This document shows, in pieces, positions 1 to 64,000 of a DNA stretch of 64,000 bases (the stretch's first letter is position 1; the number at the start of each line of letters is the position of its first letter). Origin of the DNA: Candidatus Nanoarchaeia archaeon (GTDB lineage: Archaea > Nanobdellota > Nanobdellia > CSSed11-243R1). The notes beneath the pieces are model-generated. The model was not told where the DNA came from, did not search any database, and worked only from the letters and a program-made list of their open reading frames with translations. The stretch covers positions 578,979-642,978 of the forward strand of contig JAQTNH010000001.1 of assembly GCA_028713895.1 (NCBI GenBank), given 5' to 3'. A program made the translations under genes and the position numbers.

Positions 1-2
1 AT

Positions 3-707
3 GTTACAACCTATGACTCCATGAGTTCGCTGATTGAAAACGTTGTGAAAGAACAAAAGATGGCTCCGGCAGATTTTAATGAGTCTGATTTCCCGCAAAA
101 AAAGCAGGAACTGGCTGATGACTGCTCAAAAAGCAGCACAGATTACATCAATGTTGAGCTGGAAAACAACAGGAATGCAACGCTGAACTGCACCAAAGTT
201 TCAGCAATGCAGACTCCGGGAGATTTATTTTCGTTGGTTGCAATATCCGGGTTCAATGAAGCATATTACAGGCAATACAACTGCAGTTTTTTTAGCTGTT
301 TATCACAATCACAAACAAATTTTGACAAAGCCAATTTCCTTTTGTCACAGAAAGCAAACGAATCGTACAAAAATATGTACTGGATAACTATTGTTGCAGC
401 GGCAGTAACCGGACTTGCCATTGTATTTTTCTCAGGAAACCTCCTTAAAGCAGCGCGCAATCTCGGATGGGCTTTTGCTGTGATAGGTGTAGGATTTGTT
501 TTTGCACTGTTGTTCAGAAATATTAATCTGCCTTTTGGAACAGCCGAGACCGGGACTTCAGTTTCACTGCCTTTGTTCGCCAATATCATCCCGATTGTCC
601 AGAATTATTTTCTTGCTTATTTTATCATAGGCGCAGTCCTTCTTGTGACGGGCTATGTTGGAAGCTATCTGGCAAATAAAAACTCAAATAAAAAGAAAAA
701 AAGTTAA
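3..707 (+). CDS. membrane protein, C-terminal part (start probably before the window)
   Basis: The frame is open from the first bases, so the ATG at 21 need not be the true start and the protein probably begins outside the window. Counted from that ATG, the first 115 residues are polar, hold several Cys and N-glycosylation-type NxS/T sites, and look extracytoplasmic. Three hydrophobic segments follow (about 120-138, 149-166, 195-216) and a Lys-rich tail ends it. I do not recognise a family. Its stop overlaps that of the convergent downstream gene. Confidence 0.6.
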   Translation, partial: VTTYDSMSSLIENVVKEQKMAPADFNESDFPQKKQELADDCSKSSTDYINVELENNRNATLNCTKVSAMQTPGDLFSLVAISGFNEAYYRQYNCSFFSCLSQSQTNFDKANFLLSQKANESYKNMYWITIVAAAVTGLAIVFFSGNLLKAARNLGWAFAVIGVGFVFALLFRNINLPFGTAETGTSVSLPLFANIIPIVQNYFLAYFIIGAVLLVTGYVGSYLANKNSNKKKKS

Positions 708-1354
708 TGCATTCTTCGCAATGTAACTGCAATAATCAATGCCGCAACAATAATCGCGGCAGCTATTATGAAAAATGGAACATAGTCCGTGCTAGAACTC
801 GCAGTTACAGCTTCAGTATCATTTGATTCTGGAACTGTAGCATTTGGTTCAGGCTCCTGTACCACATCTTCCGTGCTTTCATTGACTGTTTCGTTTGCAG
901 TTTCTTCAGGTTCAGGTGTTGTTGCTTGTATCACTGTAAATCCTGCGACTGTGTTATCGTCAAGAAGGTCTGTGCATTCGTCACTGACATCATACTTGCC
1001 ATTTTTGTTCAGGTCAATTATTATGTCATACGAACCGACTTCTGGGTTTTCCCAAATCAAGCTTGTAGAAAGCCTCCCATTTGAATTAGTGGTTACTGTT
1101 GTATTCACCACAAAATCTGTTATGCTGTCTCCGCTTGCCCAGTCCTTGTCAGGCAGTATATACACAGGCAGTTCAGTCGATATCAACACATCATTGCAGA
1201 ATACTGAAGCACTGTCATGTACGGCGTATACCTTGGAGTCTGTGGCAAACTGTTCTATCAGTAAACCACTGTCCATTGAAGAACCCATTGCTATTGCGCT
1301 GCTTAACGCCAATGCAGTTACTAAAATTCCAATAAAAAACAGGTTGTTTTTCAT
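704..1354 (-). CDS. secreted, membrane-anchored surface protein with EF-hand-like loop
   Basis: Residues 1-22 form a signal peptide (Lys-Asn then a hydrophobic core). The ectodomain carries an acidic loop (DLNKNGKYD, about residue 114) that resembles dockerin or EF-hand calcium loops. About 50 residues rich in Glu, Thr, Pro and Asn with several NxS/T sites follow, typical of a glycosylated stalk. A C-terminal membrane span (about 190-211) ends in a short basic tail (RRMH). This is the layout of an archaeal cell-surface protein anchored at its C terminus. The substrate or role is unknown. Confidence 0.7.
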   Translation of the reverse strand: MKNNLFFIGILVTALALSSAIAMGSSMDSGLLIEQFATDSKVYAVHDSASVFCNDVLISTELPVYILPDKDWASGDSITDFVVNTTVTTNSNGRLSTSLIWENPEVGSYDIIIDLNKNGKYDVSDECTDLLDDNTVAGFTVIQATTPEPEETANETVNESTEDVVQEPEPNATVPESNDTEAVTASSSTDYVPFFIIAAAIIVAALIIAVTLRRMH

Positions 1355-1385
1355 AAATTATGTAACTTTTTGTCTATTAATAAAT

Positions 1386-2396
1386 TTAACTGCTTAATCC
1401 CTGGCAGGAGACAAAATTATCCGTCAGGCTTTGGTTTTTGTAGAACTCAATAATTATGACATCAATATTCTTCGGACATATTGCTGCAACTGCCTTGAAC
1501 TTATGTGAACAGATTGCGCCCTCTATTACTGCATTTTCTCCATAAACATCAACTTTGTAGTCCGGGACTTCGCTGCATGAATCACTGAACACCCGCGGGT
1601 AAAAATAGGACGCTGTTGAGTTAAGGTAACCTGCATAAACCGCAAGGTTGAAATCGCCTCCAGAAGGGCTTGTGATTGTTATCAATACAGAGTCTTCGCT
1701 TGAATAGACGTTCTGTTTGAACCCAGTGTCATGAATTGAGCTGTTTAAACCAAAGCCTGCAGGGACGTTTGTGTATGCCGGAATCCCTGCTGGAAGCGAA
1801 GCGCCAAAAAAGAGCAAAGCGGCAACAGGCAGGAACACCAGCAGAGAAGTAAGTTTAACATCAACTTTCAGCAGCATGACAAGCGCAATAGCCACACCGC
1901 AGATTAGCCCTCCAAAATGCGCAGACCGCGCAATAGTGTCAACCCCAAACATCCCGATGAACTCTGCAATGCCCCAGCCAATTGCTGCGATGAACATTGG
2001 GAACGGACCATAGGCTGTCCAGATGACAAGCTTGGGTTTTGCTACAGCTGCGCCGCCCATAAGCCCGAATATTGCACCGCTTGCGCCAAGCGCAGGAATA
2101 AAGATAGACGGGCCAAATAACATGTACGCAAGGCTTCCTGAGAATCCAGCAAAAAAGTATAATACAGCCCATTTAATTTTTCCAAATTCTTTTTCAACTA
2201 CAGAGCCGAACATGAACAAACCCAGCATGTTGAACATGAGGTGCTGCAGGTTTGCATGCATGAATATCGAAGTCAGAACTGTCCACGGCTCGTGAACAAA
2301 AGTAGACGGGGTGAATGCCATCCCGCTGAATAAACCGAACTGCTGCAGTATGAACACAGCTATGTTGATTCCGATGAAAATCAGGGTTAATTGCAT
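1386..2396 (-). CDS. rhomboid family intramembrane serine protease with extra C-terminal domain
   Basis: Rhomboids cleave transmembrane segments inside the membrane with a Ser-His dyad. The nucleophile is visible as Ser106 in GASGAIFG and the base as His160 in AHFGG. The HxxxxHxxxN motif of the first rhomboid helix is His47, His52, Asn56. Six hydrophobic helices occupy roughly residues 3-215. The last 120 residues are a predicted extracytoplasmic domain with three Cys, not part of the core fold and not recognised. The gene diverges from the phosphoglycerate mutase gene over a 42-bp promoter gap that contains an inverted repeat. Substrates may include the surface proteins encoded next door (inference). 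Confidence 0.9.
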   Translation of the reverse strand: MQLTLIFIGINIAVFILQQFGLFSGMAFTPSTFVHEPWTVLTSIFMHANLQHLMFNMLGLFMFGSVVEKEFGKIKWAVLYFFAGFSGSLAYMLFGPSIFIPALGASGAIFGLMGGAAVAKPKLVIWTAYGPFPMFIAAIGWGIAEFIGMFGVDTIARSAHFGGLICGVAIALVMLLKVDVKLTSLLVFLPVAALLFFGASLPAGIPAYTNVPAGFGLNSSIHDTGFKQNVYSSEDSVLITITSPSGGDFNLAVYAGYLNSTASYFYPRVFSDSCSEVPDYKVDVYGENAVIEGAICSHKFKAVAAICPKNIDVIIIEFYKNQSLTDNFVSCQGLSS

Positions 2397-2404
2397 ATAT
2401 TGGA

Positions 2405-2430
2405 AAAGCTTTAATTTGATTTAAAGCTTT
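2405..2430. promoter_or_regulatory. inverted repeat in the divergent rhomboid/apgM promoter
   Basis: AAAGCTTTAA and TTAAAGCTTT form 10-bp inverted arms separated by 6 bp. They fill most of the 42-bp gap between two divergent start codons. The AT-rich arms can also serve as TATA-like elements (TTTAAAG) for either direction. It may be a dimeric repressor site or simply a symmetric bidirectional promoter; the sequence does not decide. Confidence 0.4.
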
Positions 2431-2438
2431 ATAATCCC

Positions 2439-3719
2439 ATGAAAAAGCTGTTGTTTGTTGTGATTGACGGCGCCGCAGACACGCCTGTCAGCGCTTTAGG
2501 CGGAAAGACCCCGCTTGAAATAGCAAAAAAGCCAAACATAAATAATCTTTCCCGCATGGGCACAAACGGGCTTATGCAGGTGCTTCCAATCCCTCCGGAG
2601 AGCGATGAAGCTGTGCTTTCGCTTTTGGGCTATGATGTCTTTGATGTTTATACAGGCAGAGGGCCGCTTGAGGCTGTTGGCGGAGGCGCAGATTTCCAGG
2701 ACGGAGACATTGCGATACGCTGCAATTTTGGTTCGATGGAGAATGGCGTGATTAAGAATGTGCGCATGGATGACTTTTCCAGTGAGGACGCCAAAAAACT
2801 TGAGTGGGCCATCAATGAATTTGTAAAGCTGACAAATGCGGAATTCGTTTTCAGAAGCACGGCAAAATACCGCGGAGTGCTTGTTATAAAATCAAAAGAA
2901 AAGCTTTCCCCAAAAATAACAAACACACACCCAGGCTACATTGTCAGGCCAATGACATCGATATACGGCGAAGTTCCTGTGAGCTCTGCAGTAGCCAATC
3001 CTGACATGGTAATGCGCAAAGTTATCCCGATGGAGCGCACAAAAGAAGCGGCATTCACAGCAGAAGTGGTAAACGAATTCATAAAGAAGAGCGCGGAAGT
3101 CCTGAAAAATCACCCGTTGAATATTGAACGAAAAGCACAGAAAAAAGCCCCTGCAAATATTATTATAACAAGGGATGCCGGAGACAGGCTTCCGAAACTT
3201 TTCAGTTTCTCAAAAACATACGATGTGCACTGGGCGTGTTTTGCAGAGATGCCGGTGGAAAAAGGGATTGCACAGCTCTCAGGGATGGAGCTTATCCCAA
3301 TGCCTGAAGCCAGCGGGGATGTGCGCAAGGATTACTGGATATGGGCGCAGACCCTGATAAAGAATATACAGCTCTACGATGCAGTATACGTCCATCTCAA
3401 AGGGCCGGATATTTTTGCACACATGGGAGACTACCAGGGGAAGATACAGTCAATTGAGAACATTGATAAGTACTTCTTTGAGCCTGTGCTAAAACGAATT
3501 GATTTGCAGAACACCATCATCGTTGTAACATGCGACCATACAACATCATGCGAAAGCAAATCGCACACAGATGCGCCAGTGCCGCTTACAATTGCGGGGC
3601 CAGACATATTCCCGGATAATGTTTCAGGATTCTCAGAACGTTCATGCGCCAATGGCGCAATGAAATCCATCAGGGCAATGGACCTGATGCCTATGCTCAT
3701 GAAGTTCGTGAAAAGGTGA
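2439..3719 (+). CDS. apgM: 2,3-bisphosphoglycerate-independent phosphoglycerate mutase, archaeal type
   Basis: Interconverts 3- and 2-phosphoglycerate in central carbon metabolism. The protein belongs to the alkaline-phosphatase superfamily archaeal branch: Asp10 in VVIDGAAD is a metal ligand, Ser55 in PPESDEAVLSLLGYD sits in the phosphoryl-acceptor loop, and the C-terminal DHTTSCESKSHTDAPVP segment carries further metal ligands. The 426-residue length is normal for the family. The start follows the divergent promoter directly. The BtuR-like and endonuclease III genes follow within a few bases, so the three are probably co-transcribed. Enolase, the next glycolytic enzyme, is also in this window near 59 kb. 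Confidence 0.95.
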   Translation: MKKLLFVVIDGAADTPVSALGGKTPLEIAKKPNINNLSRMGTNGLMQVLPIPPESDEAVLSLLGYDVFDVYTGRGPLEAVGGGADFQDGDIAIRCNFGSMENGVIKNVRMDDFSSEDAKKLEWAINEFVKLTNAEFVFRSTAKYRGVLVIKSKEKLSPKITNTHPGYIVRPMTSIYGEVPVSSAVANPDMVMRKVIPMERTKEAAFTAEVVNEFIKKSAEVLKNHPLNIERKAQKKAPANIIITRDAGDRLPKLFSFSKTYDVHWACFAEMPVEKGIAQLSGMELIPMPEASGDVRKDYWIWAQTLIKNIQLYDAVYVHLKGPDIFAHMGDYQGKIQSIENIDKYFFEPVLKRIDLQNTIIVVTCDHTTSCESKSHTDAPVPLTIAGPDIFPDNVSGFSERSCANGAMKSIRAMDLMPMLMKFVKR

Positions 3720-3723
3720 TAGC

Positions 3724-4230
3724 GTGGTAATTCACATATACACAGGCACTGGAAAAGGGAAGACTACTGCAGCACTCGGGCTCTCATTACGCGCAGTCGG
3801 GCACAAAATGAAAGTCATAATCGTGCAATTCATGAAAGGCTGGAAAACAACAGGCGAGTATGTTATACAAAAAAAGCTTGCGCCATACTTTCACCTGTAC
3901 CAGTTCGGGAGAAAAGGATTTGTTAACCTGCAGCACCCCTCAAAAAAAGACATTGCACTTGCCAGGAAGGCATTTGAGTTCGCAAAAGAAAACCTTGCAA
4001 AGGCAGATGTTCTGGTCCTGGACGAGATTGATGTTGCAGTGCGATTCGAGCTTTTGCCTGCAAGCGAAGTTGTAGAGTTCATGAAAAAAGTCCCGAAGGG
4101 CAAATGGGTTGTGTTCACCGGGAGATATGCCATGCCTGAACTATACAAGTATGCTGATTATGTCACTGAGTTCAAAGATTTAAAGAGGCCCCAAGAAAAG
4201 ATGCGCGCTAGAAAGGGCATTGAGTATTAA
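3724..4230 (+). CDS. cob(I)alamin adenosyltransferase-like P-loop protein (BtuR/CobA family)
   Basis: The family transfers the adenosyl group of ATP to cob(I)alamin. Visible features are the Walker A motif GTGKGKTT (residues 8-15) and a Walker B-like VLVLDEIDVA (about 95-104); the final ERRARKGIEY-type tail is also family-like. At 168 residues it matches short archaeal members. It starts with GTG 4 bp after the mutase stop codon. No other cobalamin gene is in the window, so the substrate is uncertain: it may serve salvage, or be a repurposed ATPase. Confidence 0.8.
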   Translation: MVIHIYTGTGKGKTTAALGLSLRAVGHKMKVIIVQFMKGWKTTGEYVIQKKLAPYFHLYQFGRKGFVNLQHPSKKDIALARKAFEFAKENLAKADVLVLDEIDVAVRFELLPASEVVEFMKKVPKGKWVVFTGRYAMPELYKYADYVTEFKDLKRPQEKMRARKGIEY

Positions 4231-4231
4231 G

Positions 4232-4876
4232 ATGGCAAAACCGATTGACAAGATAATTTCTGAGCTGCGGAAACTTTACGGCAAGAACGATGTAATCACA
4301 ATTGCGAAAGGGCACCCTGCTGTTTTTGAACTTTTGATTCGAACTATACTTGCAGCGCGGAACACTGACGAGAACGCACTGGCTGCGTCAAAAGAGCTTT
4401 TTGCAAGATACAAAACGCCGCAGCAAATCTCTAAAGCTCCATTGCAGATACTCGAGAAGCTTGTGAAGCGCGGAGTGTTCTACAAAGTCAAGGCGCGAAG
4501 CATACGAAAGTTATGCGGGATTCTTGCTGAGAAATACAACGGGAAAGTTCCGAAGACAATGGAAGAGCTGACGCAGCTGCCTGGTGTCGGAAGGAAAACA
4601 GCGAACATAATTCTTACTTATGGATTCGGGACTCCAGCTGGGATAGCGGTTGACACGCATGTGTTCCGAACAGTGAACAGAATCGGGATTGTAAACGAGA
4701 AGACGCCTGAGAAAACTGAGACTGCTCTGCTGCAGATTGTTCAGCGCAGTTATTGGCAGGAATTCAACTCGCTGTTTGTTGATTTCGGGCGCGATATCTG
4801 CCAGGCAAAGAAGCCGCAGCACGAACGCTGCCCGCTGAGACAATGGTGCGATTTTTACAAAAATTTGAAGAAATGA
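4232..4876 (+). CDS. nth: endonuclease III (DNA glycosylase/AP lyase) with His in the Fe-S ligand set
   Basis: Excises oxidised pyrimidines and cuts the abasic strand. The helix-hairpin-helix LPGVGRKTAN supplies the catalytic Lys122, and VDTHVFR supplies Asp141 (numbering from the ATG; an in-frame TTG lies 12 nt upstream, inside the previous gene). The C-terminal cluster loop reads C190-X6-H197-X2-C200-X5-C206, so the second Cys of the standard CX6CX2CX5C [4Fe-4S] motif is His. Everything else looks functional. It directly follows the BtuR-like stop codon. Confidence 0.93.
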   Translation: MAKPIDKIISELRKLYGKNDVITIAKGHPAVFELLIRTILAARNTDENALAASKELFARYKTPQQISKAPLQILEKLVKRGVFYKVKARSIRKLCGILAEKYNGKVPKTMEELTQLPGVGRKTANIILTYGFGTPAGIAVDTHVFRTVNRIGIVNEKTPEKTETALLQIVQRSYWQEFNSLFVDFGRDICQAKKPQHERCPLRQWCDFYKNLKK

Positions 4877-5044
4877 TTACTTCTTTTTCTTTACAGTTTT
4901 CTTTATGGAAAGAGCTGATTTTATCTCGTCAAGCTCGCTGCGCAGGACATTAACTTCTGCTGTCAAATCGTCAATGCTGCGGCTGAGAGAGTCTGTGATG
5001 CGCTCGAGCATTTCCATCTTTTCCTTGTCTTTGCCGAAAATCAT
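4877..5044 (-). CDS. small coiled-coil protein, 55 residues
   Basis: The gene has an ATG with an AGGTG Shine-Dalgarno sequence 6 nt upstream and ends in TAA directly after the endonuclease III gene. The product has a charged N terminus (MIFGKDKEK), a heptad-like central helix with Leu/Ile spacing and a KKTVKKKK tail. It lies 9 bp downstream of the pilin-like operon on the same strand and is probably its last gene. Function unknown; a cytosolic accessory factor is possible. Confidence 0.6.
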   Translation of the reverse strand: MIFGKDKEKMEMLERITDSLSRSIDDLTAEVNVLRSELDEIKSALSIKKTVKKKK

Positions 5045-5053
5045 TGTGAGCAC

Positions 5054-5500
5054 CTATTTTGGATTCAAAAATTTGCTGTTTAATTCAGCCTTGATATACT
5101 CTACATTGGATGTCATGTTTATATTTGTTATGTTAACTGCGCTCAAGTTAAAGTTCAGGTAATATTTTGGCGTGCTGTTGGTTATGTCCGAATTCCATGT
5201 GAAATTCCCATAAGTGAGATTGAGTTCACTATTTATGCAGTTCTCTATTGTCCCTGCGATTGAGTCATTGTATCCTCCGCTGGCGTCGCTGCATTCGTAA
5301 GCAGCGAGCTTTGCAAAGTTAATCTGCTCAATCTGCGCTTTGTAAACATCAGTCACCCCTTTTTCTATTGAAGCTGCAGTACGTATTCCCTCTGCTGTGT
5401 TCGCGTCAATTTTTGAAAGATAAATAGTGAAGATTATCGCTATCAGAAACAAAGTTATGAAGATGATTGGCGTTATGAGATATGCGCGTTTATTCAACAT
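5054..5500 (-). CDS. pilin-like protein with N-terminal membrane helix
   Basis: A short basic start (MLNKRAYL) is followed by a hydrophobic helix at about residues 9-29 and a 115-residue extracytoplasmic domain with several NxS/T sites and two Cys. This one-helix, exposed-domain layout, and the position in a run of similar genes behind a TadC/FlaJ-like platform gene, point to an archaeal pilus or pseudopilus subunit. The start overlaps the upstream gene's end by 7 bp, so translation is probably coupled. The cleavage site is less typical than in the two other pilin-like genes near 7 kb. Confidence 0.65.
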   Translation of the reverse strand: MLNKRAYLITPIIFITLFLIAIIFTIYLSKIDANTAEGIRTAASIEKGVTDVYKAQIEQINFAKLAAYECSDASGGYNDSIAGTIENCINSELNLTYGNFTWNSDITNSTPKYYLNFNLSAVNITNINMTSNVEYIKAELNSKFLNPK

Positions 5501-6078
5501 TTTTCCACCTCTATGCTGCCTGGCCAGATTCCCATCTCAACTGTTGCGTAATGATAGCTGCATGTGCTGGGGAGATTAAGGTGCAGTTTGGCGACATTTA
5601 TGTTTTCAGTCTTTACGCAGCATGAAAAATTGCTTTCTATCTCAGGGCTGCATACAGCAAAGCTTTTTGAGTCATTGCATTCCCCCTCAGGGCAGGATGT
5701 AAGTATAAAATAATAGCCAGGCCTGTTCACTTTTTGCATTGAATCCAGTACAGTATTGTTAATGTTTGCTGCCATGCTGGTTCCGCAGTAATTCTTTCCT
5801 ATCAGTTCGGCAACAGTTGCATTTGGGTATAATGTTGTGTTATCTGCCTGAGAGTTCAGGAGAGCTATCAGGGTGCGCTGAATCTGCACGCTTTTTGTCC
5901 GGATAACTCCTGCATCAGTAGCCTGGTGGGACATCTGCGAGCTGACCACAATGAAGAAAATTGACGATATCAAGACAAGCATTATCAAGTCAATCACCAT
6001 GCCCTGAGCCTTGACTCCCTGTAGAAATCCTTTGGATTTCGTCCGGATCCGATTCATTTTCATATTACTTTCCGACAA
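5494..6078 (-). CDS. pilin-like protein, Cys-rich ectodomain
   Basis: The basic N-terminal stretch (RTKSKGFLQGVKAQG) precedes a hydrophobic helix at about residues 30-48, as in archaeal class III signal peptides that are cut just before the helix. The remaining 145 residues are polar, with ten Cys that could form disulfides outside the cell. The gene overlaps its neighbours by 7 and 14 bp in the pilin-like operon. Likely a minor pilin or a structural component; the exact role cannot be read from sequence. Confidence 0.65.
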   Translation of the reverse strand: MSESNMKMNRIRTKSKGFLQGVKAQGMVIDLIMLVLISSIFFIVVSSQMSHQATDAGVIRTKSVQIQRTLIALLNSQADNTTLYPNATVAELIGKNYCGTSMAANINNTVLDSMQKVNRPGYYFILTSCPEGECNDSKSFAVCSPEIESNFSCCVKTENINVAKLHLNLPSTCSYHYATVEMGIWPGSIEVEKC

Positions 6079-6493
6079 CTACAGTCACCTGCCCGAAATG
6101 CGTTTCATTGTCATGCTTTATGATGAACGGAAGCGTGTTCACAATGCTGTTCTTGTAAGCCTCTTCGTCTGTGTTGTGCCAGCACCAGATGCGATTACTT
6201 GTGGAATCATAAACAGTTATATTGACTTTGTAATTTGCAGTAATATTAAACCTGTCCACATCTTTACAAATTCCAAGAAAGTATGTCCCAAACTTGTCGT
6301 AATCAAGATTCCCAAATCCGTCAGAAAACTTTATGTTTGCAACGTAATCCATTGTGTCCATTGACAGCTGTGACATGCGGATAAGCTCGTTCTGGCTTGT
6401 AATGCTGATGAACATGCTGAATACGAAGAGCACTACCACAGTAAGAAGTATGGATATGGGAATCAGCATTGGTATATCCTCGCCTATGGGCAT
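6065..6493 (-). CDS. pilin-like membrane protein
   Basis: A short N terminus (MPIGEDIPM) is followed by one long hydrophobic helix (about residues 9-31) and a 110-residue extracytoplasmic domain with NxT sites. It overlaps both neighbours in the operon. It lacks the clear basic-Gly/Ala prepilin cleavage motif, so it may be an uncleaved assembly partner rather than a fibre subunit (inference from layout). Confidence 0.6.
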   Translation of the reverse strand: MPIGEDIPMLIPISILLTVVVLFVFSMFISITSQNELIRMSQLSMDTMDYVANIKFSDGFGNLDYDKFGTYFLGICKDVDRFNITANYKVNITVYDSTSNRIWCWHNTDEEAYKNSIVNTLPFIIKHDNETHFGQVTVVVGK

Positions 6494-6876
6494 GCAAACA
6501 CCTCTGTCACGTTTGTTTTGGTTATGTTGATGCAGCCATTCATCTGGACAGTTCCGTTTGTCTTGATTGGAAAATAAAGCGGATGAGTGAGCGTCCTGTT
6601 ATTTGAATTTATGTCAAACGAGCTGTTGTTGAAAAAAAGAGTCGCATTAATCTCAGGTTCGTACAGCATTGAAAAATGGAACGGGGACGCGCTTGCCATG
6701 CCGATTACATTTGCAGCTGCCTCTGCTGTGCGCGCAAGCTCATCAACAGCCTGGATGTCCTTCTGTATCGCAAGAAAATAGAAAAATGAGCCTGTGATTA
6801 TAATCCCGAATACAAGGAATGCGAACTTTGAGAATATGAACTCAATCTGGCATTTCCTAGATAAAGAATATCTCAT
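6484..6876 (-). CDS. pilin-like protein with class III-type signal peptide
   Basis: I place the start at the ATG giving MRYSLSRKCQIEF. A further upstream ATG would overlap the preceding gene by 50 bp. The RKC-QIEF junction followed by a 20-residue hydrophobic helix matches archaeal prepilin signals, where cleavage precedes Gln and the Glu at +3 or so is typical. The small ectodomain (about 90 residues) has two Cys and several NxS/T sites. It is part of the overlapping pilin-like operon. Confidence 0.65.
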   Translation of the reverse strand: MRYSLSRKCQIEFIFSKFAFLVFGIIITGSFFYFLAIQKDIQAVDELARTAEAAANVIGMASASPFHFSMLYEPEINATLFFNNSSFDINSNNRTLTHPLYFPIKTNGTVQMNGCINITKTNVTEVFACP

Positions 6877-7303
6877 ATGGTTCTGTGCTCGGTGTGGTGT
6901 TGCCATAATATATCACTAATTCATAATTCCCCGGATTTAAAGTCAGTTCTGTATCCACCGCACCCTTTTTGTCTGTGACATTCAGCAGGTCAAACTTCAG
7001 TTCGTTCTCCAAATGCAGCTTTCCCGCGATTGTTATTGTATTGTTATCCGCTGAAAATGTCATGTTATAATGCGCAGGAACCTCAAATTTTATCCGCGTG
7101 AACGAGCCATAGTCAGAGGTGGAACGCAGAGTTTCCATCGCGCTTATTAGGTTCTTGTAATTGTCTGTCAGGGTCCTGTCATTTGAGAACCCTGTGAATA
7201 TGCCCAGCTGGTAAAAACTGATTGCAAGCACAAATGCAGCTATCATTAAAGTTAAAAATAAAAAAAATGGAAAGGACTCAACGCCCTTTTTTGAAACAAA
7301 CAT
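6857..7303 (-). CDS. pilin-like protein with class III signal peptide
   Basis: The N terminus MFVSKKGVESFPFFLFL is a good archaeal class III signal: KKG, then V-E, then a hydrophobic helix to about residue 32. Prepilin peptidase would cut after Gly7. The rest is a beta-rich ectodomain with a Lys/Asp-rich surface, as in major or minor type IV pilins. It lies 2 bp after the next pilin gene's stop and overlaps the following gene. No prepilin peptidase gene is in the window. Confidence 0.75.
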   Translation of the reverse strand: MFVSKKGVESFPFFLFLTLMIAAFVLAISFYQLGIFTGFSNDRTLTDNYKNLISAMETLRSTSDYGSFTRIKFEVPAHYNMTFSADNNTITIAGKLHLENELKFDLLNVTDKKGAVDTELTLNPGNYELVIYYGNTTPSTEPYEIFFI

Positions 7304-7305
7304 GT

Positions 7306-7821
7306 TTAACTGGTGCAGTTTGCGGTCACGTAATATGCATCTTCAAAAGATATTGTGTTTGCAGTATTTGCTTTGTCGTCTGCATAAATATATCCTTCGA
7401 TTTCGTTTGTTCCGCTGAACTTAGTGGTGTCTGTTTCGCTTCCTGTCCATGTTGCATCCCTGTTGTCTGCGCCTGATGCCTTATCAAAGTTTATGCCTAT
7501 GTCATCAGCTCCATTGTCTATATAAGCCCATACATCTGCCACGCCGCAGTCATCTGTTACTGTTGCAGTAACTGTCGCTGTATGTGTGGTGCTGTTGCAT
7601 ACCAGTGTCGCAAATTCTATAACTGGCGCTTCTGCGTCAAGTGCGCATGTTGTCTGCATTGTTGTTGATTCATTGATTTTTTCAGCAGTGGACAAGATTC
7701 CTGTCTTAAGGACGCCTGTGAACTGAAGTGCAATTCCCACGCATATTGCTGCGACCAGCGCTATGATGATGTACTTCAATGGCAAGCCTTCAACCGCTTT
7801 TTTATTTCTGAGTAAACTCAT
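7306..7821 (-). CDS. archaeal pilin, class III signal peptide
   Basis: MSLLRNKKAVEGLPLKYIII is a strong prepilin signal: basic RNKK, A-V-E, then a hydrophobic helix to about residue 32. The helix drives secretion and fibre assembly. The 135-residue ectodomain is Thr/Asp-rich with four Cys and an immunoglobulin-like segment (APVIEFATLVCNSTTHTATV) similar to bacterial Ig-like surface repeats. It is the first pilin gene after the platform protein and the best candidate for the main fibre subunit. Confidence 0.75.
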   Translation of the reverse strand: MSLLRNKKAVEGLPLKYIIIALVAAICVGIALQFTGVLKTGILSTAEKINESTTMQTTCALDAEAPVIEFATLVCNSTTHTATVTATVTDDCGVADVWAYIDNGADDIGINFDKASGADNRDATWTGSETDTTKFSGTNEIEGYIYADDKANTANTISFEDAYYVTANCTS

Positions 7822-7834
7822 TTTTAAACCCCCG

Positions 7835-9802
7835 TTATCCTAGCATTATCCTAGAGAAAATAAGCGTAAATGTGAATATAAATAATGCGATTGGAATGTT
7901 TTTCGCAATTTCAGTCTTAAGCATGATTTCGTCCTTTCCAAATTCCAACAGGACAATATATCTTATCAGCATTACCGCAAGGATTATCATATACACCCCT
8001 GCGATAAGCTGGAGCGTTTCTACGCTGAATGCAGGCGCCTGAAGGAATGAAAGAGTGGAATACGCGTATCCCAAATCCCCAAAGCTTGCCTGTGACTCGA
8101 AAAGCCCGTTCTGGATGAGCTGCTGGAGCGTGATTACCAGCCCGGTAATCATCGGAGCAAAAATGCTTGCGGTTATCTTCATCATTGACAGAGCATTTTT
8201 AAGCGTCTGCTTAAGCTCGTCCTCTGTTTTCTTGAGCTTGTCAAAGTGCTCGGACATTGTGAAAAGGGTCTGGCTGCAGTAGTCAACACCCTTCTTTATT
8301 GAATTCACGAAAATCTGCATTATTAGCTTGAAATTTTTTGAATAAACGTCATTAAGAGTCCCGTATCTGTGATTAAAGAATGCGTCCTCAATTGTGGTGT
8401 GGCGGGACTTCATGATATCATAAGTCTGTTCCATCAATTCCCCGAATTTTGTGCCTGGCATTGTTTTTGCAATGTGCTGTATCGCGCTTTCAGGCGAGCG
8501 GCCTTCGCTTATCCTGCTTGCAAGCTGGTAGGTGCCGTCAATCATTTCCCGCTCAAGACTTTCAATCTTGTCACGCATTTCCTGCTTGTACCATGAGGTG
8601 CCATAACAGTAAAGGGATATTACGATTCCTACAGCCCAGATGATTGTCAGTGTGTTTATGTCTTTGAGCATTGCTGTTACAAATCCTGCATAAACGCTTA
8701 TCCATGGAAGCTTGCTGATTAAAAAGAGCAGACCCGGGAAGCTGATTAACAGGAACAAAGCAGTAAGATAGAACTTCGCATTGGCTTCGAACTCAAACTT
8801 CATTATCCTGAACTTAAGATTGCCTGCCTTGGGGTAAGTCTTTAAAAATTCCGGAAGAGTTATGCTTGAAAATGTCGGGGGGCGTTTTGCAATAACACTG
8901 TTTGAATAGATGTATATGGCTGTGAGCGAGAGTATAAGCATAAGGAATACTTTTACCGGAGAAGCGAACTCATTTCCGAAAAATGAGAATATCGGAAGCA
9001 GTGAAATTATCACAAGCGGGAGTATTGTGCCAAAACTGAAAAGGAAAAGAGTCGGAAGATACAGCTTTTGTGTGTACTCCTTTATCTTCATCATTACGCC
9101 GTCAAGCGTTATCTTTACCGCCCTGTCAAGGGTTGCATTGCGCTTGATTTCATTTTTTTCGCTTACCGAGGCGATAACAAGGTAAATGCTGCGCTTGAGC
9201 TCGGTTATTGTTTCGCCCCATTTCTGCGCAATTTTTCCAAGCTCTTCCTTGAGGTTTATTTTCTGCCCCATCAATGAGGTCCACAGAGTTTTTTTCAAAT
9301 CATCAATTATTTTGCCTTTTGAAAAACTGGACACAAAATGAAGGGCTTTTTCAAGATTAGGGTTCTGCTTCAAATAAATGACTAACTGCGTAAGGATGTT
9401 CGGGGCCTGTCCAAGCGATTCAATCCTCTCAAACTGGGCTTCGGTTTTTGGGTATCTTGTTATCAGATAAGCCAGAAAGAAAGGCACAAGCCCGCTGAAA
9501 ATAATCACAATGACTGAGACATAGCCTGCTGCAAAAAGAGCCGCATTGAAGATTAGCGCCAGCAGCAAGCCAACACCAAGCGTCCACCTGCTTAAACTGA
9601 GCACTTTGTGCGGTTCAAGGCCCCAGTCAAGGAATTTCAGAGAATCCTTCAGTTCCTGGCTTATTTTGGAGTCCTGTGCTGCAAGAAGCGGGAGCTTTGC
9701 CGCAAAAAAGTTGCAAAAGTCAATATAGTACTCGCTGAGCTGCTTTGTTTTCGTTATGTAAGGCTTTTCGTAGTCAGCCAGTTCCGGGAGTGTAATAGCC
9801 AT
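7835..9802 (-). CDS. TadC/FlaJ-type pilus assembly platform protein (duplicated T2SSF domains)
   Basis: The polytopic inner part of type IV filament machines couples the assembly ATPase to the pilins. The 655-residue protein holds two copies of the platform domain, each with a helical cytosolic part followed by hydrophobic helices (around residues 75-130 and 250-310, then about 360-410 and 560-645). It is longer than typical FlaJ (about 560). The ATG is preceded by a weak AAGGG. A GTG 30 nt upstream lies where transcription would begin about 25 nt from the TATAAA-like box, so a leaderless GTG start cannot be excluded. The usual GspE/FlaI ATPase gene is absent here and must be elsewhere if the system works. 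Confidence 0.85.
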   Translation of the reverse strand: MAITLPELADYEKPYITKTKQLSEYYIDFCNFFAAKLPLLAAQDSKISQELKDSLKFLDWGLEPHKVLSLSRWTLGVGLLLALIFNAALFAAGYVSVIVIIFSGLVPFFLAYLITRYPKTEAQFERIESLGQAPNILTQLVIYLKQNPNLEKALHFVSSFSKGKIIDDLKKTLWTSLMGQKINLKEELGKIAQKWGETITELKRSIYLVIASVSEKNEIKRNATLDRAVKITLDGVMMKIKEYTQKLYLPTLFLFSFGTILPLVIISLLPIFSFFGNEFASPVKVFLMLILSLTAIYIYSNSVIAKRPPTFSSITLPEFLKTYPKAGNLKFRIMKFEFEANAKFYLTALFLLISFPGLLFLISKLPWISVYAGFVTAMLKDINTLTIIWAVGIVISLYCYGTSWYKQEMRDKIESLEREMIDGTYQLASRISEGRSPESAIQHIAKTMPGTKFGELMEQTYDIMKSRHTTIEDAFFNHRYGTLNDVYSKNFKLIMQIFVNSIKKGVDYCSQTLFTMSEHFDKLKKTEDELKQTLKNALSMMKITASIFAPMITGLVITLQQLIQNGLFESQASFGDLGYAYSTLSFLQAPAFSVETLQLIAGVYMIILAVMLIRYIVLLEFGKDEIMLKTEIAKNIPIALFIFTFTLIFSRIMLG

Positions 9803-9856
9803 AGTTTCCCTTTTTAATAGCCTGCACCCCACCTTTAAAAATTAAGTATTCGGGCG

Positions 9857-9864
9857 TTTATATA
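9857..9864 (-). promoter_or_regulatory. TATA box of the pilin-like operon
   Basis: On the minus strand TATATAAA lies about 25 bp before the predicted transcription start near 9832. That gives a leader of about 30 nt to the ATG of the platform gene, or a leaderless GTG start. It is the only clear promoter for the seven-gene run down to 4.9 kb. Confidence 0.5.
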
Positions 9865-9896
9865 TGCTTCCTTTTGAGTAGTAAAAATAAAGAAAA

Positions 9897-9969
9897 TGGG
9901 CCTGCCCAGATTCGAACTGGGGACCTCCCGCGTGTAAGGCGGACGCCATAACCACTAGGCCACAAGCCC
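9897..9969 (-). tRNA. tRNA-Val (anticodon UAC)
   Basis: A full cloverleaf folds on the minus strand: acceptor stem GGGCTTG/CAGGCCC with one G-U pair, D stem GCC/GGC, anticodon stem TCCGC/GCGGG around the loop CTTACAC, T arm CCCAG-TTCGAAT-CTGGG, discriminator A. The anticodon TAC reads GUA valine codons. CCA is not encoded. A 29-bp imperfect hairpin begins 2 nt before the mature 5' end. Confidence 0.95.
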
Positions 9970-9970
9970 A

Positions 9971-9999
9971 CGAGCCTTTCTTTTGGAAAGAAAGCCTCG
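9971..9999. repeat. intergenic hairpin (family A), next to tRNA-Val
   Basis: Left arm CGAGCCTTTCTTT and right arm AAAGAAAGCCTCG pair over 13 bp with one C-C mismatch at position 5 and a TGG loop. AGGGAAAGAAA follows. The same design recurs at 11867, 16771 and, less exactly, elsewhere. It lies between the stop of the upstream gene and the tRNA, 2 nt from the tRNA's 5' end. Confidence 0.65.
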
Positions 10000-10031
10000 A
10001 GGGAAAGAAACAAATTTAGCTCTTATAAAAG

Positions 10032-10313
10032 TTATGCTGCTTTCTGGCAGGTGCTGTTTATGCAGGAACATTTGATGCCTTTTGCCTGGCAAATCCTTGA
10101 GTCCTTTATTGAGACGCATTCGCCGCAGTGCTCAATGCAGCTGGTGCTGTCTGTGCAGGTTTTGGTGGAAACCTCTGAAACCTGGCTGATTCCCTTAATC
10201 CAGTGGAACGCGTAATTAAGAACAAAAATGCCAATAATAATCCCGAGTATAGCTATTATAATCCCGCCTTTTTTTAAAAAATTAAAATAAAAACTATCTG
10301 AAAGCTTGACCAT
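10032..10313 (-). CDS. small secreted or membrane-anchored Cys-rich protein
   Basis: The product has 93 residues. A basic N terminus is followed by one hydrophobic helix (about 16-38) and a 50-residue exposed domain with ten Cys in closely spaced pairs (TCTDSTSCIEHCGEC, KCSCINSTC), likely a disulfide-stapled mini-domain. It ends with GTCQKAA-like residues. The gene lies 5 bp after the zinc-binding protein gene and is likely co-transcribed with it. No family recognised. Confidence 0.6.
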   Translation of the reverse strand: MVKLSDSFYFNFLKKGGIIIAILGIIIGIFVLNYAFHWIKGISQVSEVSTKTCTDSTSCIEHCGECVSIKDSRICQAKGIKCSCINSTCQKAA

Positions 10314-10318
10314 TTGTC

Positions 10319-10600
10319 TTAGGATTTTGCATGGGCTTTGAGAACTTCCTTGACTTCAGGCTGTATTCTCGATGCCAGTTTGAGTATGATGTCCTTTGAC
10401 TTTCCTTCAAGGTCTTTTGCACAACCAGCGCAGATATTTTCCCTGAATATTTCAACTGCAGGGCCTCTCCATTTCATGCCTAATTCCATGCTAAACGCCT
10501 GGGTGCAAGGCTTGCAGACATCTCTGTTGCAGATAGGGCAATTCCCGATTGCTATCCTTTCCTTGCAAACATCGCAAACTCTTACAGTCACTTCAACCAT
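10319..10600 (-). CDS. zinc-binding protein with four CxxC motifs
   Basis: The protein has 93 residues with CDVC, CPIC, CKPC and CAGC motifs (about residues 9-12, 21-24, 29-32 and 57-60). Together they can bind two zinc ions in a treble-clef or B-box-like arrangement. The C-terminal third is a helix rich in Lys and Glu. An AGGTG Shine-Dalgarno sequence lies 6 nt before the ATG. Probably a nucleic-acid or protein-binding adaptor; no function can be assigned. Confidence 0.65.
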   Translation of the reverse strand: MVEVTVRVCDVCKERIAIGNCPICNRDVCKPCTQAFSMELGMKWRGPAVEIFRENICAGCAKDLEGKSKDIILKLASRIQPEVKEVLKAHAKS

Positions 10601-10721
10601 TGTACACCTCTTATTATATAATATTATTACACTTTTTTGACAATATATTCTTTACGAAACTGATAATTAGTGAAAAAAGTAATATATACTACTAATTTTG
10701 TTTAATTTGGTAATCGAATTA

Positions 10722-10730
10722 TTTATATAA
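10722..10730 (+). promoter_or_regulatory. TATA box of the 141-residue membrane protein gene
   Basis: TTTATATAA is centred 27 bp before the ATG at 10753, which would give a leaderless or nearly leaderless transcript. The surrounding 130 bp are strongly AT-rich and hold no other gene. Confidence 0.5.
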
Positions 10731-10752
10731 CCCTTTGGAGTAAATACTCATT

Positions 10753-11178
10753 ATGTCTTTAGAATTTATTTTATCGGTTTTAGGAGTTATTGGAACTGGA
10801 GGAATAATCGCTACGCTTTTTACATATATTTTGGAAAAGAAAAAAATAGTTCAGTTAAAAGAAAATGAACTGAAAGAACGAAGATATCTCTGCATTTTGC
10901 TTCTTATGTATGCCTATGTTAATCCAAATGAGCTAAAGACGCTAAAACGATTTAGACCCGAAATTCAGAATAAAGACGATTTGAAAAGAGAATTGCAAAC
11001 AGAATGGGTTAACTCTTGGGTGTTTGCAGGAGACAATACTATCAAGGCATTTAAGATATTTCTTGAGAGTCCAACTGAAAATAATTTTGCCGGAACAGTT
11101 CTCTCTATGCGAAAAGAGTTGTGGAATAAAAAAACAAAGTTACCCCTTTCTACTTTTACAGCTAGAACTGTGTTATAG
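10753..11178 (+). CDS. membrane-anchored protein of unknown function (paralogue A)
   Basis: An N-terminal hydrophobic helix (about residues 3-27, FILSVLGVIGTGGIIATLF) is followed by a Lys/Glu-rich helix and a soluble domain ending in SMRKELWNKKTKL. The same plan and ending occur in the minus-strand gene 110 bp away (11288-11725), so the two are paralogues facing each other. The family is one I know only as uncharacterised. Codon use is more AT-rich than in the neighbouring ribosomal and enzyme genes, suggesting a recent arrival or relaxed selection. Confidence 0.6.
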   Translation: MSLEFILSVLGVIGTGGIIATLFTYILEKKKIVQLKENELKERRYLCILLLMYAYVNPNELKTLKRFRPEIQNKDDLKRELQTEWVNSWVFAGDNTIKAFKIFLESPTENNFAGTVLSMRKELWNKKTKLPLSTFTARTVL

Positions 11179-11287
11179 CAATTTTTAGTATCAACTTATA
11201 AACAAATAATTTTCATCTTGTTTACTAAAAACTCAACTGATAACTCTTAGCTAGTGTTAAATCTTTTGAAAGTTAAAAATAATTAGA

Positions 11288-11725
11288 CTAATCCAAAGAG
11301 GTACAGTCCAAGTTTAATTTAGTCCCTTTGTTCCATAAATCTTTTCTCATAGCAATAGCAGTTTCCATAAAATTGTGCTCTGACGGCATATTCATAAATT
11401 GTTTAAATCTCCTTAACACATTGTCAGAAGCGTATAGAACAGAATTATAGTAAAATTCTGTTAATTTTGCTGTGGCATATTTTTTAATTGCCTCATCACT
11501 TTTTAGCCTTTGTATATACGAATCGTCGATACAAAATTGATTTACATTTTCAGGTTTTAGAACACATCGCATAAATACTAAAATAGACCTGTATCTACCC
11601 TCATTAAGGCTTTGGATTCTTAATTCAGTTTCTCTTTTTTGATTCAAAAGATGTTGGATATATCCTCCAACAATTCCTCCAAGCCCTAACAGACTTAGAA
11701 CAGAAATTATTATTTGTAAATCCAT
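11288..11725 (-). CDS. membrane-anchored protein of unknown function (paralogue B)
   Basis: The N-terminal helix (LQIIISVLSLLGLGGIVGGY) is followed by a basic helix with RYRSILVFMRCVLKPENV, a middle part matching SWVFAGDNT in the paralogue as SVLYASDNV, and the shared C-terminal AMRKDLWNKGTKL. Length (145) and order of conserved blocks match paralogue A. The cytosolic domain follows a single membrane span. The convergent arrangement and AT-rich composition mark both genes as accessory. No role assigned. Confidence 0.6.
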   Translation of the reverse strand: MDLQIIISVLSLLGLGGIVGGYIQHLLNQKRETELRIQSLNEGRYRSILVFMRCVLKPENVNQFCIDDSYIQRLKSDEAIKKYATAKLTEFYYNSVLYASDNVLRRFKQFMNMPSEHNFMETAIAMRKDLWNKGTKLNLDCTSLD

Positions 11726-11793
11726 ATTTTTGCCTATACTTCTTCATAACAACTGCATACGCTTCTATGCGTCTTGATTCCATTATATATGAA

Positions 11794-11865
11794 TGCGGAG
11801 GCCGGGATTCGAACCCGGGTTACAAGCTTGGCAAGCTTGCATACTGACCACTGTACTACCACCGC
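11794..11865 (-). tRNA. tRNA-Gly (anticodon GCC)
   Basis: The minus strand folds into a cloverleaf with acceptor GCGGTGG/CCTCCGC, D stem GTAC/GTAT, anticodon stem CAAGC/GCTTG with loop TTGCCAA, T arm CCGGG-TTCGAAT-CCCGG, and discriminator A. The anticodon GCC reads GGC/GGU. Position 5-68 is a U-U mismatch in the acceptor stem. CCA is not encoded. A hairpin starts 2 nt before the 5' end. Confidence 0.94.
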
Positions 11866-11866
11866 A

Positions 11867-11897
11867 CAAGCTTTTTCTTTCGGAAAGAAAAACCTTG
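11867..11897. repeat. intergenic hairpin (family A), next to tRNA-Gly
   Basis: CAAGCTTTTTCTTT and AAAGAAAAACCTTG form 14-bp arms with a single C-C mismatch at position 5 and a CGG loop, followed by AGGAAAAAGAAA. Compared with the copy at 9971 the outer stem changed from CGAG/CTCG to CAAG/CTTG, keeping pairing. It begins 2 nt upstream of the mature tRNA-Gly 5' end. Confidence 0.65.
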
Positions 11898-11988
11898 AGG
11901 AAAAAGAAAATCCTCTATTGAGAAGGATATTTTGTGGTTTTATAAAAATTGTGGATAGTTTTTTAAAGCAAAAATCTGTGGTTGTTTT

Positions 11989-12939
11989 ATGGCAAAGGCA
12001 AAAGTGGGCGAAAGCGAGAAAAAGCTGCTGGTTAAACAACAATACGGTTTGGCTGGGGAGCACTCGGCTGTGAAGCTCTGCACGTGGATGAAGAAATCGC
12101 TTCGCGACGAGGGTGTGTGCTACAAGGAAAAATTCTACGGAATTCATTCGCACCGCTGCCTTCAGTGCACGCCAATAGTCGGATGGTGCACGCACAACTG
12201 CAAGTTCTGCTGGAGAATTGGAGACTTCAAGCTTCCGACAAAAGATTTGGAATGGGATGACCCCAAAGAAATAGTTGACAAAATGATTGAGAAGCAGCGG
12301 AAGCTGATGAACGGGTTCCCTGGCAATCCGAAAGCAAACCAGACAAAAGTAAAGGAAGCTCAGGAGCCAAAGCACGCCGCAATCTCGCTTGCCGGCGAGC
12401 CAATGGCATATCCAAAAATGAATGCGCTGCTTGAGGAGTTCCACAGGCGCGGGATGACAACCTTCATTGTAACAAACGGCACTTATCCAGAGGCAGTCAA
12501 GAAACTGAAAACGCTCCCGACACAATTCTACATGACTCTTGCTGCGCCGGATGAAAAAACTTATCTTGAAACCTGCAGGCCGATGATAAAGAACAGCTGG
12601 AAAAAGATTTTGAAAACGCTTGCGCTGTTTCCGAAGCTGAACACTCGTAAGGTAATCCGATTGACGCTTGTAAAAGGCCTGAACATGCACTCGCCTGAAA
12701 AATATGCCGAGCTGATTAAAATGTCTGGGGCACATTTAATAGAAGTCAAGGGTTATGTTGCAGTAGGATTTTCTAGACAACGTTTGCCTTTTGAGTCAAT
12801 GCCTTATCATGAAGAAATAAAACAATTTTCCGAGGAGCTCGGCAAATTTTTGAAAATGCCAATTGTTAATGAAAAAGAAGATAGTAGAGTTGTGCTCATT
12901 TCAGATTTGCCTAAAGATGAAATTAAGTTGAAATTTTAG
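11989..12939 (+). CDS. taw1: 4-demethylwyosine synthase, radical SAM (Taw1/TYW1)
   Basis: Builds the tricyclic base of wyosine at position 37 of tRNA-Phe from N1-methylguanosine and pyruvate. The radical SAM motif is C67-X3-C71-X2-C74 (CTHNCKFC). A second cluster is bound by C31, C44 and C57, spaced 13 residues apart as in characterised archaeal enzymes. Length (316) is typical. TRM5 and other wyosine genes are not in the window. The 3' end overlaps the convergent AT-rich wHTH gene by 17 bp. Confidence 0.95.
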   Translation: MAKAKVGESEKKLLVKQQYGLAGEHSAVKLCTWMKKSLRDEGVCYKEKFYGIHSHRCLQCTPIVGWCTHNCKFCWRIGDFKLPTKDLEWDDPKEIVDKMIEKQRKLMNGFPGNPKANQTKVKEAQEPKHAAISLAGEPMAYPKMNALLEEFHRRGMTTFIVTNGTYPEAVKKLKTLPTQFYMTLAAPDEKTYLETCRPMIKNSWKKILKTLALFPKLNTRKVIRLTLVKGLNMHSPEKYAELIKMSGAHLIEVKGYVAVGFSRQRLPFESMPYHEEIKQFSEELGKFLKMPIVNEKEDSRVVLISDLPKDEIKLKF

Positions 12940-13873
12940 TTTCTATCTCTTTTGCTATAGAGTTAGCCCAGTTATTTTTAAAAGAGGTGTATAATACATA
13001 AACTTTTTTATTTTTTAGCCACTCTACATCTTTTGTTAACCACTTACTGTCCTTCCAAGAATTGTCTATAACCAAGAAATATGGAGAATTCATTAGGTTA
13101 AACCACTTTAATCCATGATACATTCGGTCTCCAATCTCGCAACCTTGTATGCTGGACCTATTTTTTCTTTTTGATTTTACTGTTGTAATCTCAATGGGTA
13201 CTTCTAAATTGTCTTTGGTTAACATTAAATCAGACTTTACAAATTGTCCTTTTTGAGGTTTAAAAACGTTAAATTTCTTTGATAGAGAAGAATACAACTC
13301 TCCATCCTGTTTTGTTTCCTGACTGAATATCTGTTTTAATGTTAACTTCCATTCGTTCAGATATACTTTTACATTTATCTTTATTGACTTCCTTTTTAAG
13401 AAAACTGTTTCTTTTTCGTTATCTTTTAGTAAAACATGTTTTATGATTATGAAAATAGGCCCTGATTTGGATAGGTATACTTTGTTTCCAATTTTAGAGT
13501 CTACTTTTCTTAGAATAAACCCTTCTTTGTCTCTTTTAACAATAGCATAACTACCTTTGGAAGCTTTAGCAAATGCAGAGCTATAAACAATTAATGCTAA
13601 ACGTCGTCCTGGTTTATTACCTGTTGAATAAATCATCCCTCTAAACACAAAATTATTCCCATTTGCACATTTTATTTTAGGCGTTAACCCCTTTTTGCAA
13701 TATAGTCCGGATTTGGACCGTTCTATCAATACATTATTTACTAATTTGTGTAACCTGTTCTTAGCTACTGAATACGATATACCTAGCAGTAATGATATCT
13801 CTTTTATAGTAGCCCACTTTTTAGTTTTAATTATTTTTAGAACACTACTCAGAGACTCAGAACGTTTGTCCAT
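12923..13873 (-). CDS. winged-helix protein with C-terminal PD-(D/E)XK-like domain
   Basis: Residues 1-60 form a helix-turn-helix (ATIKEISLLLGISYSVAKNRLHKLV). Residues 60-190 are a basic linker domain. Near residue 235 VKSDLMLTKDNLEVPIEITTVKSK has the beta-hairpin spacing of restriction-type nucleases (D, then E-x-T where the lysine would be), followed by IQGCEIGDRMYHGLKW. The nuclease reading is tentative because the canonical ExK is ExT. It could be a solo restriction enzyme, a defence regulator or a DNA-binding protein. Composition is AT-rich and unlike its neighbours, suggesting horizontal gain. Confidence 0.6.
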   Translation of the reverse strand: MDKRSESLSSVLKIIKTKKWATIKEISLLLGISYSVAKNRLHKLVNNVLIERSKSGLYCKKGLTPKIKCANGNNFVFRGMIYSTGNKPGRRLALIVYSSAFAKASKGSYAIVKRDKEGFILRKVDSKIGNKVYLSKSGPIFIIIKHVLLKDNEKETVFLKRKSIKINVKVYLNEWKLTLKQIFSQETKQDGELYSSLSKKFNVFKPQKGQFVKSDLMLTKDNLEVPIEITTVKSKRKNRSSIQGCEIGDRMYHGLKWFNLMNSPYFLVIDNSWKDSKWLTKDVEWLKNKKVYVLYTSFKNNWANSIAKEIETKIST

Positions 13874-14006
13874 CTCTATTATTTTACATTATACCTTTAT
13901 GATTTTTAGGGTGTTGTCCACTAATTGGTATTATTATCAAAGTAGTAACAGATTTGATTGTTAAAGAAGATTATAAATGGCGTAAGATGAAATTTGATTA
14001 AGCTGC

Positions 14007-14083
14007 TGCCTTTTCTTTGCAAAGAAAATGTGCATTCACTTTGTTCAAGCAACTCTGTCGAATCAGAGTTAAGTTGCCAAAAG
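14007..14083. repeat. two tandem intergenic hairpins after the S3Ae gene
   Basis: The first core is the perfect palindrome TTTTCTTTGCAAAGAAAA (14011-14028), flanked by TGCC and TGTGCA. The second pairs AACTCTG with CAGAGTT around TCGAAT (14051-14070), with further partial pairing CAA/TTG outside and CCAAAAGAAAG after it. Both resemble family A copies at 9971, 11867 and 16771 in layout. They lie downstream of the S3Ae stop codon, so they could end or stabilise that transcript. The rest of the 226-bp gap holds no gene. Confidence 0.5.
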
Positions 14084-14099
14084 AAAGCTTTAGAAAATA

Positions 14100-14810
14100 T
14101 TAAGCTGCTGATTCAACAACAGGCTCGCCTGGCTTTTCGTGCCTTGGCGCTTCTTCCTCGTCCTGTTCTTCAGGCTCTTTCACGCGGATAACTTCCTCGA
14201 TTTTCTGCTTTTCAATGTCTGCGCGTATTTTCTTTTCAGGAAGAATCTCAAGCTTTCGCACTTCAAGGAACTTGATTGGGAATATCACCTTAACACATTT
14301 CTGAATCATTCTCTGCGGTTTTCCAGAAGCAAGCTCAATTATGAGCTGTTCAAATGAAAGCTCGCGAAGATTTCGCAGTATCTCTGCCTTGATTGCCTTT
14401 CGTATTGCAGTCCGCTGGGATGCGTTTGCGCGCTTAAGCGTTATTGCAACTGTTTTCAACCGGACGAACTTGTCCTTTATCTTCATGTCAATAACATCTT
14501 CCATCTTGCTTGCGCGCCTTCGGATAAATCTCTGCGGGGCTGCTTTTGGTATCTCGTAGCCCATCAATTCAGTATTAGCATGTTCGCCTTCGACACTGAC
14601 TATCTTTAATTTCAGTTTTATCTGGCCTTTTGTTACGTCTCCGGAAACGATTGAGTACTGCACGCCAAGAATCCTTCCCTTAAGCACATCAGGCTCAATG
14701 GCAACTGTCTCGCCTATCTCAACTTTGTTGAAGACAGCAGGTGCTAATATTTTGAACCATGTCTTTCCCTTTGCTATTTTCTTTCGCGCTACTTGCTGTT
14801 GTTCCGGCAT
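14100..14810 (-). CDS. rps3ae: small ribosomal subunit protein S3Ae (eS1)
   Basis: Small-subunit protein near the platform and mRNA exit, found in archaea and eukaryotes. The N-terminal KTWFKILAPAVFN block, SGDVTKGQIKLKLKIV and RRRASKMEDVIDMKI are characteristic. The family core ends near residue 200 and an acidic, low-complexity tail (EEQDEEEAPRHEKPGEP) extends it. It is the last gene of the cluster Bud32, S15, RecJ, S3Ae, an arrangement around S15/RecJ/S3Ae common in archaea. Confidence 0.95.
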   Translation of the reverse strand: MPEQQQVARKKIAKGKTWFKILAPAVFNKVEIGETVAIEPDVLKGRILGVQYSIVSGDVTKGQIKLKLKIVSVEGEHANTELMGYEIPKAAPQRFIRRRASKMEDVIDMKIKDKFVRLKTVAITLKRANASQRTAIRKAIKAEILRNLRELSFEQLIIELASGKPQRMIQKCVKVIFPIKFLEVRKLEILPEKKIRADIEKQKIEEVIRVKEPEEQDEEEAPRHEKPGEPVVESAA

Positions 14811-14833
14811 GTTTTCACGTTTTCAACAAATTT

Positions 14834-16138
14834 TTAGCCCTTTATATTTTTAATTGTTTGCTCGAATCTCTTGATAAACTCGATTTCCTGCCCTTTTTTA
14901 ATCTTTGCGCCGCCTGCTTTCCCATGGCCGCCGCCCTCCCCGCCAAGGGTTTTTACAGTGGTTTCAATTGCATTGCCCATGTCAAAATTGATTTTTGAAG
15001 TGACCCTGCCGGATACCTTTACCCCGTTGTCGGAATCAGCAAATCCGACTATGATGTTCCGCTCTATCTTTTCGGAATTTGCGAAAATTGAGCATAGAGT
15101 CCCGATCATTGTGTCAGGAATGCTGTCCTTCCCAATAATATAAACTGCGTTTTCTGTCTGCAAAACACTGTCCGGGTTTTTGCTGTTTGTTTCAAACCAC
15201 TTTATTGATTTCATGAGCTTGCGTTTGTAGCTCAGCATTATGTCCTGGGCCATTGCCAGGGCATCCCTGTTTTCCCCGAGGCAGAGCATTATGCCGATTG
15301 ACTGCAGCTGCTGCCTGCCGCAGGAATTCAGTATTGTTGCGAATTCGTGCGCATCAGCGAGCAAACCCGGCTTGCCCTCGAGAGTGTAAACATTGCCTGT
15401 CACCTTCTGGGGATTCTCTGTCCTGTTCAGGCGCTTCATTATTATGCTGGTGATGAGGAGTTTTTCTTCGTCGTCATTCAAGTCGTTCAGAGTCCTGAAC
15501 TCCCCGTCTTTTTTCAATTCAATCCCAATGTCAGAAATGAACTGGATTGCAGAGCTTTCATCCCCGCTTACGTCAGGTATGTGCTCGGTAGAATACGCTA
15601 TTATCTTGTGCAGGGGTTTTGAAATCCTGCCGAACGCCTTCAGCCCCTTGCGAACCTTTATTTTGTTGTTTGAATTGTCAAGCACAATTTTGTTCATCCC
15701 GTTAAGTTCGCCGTTTGCTTCCTGCATGTCCCCGATTGAGCCTATAATCGAGAGATGTTCGGAATTGTTCACGCCGAACTCTTTTGCGAGAAGGTAAGCG
15801 ATTGTTGAGGCGCTGATTTCATTTCCGCCGTCAATTCCAAATGAATGCGGGTTAATCATCACCAGGTTTTCATTGTCAACCTTTTCCCTGGGAGGATGGT
15901 GGTCAATTACAATGACAACAGCCTTGTCCAGCAGCCGTTTCACCTCGTTCAGCTGTCCGCTTCCAATGTCAGTGAAAACGAAAATGTCATAGCCCTCCTT
16001 TTCAAGGGAATCCACCATCTCTTTTTCAAGCTGCTTGACAACAGAGAGGTGGAATCTCTTCTGGCTTTTCAGCAAAATCTTTGCAACCAGGCTTGCAGAG
16101 CAGAGCCCGTCTGCATCAAGATGCGAAATCATCCGCAC
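14834..16138 (-). CDS. RecJ-like DHH-family exonuclease (GAN-type); true start probably upstream
   Basis: Archaeal RecJ-type single-strand exonuclease or GINS-associated nuclease. Motif I is SHLDADG, motif III is VVIVIDHHPP, and DHHA1 follows with GGEGGGHGKAGGAK at the C terminus. With the first available start, GTG, the protein begins only four residues before motif I. Yet the frame stays open 28 codons upstream and encodes a helix (AYDEFVLAVREAKNKIAFAF) typical of the family N terminus. No ATG, GTG or TTG occurs there; an ATA at 16222 is preceded by GGGAG at 7 nt. The upstream S15 gene ends at that point. Confidence 0.88.
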   Translation of the reverse strand: MRMISHLDADGLCSASLVAKILLKSQKRFHLSVVKQLEKEMVDSLEKEGYDIFVFTDIGSGQLNEVKRLLDKAVVIVIDHHPPREKVDNENLVMINPHSFGIDGGNEISASTIAYLLAKEFGVNNSEHLSIIGSIGDMQEANGELNGMNKIVLDNSNNKIKVRKGLKAFGRISKPLHKIIAYSTEHIPDVSGDESSAIQFISDIGIELKKDGEFRTLNDLNDDEEKLLITSIIMKRLNRTENPQKVTGNVYTLEGKPGLLADAHEFATILNSCGRQQLQSIGIMLCLGENRDALAMAQDIMLSYKRKLMKSIKWFETNSKNPDSVLQTENAVYIIGKDSIPDTMIGTLCSIFANSEKIERNIIVGFADSDNGVKVSGRVTSKINFDMGNAIETTVKTLGGEGGGHGKAGGAKIKKGQEIEFIKRFEQTIKNIKG

Positions 16139-16226
16139 TGTGCCTGTATTATTGAAAGCAAAAGCTATCTTATTTTTCGCTTCGCGTACAGCTAGGACAA
16201 ATTCATCATAGGCTATTTTTATCGCC

Positions 16227-16685
16227 TTACTCCCTTAACAAGAATTTTGCCTGTTCGCGGGTGTATTCCCAGGTTTCAGGGATTACTCCTTTTCGCTTGT
16301 AGTACTTAATCAGGCGCCCTATCTTGGATTCAGTAAGACGCATGCCTCTCTTTGCGGACTGGTCTTTCTTGTTCTTGAGAACATGTTTGTTGGTTTCAAT
16401 CACGATTTTGATGAGATTTCGCAGGTCTTCAGGCAAATCCTTTGTGACTTTGTTTTCAGTCATAATCTCATAAATCTTTTTTCCAGTGACTGCATGGACG
16501 CTTGGTATGCCGTAGCTGTCCCGCAGAATTATGCCGATTTGCGCGGAACTCTTCCCTTCTTTTGCAAGCTTTACAACCAGCTTTTCAACTTCAAAAGGCT
16601 TATACTTGAGCCATGAAGGTGGTGTTTTCCTGACTGGTTTTGTTGAACCGCTCTTTCCGCGTTTTCCAGAATACATTCTTGCCAT
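16227..16685 (-). CDS. rps15: small ribosomal subunit protein S15 (uS15, archaeal type)
   Basis: Binds 16S rRNA in the platform. The archaeal/eukaryotic-type N-terminal extension (MARMYSGKRGKSGS, residues 1-60) is present and the S15 core follows with LTESKIGRLIKYYKRKGVIP near the C terminus. Length 152 is typical. Its stop codon lies just upstream of the RecJ-like gene, whose probable true start overlaps this 3' end closely, so translation is likely coupled. Confidence 0.95.
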   Translation of the reverse strand: MARMYSGKRGKSGSTKPVRKTPPSWLKYKPFEVEKLVVKLAKEGKSSAQIGIILRDSYGIPSVHAVTGKKIYEIMTENKVTKDLPEDLRNLIKIVIETNKHVLKNKKDQSAKRGMRLTESKIGRLIKYYKRKGVIPETWEYTREQAKFLLRE

Positions 16686-16770
16686 TGTTTAGCCTCCGAT
16701 CAAACTCCGTATTGAATACTTAGTTTGTCTTAAAGAACTCTCCAAATCAAGTGTTTATAAAACTAACGTT

Positions 16771-16797
16771 CAGCCTTTCTTTGCGAAAGAAACGCTG
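16771..16797. repeat. intergenic hairpin (family A) between bud32 and rps15
   Basis: CAGCCTTTCTTT and AAAGAAACGCTG form 12-bp arms with the same single C-C mismatch at position 5 and a GCG loop, followed by GCGAAAGAA. The outer stem here is CAGC/GCTG, a third compensated variant. It lies 9 bp after the Bud32 stop codon on the minus strand. Confidence 0.65.
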
Positions 16798-16806
16798 GCG
16801 AAAGAA

Positions 16807-17430
16807 TTACCGTTCAGCATATCTGCCGCGCTTCTCAATTGCTGAGACGCGCGCAATAATTTTGGCGGATTCTGCGCCGAGCTCTTTTTTGTACGCGTCA
16901 AGAATGTGCTTGAAGCAGGATTTCCAGATTTTGTTGTGCTTTGAAATGAGCGCGCGCTTTATCAGGTGCAAATCAACTGCTTTGTCCTCAATTTTTTTTG
17001 AAGAGAAACTTAATCCAAAATCAATTAGGTAAAGTTCGTCGAGCTTGCCGTCTTTTAAAATCATGTTTGAGGTTGTCAAATCGCTGTGTATTATATTACC
17101 TTTATGCAGCTTGGCTACAAACCTGCCAATAGCTGAGCAGACTTTTTTTTGCTGGCCTGCAGAAAGTTTTTCAAGCTGGTCGCGAAGCACAGGGCCGCGC
17201 AAAAACTCCATCTCTATTGTCATCTTTTCCAAGTCTTTTGAGCGGACAATCGGCGCTTTTACACCTAATCTGCGCGCTTCAATGAGGATCCTGGCTTCCT
17301 TGACTGTCCTGTCCTTGCGCAGAGCATTGTCTATCTCGTCAATCCGATATCTCTTTTTAATGCGTTCCTTAACAAGCGAGTCTCCCTGCTTTTTGAGGAC
17401 TGCTTCAGCACCCCTGCCTATGATTTCCAT
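16807..17430 (-). CDS. bud32: KEOPS complex kinase/ATPase Bud32
   Basis: Small atypical protein kinase that supports Kae1 in the t6A tRNA modification. Visible motifs: glycine-rich GRGAEA (residues 5-10), catalytic HSDLTTSN, and DFG in LIDFGLSFSS. The C terminus ends with the conserved basic GRYAER-type tail. It is a stand-alone 207-residue gene; Kae1 is separate near 27 kb, unlike the Kae1-Bud32 fusions of several archaea. It diverges from the giant surface-protein gene. Confidence 0.94.
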   Translation of the reverse strand: MEIIGRGAEAVLKKQGDSLVKERIKKRYRIDEIDNALRKDRTVKEARILIEARRLGVKAPIVRSKDLEKMTIEMEFLRGPVLRDQLEKLSAGQQKKVCSAIGRFVAKLHKGNIIHSDLTTSNMILKDGKLDELYLIDFGLSFSSKKIEDKAVDLHLIKRALISKHNKIWKSCFKHILDAYKKELGAESAKIIARVSAIEKRGRYAER

Positions 17431-17453
17431 ACGTCAAAATACCCCTTTTTTAG

Positions 17454-17461
17454 TTATAAAA
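17454..17461 (+). promoter_or_regulatory. TATA box of the giant surface-protein gene
   Basis: TTATAAAA lies 33-40 bp before the ATG, predicting transcription start near 17485 and a leader of about 10 nt. A second AT box (CTTTTAAA, 17463-17470) is nearby and could replace it. Confidence 0.45.
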
Positions 17462-17493
17462 GCTTTTAAATCGGCAAACATTAGGAATAGATA

Positions 17494-20400
17494 ATGAAAT
17501 CTGGCGAACACGGATATACTTTGATGGTATTTGTTTTAATCGCCATATTCTTATCTTTTTTAGTTGCAGGAACCAATACGGGGCTGTTTATTGACAAAGG
17601 AAGAGCAGTCCAGGAGGACAATACAGCGCCAGAACCTTTTGTTGAGATTACCGCGCCTGAAACTACAAGCGAGCCTGTTGCTGAAGAAGAACAGCCAGTT
17701 GAGCCTGAGGAACCTATAATCCCACCAGAGAATGGGACAAATGAAGCTCTGCCTGGGGTGCTGAACTTTGGGACAATGAGCACTGTTGGCGCATGCGCGG
17801 ATATCGTAGGTGCAGGTTATTATGTATTAACTACTGACCTTGCGGATAACCAGTCAAATGGAGTCTGTATTTATATCAAGTCTGACGATGTAATCCTTAA
17901 CTGCAGCATTTATAATCTGACTTCGAGTCTGCCGGCTGATACTCCCGGGCAGTACACTTATGGAGTCTTTGTTTCTGGGCAGGATAACGTGACAATAACA
18001 GACTGCGACATCTATAACTATACAATGGGGATAGATTTGACAAATAGCGGAGCTATTAGCGTTACAAAAAATTATCTTGCTGCAAATTATATGGGGATCA
18101 CTGTTTATGGCACTAACTCGAGCAATTTTACTGGTAACACGATGAATTCAAATGACAATGGAATGTTCCTTTTTGGGTCAATCAATAATCTTGTTGTGAA
18201 CAACACAGCAAATTCAAATTCGCTGTCAGGTTTCCTTATGGATATTGTAGATTATTCCACTTTTATAAATAACACGGCGTCATTAAACACCGGAGGCCTG
18301 TCCTTGAATGGGACTAAGTATTGTACATTCACAGGAAATAATTTTACTGAAAACACCAATACAGGTATTGGCGCGCAGTACTATTCAGACCATAACACAT
18401 TCAGCAGTAATACAATAAATTCAACTACAGCCTCTTCAGGTGTTGTACTGAGCTATAACTCAACAAACAACTCTTTTACGAATGACAGTGTTAATATGAC
18501 TTCGCCGTATTATAACTTTTATACCGATAACGGAACTCTTACTGTTGTCAACAATATGCTGATTGGAGATGTTCGCTCAAGCTTTTTTATGGGTGATGAC
18601 GCATTCCTTATGATTACACAAGCAACAGCTCCTGCTGGCGGAGACCCAGCAGGTTACACGAACATAGGCAAGTATCTCAATATAACAAATGAAACAGCCG
18701 GCTCGTGGATTTATATCAATGTTTCGTACGATGATGGGGATTTATCACCGTTAGCAATCAACAATACCACAATAAAAATTTTCAAAAATGTTTCAGGCGG
18801 CTGGACTTCAGATATCGGAACCCCCAACACAATAGATGAAACACATAAAATTGTGTACGCGAACATCTCAACATTTGGAAGCATATTTGCTCCGATGGGC
18901 GAACCTTTGGATGTAAGTGGCTGTCAAAACCTGACTACTGCAAATAATGTTTATGTTCTTACACAAAACCTGGTGGGGAACCTGTCAGGCGGAGCATGCA
19001 TAAACATTACAGCAAATAATGTAACACTGGACTGCGCCGGCAAGAGCATAACAGGGAATGAGCCTGGGATGAATCATTTCGGGGTTTATGTAAACGGTTA
19101 TAATGACACAACCATCATCAACTGTATTATTACCAATTATTCATCTGGCGTCTTTATTTATTCATCTTCAAACAGCTCTATTGCCAACAACTCTGTATAC
19201 AGCAACACTGAAGGTATCAGGCTTATTGGGTCCCCAAACGGCTCCATCATCAACAACTCTGTTTACCAAAGCTATAACGGCATCGATATAGACACAGATT
19301 CCAGCAATACCCTCATTGTCAACAACTCTGTTTACAGCAGCGAACAGGCAGGAATCTTGGTTAGCTCGTCTTCAAATAACACCATAACCAACAACTTGGC
19401 TTACAACAACTCACAGTATGGCATTGCAGTCCAGCTTTATTCAGCCAATAATACATTAGCCGACAACTCAGTTTACAACAACTCACAGCATGGCATCGTC
19501 TTCTATTTGGCCACAAATAACCATTTAACCAACAACTCAGCTTACAACAACTCACAGTATGGCATTGCTTTTGAGTCTGGTTCTGATAACAACACTTTGA
19601 CTAACAATAACGCGTCTTTCAATACAGTATGGGACTTTTATTCAACAGACAGCCTGGGCAATAACATAACAAACCTTACCACAAACAACACAATTTCAAG
19701 CTTTACATATTCAGGAAATATTTCGCTTAAAAGTTCAGACGGGTCAGGCAGACCAGACTTGGCAGAGTACCAAAACATCGGGCGCTATCTTAACATAACA
19801 AATGGAAGCGCAGCCGCCTGGATTTACCTGAACATATCCTATACTGATGCGGGCATTATCCTGGTAAATGAGTCCTCTTTGCGGATATTCAAGAACGCCT
19901 CAGGAAACTGGAGCCAGAGCCTTAACCTTACAGGAACGCTGACAAGCGGGGTTAATGAGACTGCAAATTATGTTTATGCAAACATCTCAAACTTCAGCAG
20001 CGTGTTCGCGCCCATGGGAGAAAAGCTTCCAACTGCGTTCTATCTGATAAATGTAAACGATACAAATCACAACATAACCGCGAAATACTCTGCCAACATC
20101 ATGAATGCAGACGGATTATCATACTGCGCTATTGAGCACAACAACACAGGCTCGTTTGCAAATACAAGCTTTACTGCGCTCAGCGGAACATCTGTCTGGT
20201 GCAACATTACAATCATCAACAATAATTCAAATAACACAAACATAACATGGTATGTTTGGGCAAACGATTCAACTGAAACCTGGGCGCGTTCAGATGCACA
20301 ATCATTTTTAACGACCAACACTGCGCCTGTTTTGACATCAGCCTCGTCGAATGTCACAAACATAACAGAAGGGACTGCGGTCGGGCTTTTGAGTTCAGGC

Positions 20401-22224
20401 GCAGATGATGGCAATGCTGACAGCCTGAGGCTTGAATGCGGATACTCCAACGGAGCAGTTGATGCCTGCGCCGGAACGTACGGCTCTGGAGAGAGGACAT
20501 GCACGTTAGCGTGGCCATACGAAGACAATAATAACCACACCCTGTATTGCAGAGTAAATGACAGCTACGGAGTTTCAACACCAGATTTTGAATTTAACAT
20601 TACAGGGTATGCGTCTTACTTCAGGATAGTTTTGGTTTCGCCTTTGAATGACTCGTATCACAACAATGCAAGCTTGTGGTTTAATATTTCTACAACCAAG
20701 AACGCCAGCGCATGCCTGGTAAGCATTGACGGGAATGCAAACGCAACAATGGGCAACTCAACTCCAACAGCATGGTACAATTATACAACAGGGCTCTCAG
20801 GGAGCAGCCATAATGTTTCGTTCTGGTGCAACAAATCTTACAGCCCTGATGAGAATGACAGCAAAACAGCATATTTCACAGTTGATTTGACAGCGCCAGT
20901 TATTAATATTACTTTGCCAGCAGGCGGCTCAACATCCACAACAGAAGATGTTGCCATGCATGCAACTGTTAACGAGCCTGCATCAACCTGCAGGGTTGAG
21001 ACAGATGGCGACGACAATACAACAATGACAAATTCATCAGGAGACTGGCACGAAACAATTGAGTTACCAAACGGAGCCCATAGCGTAAAAGTCTATTGCT
21101 CTGATTTGGCTGGGAACTGGAATGCCAGCGGGACTGTCGCGTTCACTGTAGCTGTTCCGGCAACTACGGGCGGCGGCACGAGCGGCGGAGGCATTTCAGG
21201 CGACACAGTCATTTTCACATTTACGAACATACCCCTGAATGTGTACTCTTCATCAAGCTCAAGTAACCCTGCGATAGACATAACCAAGATTGTTATAAAA
21301 CCAAAACAAACACTGACAGGGCAGGTAAGCGTAAAACAGCTCACCCAGAAACCAACAGAAGTCACTGAGCCCTCAAACAAGACATCCAGGTATTTCCTGT
21401 TCACTTCAACGAACATACCCTACACCTTGATTGTGGACGCTGAAGTGCACTTCAGGGTTTTGAAGTCATGGGTTACGCAAAATAATGTTGACCTTAGCTC
21501 AATAAAGCTGTACAGGAACTCAAACGGATGGCAGACGCTTTCAACAGAAAGCAATGGCAGCGACAGCACATACTATTATTTCAAGGCATCAACAACAGGG
21601 TTCTCATACTTTGCAATAAGCGGAAAAGCAGTCTCGGCGGCTCCTGCGCAGAACCAGACAGTAACGCCGATAATTGTCCCTGTCCCGATAGCAATATGCG
21701 GTGACGGGGTATGCGACACATCAGAAACATCCATTGACTGCCAGGCTGACTGCCCAGGCCCGACTGCTGAAGAGCGGGAAACTGGAATTAACATACTAGT
21801 TATATTTGGATTGAGCGCATTTGCATTGGTGGCCGCAGCTGTTGTTGTATTCCTGCTTGTAATACGGCCCAGACTTTTGAAACCAGCAGAGACAATGCCT
21901 GCTGTTGAAGTAAACATACTTCCTGAAAAAGAGCACATGCTTGAGGCATACATAAGAAAGACAGTGTCACAGGGGCACAGCCAGCAGGAAATCGTAAATG
22001 CGCTTCTGGGCGCAGGCTGGACTGAGGAGCAGATAGAAGCTGCTTTTGAACTCGCAATGGTTCCCCCGCAAAAAGAAGAAGCGCTTATTGAATATGTGCA
22101 GAGGCAATTCACCCGAGGGTTTACAGAGGAACAGATAACACAAAAGATGACAGGCGTCGGATGGAGCCTAAAAGAGGCGAGACATTCGATAAAAATTGCG
22201 CAAAAAGGTTTTGAAAAGTCTTAG
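17494..22224 (+). CDS. giant surface protein: NosD-type beta-helices, PGF-pre-PGF domain, membrane span, cytosolic LLGAGW repeats
   Basis: Predicted type I membrane protein of 1576 residues. A signal or anchor helix (about 8-30) and a Pro/Glu linker lead to two right-handed beta-helix regions (about 100-340 and 470-730), rich in NNS repeats and each followed by a related 110-residue module containing YLNIT, SxWIYxNxSY and SxFAPMGE. Ig-like segments run to about 1220, then a GGGTSGGG hinge, a PGF-pre-PGF domain (about 1230-1390), a Cys-rich GDGVCDTSETSIDCQADCP motif (about 1401-1420) and a span at about 1430-1455. The cytosolic tail carries two 40-residue repeats around LLGAGWTEEQIE and MTGVGWSLKEA. 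Likely cell-surface adhesion or sugar binding with an inside partner. Confidence 0.85.
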   Translation: MKSGEHGYTLMVFVLIAIFLSFLVAGTNTGLFIDKGRAVQEDNTAPEPFVEITAPETTSEPVAEEEQPVEPEEPIIPPENGTNEALPGVLNFGTMSTVGACADIVGAGYYVLTTDLADNQSNGVCIYIKSDDVILNCSIYNLTSSLPADTPGQYTYGVFVSGQDNVTITDCDIYNYTMGIDLTNSGAISVTKNYLAANYMGITVYGTNSSNFTGNTMNSNDNGMFLFGSINNLVVNNTANSNSLSGFLMDIVDYSTFINNTASLNTGGLSLNGTKYCTFTGNNFTENTNTGIGAQYYSDHNTFSSNTINSTTASSGVVLSYNSTNNSFTNDSVNMTSPYYNFYTDNGTLTVVNNMLIGDVRSSFFMGDDAFLMITQATAPAGGDPAGYTNIGKYLNITNETAGSWIYINVSYDDGDLSPLAINNTTIKIFKNVSGGWTSDIGTPNTIDETHKIVYANISTFGSIFAPMGEPLDVSGCQNLTTANNVYVLTQNLVGNLSGGACINITANNVTLDCAGKSITGNEPGMNHFGVYVNGYNDTTIINCIITNYSSGVFIYSSSNSSIANNSVYSNTEGIRLIGSPNGSIINNSVYQSYNGIDIDTDSSNTLIVNNSVYSSEQAGILVSSSSNNTITNNLAYNNSQYGIAVQLYSANNTLADNSVYNNSQHGIVFYLATNNHLTNNSAYNNSQYGIAFESGSDNNTLTNNNASFNTVWDFYSTDSLGNNITNLTTNNTISSFTYSGNISLKSSDGSGRPDLAEYQNIGRYLNITNGSAAAWIYLNISYTDAGIILVNESSLRIFKNASGNWSQSLNLTGTLTSGVNETANYVYANISNFSSVFAPMGEKLPTAFYLINVNDTNHNITAKYSANIMNADGLSYCAIEHNNTGSFANTSFTALSGTSVWCNITIINNNSNNTNITWYVWANDSTETWARSDAQSFLTTNTAPVLTSASSNVTNITEGTAVGLLSSGADDGNADSLRLECGYSNGAVDACAGTYGSGERTCTLAWPYEDNNNHTLYCRVNDSYGVSTPDFEFNITGYASYFRIVLVSPLNDSYHNNASLWFNISTTKNASACLVSIDGNANATMGNSTPTAWYNYTTGLSGSSHNVSFWCNKSYSPDENDSKTAYFTVDLTAPVINITLPAGGSTSTTEDVAMHATVNEPASTCRVETDGDDNTTMTNSSGDWHETIELPNGAHSVKVYCSDLAGNWNASGTVAFTVAVPATTGGGTSGGGISGDTVIFTFTNIPLNVYSSSSSSNPAIDITKIVIKPKQTLTGQVSVKQLTQKPTEVTEPSNKTSRYFLFTSTNIPYTLIVDAEVHFRVLKSWVTQNNVDLSSIKLYRNSNGWQTLSTESNGSDSTYYYFKASTTGFSYFAISGKAVSAAPAQNQTVTPIIVPVPIAICGDGVCDTSETSIDCQADCPGPTAEERETGINILVIFGLSAFALVAAAVVVFLLVIRPRLLKPAETMPAVEVNILPEKEHMLEAYIRKTVSQGHSQQEIVNALLGAGWTEEQIEAAFELAMVPPQKEEALIEYVQRQFTRGFTEEQITQKMTGVGWSLKEARHSIKIAQKGFEKS
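19170..19600 (+). repeat. coding tandem repeats in the second beta-helix
   Basis: Imperfect units of about 72 bp encode turns such as NNSVYNNSQHGI and NNSAYNNSQYGI. These repeats are the rungs of the beta-helix, kept in frame. They are prone to slippage, so copy number may vary between strains. Confidence 0.7.
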
Positions 22225-23051
22225 GTAGTGTGGAATTCCACTATATCCTCGTCTTCGAGAACAAAGTTCAGCCCCACCTGCCGCTCCCTGATGTTGCTTT
22301 TGTTGCGGATTATTTTTGCATATTTAAGGCGCTCTACAAAGTGCTTGTGGATTTCATTCCCAAGCAGCTCAACTGTCGAGCCCTTTCGCAGTGCAACCGG
22401 GCGCTTTTCAGGGGGCTTTCCCGGAACTTTTGTGAACACCTTAATCAAGCCGAGCATGTTCCATATCTTTTCAGGAATGTTCGCATCATTTGATGTTATT
22501 ACTATGTACGGGCGGTTGCTGATGTCAATCTCTGACTTAATCAGCTGCAAATCAGAGTCGTTGCGTATCACAAAACAAAGCGCGTCTGCAGTGAAGATTA
22601 TTCCGCGGAACTCGCCTTTCTTTTCGTAAAACCCCTTGTAGATGGAAGGTATCTCTATCATCTGGATGAGAACTCCTTTGTAATTGAGCATCCCGACTTC
22701 TGCGGTTTTTGTCTCAAATGGAAGCTCAGTTGATGCGATGTTTTTGTTGCAGAGCGCGTTCAGAAGATAACTTTTGCCGACATTTGGCGGGCCGAGCAGG
22801 ACAACCTGTGCAGCACCCTCTTTCTTGATGCTTGGGCGCGCAGCCCCTTTCTTTTTCTTTGCTTCTATAACCATCTCCTTCCTAAGGAGCGAAATTTTCC
22901 TGCGTATCTCCCCAATCACTTTTTGGGAGCATTTGTGCTTTGGAATCACCCCGAGCATTGCCTCAAGAATCCTTATTTTTTCCTCCCTGCTCTTTGCTGC
23001 GCTATAATCACTCTGCAAGGTGTAATACGCTGTAGGAAGGTTTGCTGCCAT
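22221..23051 (-). CDS. DRG/Obg-like GTPase with TGS domain, degenerate G motifs
   Basis: An N-terminal helical part (1-70), then a P-loop GPPNVGKS, then a C-terminal TGS domain (about 205-276, VALRKGSTVELLGNEIHKHF). Two GTPase motifs differ from DRG proteins: G3 DxPG reads EIPS and G4 NKxD reads TSND. The protein is 276 residues against about 365 for DRG and appears to lack the inserted S5D2L domain. It is the last gene of the trmY-kae1 operon. Nucleotide binding may persist with altered specificity or hydrolysis (inference). Ribosome or tRNA binding through TGS is a family-based guess. Confidence 0.85.
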   Translation of the reverse strand: MAANLPTAYYTLQSDYSAAKSREEKIRILEAMLGVIPKHKCSQKVIGEIRRKISLLRKEMVIEAKKKKGAARPSIKKEGAAQVVLLGPPNVGKSYLLNALCNKNIASTELPFETKTAEVGMLNYKGVLIQMIEIPSIYKGFYEKKGEFRGIIFTADALCFVIRNDSDLQLIKSEIDISNRPYIVITSNDANIPEKIWNMLGLIKVFTKVPGKPPEKRPVALRKGSTVELLGNEIHKHFVERLKYAKIIRNKSNIRERQVGLNFVLEDEDIVEFHTT

Positions 23052-23054
23052 GGA

Positions 23055-23783
23055 TTATAACCAGAACTGTTTTATTATAAAGATTGCCCCAAAAATTAAA
23101 ATGATGTGCAGGAAGTAAATGATTAATGAGTACCTGCCAAGAAATGCAAGAGCATTCCGCAGCGGAATTTCGGGCACTTTGAGTTTAAGCCTTCCATTCG
23201 GGATAAATGCATTGCCAACAAATATTCCCAATAGTATAACCCCGAACCACGGAAGGATTGGGAAAAAGTCAAGAGTGGACATCCCCCAGAACCTGAATCC
23301 GAGCAGCATGAACCACGGAACATTCAGCGTTATGTTGTAAAATGCCGTGCCTAACGCCAGCAGGACAGCGCCCAAAACCAAATTTAATTTTTTATACGGC
23401 AGGAACGGGATTGCAAGAATTATGCCGACACCTATGAAATGCAGAATCCCGAAGTAAACGAATGCATCGGGGTAAAGGAGATATGTCAGGGCTGTTATTA
23501 TGGCGCCGCAGCCAAAGACAGCCAATCCCCGTTGTATGTATTTAAAAACGTAATCATGATTTTTTTTGTTCACCCGCGAAAAGCTGAGAGTCAGAGATAC
23601 GCCGACAAGAAAGATGAATATTGTTGCGGTGGTGTAGGCAAATGCACGCCAAAATCCTGTATTAATCTGAGTGTAGCTTATCAGGCCTGAAAGGTTAAGC
23701 CCCCAGAGTGTATGATAGGCAATCATCATCACTATCGCTACTCCGCGCAGCGCGTCAATCTCCCAGATACGTTTTGTTTTCAT
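23055..23783 (-). CDS. DUF1624 / HGSNAT-like membrane acyltransferase
   Basis: The N-terminal IDALRGVAIVMMIAYHT block is the signature of the heparan-alpha-glucosaminide N-acetyltransferase-like family (DUF1624), with the conserved His in the first helix. About seven hydrophobic segments span 242 residues. The family acylates membrane-linked or extracytoplasmic sugars; the substrate here is unknown. Its ATG overlaps the PolX stop codon, so it is translated in the same operon, although its membrane role differs from its neighbours. Confidence 0.85.
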   Translation of the reverse strand: MKTKRIWEIDALRGVAIVMMIAYHTLWGLNLSGLISYTQINTGFWRAFAYTTATIFIFLVGVSLTLSFSRVNKKNHDYVFKYIQRGLAVFGCGAIITALTYLLYPDAFVYFGILHFIGVGIILAIPFLPYKKLNLVLGAVLLALGTAFYNITLNVPWFMLLGFRFWGMSTLDFFPILPWFGVILLGIFVGNAFIPNGRLKLKVPEIPLRNALAFLGRYSLIIYFLHIILIFGAIFIIKQFWL

Positions 23784-25492
23784 CGCTTGATCCTCTTTAA
23801 CAATTCATTCAGTGAAAGCGTGTTAAGAATGTCTTTTTTTGTGCACCATGCGCGGCGCGCTGTCGAGACTCCATACTCCATTAAATCTAACTGGTTCACT
23901 GCATGGGCGTCTGTTCCGATTGGAATCTGTAGTCCTGCGTCTTTTGCAGCGCGTGTATTCACATCGCTCAAATCAAGCCGTATGGGCGCAGCATTGGATT
24001 CAAGAAAAATATTGTTTGCCTTTGCAGCCGTGAAAACCTTTTCAAAGTCAAGCTCATATCCCGGGCGTTTGTTGATTTTGCGCCCGGTTGGATGGCAGAT
24101 TATGTTAACATACCTGTTTTCCATCGCCTTAATCATGCGCTTTGTCATTTCCTCTTTTGTGTGCTGCATTCCCTGGTGTATTGAGGCAAGAACAATGTCA
24201 AACTCGCTGAGCATCGCTGCATCTGCGAACAGCTCGCCATCCATTTTTATATCAACCTCTGCGCCGTGAAGTATAGGAAAATTAAGTTTTTTTCTTGCTG
24301 CATCAATCTCCTTTTGCTGCCGCTTCAGTTTTGCCATTGTCAAGCCATTGGCTATGCCTACAGGGCTAACATGATCTGTGATTGCACAATAGCTATATCC
24401 ACGAGCTTTGCATGTGCGGACCATCTCCTCAACAGTGTTCTCTGCATCACTGTAATTCGTGTGCATGTGCAGGTCGCCTTTGATATCTTTTAGTTCAACA
24501 AGCTGAGGTAACTCGTGTTTAAGCGCCGCTTCAACCTCTCCGCGGTTCTCGCGTATCTCAGGCGGCGGCGTCTGCATTCCAAGCTTGCTGTAAATCTCGT
24601 CTTCAGTTTTTCCTGCAATGCGTTTTGTTCCCCTGAACAGTCCGTACTCGCTGAGCTTGTAGCCTTTTGATATTGCAATGCGGCGTACAGCAACGTTGTG
24701 GTCCTTTGAGCCGATGAAGTACTGAAGCGCAGAGCCAAACTCGCCAGGCGGAAGGACCCTGCAGTCAACCTGCATGTCCTCGTAAACAACTGTGGATTTT
24801 GTTTCGCCTTTTGCAATCACGCGTTTGACTTTTGGCAGCGAAGTAAACAAGTTCATCACTTTTTTTGGGTTGGATGTCGTGACAAGAATATCAATGTCAC
24901 CAATTGTTTCCTTGCGGCGCGCAATTGAGCCAGCAATTTCCGCACGCAATATGTACGACTGCTTTTGGAGCAGTGCAATAATTTCGCGCGCCAATGGAAG
25001 CGCATAGCCGATGAGCTTTCGTTCGCCAGAAGCCTGCGTGAACTGTATCGCCTTTAGAATATTTTCTTCTGTCTTTTTGCGCATTCCAGGGAGCTTTTGA
25101 ATCTTTCCTTCCATAGCTGCCTGTTCCAAGTCGCCAAGATTCTTTATCTTTAATTTTTTGTACAGCAGCATTATTTTTTTAGGACCTAATCCTTCAACAT
25201 TGCTGAGGGATTCAATATCAATAGGTGTGCTTTTTTTCAGTTCGTCATATTTTTTAATTTTCCCTGTCCTGATGAATTCCTCAATGTGGCTGGCTATTGT
25301 TTTTCCAACACCAGGAATCTCCATAAGGGCTTTTGTTCCGCCGCGCCTGTAAACATCCTCCAAGTTTTCAGAAAGGGACTCTATGGTTCTTGCTGCTTTG
25401 CTGTATGCTATTGGCTCCCACTTAATGTTTTTTATCTCGAGCATCTCGGAAATCCTATATAATATGGCTGCGATTTCCTGATTTACTGCCAT
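23780..25492 (-). CDS. polX: DNA polymerase/3'-5' exonuclease PolX with PHP domain
   Basis: Gap-filling family X polymerase for base excision repair. From N to C: an 8-kDa helix-hairpin-helix region (MEIPGVGKTIASHI, GLGPKKIMLLYKKLKI), a palm with GSIARRKETIGDIDILV carrying catalytic Asp residues, then a PHP exonuclease domain beginning DLHMHTNYSDAENT with further metal ligands (ITDHV, GAEVDI, SIHQG, CHPTGR, GTDAH). The 570-residue length matches bacterial and archaeal PolX. The start overlaps the dcd stop as TGATG; an in-frame TTG lies 3 nt upstream. Confidence 0.95.
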   Translation of the reverse strand: MAVNQEIAAILYRISEMLEIKNIKWEPIAYSKAARTIESLSENLEDVYRRGGTKALMEIPGVGKTIASHIEEFIRTGKIKKYDELKKSTPIDIESLSNVEGLGPKKIMLLYKKLKIKNLGDLEQAAMEGKIQKLPGMRKKTEENILKAIQFTQASGERKLIGYALPLAREIIALLQKQSYILRAEIAGSIARRKETIGDIDILVTTSNPKKVMNLFTSLPKVKRVIAKGETKSTVVYEDMQVDCRVLPPGEFGSALQYFIGSKDHNVAVRRIAISKGYKLSEYGLFRGTKRIAGKTEDEIYSKLGMQTPPPEIRENRGEVEAALKHELPQLVELKDIKGDLHMHTNYSDAENTVEEMVRTCKARGYSYCAITDHVSPVGIANGLTMAKLKRQQKEIDAARKKLNFPILHGAEVDIKMDGELFADAAMLSEFDIVLASIHQGMQHTKEEMTKRMIKAMENRYVNIICHPTGRKINKRPGYELDFEKVFTAAKANNIFLESNAAPIRLDLSDVNTRAAKDAGLQIPIGTDAHAVNQLDLMEYGVSTARRAWCTKKDILNTLSLNELLKRIKR

Positions 25493-25995
25493 CAAAGCAC
25501 CTGGTTTTTGAACTTTCCAGTTAACTTTCCCCTGCCTTCAGTGCGCTCCAGAACGAGCTGAACAATGCGTTCGCCTGCCTTTATTGCAAGAGGGTGCGGA
25601 CCCAAGTTAAACATTTCAAGAACCTGGCGGTTTTCAGAGCCTGGCTGGACAAAACTTGCGGTCATGTGGATTGTCAAGCCCAGCCGTGCAAATCTACTGC
25701 GCCCCTGAAGCCAGCCGCAGATATTTTCAGGAAGCTTTATCTTCTCCTTTGTGATTCCAATAACAAAGTCTCCCGGGCGGATTATTATCTCTTCTGCTGT
25801 AATCTTTTTTGTGTACCTCTTGAAATCAGTTCCTTCAGTTACGCGGATAGACTTGCTGTCAGGAGGATAAAGCCTGAATTCGTTGCCAAGCGAGAGGTCA
25901 ATTGAGCCAGGGCCTATTTGGTCCATTTTTAGCGGAGTTATCTTTACTATGCCCTTTTTTATCATGTCAATCAAAACTGTTTTTGCAATCACCAT
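25492..25995 (-). CDS. dcd: dCTP deaminase
   Basis: Deaminates dCTP to dUTP (some archaeal members also hydrolyse it to dUMP). The family core GRSRFARLGLTIHMTASFVQPG and the catalytic-glutamate block VLEMFNLGP are visible, with GERIVQLVLER after it. The N-terminal GSIDLSLGNEFR loop is typical. Length 167 is slightly shorter than E. coli Dcd. It adjoins Sua5 upstream and PolX downstream, linking nucleotide pools with repair. Bifunctionality cannot be judged from motifs alone. Confidence 0.93.
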   Translation of the reverse strand: MVIAKTVLIDMIKKGIVKITPLKMDQIGPGSIDLSLGNEFRLYPPDSKSIRVTEGTDFKRYTKKITAEEIIIRPGDFVIGITKEKIKLPENICGWLQGRSRFARLGLTIHMTASFVQPGSENRQVLEMFNLGPHPLAIKAGERIVQLVLERTEGRGKLTGKFKNQVL

Positions 25996-26597
25996 TATTT
26001 CACCTCAAGCGCTGCTTTGATTTTTGATTTGGGAACAGCGCCTTCGCGCAAGACCCTTACTTTTTTGTCCTGAACCATGACAACTGTTGAAGGAAGCCTG
26101 TGCGGCAGATTTCCTGCATCAAGAATAGCGTCCACCTTCCCTGAGAACTGCTCCAATTCTTCAGAATCATAAATTGGCTCGTCCCCTGTAATATTTGCAG
26201 ATGTTGATACGATTGGATTACCGACTTCAGAAGCAAGCAGGCGGGCGACATTGTTCTCGCTGATGCGGAAATTGAACCATTCAAGTTTTCCTTTTCCCGG
26301 AACAGCAAGAGTGAGCGGGCCTGGCATGAATTTGTTTACAAGCAGTTCAGCAACCTCATTCACTTTTCCGTATTTTTTTGCAGTTTCCAAATCAGGGACA
26401 ATGCATATCATCGGCTTGTTTTTCTGGCGCTTTTTTATTTCGTAAATATGCTCGACAGCCTCTTTGTTTGTGAAATCGCATCCAATTCCATAAGAACTCT
26501 CGCTTGGGTAAATCACGATTGCGCCCTCTTTCATCGCTTTTGCAACGACTTTTATGTTTTCGCGCGTAGGCGTTAAAATTACTGTGACTTTATCCAA
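25995..26597 (-). CDS. sua5: L-threonylcarbamoyladenylate synthase (Sua5/YrdC family)
   Basis: Makes threonylcarbamoyl-AMP, the substrate for Kae1 in t6A synthesis. Recognised by YPSESSYGIGCDFTN, KKRQKNKPM, PGPLTLAVP, and VSTSANITG (the nucleotide/threonine site). At 200 residues it is the YrdC-only form without a Sua5 C-terminal domain. The start is TTG with a GAGGTGGAG Shine-Dalgarno sequence. It overlaps kae1 by 19 bp, so substrate maker and transferase are coupled. Confidence 0.94.
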   Translation of the reverse strand: MDKVTVILTPTRENIKVVAKAMKEGAIVIYPSESSYGIGCDFTNKEAVEHIYEIKKRQKNKPMICIVPDLETAKKYGKVNEVAELLVNKFMPGPLTLAVPGKGKLEWFNFRISENNVARLLASEVGNPIVSTSANITGDEPIYDSEELEQFSGKVDAILDAGNLPHRLPSTVVMVQDKKVRVLREGAVPKSKIKAALEVK

Positions 26598-27547
26598 CTA
26601 ATCTCCACCTCATCTGTTCTCCATGCAGGATAAATATCTACATGCTTTTTACCCTTTCTATCCAGCAATCCAACCCATGCAATCATCGCCGCGTTGTCGC
26701 CTGCGAGTTCCATCGGTATTGTTGAGAACTTTGCGCTTCGTTCTTCGCACATTATCCTGCACATCTCCTGAAGGCGCTTTGAAGCTGCGACTCCGCCTGT
26801 AAGAATCAATTCCTTTTTCTGGCAGTGAGCCATTGCGCGCTCAGTGATTTCAACAAGCATTGCAAAGCAGGTTTCAGTGAGAGAATAGCAGATGTCCTCG
26901 AGCCTGTATTTATCCAGGAGACTTTCTGCCTTTGTGAGCAGTCCGGAAAATGAAACATCCATGCCTTTTACTGAGTATGGCATCTGGATGTAATTCTTTG
27001 ATTTTGCTGCGAGCTCGCCAATCTTCGGGCCTGCTGGAAAATCAATTCCCGCCTTTCTGCCGAATGTGTCAAAAAGATTTCCAATGCCAATGTCCTCTGT
27101 TTCGCCGAACACGCGGTATTTCCCATTCTCAAAAGCTATTACTTGAGTGTTTCCGCCTGAAACATAGAGCATTACAGGGTCTTCAAATTTTGAGATGAGC
27201 TTTCCGATTTCAAGATGCGCAATGCAGTGATTGACTTCAACAATCGGAAGCTTCCACTTCTTTGATAGTTCCTCTGCCTTCTGCTTGCCGACCAACAAAC
27301 ATGGTGGAAGCCCCGGGCCCGAAGAGACTGCAATCAAATCAGGCTTTGTAATGTCTGCCTGAGCAAGCGCTGTCTGTATGAGCTCGTCTGCAATCATGAG
27401 ATGGTGCTCTTTTGCTTTTGCAGGCTCAATTCCCCAGCCTGTCGGAGGTATGTACATTTTTTTGATGTTTGCGAGAATCTTTCCTGCATCATCCACTAGC
27501 CCGACTCCGAAAGTGTGCGCAGTTGATTCAATTCCAAGACAAATCAT
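26579..27547 (-). CDS. kae1: tRNA N6-adenosine threonylcarbamoyltransferase Kae1
   Basis: Catalytic KEOPS subunit; transfers threonylcarbamoyl to A37 of ANN-decoding tRNAs. The ASKHA fold starts MICLGIESTAHTFGVG. Metal ligands are His107 and His111 in VNHCIAHLEIG and the Asp in ELAGDNAAMIAW. Length 322 matches a Kae1-only protein with no fused kinase; Bud32 is 10 kb away. Other KEOPS subunits (Pcc1, Cgi121) are not seen in the window. Overlaps the neighbours on both sides. Confidence 0.97.
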   Translation of the reverse strand: MICLGIESTAHTFGVGLVDDAGKILANIKKMYIPPTGWGIEPAKAKEHHLMIADELIQTALAQADITKPDLIAVSSGPGLPPCLLVGKQKAEELSKKWKLPIVEVNHCIAHLEIGKLISKFEDPVMLYVSGGNTQVIAFENGKYRVFGETEDIGIGNLFDTFGRKAGIDFPAGPKIGELAAKSKNYIQMPYSVKGMDVSFSGLLTKAESLLDKYRLEDICYSLTETCFAMLVEITERAMAHCQKKELILTGGVAASKRLQEMCRIMCEERSAKFSTIPMELAGDNAAMIAWVGLLDRKGKKHVDIYPAWRTDEVEISWIKSQ

Positions 27548-27972
27548 TCAGTCACCGTTTTTATGTGATACCCCTTTTTAAGCCATGCAATAAGTTCAGA
27601 GTTTATCTCGTCCGTTGTTTTTATATTGAGCTCGTAAAGATATCTGTGGCTGGACATTTTTGTAAGCCGTGGCAAGCGGGAGCTCCTTATCTCATCAGGC
27701 AGTGTGAAATGCATCTTGAGCCCGTCCCTTAGCGCATAAACGCACATGAACGTATAATTTGTTGATGTTGTTACAAAATGTATGCAGCACGGAAGCGATT
27801 CAATCCTGAAGTTCCCTATCTTCTTTTTGATTACAACCTTCAATTTGTTGTAAAGTTTTTTCGCGTAATCCCTGTTTTTAAGATGCTTTTCAACTGGATA
27901 GTACTTACATGAATGCGGCTGATTCTTCTTTTCAAAGCGCCTTTTGCATTTGCTGCATTTCCAGAATTTCAT
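27544..27972 (-). CDS. DUF5655-like protein with N-terminal zinc ribbon
   Basis: CSKCKRRFEKKNQPHSC at residues 6-22 is a zinc-binding knuckle. The rest matches the DUF5655 pattern as I know it: IESLPCCIHFVTTSTNYTF, SSRLPRL, HRYLYELNIKTTDEI, ELIAWLKKGY. The domain's activity is unknown. It overlaps both TrmY and Kae1, two tRNA-modification genes, which makes a nucleic-acid role plausible but unproven. Confidence 0.7.
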   Translation of the reverse strand: MKFWKCSKCKRRFEKKNQPHSCKYYPVEKHLKNRDYAKKLYNKLKVVIKKKIGNFRIESLPCCIHFVTTSTNYTFMCVYALRDGLKMHFTLPDEIRSSRLPRLTKMSSHRYLYELNIKTTDEINSELIAWLKKGYHIKTVTE

Positions 27973-28520
27973 TTTTTTGACCTCGCATCAAGTATATAAT
28001 TGATTATGTCAATGCAGGACATTGCAAGATAAAGCTGCTTGCCAAGTGAAATCTTTTTTGCTTTGCGAAGAATCCAATCCTCCTCTTTCTTTGGCAGGCC
28101 AACCTGGTCGCCAATGACAAAGACAGGGTTCGCACCAAAAGCAACATCTTTGATGTTTTCCCCACTTTCCTCAAGAACATAAACCTCAGATTTCTCATCG
28201 ATAATCTGGTGGAATCCTTTTTTGTCAAGAGTTATTCCAGGATGCTTTTCACCATTGAGAACATTCTGCAGTATTTGTGTCCAAGTTGCTTCGTCAACTC
28301 TAACATCGTGAAGCTCTGCGCCGTCAACCTGAAGATGCAATGGAGGGTGCGGGGGGCCGTTAAGAATTCCATGGAACACAACATCCTTGCGGATTCCGTG
28401 CGAAACAAACATGGATGTGAGTATAGTCTGATAAATCAGGTCCATTCTGCCTGCTTCGCGAAGGTTCGTGAAGCTGCTGTCTGTGCGTGCTGTCCGTGAA
28501 AAAATTATGAATTCTACCAT
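27969..28520 (-). CDS. trmY: tRNA (pseudouridine-54 N1)-methyltransferase TrmY
   Basis: Methylates pseudouridine 54 in the T loop of archaeal tRNAs to m1-psi, taking the place of bacterial m5U. SPOUT-class features are FIIFSRTARTDSSFTNLREAGRMDL at the start and FVIGDQVGLPKKEE in the knot that binds SAM. The 183-residue length is typical. First gene of the operon; an AGGTAATTCC Shine-Dalgarno sequence precedes the ATG. Confidence 0.95.
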   Translation of the reverse strand: MVEFIIFSRTARTDSSFTNLREAGRMDLIYQTILTSMFVSHGIRKDVVFHGILNGPPHPPLHLQVDGAELHDVRVDEATWTQILQNVLNGEKHPGITLDKKGFHQIIDEKSEVYVLEESGENIKDVAFGANPVFVIGDQVGLPKKEEDWILRKAKKISLGKQLYLAMSCIDIINYILDARSKK

Positions 28521-28601
28521 GGAATTACCTAGAACAAATACAATTAAAATGTTTTGGATAACACATGAAACTATTTTAAGCTGAAACCTCTCTGGTTTGT
28601 T

Positions 28602-29342
28602 ATGGACTTAATACTGGGAGCAGCCATCTTTTTTATCGGTTTTATACAAGCAGCAATAGGCTCAACTGTCAGTGGCGGCGGCATTATTGCAATACCTGCT
28701 TTAATGGCACTTGGTGTTCCCCCGCTTATGACATTGGGCACAATAAGGCCTGCTTATTTAGCCGGAGCTTTTGTTTCAGGCTGGAGATTCAAAGTAAGAG
28801 GCTACCTTAAGTTAAAAGAGGCTTTGACGATGATAGTGCCGGCTTTTATTGGGGCATTGATAGGTGCGTCTTTAATTTTGAGAGTAAGCGAAACATTTAC
28901 AAAATATCTGATAGCTGCTGTTGTGTTGGTATCTATAATTTTGCTTCTTGTCAAAAAAGAAGCTGGTGTTGTAAAAACTAAGAAAAAACATTCAGTTATA
29001 CTCTTGGTAATCATTGGTTTTGGAACCGGAATAATCAGCGGTGCAGTCGGGATTGTGGGCGGTACAATTTCTATGGTTGCCCTGATTATTTTGGAGGGAT
29101 TTACGTTTAAGGAAGCAATTGCATTAAATAATGTAAGAGGGCTGGGAAATCAAACAGCTGCGCTAATAGTTTTTGCTTTGGCATCATTTATTCTTTGGGA
29201 TTATGCAATTATCTTGATGCTGGGCAGTATAGTGGGCGGGATTGTGGGTGTAGAAATAGCCCACAAATTGCCGTTAAAAATGTTAAAACCCATCTTTATA
29301 GTGGTTGCAATATTGCTTACGATAAAATTCTTATTCTTTTAA
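28602..29342 (+). CDS. TauE/SafE family sulfite or anion exporter
   Basis: Polytopic membrane protein of 246 residues with about eight hydrophobic segments. The two duplicated TauE/SafE motifs are visible: GAAIFFIGFIQAAIGSTVSGGG near the start and GTGIISGAVGIVGGTISM in the middle. The family moves sulfite, sulfoacetate or related organosulfur anions; substrate here is unknown. It diverges from the trmY operon and stands alone, ending 9 bp before a convergent HD gene. Confidence 0.88.
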   Translation: MDLILGAAIFFIGFIQAAIGSTVSGGGIIAIPALMALGVPPLMTLGTIRPAYLAGAFVSGWRFKVRGYLKLKEALTMIVPAFIGALIGASLILRVSETFTKYLIAAVVLVSIILLLVKKEAGVVKTKKKHSVILLVIIGFGTGIISGAVGIVGGTISMVALIILEGFTFKEAIALNNVRGLGNQTAALIVFALASFILWDYAIILMLGSIVGGIVGVEIAHKLPLKMLKPIFIVVAILLTIKFLFF

Positions 29343-29351
29343 TAACAAATC

Positions 29352-29939
29352 TTAGAAGAATTCTTTTTTTCTTTCAGCCATGTAGAGTTTCCACATCTTT
29401 TGGGTTTCCTTGCAGCAGAAAGGCCTTTTTGCCAGTTTTTCATCATGGAGCCAGAATTCATATGTTTCTTTTGGACCCAGTCCCATGCCCCTGCCAGTTA
29501 CTTCAAATATCTCCTTGTTGCTCACACCCCACAAGAAGTCCAAGTCATTGAAAAGCGCCATCTCCCTGGAGTTTTTGAATGGAGCACTGTCATTGAGAAT
29601 CCAGTTGTCGTGGACTGAGACGTTGTAGACTATTACTTCCGCAAGTTTGGGGTCATAGCTTACTTGTGTTAATATATTGTCTGCTATCTGTGCACCTTTT
29701 TCCATGTGCAGTATCTTAAGCTCTTTATCCTTGCATCTGGGTATGTCGCCGTTTACGCCAACATAGCCCACATCATGGAGGATACATGTAGGCAGAAGTA
29801 TTCTTTTTTCCAGCCCTTCGATACCTGCAATTCTATCAGCTTTGCCCATCATCCACTCTATGTGCGGGATGTCATGAGAGCGGCCCTTTTGGTAATAGGG
29901 TTTTGCCAATTTCCAGATATCCGAATATATTTTATCCAT
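29352..29939 (-). CDS. HD-domain phosphohydrolase
   Basis: Metal-dependent HD hydrolase of 195 residues. The ligands are seen as GRSHDIPH (His), ILHDVGY (HD pair) and VSVHDNWIL (His/Asp). Substrates of such proteins are often nucleotides or their derivatives. The C-terminal half is variable and ends with KKEFF. It lies 12 bp downstream of the S27ae gene on the same strand and may be the last gene of that ribosomal/transcription operon. Confidence 0.83.
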   Translation of the reverse strand: MDKIYSDIWKLAKPYYQKGRSHDIPHIEWMMGKADRIAGIEGLEKRILLPTCILHDVGYVGVNGDIPRCKDKELKILHMEKGAQIADNILTQVSYDPKLAEVIVYNVSVHDNWILNDSAPFKNSREMALFNDLDFLWGVSNKEIFEVTGRGMGLGPKETYEFWLHDEKLAKRPFCCKETQKMWKLYMAERKKEFF

Positions 29940-29951
29940 AACTATAAGAAA

Positions 29952-30167
29952 TTATTTTTTTGGTTCTTGCTTCCGGAATTCTGTGTAGTGGCATTTTCCG
30001 CATGATATACGGTCCTTGTGCTCTGCGAGGAAAACTCCGCTTCCGCATTTAGGGCATGGTTTGCCTGTGTGCACAATCTTGCCAGCTTCTACCTTGTATT
30101 TTAACCATTTCTTGCTTGGATTAGTATCCCTTGCGCTTTTCTTTCCCTTGCTTTCTGCGCCTGGCAT
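29952..30167 (-). CDS. rps27ae: small ribosomal subunit protein S27ae (eS31)
   Basis: A 71-residue zinc-ribbon ribosomal protein. CPKCGSGVFLAEHKDRISCGKC holds the four zinc Cys. The lysine-rich N-terminal half is longer than in several archaeal S27ae proteins (about 50-60 residues). Its ATG touches the stop codon of S24e, with which it forms the canonical archaeal pair. Confidence 0.95.
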   Translation of the reverse strand: MPGAESKGKKSARDTNPSKKWLKYKVEAGKIVHTGKPCPKCGSGVFLAEHKDRISCGKCHYTEFRKQEPKK

Positions 30168-30499
30168 TATTTACCACCCTTCTTTTTAGCTGCTGGTGCT
30201 GCGACTGCCTTAACCTTTTTTTCAGCCAATTTGTTCCGGACAAGAATATTTCGTGTTTCGTATCTTATCATGTCTTCCTTGCTTTTGTAAACGTGCACCA
30301 TCCCAGCTAATTTATGCACGCCAAATACATTAGCCATCCTGTTCAGGACGAGGAAATCTTTTTGGGCTCCAGCTGCGGTTGCTATTGACTCAACAGCTTC
30401 AGCACGGACCGGCGCTTTTTGTTCGTAAACTATTTCGAACTTTATCTCGTTACGTCCAATCAATTTATTCTCTTTTTGTTCCAAAATCTTTGTTTCCAT
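30167..30499 (-). CDS. rps24e: small ribosomal subunit protein S24e (eS24)
   Basis: Archaeal/eukaryotic small-subunit protein. Visible family blocks: NKLIGRNEIKFEI at the N terminus and the C-terminal AGMVHVYKSKEDMIRYETRNILVRNK. The 110-residue length includes a short Lys/Ala tail. It lies between Spt4 and S27ae in the usual archaeal order Rpo7, Spt4, S24e, S27ae. Confidence 0.95.
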   Translation of the reverse strand: METKILEQKENKLIGRNEIKFEIVYEQKAPVRAEAVESIATAAGAQKDFLVLNRMANVFGVHKLAGMVHVYKSKEDMIRYETRNILVRNKLAEKKVKAVAAPAAKKKGGK

Positions 30500-30503
30500 T
30501 TAT

Positions 30504-30692
30504 TCACCTTACTTTCAGAGCATATTCGCCTGGAATCTCAATGCCAATCTGCTTTGCGATTTCTGATTTATCCGGGCTCAAGATTATTGCAAGCCCTCTC
30601 CAGTTCGTAGTGAGTTCCTGCCCCTTGCATATAGGGCACTGCTTGCCATGAACAATTATCTTGCATTTTTTGCATGCCTTTTCAGTTGCCAT
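30504..30692 (-). CDS. spt4: transcription elongation factor Spt4 (RpoE2)
   Basis: A 62-residue zinc protein that pairs with Spt5 on RNA polymerase. Zinc ligands are CKKC (residues 7-10) and CPIC (20-23). The family core WRGLAIILSPDKSEIAKQIGI follows. A hairpin (30697-30714) sits directly before the ATG and its strand includes the AAGGG Shine-Dalgarno-like sequence, so the structure could mask the ribosome-binding site. Confidence 0.94.
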   Translation of the reverse strand: MATEKACKKCKIIVHGKQCPICKGQELTTNWRGLAIILSPDKSEIAKQIGIEIPGEYALKVR

Positions 30693-30696
30693 AACC

Positions 30697-30714
30697 CTTT
30701 TCTTGAAAGAAAAG
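30697..30714. repeat. intergenic hairpin (family A-like) before spt4
   Basis: CTTTTCTT and AAGAAAAG pair with a two-base loop; outer bases TAA and TTA can extend it past a mismatch. CCAAAAGAAC follows, resembling the tail of the other copies. It fills most of the 56-bp gap between rpo7 and spt4 and overlaps the spt4 ribosome-binding region. Confidence 0.45.
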
Positions 30715-30748
30715 CTTTACCAAAAGAACTTTTCCTTCATGCCTCCAT

Positions 30749-31375
30749 TCACTTCTTTTTCTTGTCTGCCTTTGATTCTTTTCCAGTTTTCTTGACTTTT
30801 CCAGCCTTAGCTTCCTCTGCTTCAGCTGCGGCGTCAACGACTTTTTTCTTTTCAGCGTCAATCCACTCAAGCTTTCCAAGCCCGGGCTGCCTCATCGTGA
30901 GCCCGAGTTTTGCGCCTTTAATTGATTTAAGGCTGATTGCGATTACACGCGCAAGAACACTATCCTTTGTTTTCAAGGTTCGCTTTGAATCCTTGCCAGC
31001 AAGAACTCCTGCATCGCTGTAACTTACATAATCATCCATTACCTGTGAAACATGCACTAACCCGTCAATCGGGCCAATGCGTATGAAAGTTCCGAATTCA
31101 GTGATTTCAGAAACAATCCCGTTTACAACTTCCTGAAGCATTGGCTTGTAAAGAAGCATTTCAAAGGTTGTTTCGTAATAAACTGCTCCGTCTCCAGGAA
31201 TCATTGTGCCTTCGCCAATTCCCCTGACTTTTGTAAGAGCAATGAACAAGCCCTCTTTTCCAGTATAGCCTACAAATTCCTTGTTTATCGCAGCTGCTAC
31301 TGCGTCTTTTAATCCCTTTCCCAAAAACTGGGGCGGAACCCTGATATTCGATTTTAGTTCTACAACTTCATACAT
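30749..31375 (-). CDS. rpo7: RNA polymerase subunit Rpo7 (RpoE1)
   Basis: Part of the polymerase stalk with Rpo4. The N-terminal ribonucleoprotein-like part starts MYEVVELKSNIRVPP, and an S1 domain (VNGIVSEITEFGTFIRIGPIDGLVHVSQ) binds nascent RNA. A 25-residue Lys/Ala/Glu tail is an addition after the family core. Two ATGs lie 6 nt apart; the second has GGCG at a better distance. First gene of the operon with Spt4, S24e and S27ae. Confidence 0.94.
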   Translation of the reverse strand: MYEVVELKSNIRVPPQFLGKGLKDAVAAAINKEFVGYTGKEGLFIALTKVRGIGEGTMIPGDGAVYYETTFEMLLYKPMLQEVVNGIVSEITEFGTFIRIGPIDGLVHVSQVMDDYVSYSDAGVLAGKDSKRTLKTKDSVLARVIAISLKSIKGAKLGLTMRQPGLGKLEWIDAEKKKVVDAAAEAEEAKAGKVKKTGKESKADKKKK

Positions 31376-31457
31376 GAGCATCGCCTAAATAAACACCATA
31401 AACAACCATTTTTAATACTTTCTATTTTGTATGATAACTCAAAATATCAGCAAAAAG

Positions 31458-31467
31458 CTTTAAAAAA
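31458..31467 (+). promoter_or_regulatory. TATA box of the pyrophosphatase gene
   Basis: CTTTAAAAAA lies about 50 bp before the ATG, placing transcription start near 31487. A GAGGGGTGA Shine-Dalgarno sequence (31500-31508) precedes the ATG at good spacing. Confidence 0.45.
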
Positions 31468-31512
31468 CAAGTTTTCGTAATTATAGTATACAAAATCACG
31501 AGGGGTGACTAT

Positions 31513-33492
31513 ATGTATTTAACAATTGTACTAATCGCAGGGTTGGTTGCACTTGCTTTTGCAGGCTTGTTATTTGTTTCAATACTGCGGAAGCCAGCTG
31601 GAACTGACAAAATGCGGGAAATTTCAGGCGCGATTGCAGAAGGAGCAATGGCGTACATGAACAGACAGTTCAAAACAATCGGAGTAATAGCGGTTGTAAT
31701 AACAATCCTTCTTGGGTTTGTGATAAACATCCAGACCGCAATCAGCTTTGTTGTTGGAGCATTATTCAGCGCACTTGCAGGTTACATCGGGATGAACATG
31801 TCAATACGCGCAAACACAAGGACAGCTGAATCAGCCAAAGACGGCCTGAAAGCAGCACTGAACATTGCAGTTAAAGGCGGAGCAGTAACAGGCATGGCAA
31901 TTGTCGGGCTTGGAATACTCGCTGTCGCAGCACTGTTCTTTGTTTTCAAGGACCCGAAACTTATCATTGGCGCTGGATTCGGTGCATCACTTATATCACT
32001 TTTCGCAAGGGTTGGCGGAGGCATCTTTACAAAAGCAGCAGATGTCGGAGCTGATATTGTCGGTAAAGTTGAAAAAGGGATTCCAGAAGACGATCCTAGA
32101 AACCCAGCAGTCATTGCAGACAATGTCGGAGACAATGTAGGCGACTGCGCAGGGATGGGAGCAGACTTGTTTGAAACATATGTTGTTTCGCTTATCGCAG
32201 CAATGCTTCTTGCAGCAGGACTTGGACTTGGAGACACCGGCATAATCTTTCCAATGGTCATGGCAGCAGCAGGAATTTTTGCGTCAATAATCGGAGTTTT
32301 CTGCATCAGGATTGGCAGAAGCAACAACATCTGGGGCGCTCTCAGCAAAGGTGTATTCGCAACAATGATTATTGCGGCAATAGCATTCTTCGGAATAACA
32401 TGGTACATGTTTAACGGAGACCTGAAATACTTCTATTCAGCGCTTTCAGGGCTGGCAGTTGCAATAGCAATATGGTTCATAACAGAGCACTATACTGCAC
32501 GCGACAAGAAGCCAGTCGTAAGCATTGCAAAAGCAGCGCAGACTGGAGCAGGAACAAATGTCATTGCAGGGCTTGGAGTCGGAATGATTAGCACAGCTCT
32601 CCCGGTTCTGGCGATTGTTGCGGCAATATTTGCAGCGTACACGTTCGGGGGAATCTATGGAATCGCAATCGCAACAATGGCAATGATTTCAGTTACAGCA
32701 ATGATTGTAACACTTGACTCGTACGGGCCAATCACTGACAATGCAGGCGGAATAGCTGAGATGGCTGGACTACCGAAGAATGTGCGCGTAATCACAGATG
32801 ATTTGGATGCAATAGGAAACACAACAAAAGCAGTCACGAAAGGATTCGCAATAGGCTCGGCAGCGCTTGCAGCACTTTCGCTGTTTGCAGCATTTGCAAC
32901 AGAAGTGAACCTGACAGTGATAAACCTGCTTAACCCGGCTGTTGTAATAGGACTCTTCATCGGAGGCTGCGTGCCGTTCCTGTTTTCGGGCATGATAATG
33001 GGCTCGGTAGGAAGAGCAGCATTCGCAATTGTCAATGAAGTCCGCAGACAGTTCAAGGAAATGCCAGGAATTATGAAAGGCAAACAGAGGCCTGACTATG
33101 CAAAGGCAGTTGACATCTCAACACTGGCAGCATTGAAAGAAATGATTGCGCCAGGCGTACTCGCAGTAATAGTGCCTGTTGCAGTCGGATTCCTGCTTGG
33201 GCCAATGGCATTGGCTGGATTGCTCGCAGGAGTAATTGTCAGCGGCTTGGTTATGGCGCTATTCCTCTGCACTTCAGGAGCAGCATGGGACAATGCAAAG
33301 AAATACATTGAAGCAGGAAACCTGGGCGGAAAAGGCGGAGACACACACAAGGCAGCAGTAGTCGGAGACACTGTTGGAGACCCTGCAAAAGACAGTGCTG
33401 GGCCGGCAATTAATGCGCTTATCAAGGTAATGAACACGGTAAGCATAGTAATTGCAGCGGCAGTGTTGCTGTACAGCCTTAACCTGATTTAG
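31513..33492 (+). CDS. hppA: membrane H+-translocating pyrophosphatase, K+-independent type
   Basis: Polytopic proton pump driven by pyrophosphate hydrolysis, about 15-16 membrane helices, 659 residues. The substrate motif [35 protein letters not shown] and the C-terminal [14 protein letters not shown], both Asp-rich, are intact. Position 439 in GNTTKA is Lys, the residue that marks K+-independent enzymes (K+-dependent ones have Ala). It conserves energy from PPi made by tRNA charging and nucleotide synthesis. Stand-alone gene with its own promoter and T-rich terminator. Confidence 0.96.
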
Positions 33493-33497
33493 GCTTT

Positions 33498-33534
33498 CGT
33501 TTTCTTTTTTTATTTTTATTTCTTATTTTTATTT
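33498..33534 (+). terminator. T-rich archaeal terminator after hppA
   Basis: The 37 bp after the stop codon are runs of T on the coding strand (TTTTCTTTTTTTATTTTTATTTC and more) without a strong stem, the usual archaeal intrinsic terminator. Confidence 0.55.
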
Positions 33535-33593
33535 GACATATAACTCATTTTTGGTGACATAGGTTTATAATTAGCTTTTGAATACTTCTTGAC

Positions 33594-34922
33594 ATGGCAG
33601 AAGATTTAACAGTTTTAATAATTGGTTCTGGCGCAAGAGAACACACAATCTCAAGGGCTTATGAAAACAGCCCTCAAGTCCGTAAAATCATAGTTGCTCC
33701 TGGAAATGATTTTATAGGCTACAAAAGACAAAAAGAAGTGATAACAGATAAATCCTGCAGTTTAAAGAATCCTAATTCGATACTTGAAATCGCAAAAAAA
33801 TACAAGCCTGACATTGTGGATGTTGCGCAGGATGACGCCCTAGCAGCCGGAACTGTTGACTTACTGACACAAAATGGTTTTAGGGCTTTTGGCCCCACAA
33901 AACATGCATCCATGGTAGAGTGGGATAAACAATGGTCTAGAAACTTTATGGAAAGACATGGGATACCTACTCCGCAATTCAGATGTTTTAATTCAGAAGA
34001 ACAAGCAAAAACTTATGTGAAAGGGCTGTACGAGCAAGAACCTTCCAAGCTGCTTTATGTAAAGGCAACAGGTTTGTGCGCTGGAAAAGGAGCACTCAAG
34101 TCAAAAAGCCTTGAAGAGGCTGTTACAAACATTGAAAAAATGAAATTGTTTGGGGACGCAGGCAAAACATTTTTGGTTGAAGAAGGCTTGATTGGCGAGG
34201 AGTTCTCCTGCTATGCAATAAGCGACGGAAATAATTATAAAATCCTCAAGTCTGCACAGGACAACAAAACAGTTTTTAATTTTGACGATGGGGACCAGAC
34301 AGGCGGAATGGGCGCAGTCTCGCCTGCACAAGTTACTGCCCCAATCTCCAAGGAGATTGAAGAACAGCTAATTGCCAAAGCAATAAATGGGATGAATAGA
34401 GAAAGAATCCCTTTTGTCGGAGTGCTTTATGTCGGAGGGATTGCAGTAAACGGAAAACCAATGAACATTGAATACAATGCCAGATGGGGGGACCCTGAAT
34501 GCCAGGTTGTGCTGCCTTCCATTAAAACAGATTACGCAGAGATTGTTTTGTCCTGCCTGGAAGGAAGACTTGACAGAACCGAGATTGAACAGGATAACAA
34601 GACAAGGGTCTGCGTTGTCGGAGCGTCTCGTGGTTATCCAAATGATTACAAGGCTGTAAAAGGGAAAAGGATTTACGGGCTTGAAAAAGCAATGACAATG
34701 AAAGGAGTCACTGTCTTTGGGGCTGGGATTGATGTCAGGGACGGAAAATTCTATGCAAACGGGGGCAGACTTTATGGCATTGTTGGAGAGGGCGATGATA
34801 TTTTAGAAGCAAGACCCAATGCATATTCAGCAATGGCACATACTTTTATTGAAGGAAACAATCTGCACTACAGGACCGATATTGGCTGGAGAGATGTTGA
34901 ACGATTCTTAAGAAAACTTTGA
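33594..34922 (+). CDS. purD: phosphoribosylamine-glycine ligase (GAR synthetase)
   Basis: Joins glycine to phosphoribosylamine in purine synthesis. ATP-grasp enzyme: N-terminal domain LIIGSGAREHTI, then FGPTKHASMVEWDK, the ATP site AGKGALKSK, and metal/phosphate block NARWGDPECQVVLP. Length 442 is normal. No other purine gene is within the window, so the pathway, if present, is scattered. It ends 11 bp before a convergent PIN-domain gene. Confidence 0.95.
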   Translation: MAEDLTVLIIGSGAREHTISRAYENSPQVRKIIVAPGNDFIGYKRQKEVITDKSCSLKNPNSILEIAKKYKPDIVDVAQDDALAAGTVDLLTQNGFRAFGPTKHASMVEWDKQWSRNFMERHGIPTPQFRCFNSEEQAKTYVKGLYEQEPSKLLYVKATGLCAGKGALKSKSLEEAVTNIEKMKLFGDAGKTFLVEEGLIGEEFSCYAISDGNNYKILKSAQDNKTVFNFDDGDQTGGMGAVSPAQVTAPISKEIEEQLIAKAINGMNRERIPFVGVLYVGGIAVNGKPMNIEYNARWGDPECQVVLPSIKTDYAEIVLSCLEGRLDRTEIEQDNKTRVCVVGASRGYPNDYKAVKGKRIYGLEKAMTMKGVTVFGAGIDVRDGKFYANGGRLYGIVGEGDDILEARPNAYSAMAHTFIEGNNLHYRTDIGWRDVERFLRKL

Positions 34923-34933
34923 ATATAATCTAT

Positions 34934-35293
34934 TTACTCCAAAGCAAGGTGCTGCTCTTTACGCAGCGTGACTATGTGAACGCCTGCTTTCTTTGCCTTG
35001 CGCTTCAGCTCTGCGTCCTGAGTTGCGATAAGCGCGTGCTCTTTCAGCGCGAGATTGATAACTGTATCATCGACTGTCTTTGCCTTTGGGATGTCAACAA
35101 CAATCACATTCCGCTGTTCCATCAGGTCAATCGCAGCGATTCCCATCTTTTTTGTGCGGAGCTCTTCAATACAGACAAAAGGAATCATAGTCCTGAACTC
35201 TTCGTCAAAGATTCTGTTGAATTCTGAGAAAATGTCCACCTTGAACTGAAACGGTATCAGGCAAAAATTTGTGTCCAAAATAACCTTTAACAT
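34934..35293 (-). CDS. PIN-domain ribonuclease, VapC9/Fcf1-like
   Basis: Start chosen at MLKVILDTNFCLIP, where the PIN fold begins; the longer frame adds 54 unrelated residues. Acidic residues fit the PIN active site: Asp in LDTNF, Glu in CIEELRT, Asp in TVDDTVINLA and Asp in TQDAELK. 119 residues. No antitoxin gene is next to it, and the sequence LDTNFxLIPFQFKVDIF is close to archaeal rRNA-processing Fcf1/UTP24-type proteins, so rRNA maturation is more likely than a toxin. Confidence 0.83.
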   Translation of the reverse strand: MLKVILDTNFCLIPFQFKVDIFSEFNRIFDEEFRTMIPFVCIEELRTKKMGIAAIDLMEQRNVIVVDIPKAKTVDDTVINLALKEHALIATQDAELKRKAKKAGVHIVTLRKEQHLALE

Positions 35294-35352
35294 AAGTTTT
35301 AATAAAATCGAATACTTTAAAAAATGTACTATTTTGGGCAGACAGCAACCAT

Positions 35353-35360
35353 TATATATC
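35353..35360 (+). promoter_or_regulatory. TATA box of the toxin-like surface-protein gene
   Basis: TATATATC in the divergent gap predicts transcription start near 35385 and a leader of about 60 nt, longer than usual for this window. The leader contains a weak hairpin (CATTG/CAATG) and GAGGGGTGG before the GTG start. Confidence 0.4.
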
Positions 35361-35446
35361 CGGACTGCCTTCAAATATATTGGGCAAGTGTTTACATTGT
35401 TCTTTGCAATGATTACTGGGGTGACATAGAGAGGGGTGGAACCTGA

Positions 35447-38400
35447 GTGAAACAACTGTTCCGGATTAGACTGATTTTATTGTTCGTAATTCTTGTATTA
35501 GTTATAGGCTCCTCCCTGGCTATCACATCAGTCTCAAGCAAAAAGATGTGCAGAGATAATCCAAGCTCTAGTGGTAGTTGCACATCAAGCGATGGTTTTT
35601 ATGATGCTACAGACAAAGTTTGGTTCTACTGGAAAGAGTACGGAGTAACACATAACGGCTGCATACATATGCACCATACGCACACAGAAACACAGCCAGA
35701 CGGAGATACATATACTGGCGAAACCCACAGTTTCAGTGAATGCGATGGTAATTGGGACTATTATTCATGGGAATGGTCGTGGTGGGGAACAAACGGCCCT
35801 GAAGATGATGCATGGCGCCCAGGTTCGTATAACGTAGAATACTTAGCTGAAGACAAAAAGGATAATACCCACAAACATTTTTATTTTGATTTCACAATAA
35901 AAGGACTTACGATAAGCAATGCTGCCACCTGCAAGTCTGTCGGGGAGAATTACTGCAATGAAAACAGCGGACATTACAAAGTTACAGACACTGTTTACAA
36001 TTTCTACAGGGCATGGTGGGTGTTCCATGATGAAAACGCTGATCTTACAGTGAGTTACCATATCCACACACCATGGGGCGAAACGTGGTATTATGATGAC
36101 AAGAATTATTACGTAGGCGGTGACTATGAATATTTCTGGAATTGGAAAAGCTTTAGCCCGCCGGGCGGAAAGTGGACTCCAGGGAATTACAGGGTAGACT
36201 ACGAAGTGACTGATAACAGGATAAGCTATGACCAGACATTCAAAATCCCTTTCACAATTGACGAGCCTGACTGTTCGTATCTTGCGGGATGCAGCAGCGG
36301 TGTCTTGAAAACAAACTGCAGATATGATTCAGGCGCAGGAGACTGCATGTGCGACAGCTACACACAACCGGATAACGGGTGGTACTGCAAAAATAACGGG
36401 GCAATGGAAAAACGGAATTACACAGGAACATGTTCTGGAAGCAGCTGGAACTATAATATACTGAACAGTGTTGACTGCGGAACATACAACACCGCAGGCT
36501 CAGGGACATACTGCAACAGCAATGAACTCCGCACAAAAACCTGGAGCTGGGCTTACAAGTGCTCAAACGGGGACAACCAGAAACCAGAAGCTGTGTGCGC
36601 ATTTGATAAGTCCATATCCTCTGAAACAGATACGCTGAGCCAGAACTGCGATGCAGGATATGACGGCAGTTACTGCAATGCCGCAGGGAATATCGAGCAG
36701 AGAGACTACAAATGCTTTGGCGCAACAAGCGCAGGCATGCCAGCCGAGACAGATTCGTACAGTCCCCCTGCTGACTTTGTTGAAAAAGATAAAAGGCGGA
36801 TAGACAAAGGAAGGGGTATAGTTGAAGAATTCTCAGCCACAATAATCCACTCAACTTCTGCGGCAGAATCACTGCCGTACTGCGGCTACGACACAGCATC
36901 AACAACAGCCTGTGTGATTGGATGCACATATCTCAGCGGCACAGCAGTATGCAAAGGAGTTGACCTAAAAAGCACATTCACTGCTCCAAGCGCCATGATT
37001 GGAGACAAAATTAACATTACTGTCAATTACACATCAAAGTCTTATTCAGGAAACACGAAATTCGCAGTTGATTTAACAGGCTTAACAGATTCAGAACAGG
37101 CGTTTACAACAGCTGTAATCGCAAATGCGGACAGCTCTGTTGTCCTGCAGTATACAATACCATACACTGCAGATGCGCTGCCAGACATGCAGTACAGAGT
37201 ACGTGTTTATGACGCAGCAGGAAACCTTCTGAGCACGTTAAGCAGCGGAAAAATATCAATCGAGGGTTTTGTTGACATAACAAAAGTCAGCACTGCAGAC
37301 GAGTATACAACAGGCTCCTCTGCCAAAGTGAGTCTTGATTATGTTTCGTACGGAATAGACAAAGATGTCAAATTCAAACTGGACATAGGCACATGCAAAA
37401 CAATGGACTACGCCAGCTGCAATGCACGCGAACAGAACTACCAGGTATGCAGGAGCGAGGAAGTGTGCATGTCCGAACCAATATTCTCAATAATGGCAAC
37501 CAAAGAGAAAGTTCCGATACGAGAACCTGAACCTATTATATACAAGCCGATAATCACTCTTCCCGTTCATAAATGCAAGTTCGAAACAAGATGCTATGGG
37601 GATATTGTAAAACTTGATAATAAATGTTATACATGCACTGATTTTGCAAAAGAGGTTTCGTATGAACTCGCGCTGGATGTTGACAAGGGCGCAAACAGCT
37701 TTGAGCTGGACATGCCGCTGCCTTCAAACATGAGCGAAGGAAGCTATGCGGTGCTTGTGCAGGTGTTCAATGACAAAGACAAACTGTTCGACTCCATGAC
37801 GTCAAGTCCGTTCATCACGTCAAAGATTTTCCCAACAACAGGAGCGATAGGGTTCTATCCCACTGCAGGAGACGGCGATTCCTCTGGCAAAACAGGAGGA
37901 GCGCTGAAGACGATTGCAATCGGAATAGCTGTCACAGCGGCAATCGCCTCAATCGCAGCATTTTCAATATCTGTTGTCAAATCAAGCAGAGGCGGAACTG
38001 ATTACCTCAGCGAGCTGAACAAATCAATAGGCAAAACAACAGATGTTTTCTCAAAAGTAGTCAAAGACAGAAGCGAGGACATGAAAGAAAAAACAGGGCC
38101 TGTGTTCACTCCGATTACGCCTCCAAAAATTGGGGCTCCACGAAGCGATTACTCGGGAGTGCAGCAGCCGATGGGGGACTATGCAGGCACAGTAACAGCG
38201 CCTGGACAGTATGATGACAGCAAATACAAGGGGCACGGAAGCCCGCCAGCAATACCACCTTACACAAGCCTGCCAGGATATCACAGGCCAGGCATGAGCC
38301 AGGATGACCCTGCGCCAGGAACCAACCCGCTGCCTGATGATGGCGGAGATAATAATGATGCCGGATATTATGGTGGAACTCCCCTTCCAAATTCATTTTG

Positions 38401-39547
38401 GGAGCCCTCTGAAGAAACAGATGCAGACGCATTTTTCAATGAAAATGGCTATTCAGGCGTTACCGGTTTCATAGCTCATCTTAAGGATTGGCTTGAAGAG
38501 CCGTTACACGCAATAGAAGGTGCCCCAGGCAGTCTTGGTTGGCAAGTTAAATTTGCCTTGGATACAATAGTTGGTTTCTTAGATGGAGCAGCCCAAATGA
38601 TTGATGGCTTGATATATCTTGCCAAATCTTTGTTTACTGACCCTGTCGGAACTATATCCGCTTTGTTTGGCGCAATATGGGACGCAGCAACCCATCCGGT
38701 AGAAACAATCAATGGAGTAATCAATTATTTCAAGGAAGAAGTTGATGACGGCCATCCTGGACGCGCTGTTGGAAAAGCCATATTTGAAATAGCCGCTTTT
38801 GTTGTCACTCCTGCTAAAATTGCAGAAGCAACTGGTTTGGGCGGGAAACTTTCAAAAATGTCCGGCCTTTTGAGAGCAGGCGCATTACTATCTAAAGCTA
38901 CAAAACTTGCAACGTATTACTCTAAAATTCTGAATATAGCCAAAAGCGAGCTTTTGAATATGTTTAACCAGCTTGAAAAGATGGATTATGCACTGGCTGC
39001 AAGACTTGAAAAGCTGGTTAGGATAAAGGGTTCAGAAAACTGGGTAAGCGAGATGTACACTTCCAAACTCAATCCCCGAAATTTGAACGGAATAATAGGG
39101 GAGATTGATAATGTTGAGTTTTGGCAAGCCGCCAAATTTACAGTAACTAAAGTTTCGTATATGGCAAATGTTGTGATACCTGATAAATATCTGTCACGAT
39201 TTAAACCAGGTCAATTTATATCGAAAAACACCGTTCAGATGCAGATAGACGCATTCGTTACAAAAGGCGGAGTAAAATACATAGTTGAGAAAAAAGCGTG
39301 GACCAACTTAGAATTCAAAACACTTGACAGTCTCAAAGATTTTGAAAGACAGATAATTAAATACAAATATAGGGCTGTAACAGATAAAGCAAAAGCTATA
39401 ATAAATATAGATAAATCCTTGTTAATGAAGGATTACAGCGCATTAAGCCAAGAAATGCGCGAACAGATTGGCAGAATCAAAACACTGTTAGAGAACGAAT
39501 ACACAGCACAGATTATAGAAGGCAAATGGGTTTTTGTTTCCAAATGA
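35447..39547 (+). CDS. polymorphic toxin-like surface protein with C-terminal PD-(D/E)XK nuclease
   Basis: 1366 residues, GTG start with GAGGGGTGG upstream. Signal peptide 1-26; two related Trp/Tyr-rich beta domains (about 30-150 and 160-275); Cys-rich stretch (280-500); two beta-sandwich domains (about 510-640); a Cys-containing region to 810; membrane span 821-843 followed by KSSR; Pro/Gly-rich linker to about 1000; helical hydrophobic part (1003-1135, with HPVETINGVINYFKEE and GRAVGKAIFEIAAF) like bacterial pre-toxin domains; terminal nuclease-like domain with E1219 (GIIGE), D1268 (QIDAF) and E1281-x-K1283 (VEKKAW). A gene in immunity position follows after 19 bp. By the positive-inside rule the nuclease is cytosolic, so it may be a receptor-effector rather than an exported toxin. 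Confidence 0.75.
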   Translation: MKQLFRIRLILLFVILVLVIGSSLAITSVSSKKMCRDNPSSSGSCTSSDGFYDATDKVWFYWKEYGVTHNGCIHMHHTHTETQPDGDTYTGETHSFSECDGNWDYYSWEWSWWGTNGPEDDAWRPGSYNVEYLAEDKKDNTHKHFYFDFTIKGLTISNAATCKSVGENYCNENSGHYKVTDTVYNFYRAWWVFHDENADLTVSYHIHTPWGETWYYDDKNYYVGGDYEYFWNWKSFSPPGGKWTPGNYRVDYEVTDNRISYDQTFKIPFTIDEPDCSYLAGCSSGVLKTNCRYDSGAGDCMCDSYTQPDNGWYCKNNGAMEKRNYTGTCSGSSWNYNILNSVDCGTYNTAGSGTYCNSNELRTKTWSWAYKCSNGDNQKPEAVCAFDKSISSETDTLSQNCDAGYDGSYCNAAGNIEQRDYKCFGATSAGMPAETDSYSPPADFVEKDKRRIDKGRGIVEEFSATIIHSTSAAESLPYCGYDTASTTACVIGCTYLSGTAVCKGVDLKSTFTAPSAMIGDKINITVNYTSKSYSGNTKFAVDLTGLTDSEQAFTTAVIANADSSVVLQYTIPYTADALPDMQYRVRVYDAAGNLLSTLSSGKISIEGFVDITKVSTADEYTTGSSAKVSLDYVSYGIDKDVKFKLDIGTCKTMDYASCNAREQNYQVCRSEEVCMSEPIFSIMATKEKVPIREPEPIIYKPIITLPVHKCKFETRCYGDIVKLDNKCYTCTDFAKEVSYELALDVDKGANSFELDMPLPSNMSEGSYAVLVQVFNDKDKLFDSMTSSPFITSKIFPTTGAIGFYPTAGDGDSSGKTGGALKTIAIGIAVTAAIASIAAFSISVVKSSRGGTDYLSELNKSIGKTTDVFSKVVKDRSEDMKEKTGPVFTPITPPKIGAPRSDYSGVQQPMGDYAGTVTAPGQYDDSKYKGHGSPPAIPPYTSLPGYHRPGMSQDDPAPGTNPLPDDGGDNNDAGYYGGTPLPNSFWEPSEETDADAFFNENGYSGVTGFIAHLKDWLEEPLHAIEGAPGSLGWQVKFALDTIVGFLDGAAQMIDGLIYLAKSLFTDPVGTISALFGAIWDAATHPVETINGVINYFKEEVDDGHPGRAVGKAIFEIAAFVVTPAKIAEATGLGGKLSKMSGLLRAGALLSKATKLATYYSKILNIAKSELLNMFNQLEKMDYALAARLEKLVRIKGSENWVSEMYTSKLNPRNLNGIIGEIDNVEFWQAAKFTVTKVSYMANVVIPDKYLSRFKPGQFISKNTVQMQIDAFVTKGGVKYIVEKKAWTNLEFKTLDSLKDFERQIIKYKYRAVTDKAKAIINIDKSLLMKDYSALSQEMREQIGRIKTLLENEYTAQIIEGKWVFVSK

Positions 39548-39566
39548 AGCCAGGGAGCGATAAAGT

Positions 39567-40301
39567 ATGTCAGAAAAAAAATCATATGTGGCATTCCATG
39601 TAAAAACTGGGATTGAAGAAAAACAAATGGCGGACTTAGCCAGTGCTTCGAAGAAATACGCCCTAAACAAAATTTACTTTCTTGCATCAACAAAATCAGG
39701 TTACGAAACTATTGATCCTAAAAAAGCCGCTGCGCTAATAAAAGAAGGCAAGAGTGCTGAACTTTCGTTTGTTATGAAATTTAAAGGCCCTAAATTCACA
39801 CCGGAACTTTCGGTTTCGTTTGAACCTGACAAAAAAGGATGTCTGTTGTGTGTTTCTACAATTGAAGACAATCTTACCCGATATTTTGATAACAGTTCTA
39901 TTGAAAAAGACTCTGGTGTCCTGAACCAAAAAATGTTTTTAGATTTTTGTAAAGACGTATACAACATATTCCACCCACTAATTGGTTTTTCAGGAAGAAA
40001 TGATTTTGAGGGGGACTCTACAAAAGACTGGTTGTCTAAACTTGAAATCAGGTACCTTTCATCCATAATGTTTTTTGGACATGATTACGTTAAAAAATAC
40101 GGCAAGGTGCAACTTTTGAAGACCTATGGCGCATGGAAGATTGACGCTTTTAAAGACGGCGGAGTAATGATTGCATTGCAACCCATGATGTCTGCATGGG
40201 GGATAGGTTCTAAAGAGAAAGAGTTTGTGAAAGCTTCTTCACATTTGCTTGCACTTTTTAAAATAAAACATGATAAAGAAAATAAATGGCTCTTTTACTG
40301 A
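39567..40301 (+). CDS. candidate immunity protein for the adjacent nuclease-toxin
   Basis: 244 residues, no signal peptide or membrane span, so cytosolic. It starts 19 bp after the toxin-like gene behind a GGGAG Shine-Dalgarno sequence. Middle and C-terminal blocks WLSKLEIRYLSSIMFFGHDYVKKYGKVQLL and FKDGGVMIALQP resemble in style the W-shaped immunity proteins of bacterial polymorphic toxins, but I cannot name a family. Assignment rests on position, strand, spacing and cytosolic nature. It ends 7 bp inside a convergent small gene. Confidence 0.6.
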   Translation: MSEKKSYVAFHVKTGIEEKQMADLASASKKYALNKIYFLASTKSGYETIDPKKAAALIKEGKSAELSFVMKFKGPKFTPELSVSFEPDKKGCLLCVSTIEDNLTRYFDNSSIEKDSGVLNQKMFLDFCKDVYNIFHPLIGFSGRNDFEGDSTKDWLSKLEIRYLSSIMFFGHDYVKKYGKVQLLKTYGAWKIDAFKDGGVMIALQPMMSAWGIGSKEKEFVKASSHLLALFKIKHDKENKWLFY

Positions 40302-40567
40302 CCCGCGCTGCCTTCGCCGGATTCGCCAACTCCTTCCCCAACTGTCAGGCTGTAAGTCTCGTTTGCAAAGCGTTCGGTGAGATTTGGCTCGGCAACATTC
40401 CCGTTTGGAACTCCGCCGCCTGAGCTGGATTCTGCCACAGGCATAGTTGAGTTTTGAACTGTGTTTTGGACAGTATTTCCGCCTATATTATATATCACAA
40501 ACAGAGCCAGCGCTACGATTACTGTTATCCCGATTACCAAACAGAATACATTGATTTTCATAACCAC
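40295..40567 (-). CDS. small membrane-anchored exported protein
   Basis: 90 residues: N-terminal hydrophobic helix (about 5-27) and a low-complexity exposed part rich in Ser, Gly, Asn, Val and Glu with NxS/T sites. No cysteine beyond the helix. It lies 25 bp downstream of aIF2 gamma on the same strand, and its 3' end overlaps the immunity candidate. No family recognised. Confidence 0.5.
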   Translation of the reverse strand: MVMKINVFCLVIGITVIVALALFVIYNIGGNTVQNTVQNSTMPVAESSSGGGVPNGNVAEPNLTERFANETYSLTVGEGVGESGEGSAGQ

Positions 40568-40592
40568 TACAAAACACTGCAGAAATTTAAGA

Positions 40593-41987
40593 TTATTCTT
40601 TTAAGATTCCATAGCCGACAAGTCGCCACTTCTGCCCGATTTGCCTGCTGAAGACAATGCGCTCTCCTGCGTAAATGCACACCGGAAGCTTGAGAACCAT
40701 CTCGATTGTGTTCCCCTGCGTTTTGGTTATTATCCCGACTGAACGCGAAGTCCAGGCATTAATCATTATCGGCTCGTTTGTCTTCAGGGGTTGGGTTGCA
40801 AGCTCTTCCTTTGAGCCGACTACGCGCTCAAGCAGATGAACTTCAAGCTTCATCTTGTGCCATACTTTTGGCATTTTGCCCCGCAGCCCTGCAACGTGCC
40901 CGACAAGCGTGTCTGATTTTGCAACGAACGGGTCAAGCTCAGTGCCTAATCCGGATGAGCCGCCCGGAACAAGCTCATTGACTTTTACGTTGCTGATGAA
41001 TGCGCTTGTGACTTTTGAAAAGATTGGCTGCCACTCAACATTTGCGCCTTTTATTATCTTTCGTCCGGGCAAAATCTCTATCTCATCGCTTACTCTCATT
41101 TTTCCCTGCTTGAGTATTCCGCCGAGGACTCCGCCCTTAATCTTTAAGATGTCTGTGCCAGGTTTATTAACGTCAAAGCTTCGCGCGATTAAGAATATAG
41201 GGTCAGCATCAAGATTTCTTTTTGGAGTCGGGATAAATTTTTCAATTGCCCAAAGGAGATAATCAATGTTAGCGCCGTACTGTGCGGATATCGGGATGAT
41301 AGGCGCATTTTCAGCAATAGTCCCCTTCACAAAGTCCTTTATGCATTTGTAGTGGAGCTTTGCCTGTTCAGGCGTTATCAAATCAATCTTATTCTGGACG
41401 ATAACAATATTTTTGATTCCGCCAATTTCAAGCGCTGTCAAGTGCTCCTTTGTCTGCGGCTGCGGGCAGGGCTCGTTTGCAGCGATTACAAGAATTGCCC
41501 CGTCCATTGTTGCCGCCCCTGTGAGCATTGTCGCCATCAGGGTCTCGTGCCCAGGCGAATCAACAAAAGAAATCCTTCGCACCGGAACCGTGTCCTCAAA
41601 ATGCTTCACACATTTTTTTGCAGTTGTAAAACATTCCGGCTCGCTGCATTTAGGACATCTGCGGACTGTGAAATCAGCATAACCCAAACGTATTGTCAAG
41701 CCGCGCTTTATTTCCTCGGAATGCTCCTGGGTCCATTTGCCTGTCAGCTCGTGAACAAGAGTTGTTTTTCCGTGAGCAACATGCCCGATTGTTCCAATGT
41801 TAACTTCTGCGATGTATTCTGTTTCCGGAATTTTCGGAGATTCAATCTTTTTTGCTTCAATAGGTGGCTGAGCTTGTGTTTCGGATTTTGCAATCTTGGG
41901 AGCTTTAGTTTTACGTGGCTTTTTTTCAGTAGCCTGCTCTACCTGTTTTGTTTCTTCAGTTTTTTCTTCAGGCTTCTTTTTAACCAC
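40593..41987 (-). CDS. eif2g: translation initiation factor aIF2 gamma
   Basis: GTPase subunit that delivers initiator tRNA. G1 is GHVAHGKTT, with Ala as in eukaryotic eIF2 gamma rather than Asp; G3 DSPGHE; G4 NKID. A zinc knuckle CPKCSEPECFTTAKKC follows the switch region. The factor core begins near residue 60 of a Lys/Glu/Thr/Pro-rich extension. I choose the GTG with GAGG 9 nt upstream. The longer frame from the ATG at 42032 would begin inside a hairpin repeated upstream of aIF5B, so it is probably untranslated. Operon with S6e. Confidence 0.93.
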   Translation of the reverse strand: MVKKKPEEKTEETKQVEQATEKKPRKTKAPKIAKSETQAQPPIEAKKIESPKIPETEYIAEVNIGTIGHVAHGKTTLVHELTGKWTQEHSEEIKRGLTIRLGYADFTVRRCPKCSEPECFTTAKKCVKHFEDTVPVRRISFVDSPGHETLMATMLTGAATMDGAILVIAANEPCPQPQTKEHLTALEIGGIKNIVIVQNKIDLITPEQAKLHYKCIKDFVKGTIAENAPIIPISAQYGANIDYLLWAIEKFIPTPKRNLDADPIFLIARSFDVNKPGTDILKIKGGVLGGILKQGKMRVSDEIEILPGRKIIKGANVEWQPIFSKVTSAFISNVKVNELVPGGSSGLGTELDPFVAKSDTLVGHVAGLRGKMPKVWHKMKLEVHLLERVVGSKEELATQPLKTNEPIMINAWTSRSVGIITKTQGNTIEMVLKLPVCIYAGERIVFSRQIGQKWRLVGYGILKE

Positions 41988-42013
41988 TCTACTTAACCTC
42001 GTTTTCTGTTTCG

Positions 42014-42030
42014 GACAGCACAAGGCTGTC
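42014..42030. repeat. GACAGC hairpin before aIF2 gamma
   Basis: GACAGC-ACAAG-GCTGTC, perfect 6-bp stem, 5-nt loop, followed by ATG on the plus strand. The only other copy in the window, differing at one loop base, precedes aIF5B at 44410. It lies between the S6e stop and the aIF2 gamma start. Confidence 0.65.
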
Positions 42031-42044
42031 ATGTATCCGCGCCA

Positions 42045-42443
42045 TTACGCTTTTGCCTCTTCTTTTCCAAGCGCAGCTGCAAGTGATTTTTCCCCATGAT
42101 ACTTTACAACCTTGCAGTTAATCTGGGCTATCTCCTCAGAAATCTGGTTTCCGCGCAGGGACTTTCTCTTTTTGTCCCCTCTGTCTTTTGGATGGAAACC
42201 TGGGCCGCTTGATATAAGAACCTTTATCCTCTTGGTGCCCATTATGTCCTTTCGCATTGGGAAACCTTCCTTGTCGCTTCCGCCTGTAATCTGTAACTCA
42301 AATCCTGCAGCGTTTACTATCTCGCCGCGGAAATTGTTCCCAATCTTAAGCCCTATAAGCTTGTCTGCGTCAGGGGATTTTACTTCTACCTGATATGCTT
42401 TCTTAGCTTTAGGGTCAGAAATAACTAGTCTAAAATCTGCCAT
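42045..42443 (-). CDS. rps6e: small ribosomal subunit protein S6e (eS6)
   Basis: 132 residues from MADFRLVISDPK; a GGGAG lies 10 nt upstream. Family blocks are FRLVISDPKAKKAYQVE, ITGGSDKEGFPMRKD and RGDKKRKSLRGNQISEEIAQIN. Length is that of archaeal S6e without the eukaryotic phosphorylated tail. It lies between aIF5B and aIF2 gamma, the usual archaeal arrangement of translation genes. Confidence 0.95.
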   Translation of the reverse strand: MADFRLVISDPKAKKAYQVEVKSPDADKLIGLKIGNNFRGEIVNAAGFELQITGGSDKEGFPMRKDIMGTKRIKVLISSGPGFHPKDRGDKKRKSLRGNQISEEIAQINCKVVKYHGEKSLAAALGKEEAKA

Positions 42444-42502
42444 TACATTCACACTCCCGGGCATCAAACTTTAAGAGTTTTCAGCCAGTCATTGTTTTCA
42501 GC

Positions 42503-42546
42503 ACAGCGAATCAATATTCGCTTGCGTCAAGAACCAAATGGTTCTT
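42503..42546. repeat. two intergenic hairpins between aIF5B and S6e
   Basis: AGCGAAT-CAAT-ATTCGCT (42505-42522) and AAGAACC-AAAT-GGTTCTT (42529-42546), each with 7-bp perfect stems and four-base loops. They stand 31 bp after the aIF5B stop and 59 bp before the S6e start. They could mark a transcript end or a processing site; flanks GCAC and TTGC resemble the outer stems of family A. Confidence 0.55.
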
Positions 42547-42577
42547 AACGAATTAACAGAATAATGGTTTTTAAAGG

Positions 42578-44356
42578 TTACTCTTCTTCTTTGTCTTCGT
42601 GCTTTTCTATTATTTCCTTGAACTCCCGAAGAGTCTGGATTTCATCAGCAGAGAGCTCAGCTGCAAACTCTGATTCTATTATTTCAATGTTTGAGCGCGG
42701 AACAAAAACGTAGAGCGTTTCATCCTCCTTGATTGTGCGCCCGATTGTAGGCCCCTGGATGGAAACAGCAATTTTCTGCCCTGCTTTTGCTTCACTTATG
42801 TTTTCGCCTTCAGACTGAAGCTGGTGGATTTCCCCGATTTCCTTGCCGTTTGTTTTTATGAGCCTGACTTTTGTCCGGATGCGTCCGGCAAGAACCTCGA
42901 CTCCGACAACAGCAGGATTGCACTGGCGGAAAACAAAGCCCTTTAGCAGCTTTATTTTTGCGGGCCAGATGAGCTTTGCAAGCGCCTGGCTTCGCCTTTC
43001 TGTTTCCTGCTGGTATTTCCACTGCAGGTAATCCTCATATATTGAGTATACTATGTTGGAAGAAAATATCTTTACATTGTGCTCTTTTGCATACTGCTCG
43101 ACATCTTTTGGAATTTTGACATTGAATGTGAAAATAACACCAATCAGCGGATTATTCTCGGCAATGCGCTTTGCTTCGATAACATCTGTCTTTGTCAAAT
43201 CCCCGATTGCTGCCTTGCGTATGGGAACATTGATTTTTTTCATGAGTCCTGTGAGAGCCTCAATTGCGCCGATAGAGTCTGCCCTGATTATTGCGCCTTC
43301 TTCGTCAGAGGCTTTGAGGAGCGTCTTGATTTCTTTCTGAAGCTCTTTTTTTGCCTGCTCTTCCTCTGCCTTTGACTGGACTTCCCAGACCGGCATTCCG
43401 GCTACTGCATTGTCAAGCCCGGGCGCGCTTATTTTTATTCCAGCCGCCGCAGTAACTGACTTTACATTCAGGAACTGCCCTTTCTCGCGAAGCTCTTTCA
43501 TTGGCGAAGGCTTAAGCAGAGCCCTGACTTTTGTGACAATGGGCTCGTTCAAGCCAGGCATCACGATTGTGTCGCCGACATCAAGAGTCCCTGCATAGAG
43601 TATTACATCAATCGTTTTTCCAAGCCCTTTTTCATCCTTTATTTCTATGATACTTCCCCGCGCTGGGCCGCTCACTTCAATCTTCAGCTGGTTTTCAAGA
43701 TATTTCTGCGCAAGCCCGGTAAGAACCATCAGCAGCTCTGGAATCCCCTCCTTGGTTAATCCTGAGCAGGGAATTATTGCAACCTGCTTTGTGTAGTCAT
43801 TGACGCGGTCAAACCGTTCGGAGTTTACCCCGTAATCTGAAAGCGCGATTACAAGCTTGTACAACTGGTTGTCAAGCTCCTCCTTGACATGCTCAGGCTG
43901 CTCTGCAAAACTTTTCATGAAAGGCTGTTCCTCGTGTTTTTGCCAGCCGTCTATCAAATCAATCTTGTTCGCGGCAACAACGAATGGAACCTTGAACTGC
44001 TTGAGAACCTCAAGAGCCTCGCGTGTCTGCGCTTTGAACCCTTCGTTGATGTCAACAACAAGAACTGCAATGTCAGAGATTGAACCGCCTCGCTTGCGAA
44101 GGTTTGAGAATGCTTCGTGGCCAGGAGTGTCAATCATCAGGAAACCAGGGATTGTGAGTTTGATATTCAGCTTGTCAATCAGGCCGAAAGTCGCCTTTTT
44201 TATCGCATCAATAGGGACTTCAGTGGCGCCTATGTGCTGTGTGATGGCTCCAGCTTCCCTTTTGGCAACAGCAGTGCCCCTAAGCTTGTCTAATATCGTT
44301 GTTTTCCCGTGGTCAATGTGCCCGACCACCGATATTATGGGCTGTCGTATTGCCAT
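42578..44356 (-). CDS. infB: translation initiation factor aIF5B
   Basis: GTPase for ribosomal subunit joining, 592 residues from MAIRQPIISVVGHIDHGKTT. G3 DTPGHEAF and G4 NKID are visible; the C-terminal domains include LLKGFVFRQCNPAVVGVEVL. A longer frame to 44449 adds 31 residues that begin in a hairpin repeat shared with the aIF2 gamma leader and do not match the factor, so I reject it. It heads the aIF5B, S6e, aIF2 gamma cluster. Confidence 0.95.
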   Translation of the reverse strand: MAIRQPIISVVGHIDHGKTTILDKLRGTAVAKREAGAITQHIGATEVPIDAIKKATFGLIDKLNIKLTIPGFLMIDTPGHEAFSNLRKRGGSISDIAVLVVDINEGFKAQTREALEVLKQFKVPFVVAANKIDLIDGWQKHEEQPFMKSFAEQPEHVKEELDNQLYKLVIALSDYGVNSERFDRVNDYTKQVAIIPCSGLTKEGIPELLMVLTGLAQKYLENQLKIEVSGPARGSIIEIKDEKGLGKTIDVILYAGTLDVGDTIVMPGLNEPIVTKVRALLKPSPMKELREKGQFLNVKSVTAAAGIKISAPGLDNAVAGMPVWEVQSKAEEEQAKKELQKEIKTLLKASDEEGAIIRADSIGAIEALTGLMKKINVPIRKAAIGDLTKTDVIEAKRIAENNPLIGVIFTFNVKIPKDVEQYAKEHNVKIFSSNIVYSIYEDYLQWKYQQETERRSQALAKLIWPAKIKLLKGFVFRQCNPAVVGVEVLAGRIRTKVRLIKTNGKEIGEIHQLQSEGENISEAKAGQKIAVSIQGPTIGRTIKEDETLYVFVPRSNIEIIESEFAAELSADEIQTLREFKEIIEKHEDKEEE

Positions 44357-44409
44357 GTACAGAACAAAATTAGCATAATTTAAATTCTTATCTGAACGGT
44401 TCGTGTTTA

Positions 44410-44426
44410 GACAGCGCAAGGCTGTC
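44410..44426. repeat. GACAGC hairpin before aIF5B
   Basis: GACAGC-GCAAG-GCTGTC, the partner of the copy at 42014. It lies about 55 bp before the aIF5B start codon and its short flanks TT and CATG...CCG also match the other copy. Confidence 0.65.
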
Positions 44427-44464
44427 ATGCAGCCGTAAGATAATGACAAGTCTGTATAGCAAGC

Positions 44465-44472
44465 TTTAAAAA
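44465..44472 (+). promoter_or_regulatory. TATA box of the 51-residue protein gene
   Basis: TTTAAAAA centred about 40 bp before the ATG at 44508, giving a leader of about 13 nt that contains AGGTG. Confidence 0.45.
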
Positions 44473-44507
44473 AGAGTGAATTCCATTAAAGATTGTCAGG
44501 TGTTTGT

Positions 44508-44663
44508 ATGGCAAATGAATGCGAAAACTCAGAAATCATGGATGAAGATGATGCTGAAATGCAGGCAGATAATTCTGTATGGGAAACACTCACTCCTGAG
44601 CAGAAAAAATACTTCAAGAAGCTCAGCGAAAAGTCTCCTGACAATATGAAATACATTGGCTAA
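44508..44663 (+). CDS. small acidic protein, 51 residues
   Basis: ATG with an AGGTG Shine-Dalgarno sequence and a TATA box upstream. The product (MANECENSE..., ending DNMKYIG) is acidic in the first half with an amphipathic segment EQKKYFKKLSEK after WETLTPEQ. No Cys pair or signal peptide. The regulatory signals support expression although it is short and unknown. It lies between the divergent aIF5B gene and the convergent adk gene. Confidence 0.6.
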   Translation: MANECENSEIMDEDDAEMQADNSVWETLTPEQKKYFKKLSEKSPDNMKYIG

Positions 44664-44682
44664 AAATAAAATAGAAAAAATT

Positions 44683-45336
44683 CTACTGGATTACTCTTTT
44701 ATCCTTCAGAGCCTTCATTATCTTTGCAACCTGCTCGTCCGGAGGCACGTCAACGCTGTTGCACGGAATGTCTATCCGCACTCCCTTCTTTCCGTAATAA
44801 TCTATAAGCGGTGCTGTGCTTTTTTCGTAAACTTTCAGGCGCTCCTTGATGGACTCTGGCTTGTCATCAGAGCGCTGGTAAAGCTCTCCGCCGCATTTGT
44901 CGCAAATCCCCTCAACTTTTGTCTTGAGGTAAAGCGTGTTGTAGATTGCGCTGCATTTGCTGCACTGCCTTCTGGATGATAATCTTGCTATGATGACTCT
45001 TTCAGGCACGACAAGATTGATTACAGCATCGAGCTTTGCGAATTTTTCAAGCGATTCTGCCTGCTCGATTGTGCGCGGAAACCCGTCGAGAATAAATCCC
45101 TTTTTTGCATCAGACTCGGCCAGGCGCTTCTGCAAAACAGCCATAACTATTTTGTCAGGCACCAAGCCTCCGCTGTCCTGGCCCTTTCGTATCTCGGGCC
45201 CGAGTTTTGGGTCATCGCGGTTTGCCCGTAACAATTCTCCTGTAGAAACTGCAGGCACTTCAAGCTTTGGAGCCATGCGGGTTGCATAGGTTCCTTTTCC
45301 TGAGCCTGGCGGTCCAAGCATTGCCAACTTAACCAT
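44683..45336 (-). CDS. adk: adenylate kinase with zinc-binding lid
   Basis: Converts AMP and ATP to two ADP. P-loop GPPGSGKGT (8-16), AMP-site STGELLRA and DGFPRT, and a long lid with CSKC and CDKC that binds zinc, like bacterial-type AK rather than the trimeric archaeal AdkA. 217 residues. It follows L24e by 4 bp in the L7Ae, S28e, L24e cluster, a place often taken by nucleoside diphosphate kinase in other archaea. Confidence 0.96.
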   Translation of the reverse strand: MVKLAMLGPPGSGKGTYATRMAPKLEVPAVSTGELLRANRDDPKLGPEIRKGQDSGGLVPDKIVMAVLQKRLAESDAKKGFILDGFPRTIEQAESLEKFAKLDAVINLVVPERVIIARLSSRRQCSKCSAIYNTLYLKTKVEGICDKCGGELYQRSDDKPESIKERLKVYEKSTAPLIDYYGKKGVRIDIPCNSVDVPPDEQVAKIMKALKDKRVIQ

Positions 45337-45340
45337 ATAT

Positions 45341-45499
45341 TCACCCTTTTACCCATTTGGTGTTACGTGGCAGCCTGCCTAACTTCGTGTTCTTCTCGCA
45401 TTTTGAAGAACAGTAGTAGAATATCCTGCCATCATTCTTGACATACATGAGCCCTTCATGTTCTGTCATGTTTTTTTTGCAAAATGAACATTGCGGCAT
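45341..45499 (-). CDS. rpl24e: large ribosomal subunit protein L24e (eL24)
   Basis: 52 residues. Zinc ligands CSFC and CSSKC, then KNTKLGRLPRNTKWVKG, the family signature. It is the third gene of the L7Ae, S28e, L24e cluster and 12 bp from S28e. Short and easily missed. Confidence 0.93.
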   Translation of the reverse strand: MPQCSFCKKNMTEHEGLMYVKNDGRIFYYCSSKCEKNTKLGRLPRNTKWVKG

Positions 45500-45511
45500 T
45501 TAGAACACCCC

Positions 45512-45862
45512 TTATCTCCTTCCGCCGCGTCCACCAAGTGGAGCAGCTTCCATTTCAGTATCTCTGAGCATCAAGATGTCGCCTAATCGTACAGGGCCCT
45601 TGACATTTCGCCTGAGGACTTTTCCTGCATCGCGTCCTGCAAGAACCTTGCATCGCACCTGGATAACTTCCCCGCGTACGCCAGTGCGCGCGACTTCCTC
45701 AACGACTTTTGCCGGAGCTGCATCTTTGTACATCTCCATTCGCTCGTCTTCTTTGAGCTCTTCGATTACCTCTTCCCTTCGTCTGCGTGGGCCACCGCGT
45801 CGATCATCCTGTCTTCGATCGTTGCTGCGGACTGCGCCCCTGCCCTTTGTTTTTCCAACCAT
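45512..45862 (-). CDS. rps28e: small ribosomal subunit protein S28e (eS28) with N-terminal extension
   Basis: Family core (about residues 48-116): [56 protein letters not shown]. About 45 residues precede it, rich in Arg, Asp and Glu ([21 protein letters not shown]). Normal archaeal S28e is about 70 residues. The extension may contact rRNA or be a lineage-specific start mis-extension; no better ATG lies at the core start. Confidence 0.92.
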
Positions 45863-45867
45863 TCAAA

Positions 45868-46209
45868 TCACTTCTTCAAAAGGTCCTTAAGCTGGTTCTT
45901 TGCATTGCCTTCATCAAGAACTGCAATTGCCGAGGTAGGCACGTCAAGCCCTGCTGCGTTTCCAAGCTCCTGTTTTGTCTTTATCTTTATGAAGTGTATC
46001 TTTTTTTCGCTGCATAACGGGCCAATGTGCATTGCTATTTCCGGCGGGCTGATATCCCCTGCAACCAGAACAAGCTTTGCCTGTCCGCGTTCAACTGCTT
46101 TTGTAGCCTCGTTCATTCCTTTCCTTAATTTTCCAGAATTTCGTGCTACTTCTACAACTTCAAGTGCTTTGTCTGCCTTGTCTTCCGGCAACTCGAAAGT
46201 ATTAGTCAT
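45868..46209 (-). CDS. rpl7ae: large ribosomal/RNA-binding protein L7Ae (eL8)
   Basis: Binds kink-turns in rRNA, box C/D and H/ACA RNAs and RNase P. The core TNTFELPEDKADKALEVVEVARNSGKLRKGMNEATKAVERGQAKLVLVAGDISPPE is typical. Start at ATG after GGAGGG at 7 nt; the 24-residue upstream frame is inside a family A hairpin region. First gene of the S28e, L24e, adk run. Confidence 0.95.
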   Translation of the reverse strand: MTNTFELPEDKADKALEVVEVARNSGKLRKGMNEATKAVERGQAKLVLVAGDISPPEIAMHIGPLCSEKKIHFIKIKTKQELGNAAGLDVPTSAIAVLDEGNAKNQLKDLLKK

Positions 46210-46228
46210 TTTCATTCCCTCCATCAAA

Positions 46229-46263
46229 CAGCCCTTTTGTTCGCCTTCGCTCACAAAGCGCTG
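46229..46263. repeat. intergenic hairpin (family A-like) before L7Ae
   Basis: CAGCCCTTTTGT and ACAAAGCGCTG pair imperfectly around a 12-nt loop, followed by GCGGAAAG. The CAGCC...CGCTGGCG frame matches the copy at 16771, but the core differs. It lies in the leader of L7Ae, just upstream of its Shine-Dalgarno sequence. Confidence 0.4.
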
Positions 46264-46329
46264 GCGGAAAGCTGCTTTCATTTTTCATTTGGTAACGTTT
46301 TCAAGAATTAAGGGGTTTTTAAAGGTTTT

Positions 46330-46890
46330 CTATTTTATGATACCTTTTTGCTTTAAGTAATTCCTAACAGTCCAGAAAATGTCCTTTGCGCGGTGCTCAA
46401 TAGTGTCCTGCTCCACATCTTGGATATGATATCCTATATTTTTGTATATCAAACGCAGCCTGTTCGCCAGTTCAAGGGCTTCCTCAAAAGTTTCCTGACG
46501 TATCTCAGTCTGCCTGTATATTTCGCGACTCAGCTCCATAAAAAAGACAATAGGCGCATAATTGGATTTTTTTGAGTCATTGATGACAAGTTCTGCAAGC
46601 GTTGAGTCATCGCTATACGCCATTGTGTCTATCATTGTCCTGTCAAGAAAAGCTATTACACCCTGGGGGATTTCCTGTTCTTTCTTTTTCTGTTGTTCAG
46701 CTACTTTGTACTGGAACTCCACAAGCTTTGTGGGTTTTTTGATGCCCTGTTTCTGGTATTCTTCTATCAATTCAGTAGCACATTCAGTTACAAAATAATA
46801 TCTTTCAGGCCACCCTTCGCACCGTTTTTTAAGCGCTTCTACAACAGATGTTTTTCCGCTGCCAGGCCCGCCAGTTATGATGAATCTCAT
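46330..46890 (-). CDS. NadR/Ttd14-like P-loop ATPase or kinase (AAA_28)
   Basis: Start at MRFIITGGPGSGKTSVVEAL, the P-loop at residues 6-14, with GGAGGTGAT as Shine-Dalgarno sequence. Family blocks FLDRTMIDTMAYS and FFMELSREIYRQTEIRQETFEEALEL resemble AAA_28 proteins such as NadR-type nicotinamide ribose kinases and Ttd14. 186 residues. The substrate is unknown. It lies 17 bp from the next unknown gene on the same strand, suggesting a joint role. Confidence 0.75.
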   Translation of the reverse strand: MRFIITGGPGSGKTSVVEALKKRCEGWPERYYFVTECATELIEEYQKQGIKKPTKLVEFQYKVAEQQKKKEQEIPQGVIAFLDRTMIDTMAYSDDSTLAELVINDSKKSNYAPIVFFMELSREIYRQTEIRQETFEEALELANRLRLIYKNIGYHIQDVEQDTIEHRAKDIFWTVRNYLKQKGIIK

Positions 46891-46906
46891 TTTATCACCT
46901 CCTGCT

Positions 46907-47524
46907 TTAACAATCACGCCCTTTTGTCGAGCTGATGACAGGGCCAATAATATCTTTTTCAGTTATGTATCCATTCAAATTTTTTAAATAATTTTTGATG
47001 TATTCTGAAATTTTATTATTAAGATTGGATTGTGTGTTATGCTTGTCGCATAAGCGCAAAATGAGCCATCCTTTGAGATATTTGTCCCCAGGTTTGTCGA
47101 GATATTCATTTTCTATTAAAAGATACTTCATGAGGTCCAATTCCTGTTCTAGCTTAGACCCTTCTAATTTTGTAAACCTTTGAGTAAAAGTTTCGCGTAT
47201 CCTTTTGTCCAACTCTTTTAAATTTATGTTAAACGTAATATCATATCTGTTGCAGAAAGGCATATCCCTATACCGATATATAGAAGGATGTTCATCCCAA
47301 TCCCCCAACTCGTGCCATACTTCTATGGTCTTGAATTTTTGTTGTCCACATAAGTCGCAATATTTTATAGGAGGTCTGTCCTCTTTGACTATGCTGAATC
47401 CGGGCTGTTTTATAATCTCGGACGCCTCTATAATTTTGGATAGCTCATCAAATTTTCCTTGAGATTCCAAGCGCGTAAGTTCTTTTTCGAGTTCATAAAA
47501 TTGTTTTAATCCATCCATCGCCAT
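46907..47524 (-). CDS. uncharacterised protein with CxxC motif
   Basis: 205 residues (start at the first ATG; a second in-frame ATG is 6 nt later). A charged N-terminal helix (KQFYELEKELTRLESQGKFDELSKI) precedes CDLCG (about 56-60) and a further Cys around residue 90 that could bind zinc. The rest is polar. No family recognised. It probably forms an operon with the AAA_28 gene. It diverges from the TrmB-type regulator gene. Confidence 0.55.
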   Translation of the reverse strand: MAMDGLKQFYELEKELTRLESQGKFDELSKIIEASEIIKQPGFSIVKEDRPPIKYCDLCGQQKFKTIEVWHELGDWDEHPSIYRYRDMPFCNRYDITFNINLKELDKRIRETFTQRFTKLEGSKLEQELDLMKYLLIENEYLDKPGDKYLKGWLILRLCDKHNTQSNLNNKISEYIKNYLKNLNGYITEKDIIGPVISSTKGRDC

Positions 47525-47565
47525 CGCCTCTAATCATGTTAAGCCCGCAGAAGCACTTAAATTTG

Positions 47566-47587
47566 TGTTGTCAAGTTGTTGACAACA
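47566..47587. promoter_or_regulatory. operator-like palindrome upstream of the TrmB-type regulator
   Basis: TGTTGTCAA-GTTG-TTGACAACA, 9-bp perfect arms and a 4-bp spacer, ending 2 bp before the TATA box. Size and position suit a TrmB-family dimer binding site that could block TBP/TFB access; autoregulation is the simplest reading. It also lies close to the divergent gene start at 47524. Confidence 0.6.
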
Positions 47588-47588
47588 G

Positions 47589-47597
47589 TATTTAAAA
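47589..47597 (+). promoter_or_regulatory. TATA box of the TrmB-type regulator gene
   Basis: TATTTAAAA predicts transcription start near 47618, making the ATG at 47621 leaderless or almost so. Confidence 0.5.
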
Positions 47598-47620
47598 AGA
47601 TGCAGCGCCTTAGATATTTC

Positions 47621-48331
47621 ATGGAAACGCAGGAAATTTTGGTGGAATTCGGGTTGACTCCTATTGAATCAAAGGTTTATTTAGCGCTGCTGACAACAGG
47701 AATGAGCCAGGCAGGACGGATAGCAAAAGAAGCGCAGCTCAACAGGACAACGACTTACGATGCTCTCAACAGGCTGATTGACAAGGGGCTTGTGAGCTAT
47801 GGGATAGAAGCTGGAAAAAAAGTTTTCAGAGCTGGAAACCCCAGCAAGTTCAAGGAAATCCTCAAGGAACGAGAACAGGAGATTGATGATGTTCTTCCGC
47901 GGTTAAACATGCTGTTCAGCAATGTGGCAACAAAGAAAGCAGTGACTTCGTACTATGGCAAAAAAGGAGTGCAGTCTGTATTCGAGGACATGATACGGCA
48001 TGCAAAGGAACTTTTTGTAATTGATGCAGGCGCACAGTTCACACAGATATTGCCATTGTATCAACCGCACTTTGTCATGGGGATAGAGAGTAATAAAATA
48101 AAGATAAAGCATATTGCACGACGCGGAGTGGATGTAAAACCAACAAAAACAACTGAAGTAAGATATCTTCCAAAGAATGTTCTTACAACAGCAGGCATGA
48201 CACTTTATGCTGACAGGGTTGCGATAACAATATGGACAGACACGCCTGAAGCTGTGATAATACGCAATAAAGCTGTGTATGAATCCTTTAAGAACTATTT
48301 TGACATTTTGTGGAAGAGCGCAAAGCCCTAA
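47621..48331 (+). CDS. TrmB-family transcriptional regulator
   Basis: An N-terminal winged helix (LTPIESKVYLALLTTGMSQAGRIAKEAQLNRTTTYDALNRL, about residues 10-55) and a C-terminal effector domain with an N-terminal dimer helix (KEREQEIDDVLPRL). The regulators respond mostly to sugars in archaea; no sugar ABC transporter is next to this one, but a sugar nucleotidyltransferase lies just downstream. Start at the ATG giving METQEILVEFGL, matched to the TATA box; an upstream frame adds 15 residues. 236 residues. Confidence 0.87.
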   Translation: METQEILVEFGLTPIESKVYLALLTTGMSQAGRIAKEAQLNRTTTYDALNRLIDKGLVSYGIEAGKKVFRAGNPSKFKEILKEREQEIDDVLPRLNMLFSNVATKKAVTSYYGKKGVQSVFEDMIRHAKELFVIDAGAQFTQILPLYQPHFVMGIESNKIKIKHIARRGVDVKPTKTTEVRYLPKNVLTTAGMTLYADRVAITIWTDTPEAVIIRNKAVYESFKNYFDILWKSAKP

Positions 48332-48519
48332 GGGAAAACATAGGCTGTGGCACGGCTTGCGCCGATTTTCTGGATTTTGCCATCTTTGACAAGCTCGTTG
48401 AGATACTTGCGCGCCTGAGGCAGGGGAACCCCGCCAATCGCTGCTATCTGCTTTAGCTTTACATTCCCGCACCTGCGCATGACTGTGCAGAAATGCGTGT
48501 AAAACTCCTCTTTGTCCAT
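48328..48519 (-). CDS. small winged-helix DNA-binding protein
   Basis: 63 residues with an HTH-like core: KLKQIAAIGGVPLPQARKYLNELVKDGKIQKIG. The C-terminal ATAYVFP may be the wing. It overlaps the end of the TrmB-type gene by 4 bp on the opposite strand. Possible local regulator; target unknown. Confidence 0.6.
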   Translation of the reverse strand: MDKEEFYTHFCTVMRRCGNVKLKQIAAIGGVPLPQARKYLNELVKDGKIQKIGASRATAYVFP

Positions 48520-48572
48520 GGCTAATATCTGAACGCGTAACTTTTTTAATATTGCGCAATTTAGTGTTAACT

Positions 48573-49271
48573 ATGAAAGTTGTAGTACTGGCAGCCGGGA
48601 AAGGAGTCAGAATGCTTCCGTTGACAGCAGACAAACCCAAGGTGCTGATTGAGGTTGCAGGAAAACCGTTCCTTTACTATGTTCTTGAAAATGTACGCAA
48701 AGCTGGGCTGAAAGATGTAGGCATTGTTGTGAACTACAAAAAGGAAAAAGTTGCAGAGTTCGCAAAGCATTACAAAGGGCTGAACCTGACCCTGATTGAA
48801 CAGAAAGACCTGGGCGGGACTGCATGCGCTGTGCTTGCTGCAAAAGAATTTGCCGGCAAAGATGATTTCATTGTTGTAATGGGCGACAATCTTTATTCTG
48901 AGGACGACATCAAAGCGCTTGCAAGCAAAAAAGACAAATTCTGCTATATTGCGCCATATGTAAGCGGGCATCCGCAGGATTACGGCGTGCTGGCTCTTAA
49001 CGGAGACAAGCTTTTGAAGATTGATGAAAAACCAAAAAAACCTGCTTCGAATTTTGTAAACACAGGACTGTATAAATTTACACCTGAAATATTTGATTCA
49101 ATCGGAAAGATAAAAATCTCTACGCGCGGGGAATACGAGCTGACTGATGCCATGAACCTGCTTGCAAAAGACGGAAAAATGAAAGTTTATGTTCTTAAAG
49201 AATATTGGATTGACATGAGCTCAAAAGAAGCACTTGCGCAGGTTGAAGAAGATGTTTTGAGTGTGATTTGA
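48573..49271 (+). CDS. sugar-1-phosphate nucleotidyltransferase
   Basis: MKVVVLAAGKGVRMLPLTADKPKVLIEVAGKPF is the nucleotide-binding signature of RmlA/GlmU/ManC-type enzymes that make NDP-sugars. MGDNLYSEDDI supplies the metal Asp. 232 residues, N-terminal catalytic domain only, no left-handed beta-helix. Donor nucleotide and sugar cannot be told. It may feed glycan synthesis for the many NxS/T-bearing surface proteins. Its stop overlaps the next ATG. Confidence 0.88.
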   Translation: MKVVVLAAGKGVRMLPLTADKPKVLIEVAGKPFLYYVLENVRKAGLKDVGIVVNYKKEKVAEFAKHYKGLNLTLIEQKDLGGTACAVLAAKEFAGKDDFIVVMGDNLYSEDDIKALASKKDKFCYIAPYVSGHPQDYGVLALNGDKLLKIDEKPKKPASNFVNTGLYKFTPEIFDSIGKIKISTRGEYELTDAMNLLAKDGKMKVYVLKEYWIDMSSKEALAQVEEDVLSVI

Positions 49272-49705
49272 TGGAGTTCCAAAGAAAATACAATGAATTG
49301 AAAATTAAATCGTATGATATCGCAGTAAGGCTGTCTGATTTGGAGCTTACGCTGGGCTATGATAACGCTTCAATCAACAAAATAAAAAAATTGTTTTCTA
49401 AACTCCAGAGCTCGGTAAATTTCGCATTTTATTACAAGCAGCACAGAATGGACAAGGAGTCCAAGCTGCACATGGATTACGCGTTTAAAATTGTTGATTA
49501 CATATATTCTGCATTTGAGAACATTGAAGCCCCAAAGTCTGAGGTAGAAATCAGGATGGACAAAAAAATTTCAAGATTCAATGAAAAACCCAAGACAAAA
49601 GGGTTCAGGCTAAGACTCGGGTGGAAACAGCTGCTTTTGCTTTTTGCAGCGGGAATTGCTTACTGCGCGTTCATGTATTTTTTCTTCATTAAGGGCAAAC
49701 TATGA
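49271..49705 (+). CDS. tail-anchored helical membrane protein
   Basis: 144 residues. Helical, charged N-terminal part (1-95) and a hydrophobic C-terminal span (about 118-138, LLLLFAAGIAYCAFMYFFF) with a short KGKL end, so N-in tail-anchored. It overlaps the nucleotidyltransferase by 1 bp and the acylphosphatase by 4 bp. No family recognised. Confidence 0.6.
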   Translation: MEFQRKYNELKIKSYDIAVRLSDLELTLGYDNASINKIKKLFSKLQSSVNFAFYYKQHRMDKESKLHMDYAFKIVDYIYSAFENIEAPKSEVEIRMDKKISRFNEKPKTKGFRLRLGWKQLLLLFAAGIAYCAFMYFFFIKGKL

Positions 49706-49968
49706 GGATACACTGCTTTGTTTCGGGAAAAGTACAGAAAGTGTTTTTCAGGGATTATACTGTCGAGTCTGCGAAAGAAACAAATATTCTGGGGTGGGTC
49801 AAGAACCTAAGCGACGGCAGGGTTGAAATCGTTGCAGAAGGAAGCCCTGTAAATCTCATAAAATTTGTCGCTTTAATCAAGAAAGGCCCGAAAGAAGCAA
49901 AAGTAGACGAGATTGAAATGGAAGAAGAAGCTGAGACAGGAAAATTCAGAGTGTTTGAACAAAAATAG
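49702..49968 (+). CDS. acyP: acylphosphatase
   Basis: 88-residue alpha/beta enzyme hydrolysing acyl phosphates such as 1,3-bisphosphoglycerate. The phosphate loop reads GKVQKVFFRDYT, with the catalytic Arg, where the classic form is GxVQGVxFR; the catalytic Asn is in WVKNLSDGRVE. The GK-F changes in the loop are unusual but the two key residues stay. Confidence 0.85.
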   Translation: MRIHCFVSGKVQKVFFRDYTVESAKETNILGWVKNLSDGRVEIVAEGSPVNLIKFVALIKKGPKEAKVDEIEMEEEAETGKFRVFEQK

Positions 49969-50589
49969 TTAGCCTTTCTTTTCTATGTTAAGAATGACGC
50001 CTTCAGGACCTACGTTTATTATTCTTGTCTTTCCGATTTTGTCCATTTTGTTGAAGGTTTCGTGAATATGGCCGCAGACGCAGACATCAGGCTGCACTTT
50101 TTCAATCTGTTTTCGGATTTCTTTTGAGCCCACATGGGCCCACAGCGCATCAAGCTCAGTCTTGAACGGAGGGGTGTGCACCATCATTATCTTGAAGCGG
50201 GCATCCTTTATCGGCTTCAAAGCTTTGTCAAGGGCCTCTTTGGTTTCCTCATCAGTTATTTCAAAGAGCCCGATATTTGAGCCGCCGCAGCCAAAGACGC
50301 CTATTTCGTTATAAATCATGATTGAGCGGCCGTGCAGATTGTAGACTCCGGGGCTGTACTGCTTTGAAAGAAAATCAATTGCAGCCTCTGTTTCATGGTT
50401 ACCCGGGATGAGCAGGATTTTTTTCCCTGTTTTTTTGAGGGGACCCACTATGCCTGTCAAATCATTTTCTGCAAAAGTCAAATCCCCGCATAACAGAATC
50501 AAATCAACATTTTCCCTTTCGGCTTTTTCAGCGAGCTTAAGCACTCTTTTGTGGTCGCCGTGAATGTCAGATGCAGCAAGTACTCTCAT
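49969..50589 (-). CDS. calcineurin-like metallophosphoesterase
   Basis: 206 residues. Metal-binding motifs: ASDIHGD (DxH), LLCGDLTF (GD), IPGNHET (GNHE), VHTPP and CGHIHETF (GHxH). The family includes phosphodiesterases for nucleotides, glycerophospholipids or RNA; no substrate can be named. It lies 4 bp after the glutamyl-tRNA synthetase on the same strand. Confidence 0.88.
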   Translation of the reverse strand: MRVLAASDIHGDHKRVLKLAEKAERENVDLILLCGDLTFAENDLTGIVGPLKKTGKKILLIPGNHETEAAIDFLSKQYSPGVYNLHGRSIMIYNEIGVFGCGGSNIGLFEITDEETKEALDKALKPIKDARFKIMMVHTPPFKTELDALWAHVGSKEIRKQIEKVQPDVCVCGHIHETFNKMDKIGKTRIINVGPEGVILNIEKKG

Positions 50590-50593
50590 GATA

Positions 50594-52276
50594 TCACATG
50601 TGTGTAAATCTGAACCTCAGAATTTCATCCTGCTTTTCGTCAAGCCTGCAGAATCCAAATCGCACGAACTGGATTATGTCTCCGACCTTGAGTTTCCGCG
50701 CAGCTTCCTCTGCGATGCCGTATTTGATTTCAGCATCAGGCATCATGACTTCAACATCAATCGCGCCGTCAGGCTTTACCCAGTGGACTATCTTGCTGTC
50801 TTTTCCGCGTTCCCTTGAAACAAACTGAGCAATGACTTCCTGTCCGGAGACAATGTGCAGTTTTACATCCCCAAGCTCCATCAAACGGATTGTTTCCTCC
50901 GGCTTTCTTCCAATGATGTCGGACTTATTTACCAGGAAATGCTCCTCTTTTTCGAACTCATAGCTTTTGAATCCTGCTTTTTCATTGTCAGGGTGAAGCC
51001 TGATTTGGGCAGAATACTTGTCTGGGATTCCGCGCACAGTCATTTCAACTTCATCGTTTACCATAAAATATCGGTTTGCAACAGGCTCGATTACTTTTCG
51101 GTTCTCAGCTTCAAGAACGTCCCATTGTATTACAGATTCTGTCTTGGAAAGCCCTGAATGCATAACAAAATTCCAGATTGCCTGGGGCTGGAACCCCCGC
51201 TTTCTCAACGCAATAAGAGTCGGCAATCGCGGGTCATCCCATCCAATGAACTGTCCGGATGCTATTCCTTCCCTAATAACTCTTCCGGATGCCGGAACCC
51301 CCTCGAGATTAAAGCGTGCAAATTCAACAATAACCGGCGGTTTTACTTTTAATTTTTTCTGTAGCCAGTTCTGAAGCTCTGCGCGGAGCTCGAATTCTTT
51401 TCCGCGCACGCGGTGTGTTATCCCTTCAATGCCGTCCATCATTGCGGTTGCAAAATCATAAGTAGGCCAGACTGTGAACTCATCGCCGACACGCGGATGG
51501 GTTCCGATGACAGTGCGCATTATTGCGGGGTCGCGCATCACAGCATTTTTGTGATTCATCTTTATCTTTGCGCGCAGCGCATACTCTCCCTGCTTAAATT
51601 CATTCTCAAGCATTTGGTTCCACAACCCAAGGTTTTCTTCAGGAGGATTGTCCCTGCACAAGCATGGCTCTTTTTTGTTGCGCATTTCCTTGACCTTATC
51701 AGCCGGGCAGTTGCACATGTATGCGTTTCCAGCGTCAATAAGCTCTTCTGCCTTGTCATAAAGCTCTTCTATGTGCGCGGATATATAATCAACATCATCC
51801 CATTGTATGCCGAGCCATTCAAAGTCTTCAAGGAACATTGCGTAGTACACTTCCTTTACTTTGTTTGCATTTGTATCCTCAAAGCGGATAAAGAATTTGC
51901 CCTGGTTTTCCCGTGCATAGTGATTATTGAGTATGCATGCTTTCGCGTGCCCTATTGTCGGGTATTTGCTTGGCTCAGGCGGGAACATCATCACTACCTT
52001 GCCTTTCTTTGCCTTTGGCAGCAAGGGCAGGCTTTGCTCGACTTTCTTTTTTTCAAGGAGTTTTGGCTCTATTTTCTCGAGGGCTGTAATCTGCTCAGCA
52101 ATGTCCATTGCATTGACCTGCCTGACTTTTTCCTTTATAGTAAGCGCAAGTTTTTTCATATCCTTGCGCGCTTCAGGATGCTCGCCAATTACTTTTGATA
52201 TCACAGCGCCTTCTACTGCTTTACCATTATGGTCTATGGCGTTTTTCAGAGCCCATTTAAGAACAATGTCTTCCAT
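50594..52276 (-). CDS. gltX: glutamyl-tRNA synthetase, archaeal type, altered class I motifs
   Basis: Charges tRNA-Glu (and possibly tRNA-Gln). From the ATG giving MEDIVLKWALKNAI, 560 residues. The class I signature HIGH reads T107-I-G-H110 (PTIGH), and the KMSKS region reads PASGRVIREG where related archaeal enzymes carry a Lys, so both signature motifs differ from textbook. The surrounding fold (FPPEPSKYP, FIRFEDTN, WDDPRLPTLIALRKRG) is intact and the C-terminal beta-barrel is present. The start is leaderless by the shared TATA box. Confidence 0.95.
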   Translation of the reverse strand: MEDIVLKWALKNAIDHNGKAVEGAVISKVIGEHPEARKDMKKLALTIKEKVRQVNAMDIAEQITALEKIEPKLLEKKKVEQSLPLLPKAKKGKVVMMFPPEPSKYPTIGHAKACILNNHYARENQGKFFIRFEDTNANKVKEVYYAMFLEDFEWLGIQWDDVDYISAHIEELYDKAEELIDAGNAYMCNCPADKVKEMRNKKEPCLCRDNPPEENLGLWNQMLENEFKQGEYALRAKIKMNHKNAVMRDPAIMRTVIGTHPRVGDEFTVWPTYDFATAMMDGIEGITHRVRGKEFELRAELQNWLQKKLKVKPPVIVEFARFNLEGVPASGRVIREGIASGQFIGWDDPRLPTLIALRKRGFQPQAIWNFVMHSGLSKTESVIQWDVLEAENRKVIEPVANRYFMVNDEVEMTVRGIPDKYSAQIRLHPDNEKAGFKSYEFEKEEHFLVNKSDIIGRKPEETIRLMELGDVKLHIVSGQEVIAQFVSRERGKDSKIVHWVKPDGAIDVEVMMPDAEIKYGIAEEAARKLKVGDIIQFVRFGFCRLDEKQDEILRFRFTHM

Positions 52277-52297
52277 ATCATTTAACAGAAGTCTAAG

Positions 52298-52308
52298 GTT
52301 TTTAAATC
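52298..52308. promoter_or_regulatory. bidirectional TATA element between gltX and the CDP-alcohol transferase
   Basis: GGTTTTTAAATCTT reads as TTTTTAAA on the plus strand and TTTAAAAA on the minus strand. It lies 21-31 bp from each start codon (52329 and 52276), so both transcripts would be leaderless from one AT element or two overlapping ones. Confidence 0.5.
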
Positions 52309-52328
52309 TTAAGTTACTATCCTCACTT

Positions 52329-52916
52329 ATGGTATTTGACAGGTTCAGGGGGCTTGGCAACAGGATAATGTTTCCTATTGCAAAGAAGCTGAAATGGATG
52401 AATCCTGATATTTTGACATGGATATCCTTCCTGATTTGTATTGGCGTTGGAGTACTGTTCTACATTGATGGGATTGAAATGCTTGTCCTGATTGCAGTTC
52501 TTATTGCTTTGGCAGGATTCCTTGATTATCTTGACGGCTCAATCGCAAAAGTAAACAAGAAAGAGACAAAGCGCGGTGACTTCCTTGACCACACCCTGGA
52601 TAGATTTTCAGATGCAGCCATATTTGGCGGGCTTGCAATCAGCGGGCTTGTAAACATCTATGCAGGATTTGCAGCAGTTATAGCCATACTTCTTGTCAGC
52701 TATATGGGAACACAGGCGCATGCCCTGACTGGAAAGCGTGATTATTCAGGAATACTTGGCAGGGCAGACAGGATGATTTTTTTGATTGCTGCAATCATAA
52801 TTCAATACTTTTTGTCTGCGTATGCGGTGCTCCAACTTTTTGTTTACATCGTTATTATCACAGGGGCAATCACAATAGCACAGCGATTTGTTAAAACGTG
52901 GAGACTCCTAAGCTAA
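52329..52916 (+). CDS. CDP-alcohol phosphatidyltransferase family membrane protein
   Basis: Membrane enzyme that transfers a polar head group to a CDP-lipid. The motif D-x2-D-G-x2-A-K-x8-G-x3-D-x3-D is present (DYLDGSIAKVNKKETKRGDFLDHTLD), with Lys in place of the usual Arg after Ala. About six helices in 195 residues. Candidate for archaetidylinositol-phosphate or archaetidylglycerol-phosphate synthase. It ends 9 bp within the convergent CarS gene, the producer of its CDP-archaeol substrate. Confidence 0.87.
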   Translation: MVFDRFRGLGNRIMFPIAKKLKWMNPDILTWISFLICIGVGVLFYIDGIEMLVLIAVLIALAGFLDYLDGSIAKVNKKETKRGDFLDHTLDRFSDAAIFGGLAISGLVNIYAGFAAVIAILLVSYMGTQAHALTGKRDYSGILGRADRMIFLIAAIIIQYFLSAYAVLQLFVYIVIITGAITIAQRFVKTWRLLS

Positions 52917-53435
52917 TGTTTTCAGGATGTTTCTTTTGAAAAAATTCGCGATAAAATGCAGAAGAATGCTCAATCCTATCATAAAACAATAATCATACCA
53001 CTGCCAGGCTATTGCAATGGCTGAAACAAGCAAAGCCCCGACTGAATAGTCAAGCTGGTCAAAGGGAACCCAGTCGCGTCCGGGCTCAATATTTATCCTG
53101 CGCTTGAAGAAACTTTTTACAGTATCCCCTAACAGCGAGCCAAAGCTTACCAAAAAACCAAACAGCAGCGCCTGTTCAAGCGTCCAGAATTTTGTGAAAT
53201 AATTAAGGTAAACCGCCAGGAATGTGCCGCAGAAGATGCCGATTACGTAGCCTCGGATTGTCTTGTGGCTGCCGAACAAAGGCTTTCCAAACAGTTTCAG
53301 GTTGAAATCAACAGGGATGTTTAGGAACTCGAGCATTTTTGTTTTCGCTGCAAAGACAGGGGATGTATTTGCAGCATAAATCGGGGCAATGAAAACAATT
53401 AATTTTAGGAGATGTATAAAGAACGTTTCAGGCAT
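52908..53435 (-). CDS. carS: CDP-archaeol synthase (CarS, DUF46)
   Basis: Activates unsaturated archaetidic acid with CTP. Multi-span membrane protein of 175 residues; the GSHKTIRGYVIGI, SFGSLLGDTVKSFFKRR and VPFDQLDY blocks are family signatures. Start at MPETFFIHLL; its ATG overlaps the mutase stop as TAATG. Part of a lipid group with the adjacent CDP-alcohol transferase; geranylgeranyl reductase is 3 kb away. Confidence 0.93.
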   Translation of the reverse strand: MPETFFIHLLKLIVFIAPIYAANTSPVFAAKTKMLEFLNIPVDFNLKLFGKPLFGSHKTIRGYVIGIFCGTFLAVYLNYFTKFWTLEQALLFGFLVSFGSLLGDTVKSFFKRRINIEPGRDWVPFDQLDYSVGALLVSAIAIAWQWYDYCFMIGLSILLHFIANFFKRNILKTLA

Positions 53436-54772
53436 TAATCCACCTTTTTGATTGCATCCTGGATTAGTTTTGTGTATTCGCAAAGAATTTCTTTTAACCG
53501 GGCAGGGTTCCTTGCCTCGATTGCAAGGTTCACTTCAGGAAGATTCTGGCTTGTGCGTATCAAAACCCATTCTGTATCATTGAGCAAAATCTTGAAGCCA
53601 TCGACTGCATCAATGCTTTCAGGATATTTCTGCCGCAGATATTCCACTGCCTTGGATTTTCTTTCGTGGGTTCCTGCATCGATGTAAATCTTTTCAGTCG
53701 GGTTCTGTTCAATCCCTGTTGCAAGCTCGTTAAAAGTCTTTTCAGTGCGCGACAATATCTCTGCCATGCGCAAGGCAGCCAGGAATCCGTCTGAGAACGG
53801 ATAGAACTGGTTGAAAAAGAAGTGGGAGGACTGCTCAACTGCGAACAGTGCGTTGTGCTTGATGATGTTTTCCTCAATGAAGCCGTGCCCTATGCGGTTC
53901 CAGACAAGCTTTCCGCCCAGCTCGTTCGTTACTTTTGCAACTGAGCTCGGGCAGTCAACTGTTGCGATTATTGTTCCGCGAGTTTTTTTGAGTATGTCCG
54001 AGATGAACATCACGCCAGGAACTGATGCGGGGTGCTCTGTCCCCAGATTGTCAATGAAGACCCCCCTGTCTGAGTCTCCGTCAAATGCAATTCCGAAATC
54101 CGCTTTTTCTTCGACAACCCTTCTCTTAAGCTCGTTCAGGTTTTCACCCTTGGGTTCAGGGCGCAGTCCCCCAAAATCACCCTTGATTTCCTTGTTGATT
54201 GGTATGCATGTTACGCCCATAGTTTCGAAGACATGCGGCACGATTGTTGAAGCAGAGCCGTTGAAACACTCGGCAACAATCTTGATTGGCTTCTCAATGT
54301 TTATTTTCTCAGAGAGATAGTCCTCATAATCAATAAGCCCGTAATCCACATCAACCTGCTGCCCTGCTGTAGCCTGCTTGAAATTGTTGTTCCTTATTAT
54401 CTCCTTGAGCTTCTGCAGTTCATCAACATATGAAGAGCCGTCCTTGCGGAAAAACTTCATGCCGTTGTACTCTGCAGGGTTGTGGCTTGCTGTGATGTAA
54501 ACCCCGGGCAGCCTGTTCTTGAAACTGTTAAAATAAGCAACAGGATTAGGCAGCATGCCTACTGAAAGCGCATCTGTGCCTGTGGAATTAAGCCCTTTTA
54601 CAAAACTTTCAAAAACTTTTGGAGAATGGGCCCTGGTGTCATAGCCAACAATAAATTCATCAACATCCCCATTGAGAGTTCCGGCTGCTTTGCCTATCAG
54701 TTCTGCTTTTTCGTCAGTAAGTTCAGTCCCGTAAACTCCGCGGATGTCATATGCTTTAAAGATTTTATCCAT
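53435..54772 (-). CDS. phosphomannomutase/phosphoglucomutase
   Basis: 445 residues with the alpha-D-phosphohexomutase motifs TASHNPAEYNG (phosphoserine loop) and DGDSDRG (metal), and AVEQSSHFFF in the sugar-specific region, where SHF rather than SGE/SGH is less usual. Supplies mannose-1-P or glucose-1-P for NDP-sugars used by surface glycans (inference from neighbours). The next gene upstream is the Asn-synthase-like protein. Confidence 0.93.
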   Translation of the reverse strand: MDKIFKAYDIRGVYGTELTDEKAELIGKAAGTLNGDVDEFIVGYDTRAHSPKVFESFVKGLNSTGTDALSVGMLPNPVAYFNSFKNRLPGVYITASHNPAEYNGMKFFRKDGSSYVDELQKLKEIIRNNNFKQATAGQQVDVDYGLIDYEDYLSEKINIEKPIKIVAECFNGSASTIVPHVFETMGVTCIPINKEIKGDFGGLRPEPKGENLNELKRRVVEEKADFGIAFDGDSDRGVFIDNLGTEHPASVPGVMFISDILKKTRGTIIATVDCPSSVAKVTNELGGKLVWNRIGHGFIEENIIKHNALFAVEQSSHFFFNQFYPFSDGFLAALRMAEILSRTEKTFNELATGIEQNPTEKIYIDAGTHERKSKAVEYLRQKYPESIDAVDGFKILLNDTEWVLIRTSQNLPEVNLAIEARNPARLKEILCEYTKLIQDAIKKVD

Positions 54773-54774
54773 GA

Positions 54775-55572
54775 TTATGAGATGGATGCGCTATTAACGT
54801 AGCCTAAATAATCTTTTACGAATTTAAATCCTTTTTCCTTGGAAATGCACTTTAATATAGTGAACGAACCTGAGCCGTACTGGGCTGCTTTTTTCGGGCG
54901 ATTATAGACATATTCCGGAAGGCCTATTTCTTTTGCAATTTTACGGAGAACTATCTTTTTTTGTGTTGGGGATATCTTTTCTTGGGGATGGATGCTCAGT
55001 GCGGTGTTAACAACTTTTTTGTCCATAAACGGAAGCGCAGGTTTTAATCCAAAGTGTCTGCAGACTGCGCTGTCGCGCTTGATATCCTTCCTTACCTGTA
55101 CAAGCCTGTGCAGACATTCGCTATGGACTGCTTTGTAGCCTTTTTCCATGGCTTTTGCATGGCTTCCATAACCGCAAAGAAATTCGTCGCTGCCAAGCCC
55201 GCTGAACAGCATTCTGTTTCCATCCTTAGCTGCCGCTTCTGCGGCAAGAATCATCGGTATCGCAACACTAATCTGGACAGGGTCTGTTGTTTTTGTAATT
55301 TTAACTGCCTGTTCTACCAATTTTTCAGGATTGCCTGTAAAATGGAGCGTCTTGTGTTTTAGCCTGAGCTGTTTGCTGAGCTTCTTTGCGATTGCTGTGT
55401 CCGGGCCCCCAAAATCAGAAGTATACGCTGTGAACGTGATTCTTAAATCCTTCAGAATTTTTGCGATAACTGATGAATCCAGCCCGCCAGAAAGAAGCAA
55501 GGCTATCTTTCCTTTTGCCAATTTTTTAACTGCTGCCACAAGCGCCTGTTTGAGTTTCTCTTTTTTGCCCAT
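54775..55572 (-). CDS. asparagine synthase-like amidotransferase lacking the glutaminase domain
   Basis: 265 residues from MGKKEKLKQALVAAVKK. The ATP-pyrophosphatase loop SGGLDSS is intact, and LFSGLGSDEFLCGYG matches the Asn-synthase C-terminal domain. No N-terminal glutaminase exists here, so it would use free ammonia or a separate partner. It could make asparagine, or act on another carboxylate such as in lasso-like or beta-lactam-type chemistry. Context (mutase, DUF504, lipid gene) does not decide. Confidence 0.85.
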   Translation of the reverse strand: MGKKEKLKQALVAAVKKLAKGKIALLLSGGLDSSVIAKILKDLRITFTAYTSDFGGPDTAIAKKLSKQLRLKHKTLHFTGNPEKLVEQAVKITKTTDPVQISVAIPMILAAEAAAKDGNRMLFSGLGSDEFLCGYGSHAKAMEKGYKAVHSECLHRLVQVRKDIKRDSAVCRHFGLKPALPFMDKKVVNTALSIHPQEKISPTQKKIVLRKIAKEIGLPEYVYNRPKKAAQYGSGSFTILKCISKEKGFKFVKDYLGYVNSASIS

Positions 55573-55606
55573 CAACCTTTTAACCTGTGCCGTGTTTAAT
55601 AATCTG

Positions 55607-55837
55607 ATGGATACGTGGGCGATTGATACGCTTTTGCGGGCAGTGTACGATGAAAACTTCGCAAAGCTGAAGGACTTTATTGTTGTCATACGGCACAGAG
55701 GGGCTGAGAATGACAGGAAAGAGATTGACGGGGAGAGAATAACAAAAGTTCAAAAAGACGGATTTTTTTATTTAAACCGGCATGAAGAGAAAATTTTCAT
55801 ACCAGCCCACAGAATTTTGGAGTTGAAACGCAAATGA
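55607..55837 (+). CDS. DUF504 / MJ1316 RNA end-binding domain protein
   Basis: 76 residues: DTLLRAVYDENFAKLKDFIVVIRHRG at the start and YLNRHEEKIFIPAHRILELKRK at the end match DUF504 (UPF0248), a domain linked to recognition of RNA cyclic-phosphate ends. Start chosen at MDTWAIDTLL; it overlaps the downstream reductase by 4 bp. Divergent from the Asn-synthase-like gene. Confidence 0.75.
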   Translation: MDTWAIDTLLRAVYDENFAKLKDFIVVIRHRGAENDRKEIDGERITKVQKDGFFYLNRHEEKIFIPAHRILELKRK

Positions 55838-56982
55838 CCACGACAATAATCGGTGCAGGACCTGTAGGATGTTTTCTTGGCAAGAGGCTTTCAAAGAAAG
55901 GAGTTCCAGTCACTATTGTTGAAGAGCATGAACGCGCAGGAGAGCCCCTGCAATGCAGCGGGCTGGTATCCGGAAATATCCTGGATATTGTCGGCATTCC
56001 GGAACACCTGATAGTCAATCACATTAATACAGCAAAATTCTTTTTTGGAGACAAGAAAATTGAGTTCAAAGGAAAAGCGCTTGTCATTGACAGGGCTGGA
56101 TTTGACGAACATATGTACGAGCAGGCAGAACAATCCGGCGTAAAATTCCATTTTAACGAGCAGTATGTTGATTACAGCTATTCAAACAACAGAATAATGG
56201 CAAACACGAACCTGAGAAAGATAGATTCTGATTTTTTGGTGGGCGCAGACGGGCCTGGCTCGCAGGTTGGGAAGCAGATTGGGGTGCGGAACGAGGTCCT
56301 GCCTGGGCTGCAGGTAAGGGCAAAAGGGGAGTTTGAACCAGGCTCAGTTGAACTGCATTTTGGGGAATATGCCCCGGAATTTTTTGCATGGGTTGTGCCA
56401 GAAAGCGATAAAGTGGCGCGCATAGGGCTGGCAACACGAAGGGACATAACTGAAATGCTTAAGAAATTCCTTAAGGACAGAGGAATCAAGACATTCATTG
56501 ACAAGCAGGCCGGGTTGATACCAATCGGCTATCACGAGGACTTTGTTGCAGACAGAGTGGCGCTGGTGGGAGACGCAGCATCGCAGACAAAAGCAACAAC
56601 AGGCGGAGGGCTGACAACAGGGCTTGCTTCTGCAAAGCTGCTCAGCCGTGCGCTGCTAAGGGGATTTGAAGCGAATGATTTCAGCATGGAGTTCCTTGAA
56701 ACACATTATGTTGATGCCTGGAAAAAAGGCATAGGCAGCGAACTCAGGAAAGCGTATGCAATACGAAAAGTCATGGACACATTCACTGCGAAAGATTATG
56801 GCGCCTTTTTTGATGTGCTGAAAAATGAGAATTTCAAACACAAGCTGGAAGAAAATGCTGATATGGAGATGTATTCCAACTTTTTGAAAAAGTCAATTAT
56901 GACGCCTGCCGCTCTCATGTTTGGAATAAAACTTTTTTTTAAGCACCCGGAACTGCTCAAGTATCTGGCTACCCTTTTGTGA
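55834..56982 (+). CDS. digeranylgeranylglycerophospholipid reductase (GGR family flavoprotein)
   Basis: Saturates the isoprenoid chains of archaeal lipids with FAD. GAGPVGCFLGKRLSKKG is the FAD fingerprint; EPLQCSGLVSG has the conserved Cys of the family; GDAASQTKATTGGG lies near the flavin. 382 residues. With CarS and the CDP-alcohol enzyme nearby, it completes much of polar lipid assembly. It follows DUF504 with an ATGA overlap. Confidence 0.93.
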   Translation: MTTTIIGAGPVGCFLGKRLSKKGVPVTIVEEHERAGEPLQCSGLVSGNILDIVGIPEHLIVNHINTAKFFFGDKKIEFKGKALVIDRAGFDEHMYEQAEQSGVKFHFNEQYVDYSYSNNRIMANTNLRKIDSDFLVGADGPGSQVGKQIGVRNEVLPGLQVRAKGEFEPGSVELHFGEYAPEFFAWVVPESDKVARIGLATRRDITEMLKKFLKDRGIKTFIDKQAGLIPIGYHEDFVADRVALVGDAASQTKATTGGGLTTGLASAKLLSRALLRGFEANDFSMEFLETHYVDAWKKGIGSELRKAYAIRKVMDTFTAKDYGAFFDVLKNENFKHKLEENADMEMYSNFLKKSIMTPAALMFGIKLFFKHPELLKYLATLL

Positions 56983-57307
56983 AGCTGACTTTGTCGCCAG
57001 CCTTTAGGTTCATTTTCAGGTTTGTAGTTTCAAAAACATATTTTGCAGGTTTTGGAGAAGCATAAAAATGGCAAGGCTTTGTTTTTTTAGAATTGATAAC
57101 AATATTCCTTGAGCTTATCCATGCGACAAACAAGGGGACACAAAAAAAGGTGTGGATTGCGGTTTCAGCGATGCCTTCGCGCCCAGCAACAAGCACCACA
57201 GCCCCGGTTTTTTTGAACATCATCCCGATTCCCCGCTTTAGGGGGGTGTCAAGATAACTGACAGAAGACGCGATTACTTTATTTCCCTTTCTTAGCTTTA
57301 CCTTCAT
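56969..57307 (-). CDS. DUF192 family protein
   Basis: 112 residues from MKVKLRKGN. The block TPLKRGIGMMFKKTG and a following FFCVPLFVAWISSRNIV and ETTNLKMNLKAGDKVSF match DUF192, a small beta fold of unknown function found near secreted or membrane processes. It overlaps the MEMO1-like gene by 29 bp. Confidence 0.8.
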   Translation of the reverse strand: MKVKLRKGNKVIASSVSYLDTPLKRGIGMMFKKTGAVVLVAGREGIAETAIHTFFCVPLFVAWISSRNIVINSKKTKPCHFYASPKPAKYVFETTNLKMNLKAGDKVSFTKG

Positions 57308-58181
57308 TTTTGTCAAACACCATTGATGCATACGCCACAAAATTTTTAGAGTCCCCTGTGATTTCGGCAGAAGTGTAATATTTTAACAGGCGCACGGACT
57401 TGCTTTTCATTGAGCGGGCATAAATGATTGCTGCAGTGATTGGCGCGTAGCCGCAGATGGTTGCATTGTTCTGTACAACGTGCTTGAGCAAATCAATCTC
57501 CCTGAACTTTTCAATGAAACCGATTGCTTTCTTGTCAAGCGCCTCGACTTTTTTGATTTGGTTTGCCTTGTATGGGGTGTACATGAAAGATTCCCCGTAA
57601 TGCGTGAAATCCGAGGATGCAATCACCAGAACCTTCCGCTTAAGCTCATAAGCGGCATTAAGGATTCCGCTGACTATGTCATTCGCCTCCTCGAGAACTT
57701 TTATTCCCTTCATGCATATCGGGACAATCTTGAAGTCTTTGAAGAGATACTGCAGGAACGGAAGATGAACCTCGATTGCATGCTCGCTGCGGTGCGCTAT
57801 CTCATCAGGGCTTGCTTTTTTGGAATAAGCCAGCATTTTGTTTACAAATTCAGAATCTACAGGAACCTCTCCAAGCGGGGTTTTCCATTTTCCATCGGGA
57901 TAGACTGAAACTGACGGACCCATTCCTGTATGGCTCGGGCACAAAAGAACAATTGTATCAGGCTTTCCAGATTCTGCAATCGCCTTGTAAGCATGAGCTG
58001 CGCACTGCCCGGAATAAACATAGCCTGCATGCGGAATAACTGCTGCGATGATTGGGCTTGCCTGCCTGCCAGGCATTGATTTCGGGCCAAGCTTGCCCTT
58101 GAAGCATATTTCAATCTGAGCCCTGAGCTTCTGGGGGTTTGCCTCATAGAACTGTCCTGCAAATGCTGGCTCGCGTATCAT
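57279..58181 (-). CDS. MEMO1 family protein (AmmeMemoRadiSam system protein B type)
   Basis: 300 residues, a dioxygenase-like fold. IREPAFAGQFYE at the start, IIAAVIPHAGYVYSG with the metal-site His, SSDFTHYGE and ATICGYAPI are conserved blocks. Archaeal members sit after S2 or enolase genes as here. The activity in archaea is not known; AMMECR1 and radical-SAM partners are not in the window. Confidence 0.92.
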   Translation of the reverse strand: MIREPAFAGQFYEANPQKLRAQIEICFKGKLGPKSMPGRQASPIIAAVIPHAGYVYSGQCAAHAYKAIAESGKPDTIVLLCPSHTGMGPSVSVYPDGKWKTPLGEVPVDSEFVNKMLAYSKKASPDEIAHRSEHAIEVHLPFLQYLFKDFKIVPICMKGIKVLEEANDIVSGILNAAYELKRKVLVIASSDFTHYGESFMYTPYKANQIKKVEALDKKAIGFIEKFREIDLLKHVVQNNATICGYAPITAAIIYARSMKSKSVRLLKYYTSAEITGDSKNFVAYASMVFDKNEGKAKKGK

Positions 58182-58204
58182 ACTTAAAACAAGAAAGAGG
58201 GTAT

Positions 58205-58333
58205 TTATAATGTTTTTATTTTGTAATCCTTCGTATCTCTCTTGTATTCAGGATCCAACTCAGCAATAGACAGTTTTGTTAAATCCAGTTCATCTCCGAC
58301 AAGTTCAGTCTTTAGTTTGTATGATTTTGGCAT
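58205..58333 (-). CDS. small conserved-position protein, 42 residues
   Basis: ATG 6 nt downstream of the S2 stop codon; ends in TAA 23 bp before the MEMO1-like gene. Sequence MPKSYKLKTELVGDELDLTKLS and so on is charged, without Cys. I find no family. Its position between rps2 and MEMO1 in a tight operon suggests a real gene, but it may be a chance frame. Confidence 0.4.
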   Translation of the reverse strand: MPKSYKLKTELVGDELDLTKLSIAELDPEYKRDTKDYKIKTL

Positions 58334-58339
58334 TATGAA

Positions 58340-58930
58340 CTAAAAGTCATCAAGAGGGATGTCCAGTTCGGATGTTTTCTGGATTTTTCCCTTGTTGCGC
58401 ATATACTCCCTTGCAAGTACGTAGAATATCAAGCCAAGAGATTTGTTTCCCTTGTTATTGCACGGGATAATAAGCTCCAAATCCTTTGTTATATTGTTTG
58501 TGTCGCAAAGCCCGATAACAGGGATGTTTGCCTTTAATGCGTCCTGCACAAGCTGCCTGTCAAGCCAAGGGTCAGAAACAACAACTATCCCAGGCTCCAT
58601 AAAGTTTTCAAATGCCGGGTTTGTCAGTGAGCCTGGCAGATACCTGCCTGCAATTGCCTTTGCGCCGGTTGCTTTTGCAAAAGATTTCACTGCCTTGTGG
58701 CCGTTTTCTCTCCTGCACGCGACAAGTATTTTGGAAGGCTCGTAGCCTGAAAGCATTGTTGCTGCTGCGCTTATTTTTTCATTTATTTTTGAAATGTTAA
58801 GCACGCACAAGCCGTCAGGGCGTATTTTGTAAATATAAGGCATCATGAAGCCTGTCTTGAATTTTGCGCCTATGTGTATTCCTGATTGTAAATATGTGTC
58901 CAATGGAACTAAAAATTGTTCTTCTGCCAT
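58340..58930 (-). CDS. rps2: small ribosomal subunit protein S2 (uS2)
   Basis: 196 residues from MAEEQFLVPLDTYLQSGIHIGAKFKTGFM; GGAG sits at good spacing. FAKATGAKAIAGRYLPGSLTNP and VSDPWLDRQLVQDALKANIPVIGLCDTNN are the family core. The usual archaeal neighbour order enolase, S2, MEMO1 is preserved. It overlaps the end of enolase. Confidence 0.96.
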   Translation of the reverse strand: MAEEQFLVPLDTYLQSGIHIGAKFKTGFMMPYIYKIRPDGLCVLNISKINEKISAAATMLSGYEPSKILVACRRENGHKAVKSFAKATGAKAIAGRYLPGSLTNPAFENFMEPGIVVVSDPWLDRQLVQDALKANIPVIGLCDTNNITKDLELIIPCNNKGNKSLGLIFYVLAREYMRNKGKIQKTSELDIPLDDF

Positions 58931-58932
58931 CT

Positions 58933-60057
58933 TCATCTCTCCTTTTGAATCTTCATTAATCTCTTGATTTTTGCCAGTCGTTCCTTGCCTGCAATGCTGA
59001 TTTTCATAATTGGTATTTCAAGCCCGACTGCAATATCAGCAAGGATATCTTCATCTGTTTCTCCGGACCTGTGGGATATCACTGGTATGTATCTCTTCTT
59101 TTTGGCTAATCTGACAAATTCAATTACTTTTGCCAAGGAGCCAATCTGGTCTGGTTTGACTATGCAACTGTTACATGCACCAACATTTATGGCTTTTTTA
59201 AGCCTTTCGGGATTGGTTGCAAAAAGGTCATCTCCTGCAATAAGACATGTTTTTGAAAGCTTTTTTGTCAGCTTTGCGAAGCCTTCAAAGTCTTCTTCCT
59301 GCAGGGGGTCTTCGATATAGTACAGGTCGAACTCCCTCTGCCTGTTAATCATCCTGTCCATCTGCGCATCGCGGGACAGCTGTTCCCCGTTCTTGTAATC
59401 ATAAAACCCTGTTTTTGTGTTGTAAAAGCTTGAGGCTGCAACATCAATGCCTATTTTGGTTCCATCTGCATATTCCCTCAATACCTTCAATGCATTGTGA
59501 TTTGTTATATCAATAACCCACCCATGCTCCAAATCAACTGAGTCAGGATGGAACCTGTTTTTTATTTTGTTGTATACACCAAGGTTTGTTTTTGCATTGC
59601 CCAAAACAAGAAATTCCTGATATGTCGGGGAATTCATGGAAGTGTGCTTTCCTCCACCCAGCATCTTGCTGAGCAGAAGAGGTATCTGTTTCTTTTTTGG
59701 CTTGAACAGCTTCCAGACATGCGTCTTTTTATCTGCTGCGAGCGCCTTTAGCAACGCAAATGTTATTGCAAGGCATACTGCACCGCCCTCCCTGATTGTT
59801 TTCTTTTCAAGCTTCAGGATATCGCTTAAGCTGTTGACTTTTTTGATTTGTTTAGACAGTTTTGTGTTTATTGTTTTAATCGCAGAATCAATTGTTGTTT
59901 TGTAGCGCTTTACCTCGTTTTTGCCTTTTGAAGTGCCTTCGGGAAGAGATGCTGTGAACTCCCCCCTTTCAGTTTTGGCCCTAACCTCAAGCGAGTAGAC
60001 TCCTGCCGAGTTCAGTATCTTTTTTGCTTCAAGACTCAGCACTCTTATTTTCCTCAC
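58933..60057 (-). CDS. eno: enolase, divergent
   Basis: Converts 2-phosphoglycerate to phosphoenolpyruvate. Intact active-site parts: GKHTSMNSPTYQEF (His and Glu), IEDPLQEEDF, IAGDDLFATN, KPDQIGS (Lys), SHRSGETDEDILAD. The mobile Ser loop, SGASTG in canonical enolases, reads LPEGTSKG. 374 residues, shorter than the usual 400-430. Start chosen at GTG giving MRKIRVLSLEAKKILNSAG, overlapping Rpo6 by 29 bp; a TTG 21 nt upstream also exists. The order Rpo6, enolase, S2 is archaeal standard. Confidence 0.92.
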   Translation of the reverse strand: MRKIRVLSLEAKKILNSAGVYSLEVRAKTERGEFTASLPEGTSKGKNEVKRYKTTIDSAIKTINTKLSKQIKKVNSLSDILKLEKKTIREGGAVCLAITFALLKALAADKKTHVWKLFKPKKKQIPLLLSKMLGGGKHTSMNSPTYQEFLVLGNAKTNLGVYNKIKNRFHPDSVDLEHGWVIDITNHNALKVLREYADGTKIGIDVAASSFYNTKTGFYDYKNGEQLSRDAQMDRMINRQREFDLYYIEDPLQEEDFEGFAKLTKKLSKTCLIAGDDLFATNPERLKKAINVGACNSCIVKPDQIGSLAKVIEFVRLAKKKRYIPVISHRSGETDEDILADIAVGLEIPIMKISIAGKERLAKIKRLMKIQKER

Positions 60058-60307
60058 CCGGGATTTCAGCTTCCTCAATTTCAGGCTCTACAACCTCTTC
60101 TTTTTGCGCTTCTTTTTTAATCCGCATAATCTTTTTTGGAAGCACTCTCTTTACTGAGATTGGAAGAACGTTCTCGTCAAACTCTTTTTTTGCTATTTTA
60201 ATCGGATTAAGTTCATTCCCGCGTTCAGTAAGAATTGGCGCACCCATTGCAATCTGCAGAGCGCGCGCCCCAATTATTCTGACTTTTTCATATTTTGTGT
60301 AGTCCAT
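60029..60307 (-). CDS. rpo6: RNA polymerase subunit Rpo6 (RpoK)
   Basis: 92 residues from MDYTKYEKVRIIGARALQIAMGAP, the conserved omega-like core; AGGTG 7 nt upstream. The acidic C-terminal tail (EEVVEPEIEEAEIPGEENK) is longer than in many archaea. Core polymerase assembly subunit. Confidence 0.95.
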   Translation of the reverse strand: MDYTKYEKVRIIGARALQIAMGAPILTERGNELNPIKIAKKEFDENVLPISVKRVLPKKIMRIKKEAQKEEVVEPEIEEAEIPGEENKSAES

Positions 60308-60317
60308 CAGGTTCACC

Positions 60318-61100
60318 TTACTTTAGATGTTTTCGAATTTCATTGCTTTTTTCAAGCGCAATTTCAACGCCTTTCAGTATTTCGTCCTCGCTTAATCCAG
60401 CCTGTCCGCCTTTCTGCATTGCGTTTATGTTCCCGTCTTCGCTTACTGTGACTGTCAAACGTGCGTCAGACAGCGCTTCTTCATCAAAGGTTGGATCAAC
60501 AAAAAGAGTTCCATTCATCTTGTGTATTGTGCATGCAATTGGATGCCTGACCAATGGAAGCTTATCCTTTTTGTGTTCGTGGTAATCAATAGTGTCTGTT
60601 TCCATGTCGTACTTTGGGAATTTTGCCTTGGTAAGCGCTGCAATTGCCGCCAGTGCTGCTGCGTCAATCAGGTTTCCGTCGTGGTTCTGGATGTACAAGT
60701 CAATCATTACCATCCACATTTTTTCCCCTGATTTGATGCAGAGTTTCTTGAAATCAACTGCGCGTGACTCGCGAATTCCACGGTCAACTACACGTGCGAG
60801 CTCTATTGACTCCTCGCCTGGCGCTCCAGGCTCAAATGTCGGGGAAGATATCGGAGCAAACTCAGCGTTCACCACAATACTGCCCTCATCTGGCTTGTCA
60901 GGATAAGGTTCGCCTGTGCTGAGTTTAACGCCGCAGACAACACGGGTTTTTCCGATTGTTACTGCTGCGCTCCCCTCTGCGTTATTGGAAATATCATATT
61001 CAATTTTGATATCCCTGTAATTGAGCAGACCGCGTCCATCGTCCCTTACCCCTTTTTTTGCAAGTTCCAAAATATACCCTTTTGAATTGTCTCTTATCAT
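60318..61100 (-). CDS. rrp42: exosome complex subunit Rrp42
   Basis: Non-catalytic RNase PH-like ring subunit that pairs with Rrp41. Blocks: NNAEGSAAVTIGKTRVVCGVK, SIELARVVDRGIRESRAVDF, GNLIDAAALAAIAAL. Length 260 is typical. Separated from rrp41 by FAU-1 in this genome. Confidence 0.95.
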   Translation of the reverse strand: MIRDNSKGYILELAKKGVRDDGRGLLNYRDIKIEYDISNNAEGSAAVTIGKTRVVCGVKLSTGEPYPDKPDEGSIVVNAEFAPISSPTFEPGAPGEESIELARVVDRGIRESRAVDFKKLCIKSGEKMWMVMIDLYIQNHDGNLIDAAALAAIAALTKAKFPKYDMETDTIDYHEHKKDKLPLVRHPIACTIHKMNGTLFVDPTFDEEALSDARLTVTVSEDGNINAMQKGGQAGLSEDEILKGVEIALEKSNEIRKHLK

Positions 61101-62464
61101 TTTAATTCCTCCGTGACTATTTTATTTGCAATTTCCATTGCATAATCTGCAAGTTCTTTTTTGATTATGCCTTCGCTTACAATCCTGTCCAGCTTCTGGA
61201 CATCAACAATTTCTTTTTTGTTGTCTTTCTCCACAACGTCAACCTCAAGGTCAATGTACCTTGAGAATTTTGGATAAACCTCAGTCGGGGTGTTTATATT
61301 CACATAAACCCCTTTTGGGAAGCCTTCCTTGCTGAAATACTTGTGAGTCACAGTCCAGCTGTTCGGCTTGATTATGGTTAATGCATAATCTCCCTGCTCG
61401 ATTCTGCCTCCAAGCCCGTCAAAGCGCCCGCCTGAAATCAGGCGTCTCTTTATGTGAATTTCCTCTTTTGTGGATTTTTCTACAGTTCCCTTGAAGATTA
61501 TGTCCTTGCCCCCCGGCTTTTTGTGGATAATTTCGTAATAGCTCCCTTCCTTGGGCCCGTCATTCCACAGGGTGTTGTTCAGTTTTGAAACAACAACATT
61601 GTTGTCAAGCCCTGCAAGGGACTCTGCGAAATCTGTCAGCAGAGCATATCCCCCTGACTTGAGGAAATGGTGTCCGACAATGGTTTCAACAATCCCGCCG
61701 CGTATCTTGTCGAATTTCTGTTTTGTAACCGCTCCGAAATCAACGAAGTAGTTGCTGAACCCTGGGAGTATCAGTCCGCTTTCAGTCCGGTGTTCGAAAT
61801 CTCCCTTGAGATTTTTTTCTTTTTCAACGAGAGCATTGAGTTCGCTGACAAGCTCGATGGTGTCCTTTCCCTCTGCAAGGGATTTCCAGAGCACTCCCCA
61901 ATTTTTTATTGAGGCATTGTTGCTGATGTCAATCAGCCGCTGAATTTCCTTTTGCGTGCGGATATGCTTTGAGACTTTTGTGAACCCGTCCTTAATCAGG
62001 ACCATGCTGTCCCCGAAAAGACGGAGCTGTGTTGAAAGAAGTTTTTTGCCGTTGATGATTCCCTTGACCTGCGCAAGAACTTTTTCGCCTTCGCGCAAAA
62101 ATCCCCAGTAATTCTGCAGGCTGAGAATCCCTTCCTCGTTTCCGATGTCAACAATTATTGTTTTGTCAATGCTTTCTATCTTCTTTATTTTTCCGCAGTA
62201 AATCGCCCCAATCTCCATCTTTTTGATTACAACGTCCTGGAAATTGTTCTGCAGTTCCTTTACCACAGCGTCGGCTCCGCTTCCGTTTATGGTTACGCCA
62301 TTCAAGTCTTCCTTGTCATAGATAAGCACATCAGCACTTTCATCGTTGTCATCCAAATCCATGCGCTGCGCCATTACCTCGGAAGGCTTGATTATCTCGA
62401 ACCCTTTCTCTTTCAAAAAATTAGTGAGGGCTGTAGAATAGACTCCCCTAATCTTTATCTTCAA
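61097..62464 (-). CDS. fau1: FAU-1-like ribonuclease/RNA-binding protein (RNase E/G-like with DUF402 domain)
   Basis: 455 residues. An S1-like RNA-binding part (IGAIYCGKIKKIESIDKTIIVDIGNEEGILSL) and an RNase E/G-like region (VDFGAVTKQKFDKIRGG) are followed by a C-terminal DUF402 domain (ALTIIKPNSWTVTHKYFSKEGFPKGVYVNINTPTEVYP, DLEVDVV). Archaeal FAU-1 proteins bind AU-rich RNA and process rRNA precursors. Here the gene sits inside the exosome operon, overlapping rrp41 by 17 bp and rrp42 by 4 bp, so the two RNA-decay systems are translated together. Confidence 0.85.
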   Translation of the reverse strand: MKIKIRGVYSTALTNFLKEKGFEIIKPSEVMAQRMDLDDNDESADVLIYDKEDLNGVTINGSGADAVVKELQNNFQDVVIKKMEIGAIYCGKIKKIESIDKTIIVDIGNEEGILSLQNYWGFLREGEKVLAQVKGIINGKKLLSTQLRLFGDSMVLIKDGFTKVSKHIRTQKEIQRLIDISNNASIKNWGVLWKSLAEGKDTIELVSELNALVEKEKNLKGDFEHRTESGLILPGFSNYFVDFGAVTKQKFDKIRGGIVETIVGHHFLKSGGYALLTDFAESLAGLDNNVVVSKLNNTLWNDGPKEGSYYEIIHKKPGGKDIIFKGTVEKSTKEEIHIKRRLISGGRFDGLGGRIEQGDYALTIIKPNSWTVTHKYFSKEGFPKGVYVNINTPTEVYPKFSRYIDLEVDVVEKDNKKEIVDVQKLDRIVSEGIIKKELADYAMEIANKIVTEELK

Positions 62465-63158
62465 TCATTTCACCGCTTACCTGATATTTTTCACGCAGAG
62501 CCTTTTTCTGAAGCTCATAAATCTGCTCGCATCCCTGGATTCCAAGCTTTAACGCTTCCTTGAACCTCTCTGCGGTCAAATCTCCGTCTGCCTGAAGCAG
62601 GGTTATCTTTTTTGCCCTGGGCATGTATGCAATCGGGATGTCTGTTGTCAATTCAACATCTTCCTCCTCTTTGTTGAGGTCTGCCACTGCGGTGTCCCTT
62701 ACGTTTCCGCATGCAACTGCGCATACAAGGTCCTTCATCGGTATGCCTGCATCAGCAAGAGCCATTGAGGCTGCTGTGATTGCTGCACAACGGGTTCCTG
62801 CATCTGCCTGTATGATGCTTACGAAAATGTCTATGCCTGATTTCGGGAACTCTTTTGTAAGAATTGCCGGCTCAAGCGCGTTTCGTATAACCATACTGAG
62901 CTCAATGCTTCTCCTGTCAGGGCCTGGGCGCTTTCGCTCAGGAACTGAAAAAGAATACATGTCATAGTAGCATTTTATGACTGACTTTTCAGGGTCTTCG
63001 AGCCTCTTTGGATGCATCTCGCGCGGACCGTAGACTCCTGCAATTGCGATTGTGTTTCCAATCCTGAACATTGCAGAGCCTGTTGCGTTCTCAATTACGC
63101 CAACTTTTGCTTCCATCGGCCTTAAATCTTCTGGTTTTCTTCCGTCGGGTCGCTTCAT
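62448..63158 (-). CDS. rrp41: exosome complex exonuclease Rrp41
   Basis: Catalytic 3'-5' phosphorolytic subunit. RPDGRKPEDLRPMEAKVGV at the start; PDRRSIELSMVIRNALEP; GIDIFVSIIQADAGTRCAAITAASMALADAGI; DLNKEEEDVELTTDIPIAYMP carries the acidic active-site residues. 236 residues, normal. Overlaps Rrp4 and FAU-1. Confidence 0.96.
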   Translation of the reverse strand: MKRPDGRKPEDLRPMEAKVGVIENATGSAMFRIGNTIAIAGVYGPREMHPKRLEDPEKSVIKCYYDMYSFSVPERKRPGPDRRSIELSMVIRNALEPAILTKEFPKSGIDIFVSIIQADAGTRCAAITAASMALADAGIPMKDLVCAVACGNVRDTAVADLNKEEEDVELTTDIPIAYMPRAKKITLLQADGDLTAERFKEALKLGIQGCEQIYELQKKALREKYQVSGEMIEDKD

Positions 63159-63844
63159 TTTGACTCACTCTCCAAAAATTCTTTCACTTTATCTGTAAGG
63201 CCAGATATGTGCGATTTTTCCTCGATAAGCTTGATTGCACGTTTTGTTATGTTCATTTTGTCAGCAGGACCGCATATCCATATGAACCCGTTCTGCCCGA
63301 CGCTGATATCGCACTTTGTGTATTCCTTAATCATGCCAACCATGCTGCCCTGCTTTCCGATTATGCGCGGTATCTTTTGCGGAACAACTTTGACGATTAT
63401 CCCGCCCTGAAGCTTTCGCAGTCCATGGTCGCGCATTGAAAGCTGCACTATGCGCGATTTTGTCACATTCATAACTTTTGTTATGATGATATCCCCGATT
63501 TCGTAGAATTTGCTTATGTCAGACTTGAGCAGCTCGACTTTGTCGCGTACTGCTTCTCCGACAGGAAGGTTTGCATAGGTTACTGAGCCTATGTCAATTG
63601 TCCATCCTGAAAATCCCACATCTTTTACAATGCCTATGATGAGATCCTCCATCTGTGGCATGTAAACTCCGTTTAGCGCGATTACTTTTATCACGCGGTT
63701 GCGAACAGAAACTAGTCCAAGCCTGTTCGCGATTATGCTTTCGCCATCCCTGTATGTTCCGAAGGAGGGCAAAAAGTCCATTCCATTTGCAATTTCTTCG
63801 CCTGGAATGACGATATTTTTTTCGTTCACTACTAAGTTACCCAT
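63155..63844 (-). CDS. rrp4: exosome complex RNA-binding subunit Rrp4
   Basis: Cap subunit of the exosome with S1 and KH domains: IVKDVGFSGWTIDIGSVTYANLPVGE and GGIIVKVVPQKIPRIIGKQGSMVGMIKEYTKCDISVGQNGFIWICG. Start at the ATG after AGGTGAAAAAG; a TTG 21 nt upstream overlaps SBDS. 229 residues. Confidence 0.95.
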   Translation of the reverse strand: MGNLVVNEKNIVIPGEEIANGMDFLPSFGTYRDGESIIANRLGLVSVRNRVIKVIALNGVYMPQMEDLIIGIVKDVGFSGWTIDIGSVTYANLPVGEAVRDKVELLKSDISKFYEIGDIIITKVMNVTKSRIVQLSMRDHGLRKLQGGIIVKVVPQKIPRIIGKQGSMVGMIKEYTKCDISVGQNGFIWICGPADKMNITKRAIKLIEEKSHISGLTDKVKEFLESESK

Positions 63845-63861
63845 ATCTTTTTCACCTTTAG

Positions 63862-64000
63862 TCAATCAACATTTGTTATTTGTATGTCTCCATTTGTTTT
63901 TTTGTTCAGCGCATCCACAAAGTCATTGTAGACGCCTGCTGGCATTTCCACGCGCGCAAGCAGTGAGCCTGTGCCCAGCCAGTCTTCTTTTTTAATTTTC
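63862..64000 (-). CDS. sdo1: SBDS ribosome maturation protein, C-terminal fragment
   Basis: The window ends inside this gene; 45 residues of the C terminus are visible (GTGSLLARVEMPAGVYNDFVDALNKKTNGDIQI). The SBDS family C-terminal domain has this ARVEIPAG..L/F..ALN...G pattern, and SBDS normally heads the archaeal exosome operon. Position plus the match support the call. Confidence 0.8.
   Translation of the reverse strand, partial: KIKKEDWLGTGSLLARVEMPAGVYNDFVDALNKKTNGDIQITNVD

Follow-up and report, generated by a model that had tools for sequence, protein, structure and literature searches.

A probable membrane-anchored polymorphic toxin and an adjacent immunity candidate in a Candidatus Nanoarchaeia archaeon

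The gene pair and the domain order of P0001

The two genes considered here lie in a 64,000-nucleotide stretch of contig JAQTNH010000001.1 (hereafter, the window) from a 1.07-Mb archaeal MAG of 13 contigs, assigned to a Candidatus Nanoarchaeia archaeon, a tiny and probably symbiotic organism. The first gene, P0001 (35447..39547; this and all features below are on the + strand), starts with GTG and encodes a 1366-aa surface protein resembling polymorphic toxins. The second, P0002 (39567..40301), starts with ATG after a gap of 19 bp and encodes a 244-aa predicted immunity protein with a TsiT-like fold, an assignment based on AlphaFold modelling, Foldseek and genetic linkage. A PIN-domain gene (34934-35455) adjoins P0001, and the related locus in genome G003 likewise has a PIN-like gene at its side; next to each of the three REase-type loci of the P0001 family lies eIF2-gamma. 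These recurring neighbours indicate that the P0001-type cassette occupies a conserved genomic place. Elsewhere, the window (17494-22224) encodes a surface protein of 1576 aa, which is of the beta-helix/NosD type and has Ig-like domains.

Searches of Pfam, NCBIfam, PADLOC and PDB sequences with P0001 returned no usable match, and its domain order was read from hydropathy, composition and alignment. The protein begins with a signal peptide or N-terminal hydrophobic segment (residues 1-27, 35447..35527; hydropathy 2.91 at residues 9-27), followed by two Trp-rich beta-like domains found by self-alignment at residues 29-155 (35531..35911) and 156-275 (35912..36271). The local alignment score of the two domains is 124, far above that of shuffled sequences (40.7 +/- 7.5, maximum 70, n=500), and they are thus true repeats of each other. 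Residues 276-801 (36272..37849) form a Cys-rich and Ig-like ectodomain region, recognised by its Cys counts; the Ig-like part retrieves generic archaeal Ig surface proteins. Directly before the membrane span lies the juxtamembrane motif GF[FYLV]P (residues 802-805, 37850..37861), which is conserved in 6/6 members of family f1 and could signal processing or sorting of the protein. Outside the P0001 family, the juxtamembrane profile matched ordinary Ig-type surface proteins only, and these matches were set aside. The single strong internal span, at residues 823-841 (37913..37969; hydropathy 2.31), has basic residues on its C-terminal side. It is followed by a Pro/Gly-rich linker (residues ~880-1000, 38084..38446) and by a helical, moderately hydrophobic pre-toxin region (residues 1015-1140, 38489..38866), whose helices peak at a hydropathy of about 1.4 and which is 65% identical in the relative from genome G005.

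The distribution of cysteine is uneven, with 32 residues before position 846 and 0 in the last 520 residues of P0001. In the C-terminal halves of the six f1 members, 2 of 3574 residues are Cys, whereas about 46 would be expected from 23 proteins of the window. Together with hydropathy, charge and the positions of sequons, this distribution predicts that the N-terminal part is outside the cell and the C-terminal toxin half in the cytosol of the producer. The near-absence of Cys from the inner halves is read as a sign that the toxin half is made for crossing membranes; an unusual linker composition could also account for it. An earlier note, made by a model from the letters of this DNA, had described two genes of these lengths and spacing, a signal peptide, a single span near residue 821, two Trp-rich domains, a Cys-rich stretch, a Pro/Gly-rich linker and a hydrophobic helical region. 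The open reading frames are exactly as it claimed, and every one of these elements was recovered. What it missed is the predicted cytosolic placement of the almost Cys-free toxin half, as in the nanohaloarchaeal SPEARE proteins.

The C-terminal domain and its downstream partner

The last part of P0001 was modelled with AlphaFold as residues 1181-1366 (38987..39544; pLDDT 82.1, pTM 0.77), and the model, the Foldseek search and an alignment of eight homologous tips point to a PD-(D/E)xK-like nuclease domain. The high-probability Foldseek neighbours are mostly the AddA nuclease (probability 0.80-0.92), AF1548 (0.89) and Cas4 SSO0001 (0.63-0.69), all of which we take to be PD-(D/E)xK proteins; one further high-probability match, Mth0212, has a different fold. 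No Foldseek match of the tip fell below an E-value of 0.001, the best values being above 0.01, and no sequence match was found in Pfam, NCBIfam, the PDB sequence libraries or the Tox-REase families. The PD-(D/E)XK/Tox-REase assignment put forward in the earlier note is thus favoured by the modelled fold and by most of the top structural neighbours, but not by a profile match. The predicted active-site residues that it had named are correct: E1219 within GIIGE (a GxxGE helix; 39101..39103), assigned from the model and the alignment, D1268 (39248..39250) and E1281-x-K1283 (39287..39295), corresponding to E39, D88, E101 and K103 in the numbering of the model. The alignment comprises eight divergent homologous C-termini, each encoded beside a gene of the P0002 type. 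D is present in 8/8 of them, as is the E of ExK, and K in 7/8, so the motifs are not a matter of chance. A QxxxY motif, not mentioned in the earlier note, lies at Q1302-Y1306 (QIIKY, 39350..39364) and recurs in most of the partner C-termini. Profile comparison relates the REase-like domain of G003 to the P0001 tip (8e-6) and, weakly, that of G032 (0.025), which has the motif and the partner gene in common with it. Many weak matches of the REase profile to proteins of 260-290 aa were obtained in 378 genomes; those inspected were mostly TrmB-like regulators, and these matches were attributed to chance. A PD-(D/E)xK-like fold of the P0001 tip is supported by these modelling data, and the tip presumably acts as a nuclease.

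The AlphaFold model of P0002 (pLDDT 74.5, pTM 0.81) was compared with 350,542 PDB chains. The best match and the only one below an E-value of 0.001 is 9oz0_A (E 3.4e-6, probability 1.00), with TM scores of 0.47/0.49, which are moderate. This chain is part of the effector-immunity complex formed by PA3907 and PA3908; ranked second is 6d7y_B, a chain of a CdiA-CT/immunity complex. The TOX-REase nuclease TseT and the immunity protein TsiT correspond to PA3907/PA3908, and 9oz0_A is most likely TsiT, since the 720 bp of tsiT fit its 235 residues. TseT belongs among the PD-(D/E)xK nucleases, in the Tox-REase-5 family (PMC9990079). The nearest fold to P0002 is hence that of the partner of a bacterial REase toxin, and P0002 itself partners a REase-like domain, which makes chance an unconvincing explanation of the likeness. 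Against the curated immunity families, Pfam, NCBIfam, PADLOC and PDB sequences, P0002 gave no usable match. It is suggested, on the strength of the model, that P0002 may bind and inhibit the P0001 nuclease domain, and the comparison supports the view that its family is an unnamed TsiT-like immunity family.

Relatives of P0002 were sought with profiles built from P0002 alone, blind to the toxin. Eight further genes were found in seven genomes of three archaeal families: two in G003 and one each in G005 and G032, then G220, then G336, G388 and G387; homology within the family is supported by hhalign (9e-10 and 2.9e-6). All nine genes, P0002 included, lie downstream of a protein with a D...ExK-type domain, and the eight loci combining such a tip with a P0002-like gene are in G000 (the genome studied here), G005, G003, G032, G220, G336, G388 and G387. 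This agrees with the expectation, implied in the earlier note, that the downstream gene would not be widespread on its own. The two genes directly adjoin everywhere except in G003, where the REase-like domain and the P0002-like genes are separated by an additional HExxH domain and a 96-aa gene. Two weak matches of the P0002 profile in G318 and G030 have housekeeping surroundings and were discarded as chance.

Several features of the genomes searched deserve separate mention. The G003 locus (L013:10409-16498) encodes a 2029-aa protein in which the REase-like domain is followed by a domain with HEYLH (HExxH); the 96-aa gene and two P0002-like genes come next, and the arrangement possibly represents two toxins and their immunities in series. 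A metalloprotease identity was considered for the HExxH/HExxE tips of G003, G001 and a paralogue in the source genome (L014), and was not adopted, being unproven. In G032, two near-identical small genes (L019:734-1120 and 4084-4476) and two similar signal-peptide stretches are present, and this duplication resembles an orphan cassette by analogy. In G318, an aRF1 release factor gene (L064:3-1445) carries an apparent intein right after its GGQ motif.

Replacement of tips among relatives

Polymorphic toxins are defined by a conserved carrier on which the C-terminal tip is replaced together with the next gene. Among the f21 carriers, those of G384 and G385 are mostly 40-80% identical to that of G388 over more than 900 residues (to about residue 1000-1100), whereas identity drops to ~10-22% in the last 200-250 residues, and the genes downstream of the three tips are unrelated in sequence. 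In the region where G384 and G385 diverge, the REase-type tips of G220 and G388 are 31-39% identical. The six f1 members, with their common juxtamembrane block containing GF[FYLV]P, carry at least two kinds of tip and differing downstream genes. One of these relations is found within the source genome itself, outside the window: the 1149-aa paralogue L014 (L014:5823-9272) has an ectodomain unlike that of P0001, a juxtamembrane block in common with it, and a pre-toxin region in common with G032b (4e-14). The termini of the two paralogues differ; the L014 tip carries a HEASE motif, and a different downstream gene, of 124 aa, overlaps the L014 end. For the exact P0001 carrier, the sole other full-length relative found is in G005, and its tip is of the same kind. 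Sequence comparison thus places tip swapping in the f21 relatives of the pair, while the exact carrier is represented by one relative with the same tip type. The earlier note had anticipated C-terminal replacement on a kept N-terminal part, and this was seen in G384 and G385 compared with G388, but not for the P0001 carrier itself. Its central proposal, a nuclease toxin with its immunity gene, is supported by fold, by linkage and by swapping in the relatives.

Mode of action and comparison with known systems

Little is understood of how DPANN archaea act on the other cells to which they live attached. It is quite probable that P0001 and P0002 are a membrane-anchored polymorphic toxin and its immunity gene, and we infer that P0001 is used against other cells. 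In the mechanism proposed, the Sec pathway would export the N-terminal part of P0001, one span would anchor the protein, and the Trp-rich and Cys-rich domains outside the cell would probably attach to the cell of a partner or rival, while the C-terminal half, consisting of the linker, the helical pre-toxin region and the PD-(D/E)xK nuclease, would be kept in the cytosol. Upon cell contact, perhaps once the protein has been cut close to GF[FYLV]P or to the pre-toxin region, the nuclease would enter the cytoplasm of the neighbour and cut its nucleic acid; P0002, by binding the nuclease domain, would protect the producer and its siblings. Simple secretion is hard to reconcile with the predicted topology, in which the toxin half lies in the cytosol. 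The P0001 genome encodes ATPases of type IV filaments and also a rhomboid; both are also present in all control genomes and therefore say little about delivery.

Other explanations of the locus have to be weighed. One follows the role that the authors of the SPEARE proteins proposed for them (PMC6642349): the ectodomain attaches to the host and the cytosolic nuclease degrades incoming DNA, as food or for protection, under the regulation of P0002. The layout is the same, being adhesive outside, with a span toward the C terminus and a REase inside, and the f1 topology also places the nuclease in the producer. In three f21 genomes (L063, L080, L081) the genes for toxin and immunity protein are followed by a subtilase gene, with one small gene in between in G336; this resembles SPEARE parts split into separate genes and recalls the SPEARE serine protease. 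However, DNA uptake needs neither the joint replacement of tip and neighbouring gene nor several copies of an immunity-like gene or an immunity-like fold, and we regard it as improbable. It is marginally less credible again that P0001 is a receptor for defence or self-sacrifice, in which contact or virus attachment sensed outside would free the producer's own nuclease and P0002 would be the resting inhibitor. An outside sensor, a span, an inside nuclease and a cytosolic inhibitor do match the predicted topology, but neither P0001 nor P0002 matches PADLOC, the scarcity of Cys in the inner half points to transit across an oxidising compartment, and joint swapping of tip and neighbour is typical of offensive toxins. 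That P0001 is an adhesin whose tip has a degenerate fold or one that is not of a nuclease, with P0002 an unrelated neighbour, would agree with the lack of curated-family matches and of Foldseek E-values below 0.01 for the tip, but it is hardly tenable in view of active-site residues kept across eight divergent tips and a partnership with P0002 that is constant over three archaeal families.

The preferred reading, an anchored toxin with its immunity gene, finds its closest parallels in TseT-TsiT of the P. aeruginosa T6SS and in the bacterial PD-(D/E)xK polymorphic toxins, which likewise have a nuclease-like tip after a carrier and a pre-toxin region, with the cognate gene directly downstream. 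The P0002 model is closest to the TsiT complex chain, with CdiA-CT/CdiI complexes next for the immunity fold, and the swapping of tips known from the bacterial toxins is seen in the archaeal relatives of the pair as well. In contrast to TseT-TsiT, P0001 is archaeal, and its carrier, a surface protein exported by Sec and crossing the membrane once, has no known secretion apparatus; neither P0001 nor P0002 has a sequence match to the Tox-REase and immunity families.

The SPEARE proteins of Nanohaloarchaeota (PMC6642349) resemble P0001 in being DPANN surface proteins with an adhesive ectodomain, a span toward the C terminus and a REase-like inner part, the inner placement in P0001 being deduced from hydropathy and charge only. 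P0001 differs in being much shorter, in that no laminin-G or protease Pfam domain was found in it, and in being accompanied by an immunity-like gene. For Parvarchaeota, REase parts of the SPEARE type were reported to be lacking (PMC6642349), whereas the relative of P0001 in G005 belongs to a Parvarchaeota MAG. The outer and inner portions of SPEARE were detected in different size fractions (PMC6642349), which, by analogy, would fit processing, and Ca. Nanohaloarchaeum antarcticus, a SPEARE producer, lyses its host (PMC11291902). It might be speculated that DPANN surface proteins with an inner REase, SPEARE included, are contact toxins and not DNA-uptake enzymes, although we hold this only tentatively. 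In an equally tentative extension of the contact-toxin idea, a near-Cys-free nuclease could be held with its inhibitor under the symbiont membrane and passed via the contact site into the attached host or a rival; if true, this would be a delivery mode not known from bacteria.

Archaeal polymorphic toxin systems have been described as modular secreted proteins with PD-DExK domains among the toxins and immunity genes nearby (Makarova et al., 2019, as cited in PMC8416519; loci in PMC6393860). In the parts of these two sources (PMC8416519, PMC6393860) considered here, no immunity family of the P0002 type and no anchored carrier is described. For DPANN action on other cells, the P0001-P0002 locus offers a defined nuclease domain with a defined antidote candidate, and it provides an alternative reading of the SPEARE nuclease part. 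Archaeal polymorphic toxins as such are already known; what is new here is the anchored DPANN carrier and the unnamed TsiT-like immunity family, which curated libraries have missed.
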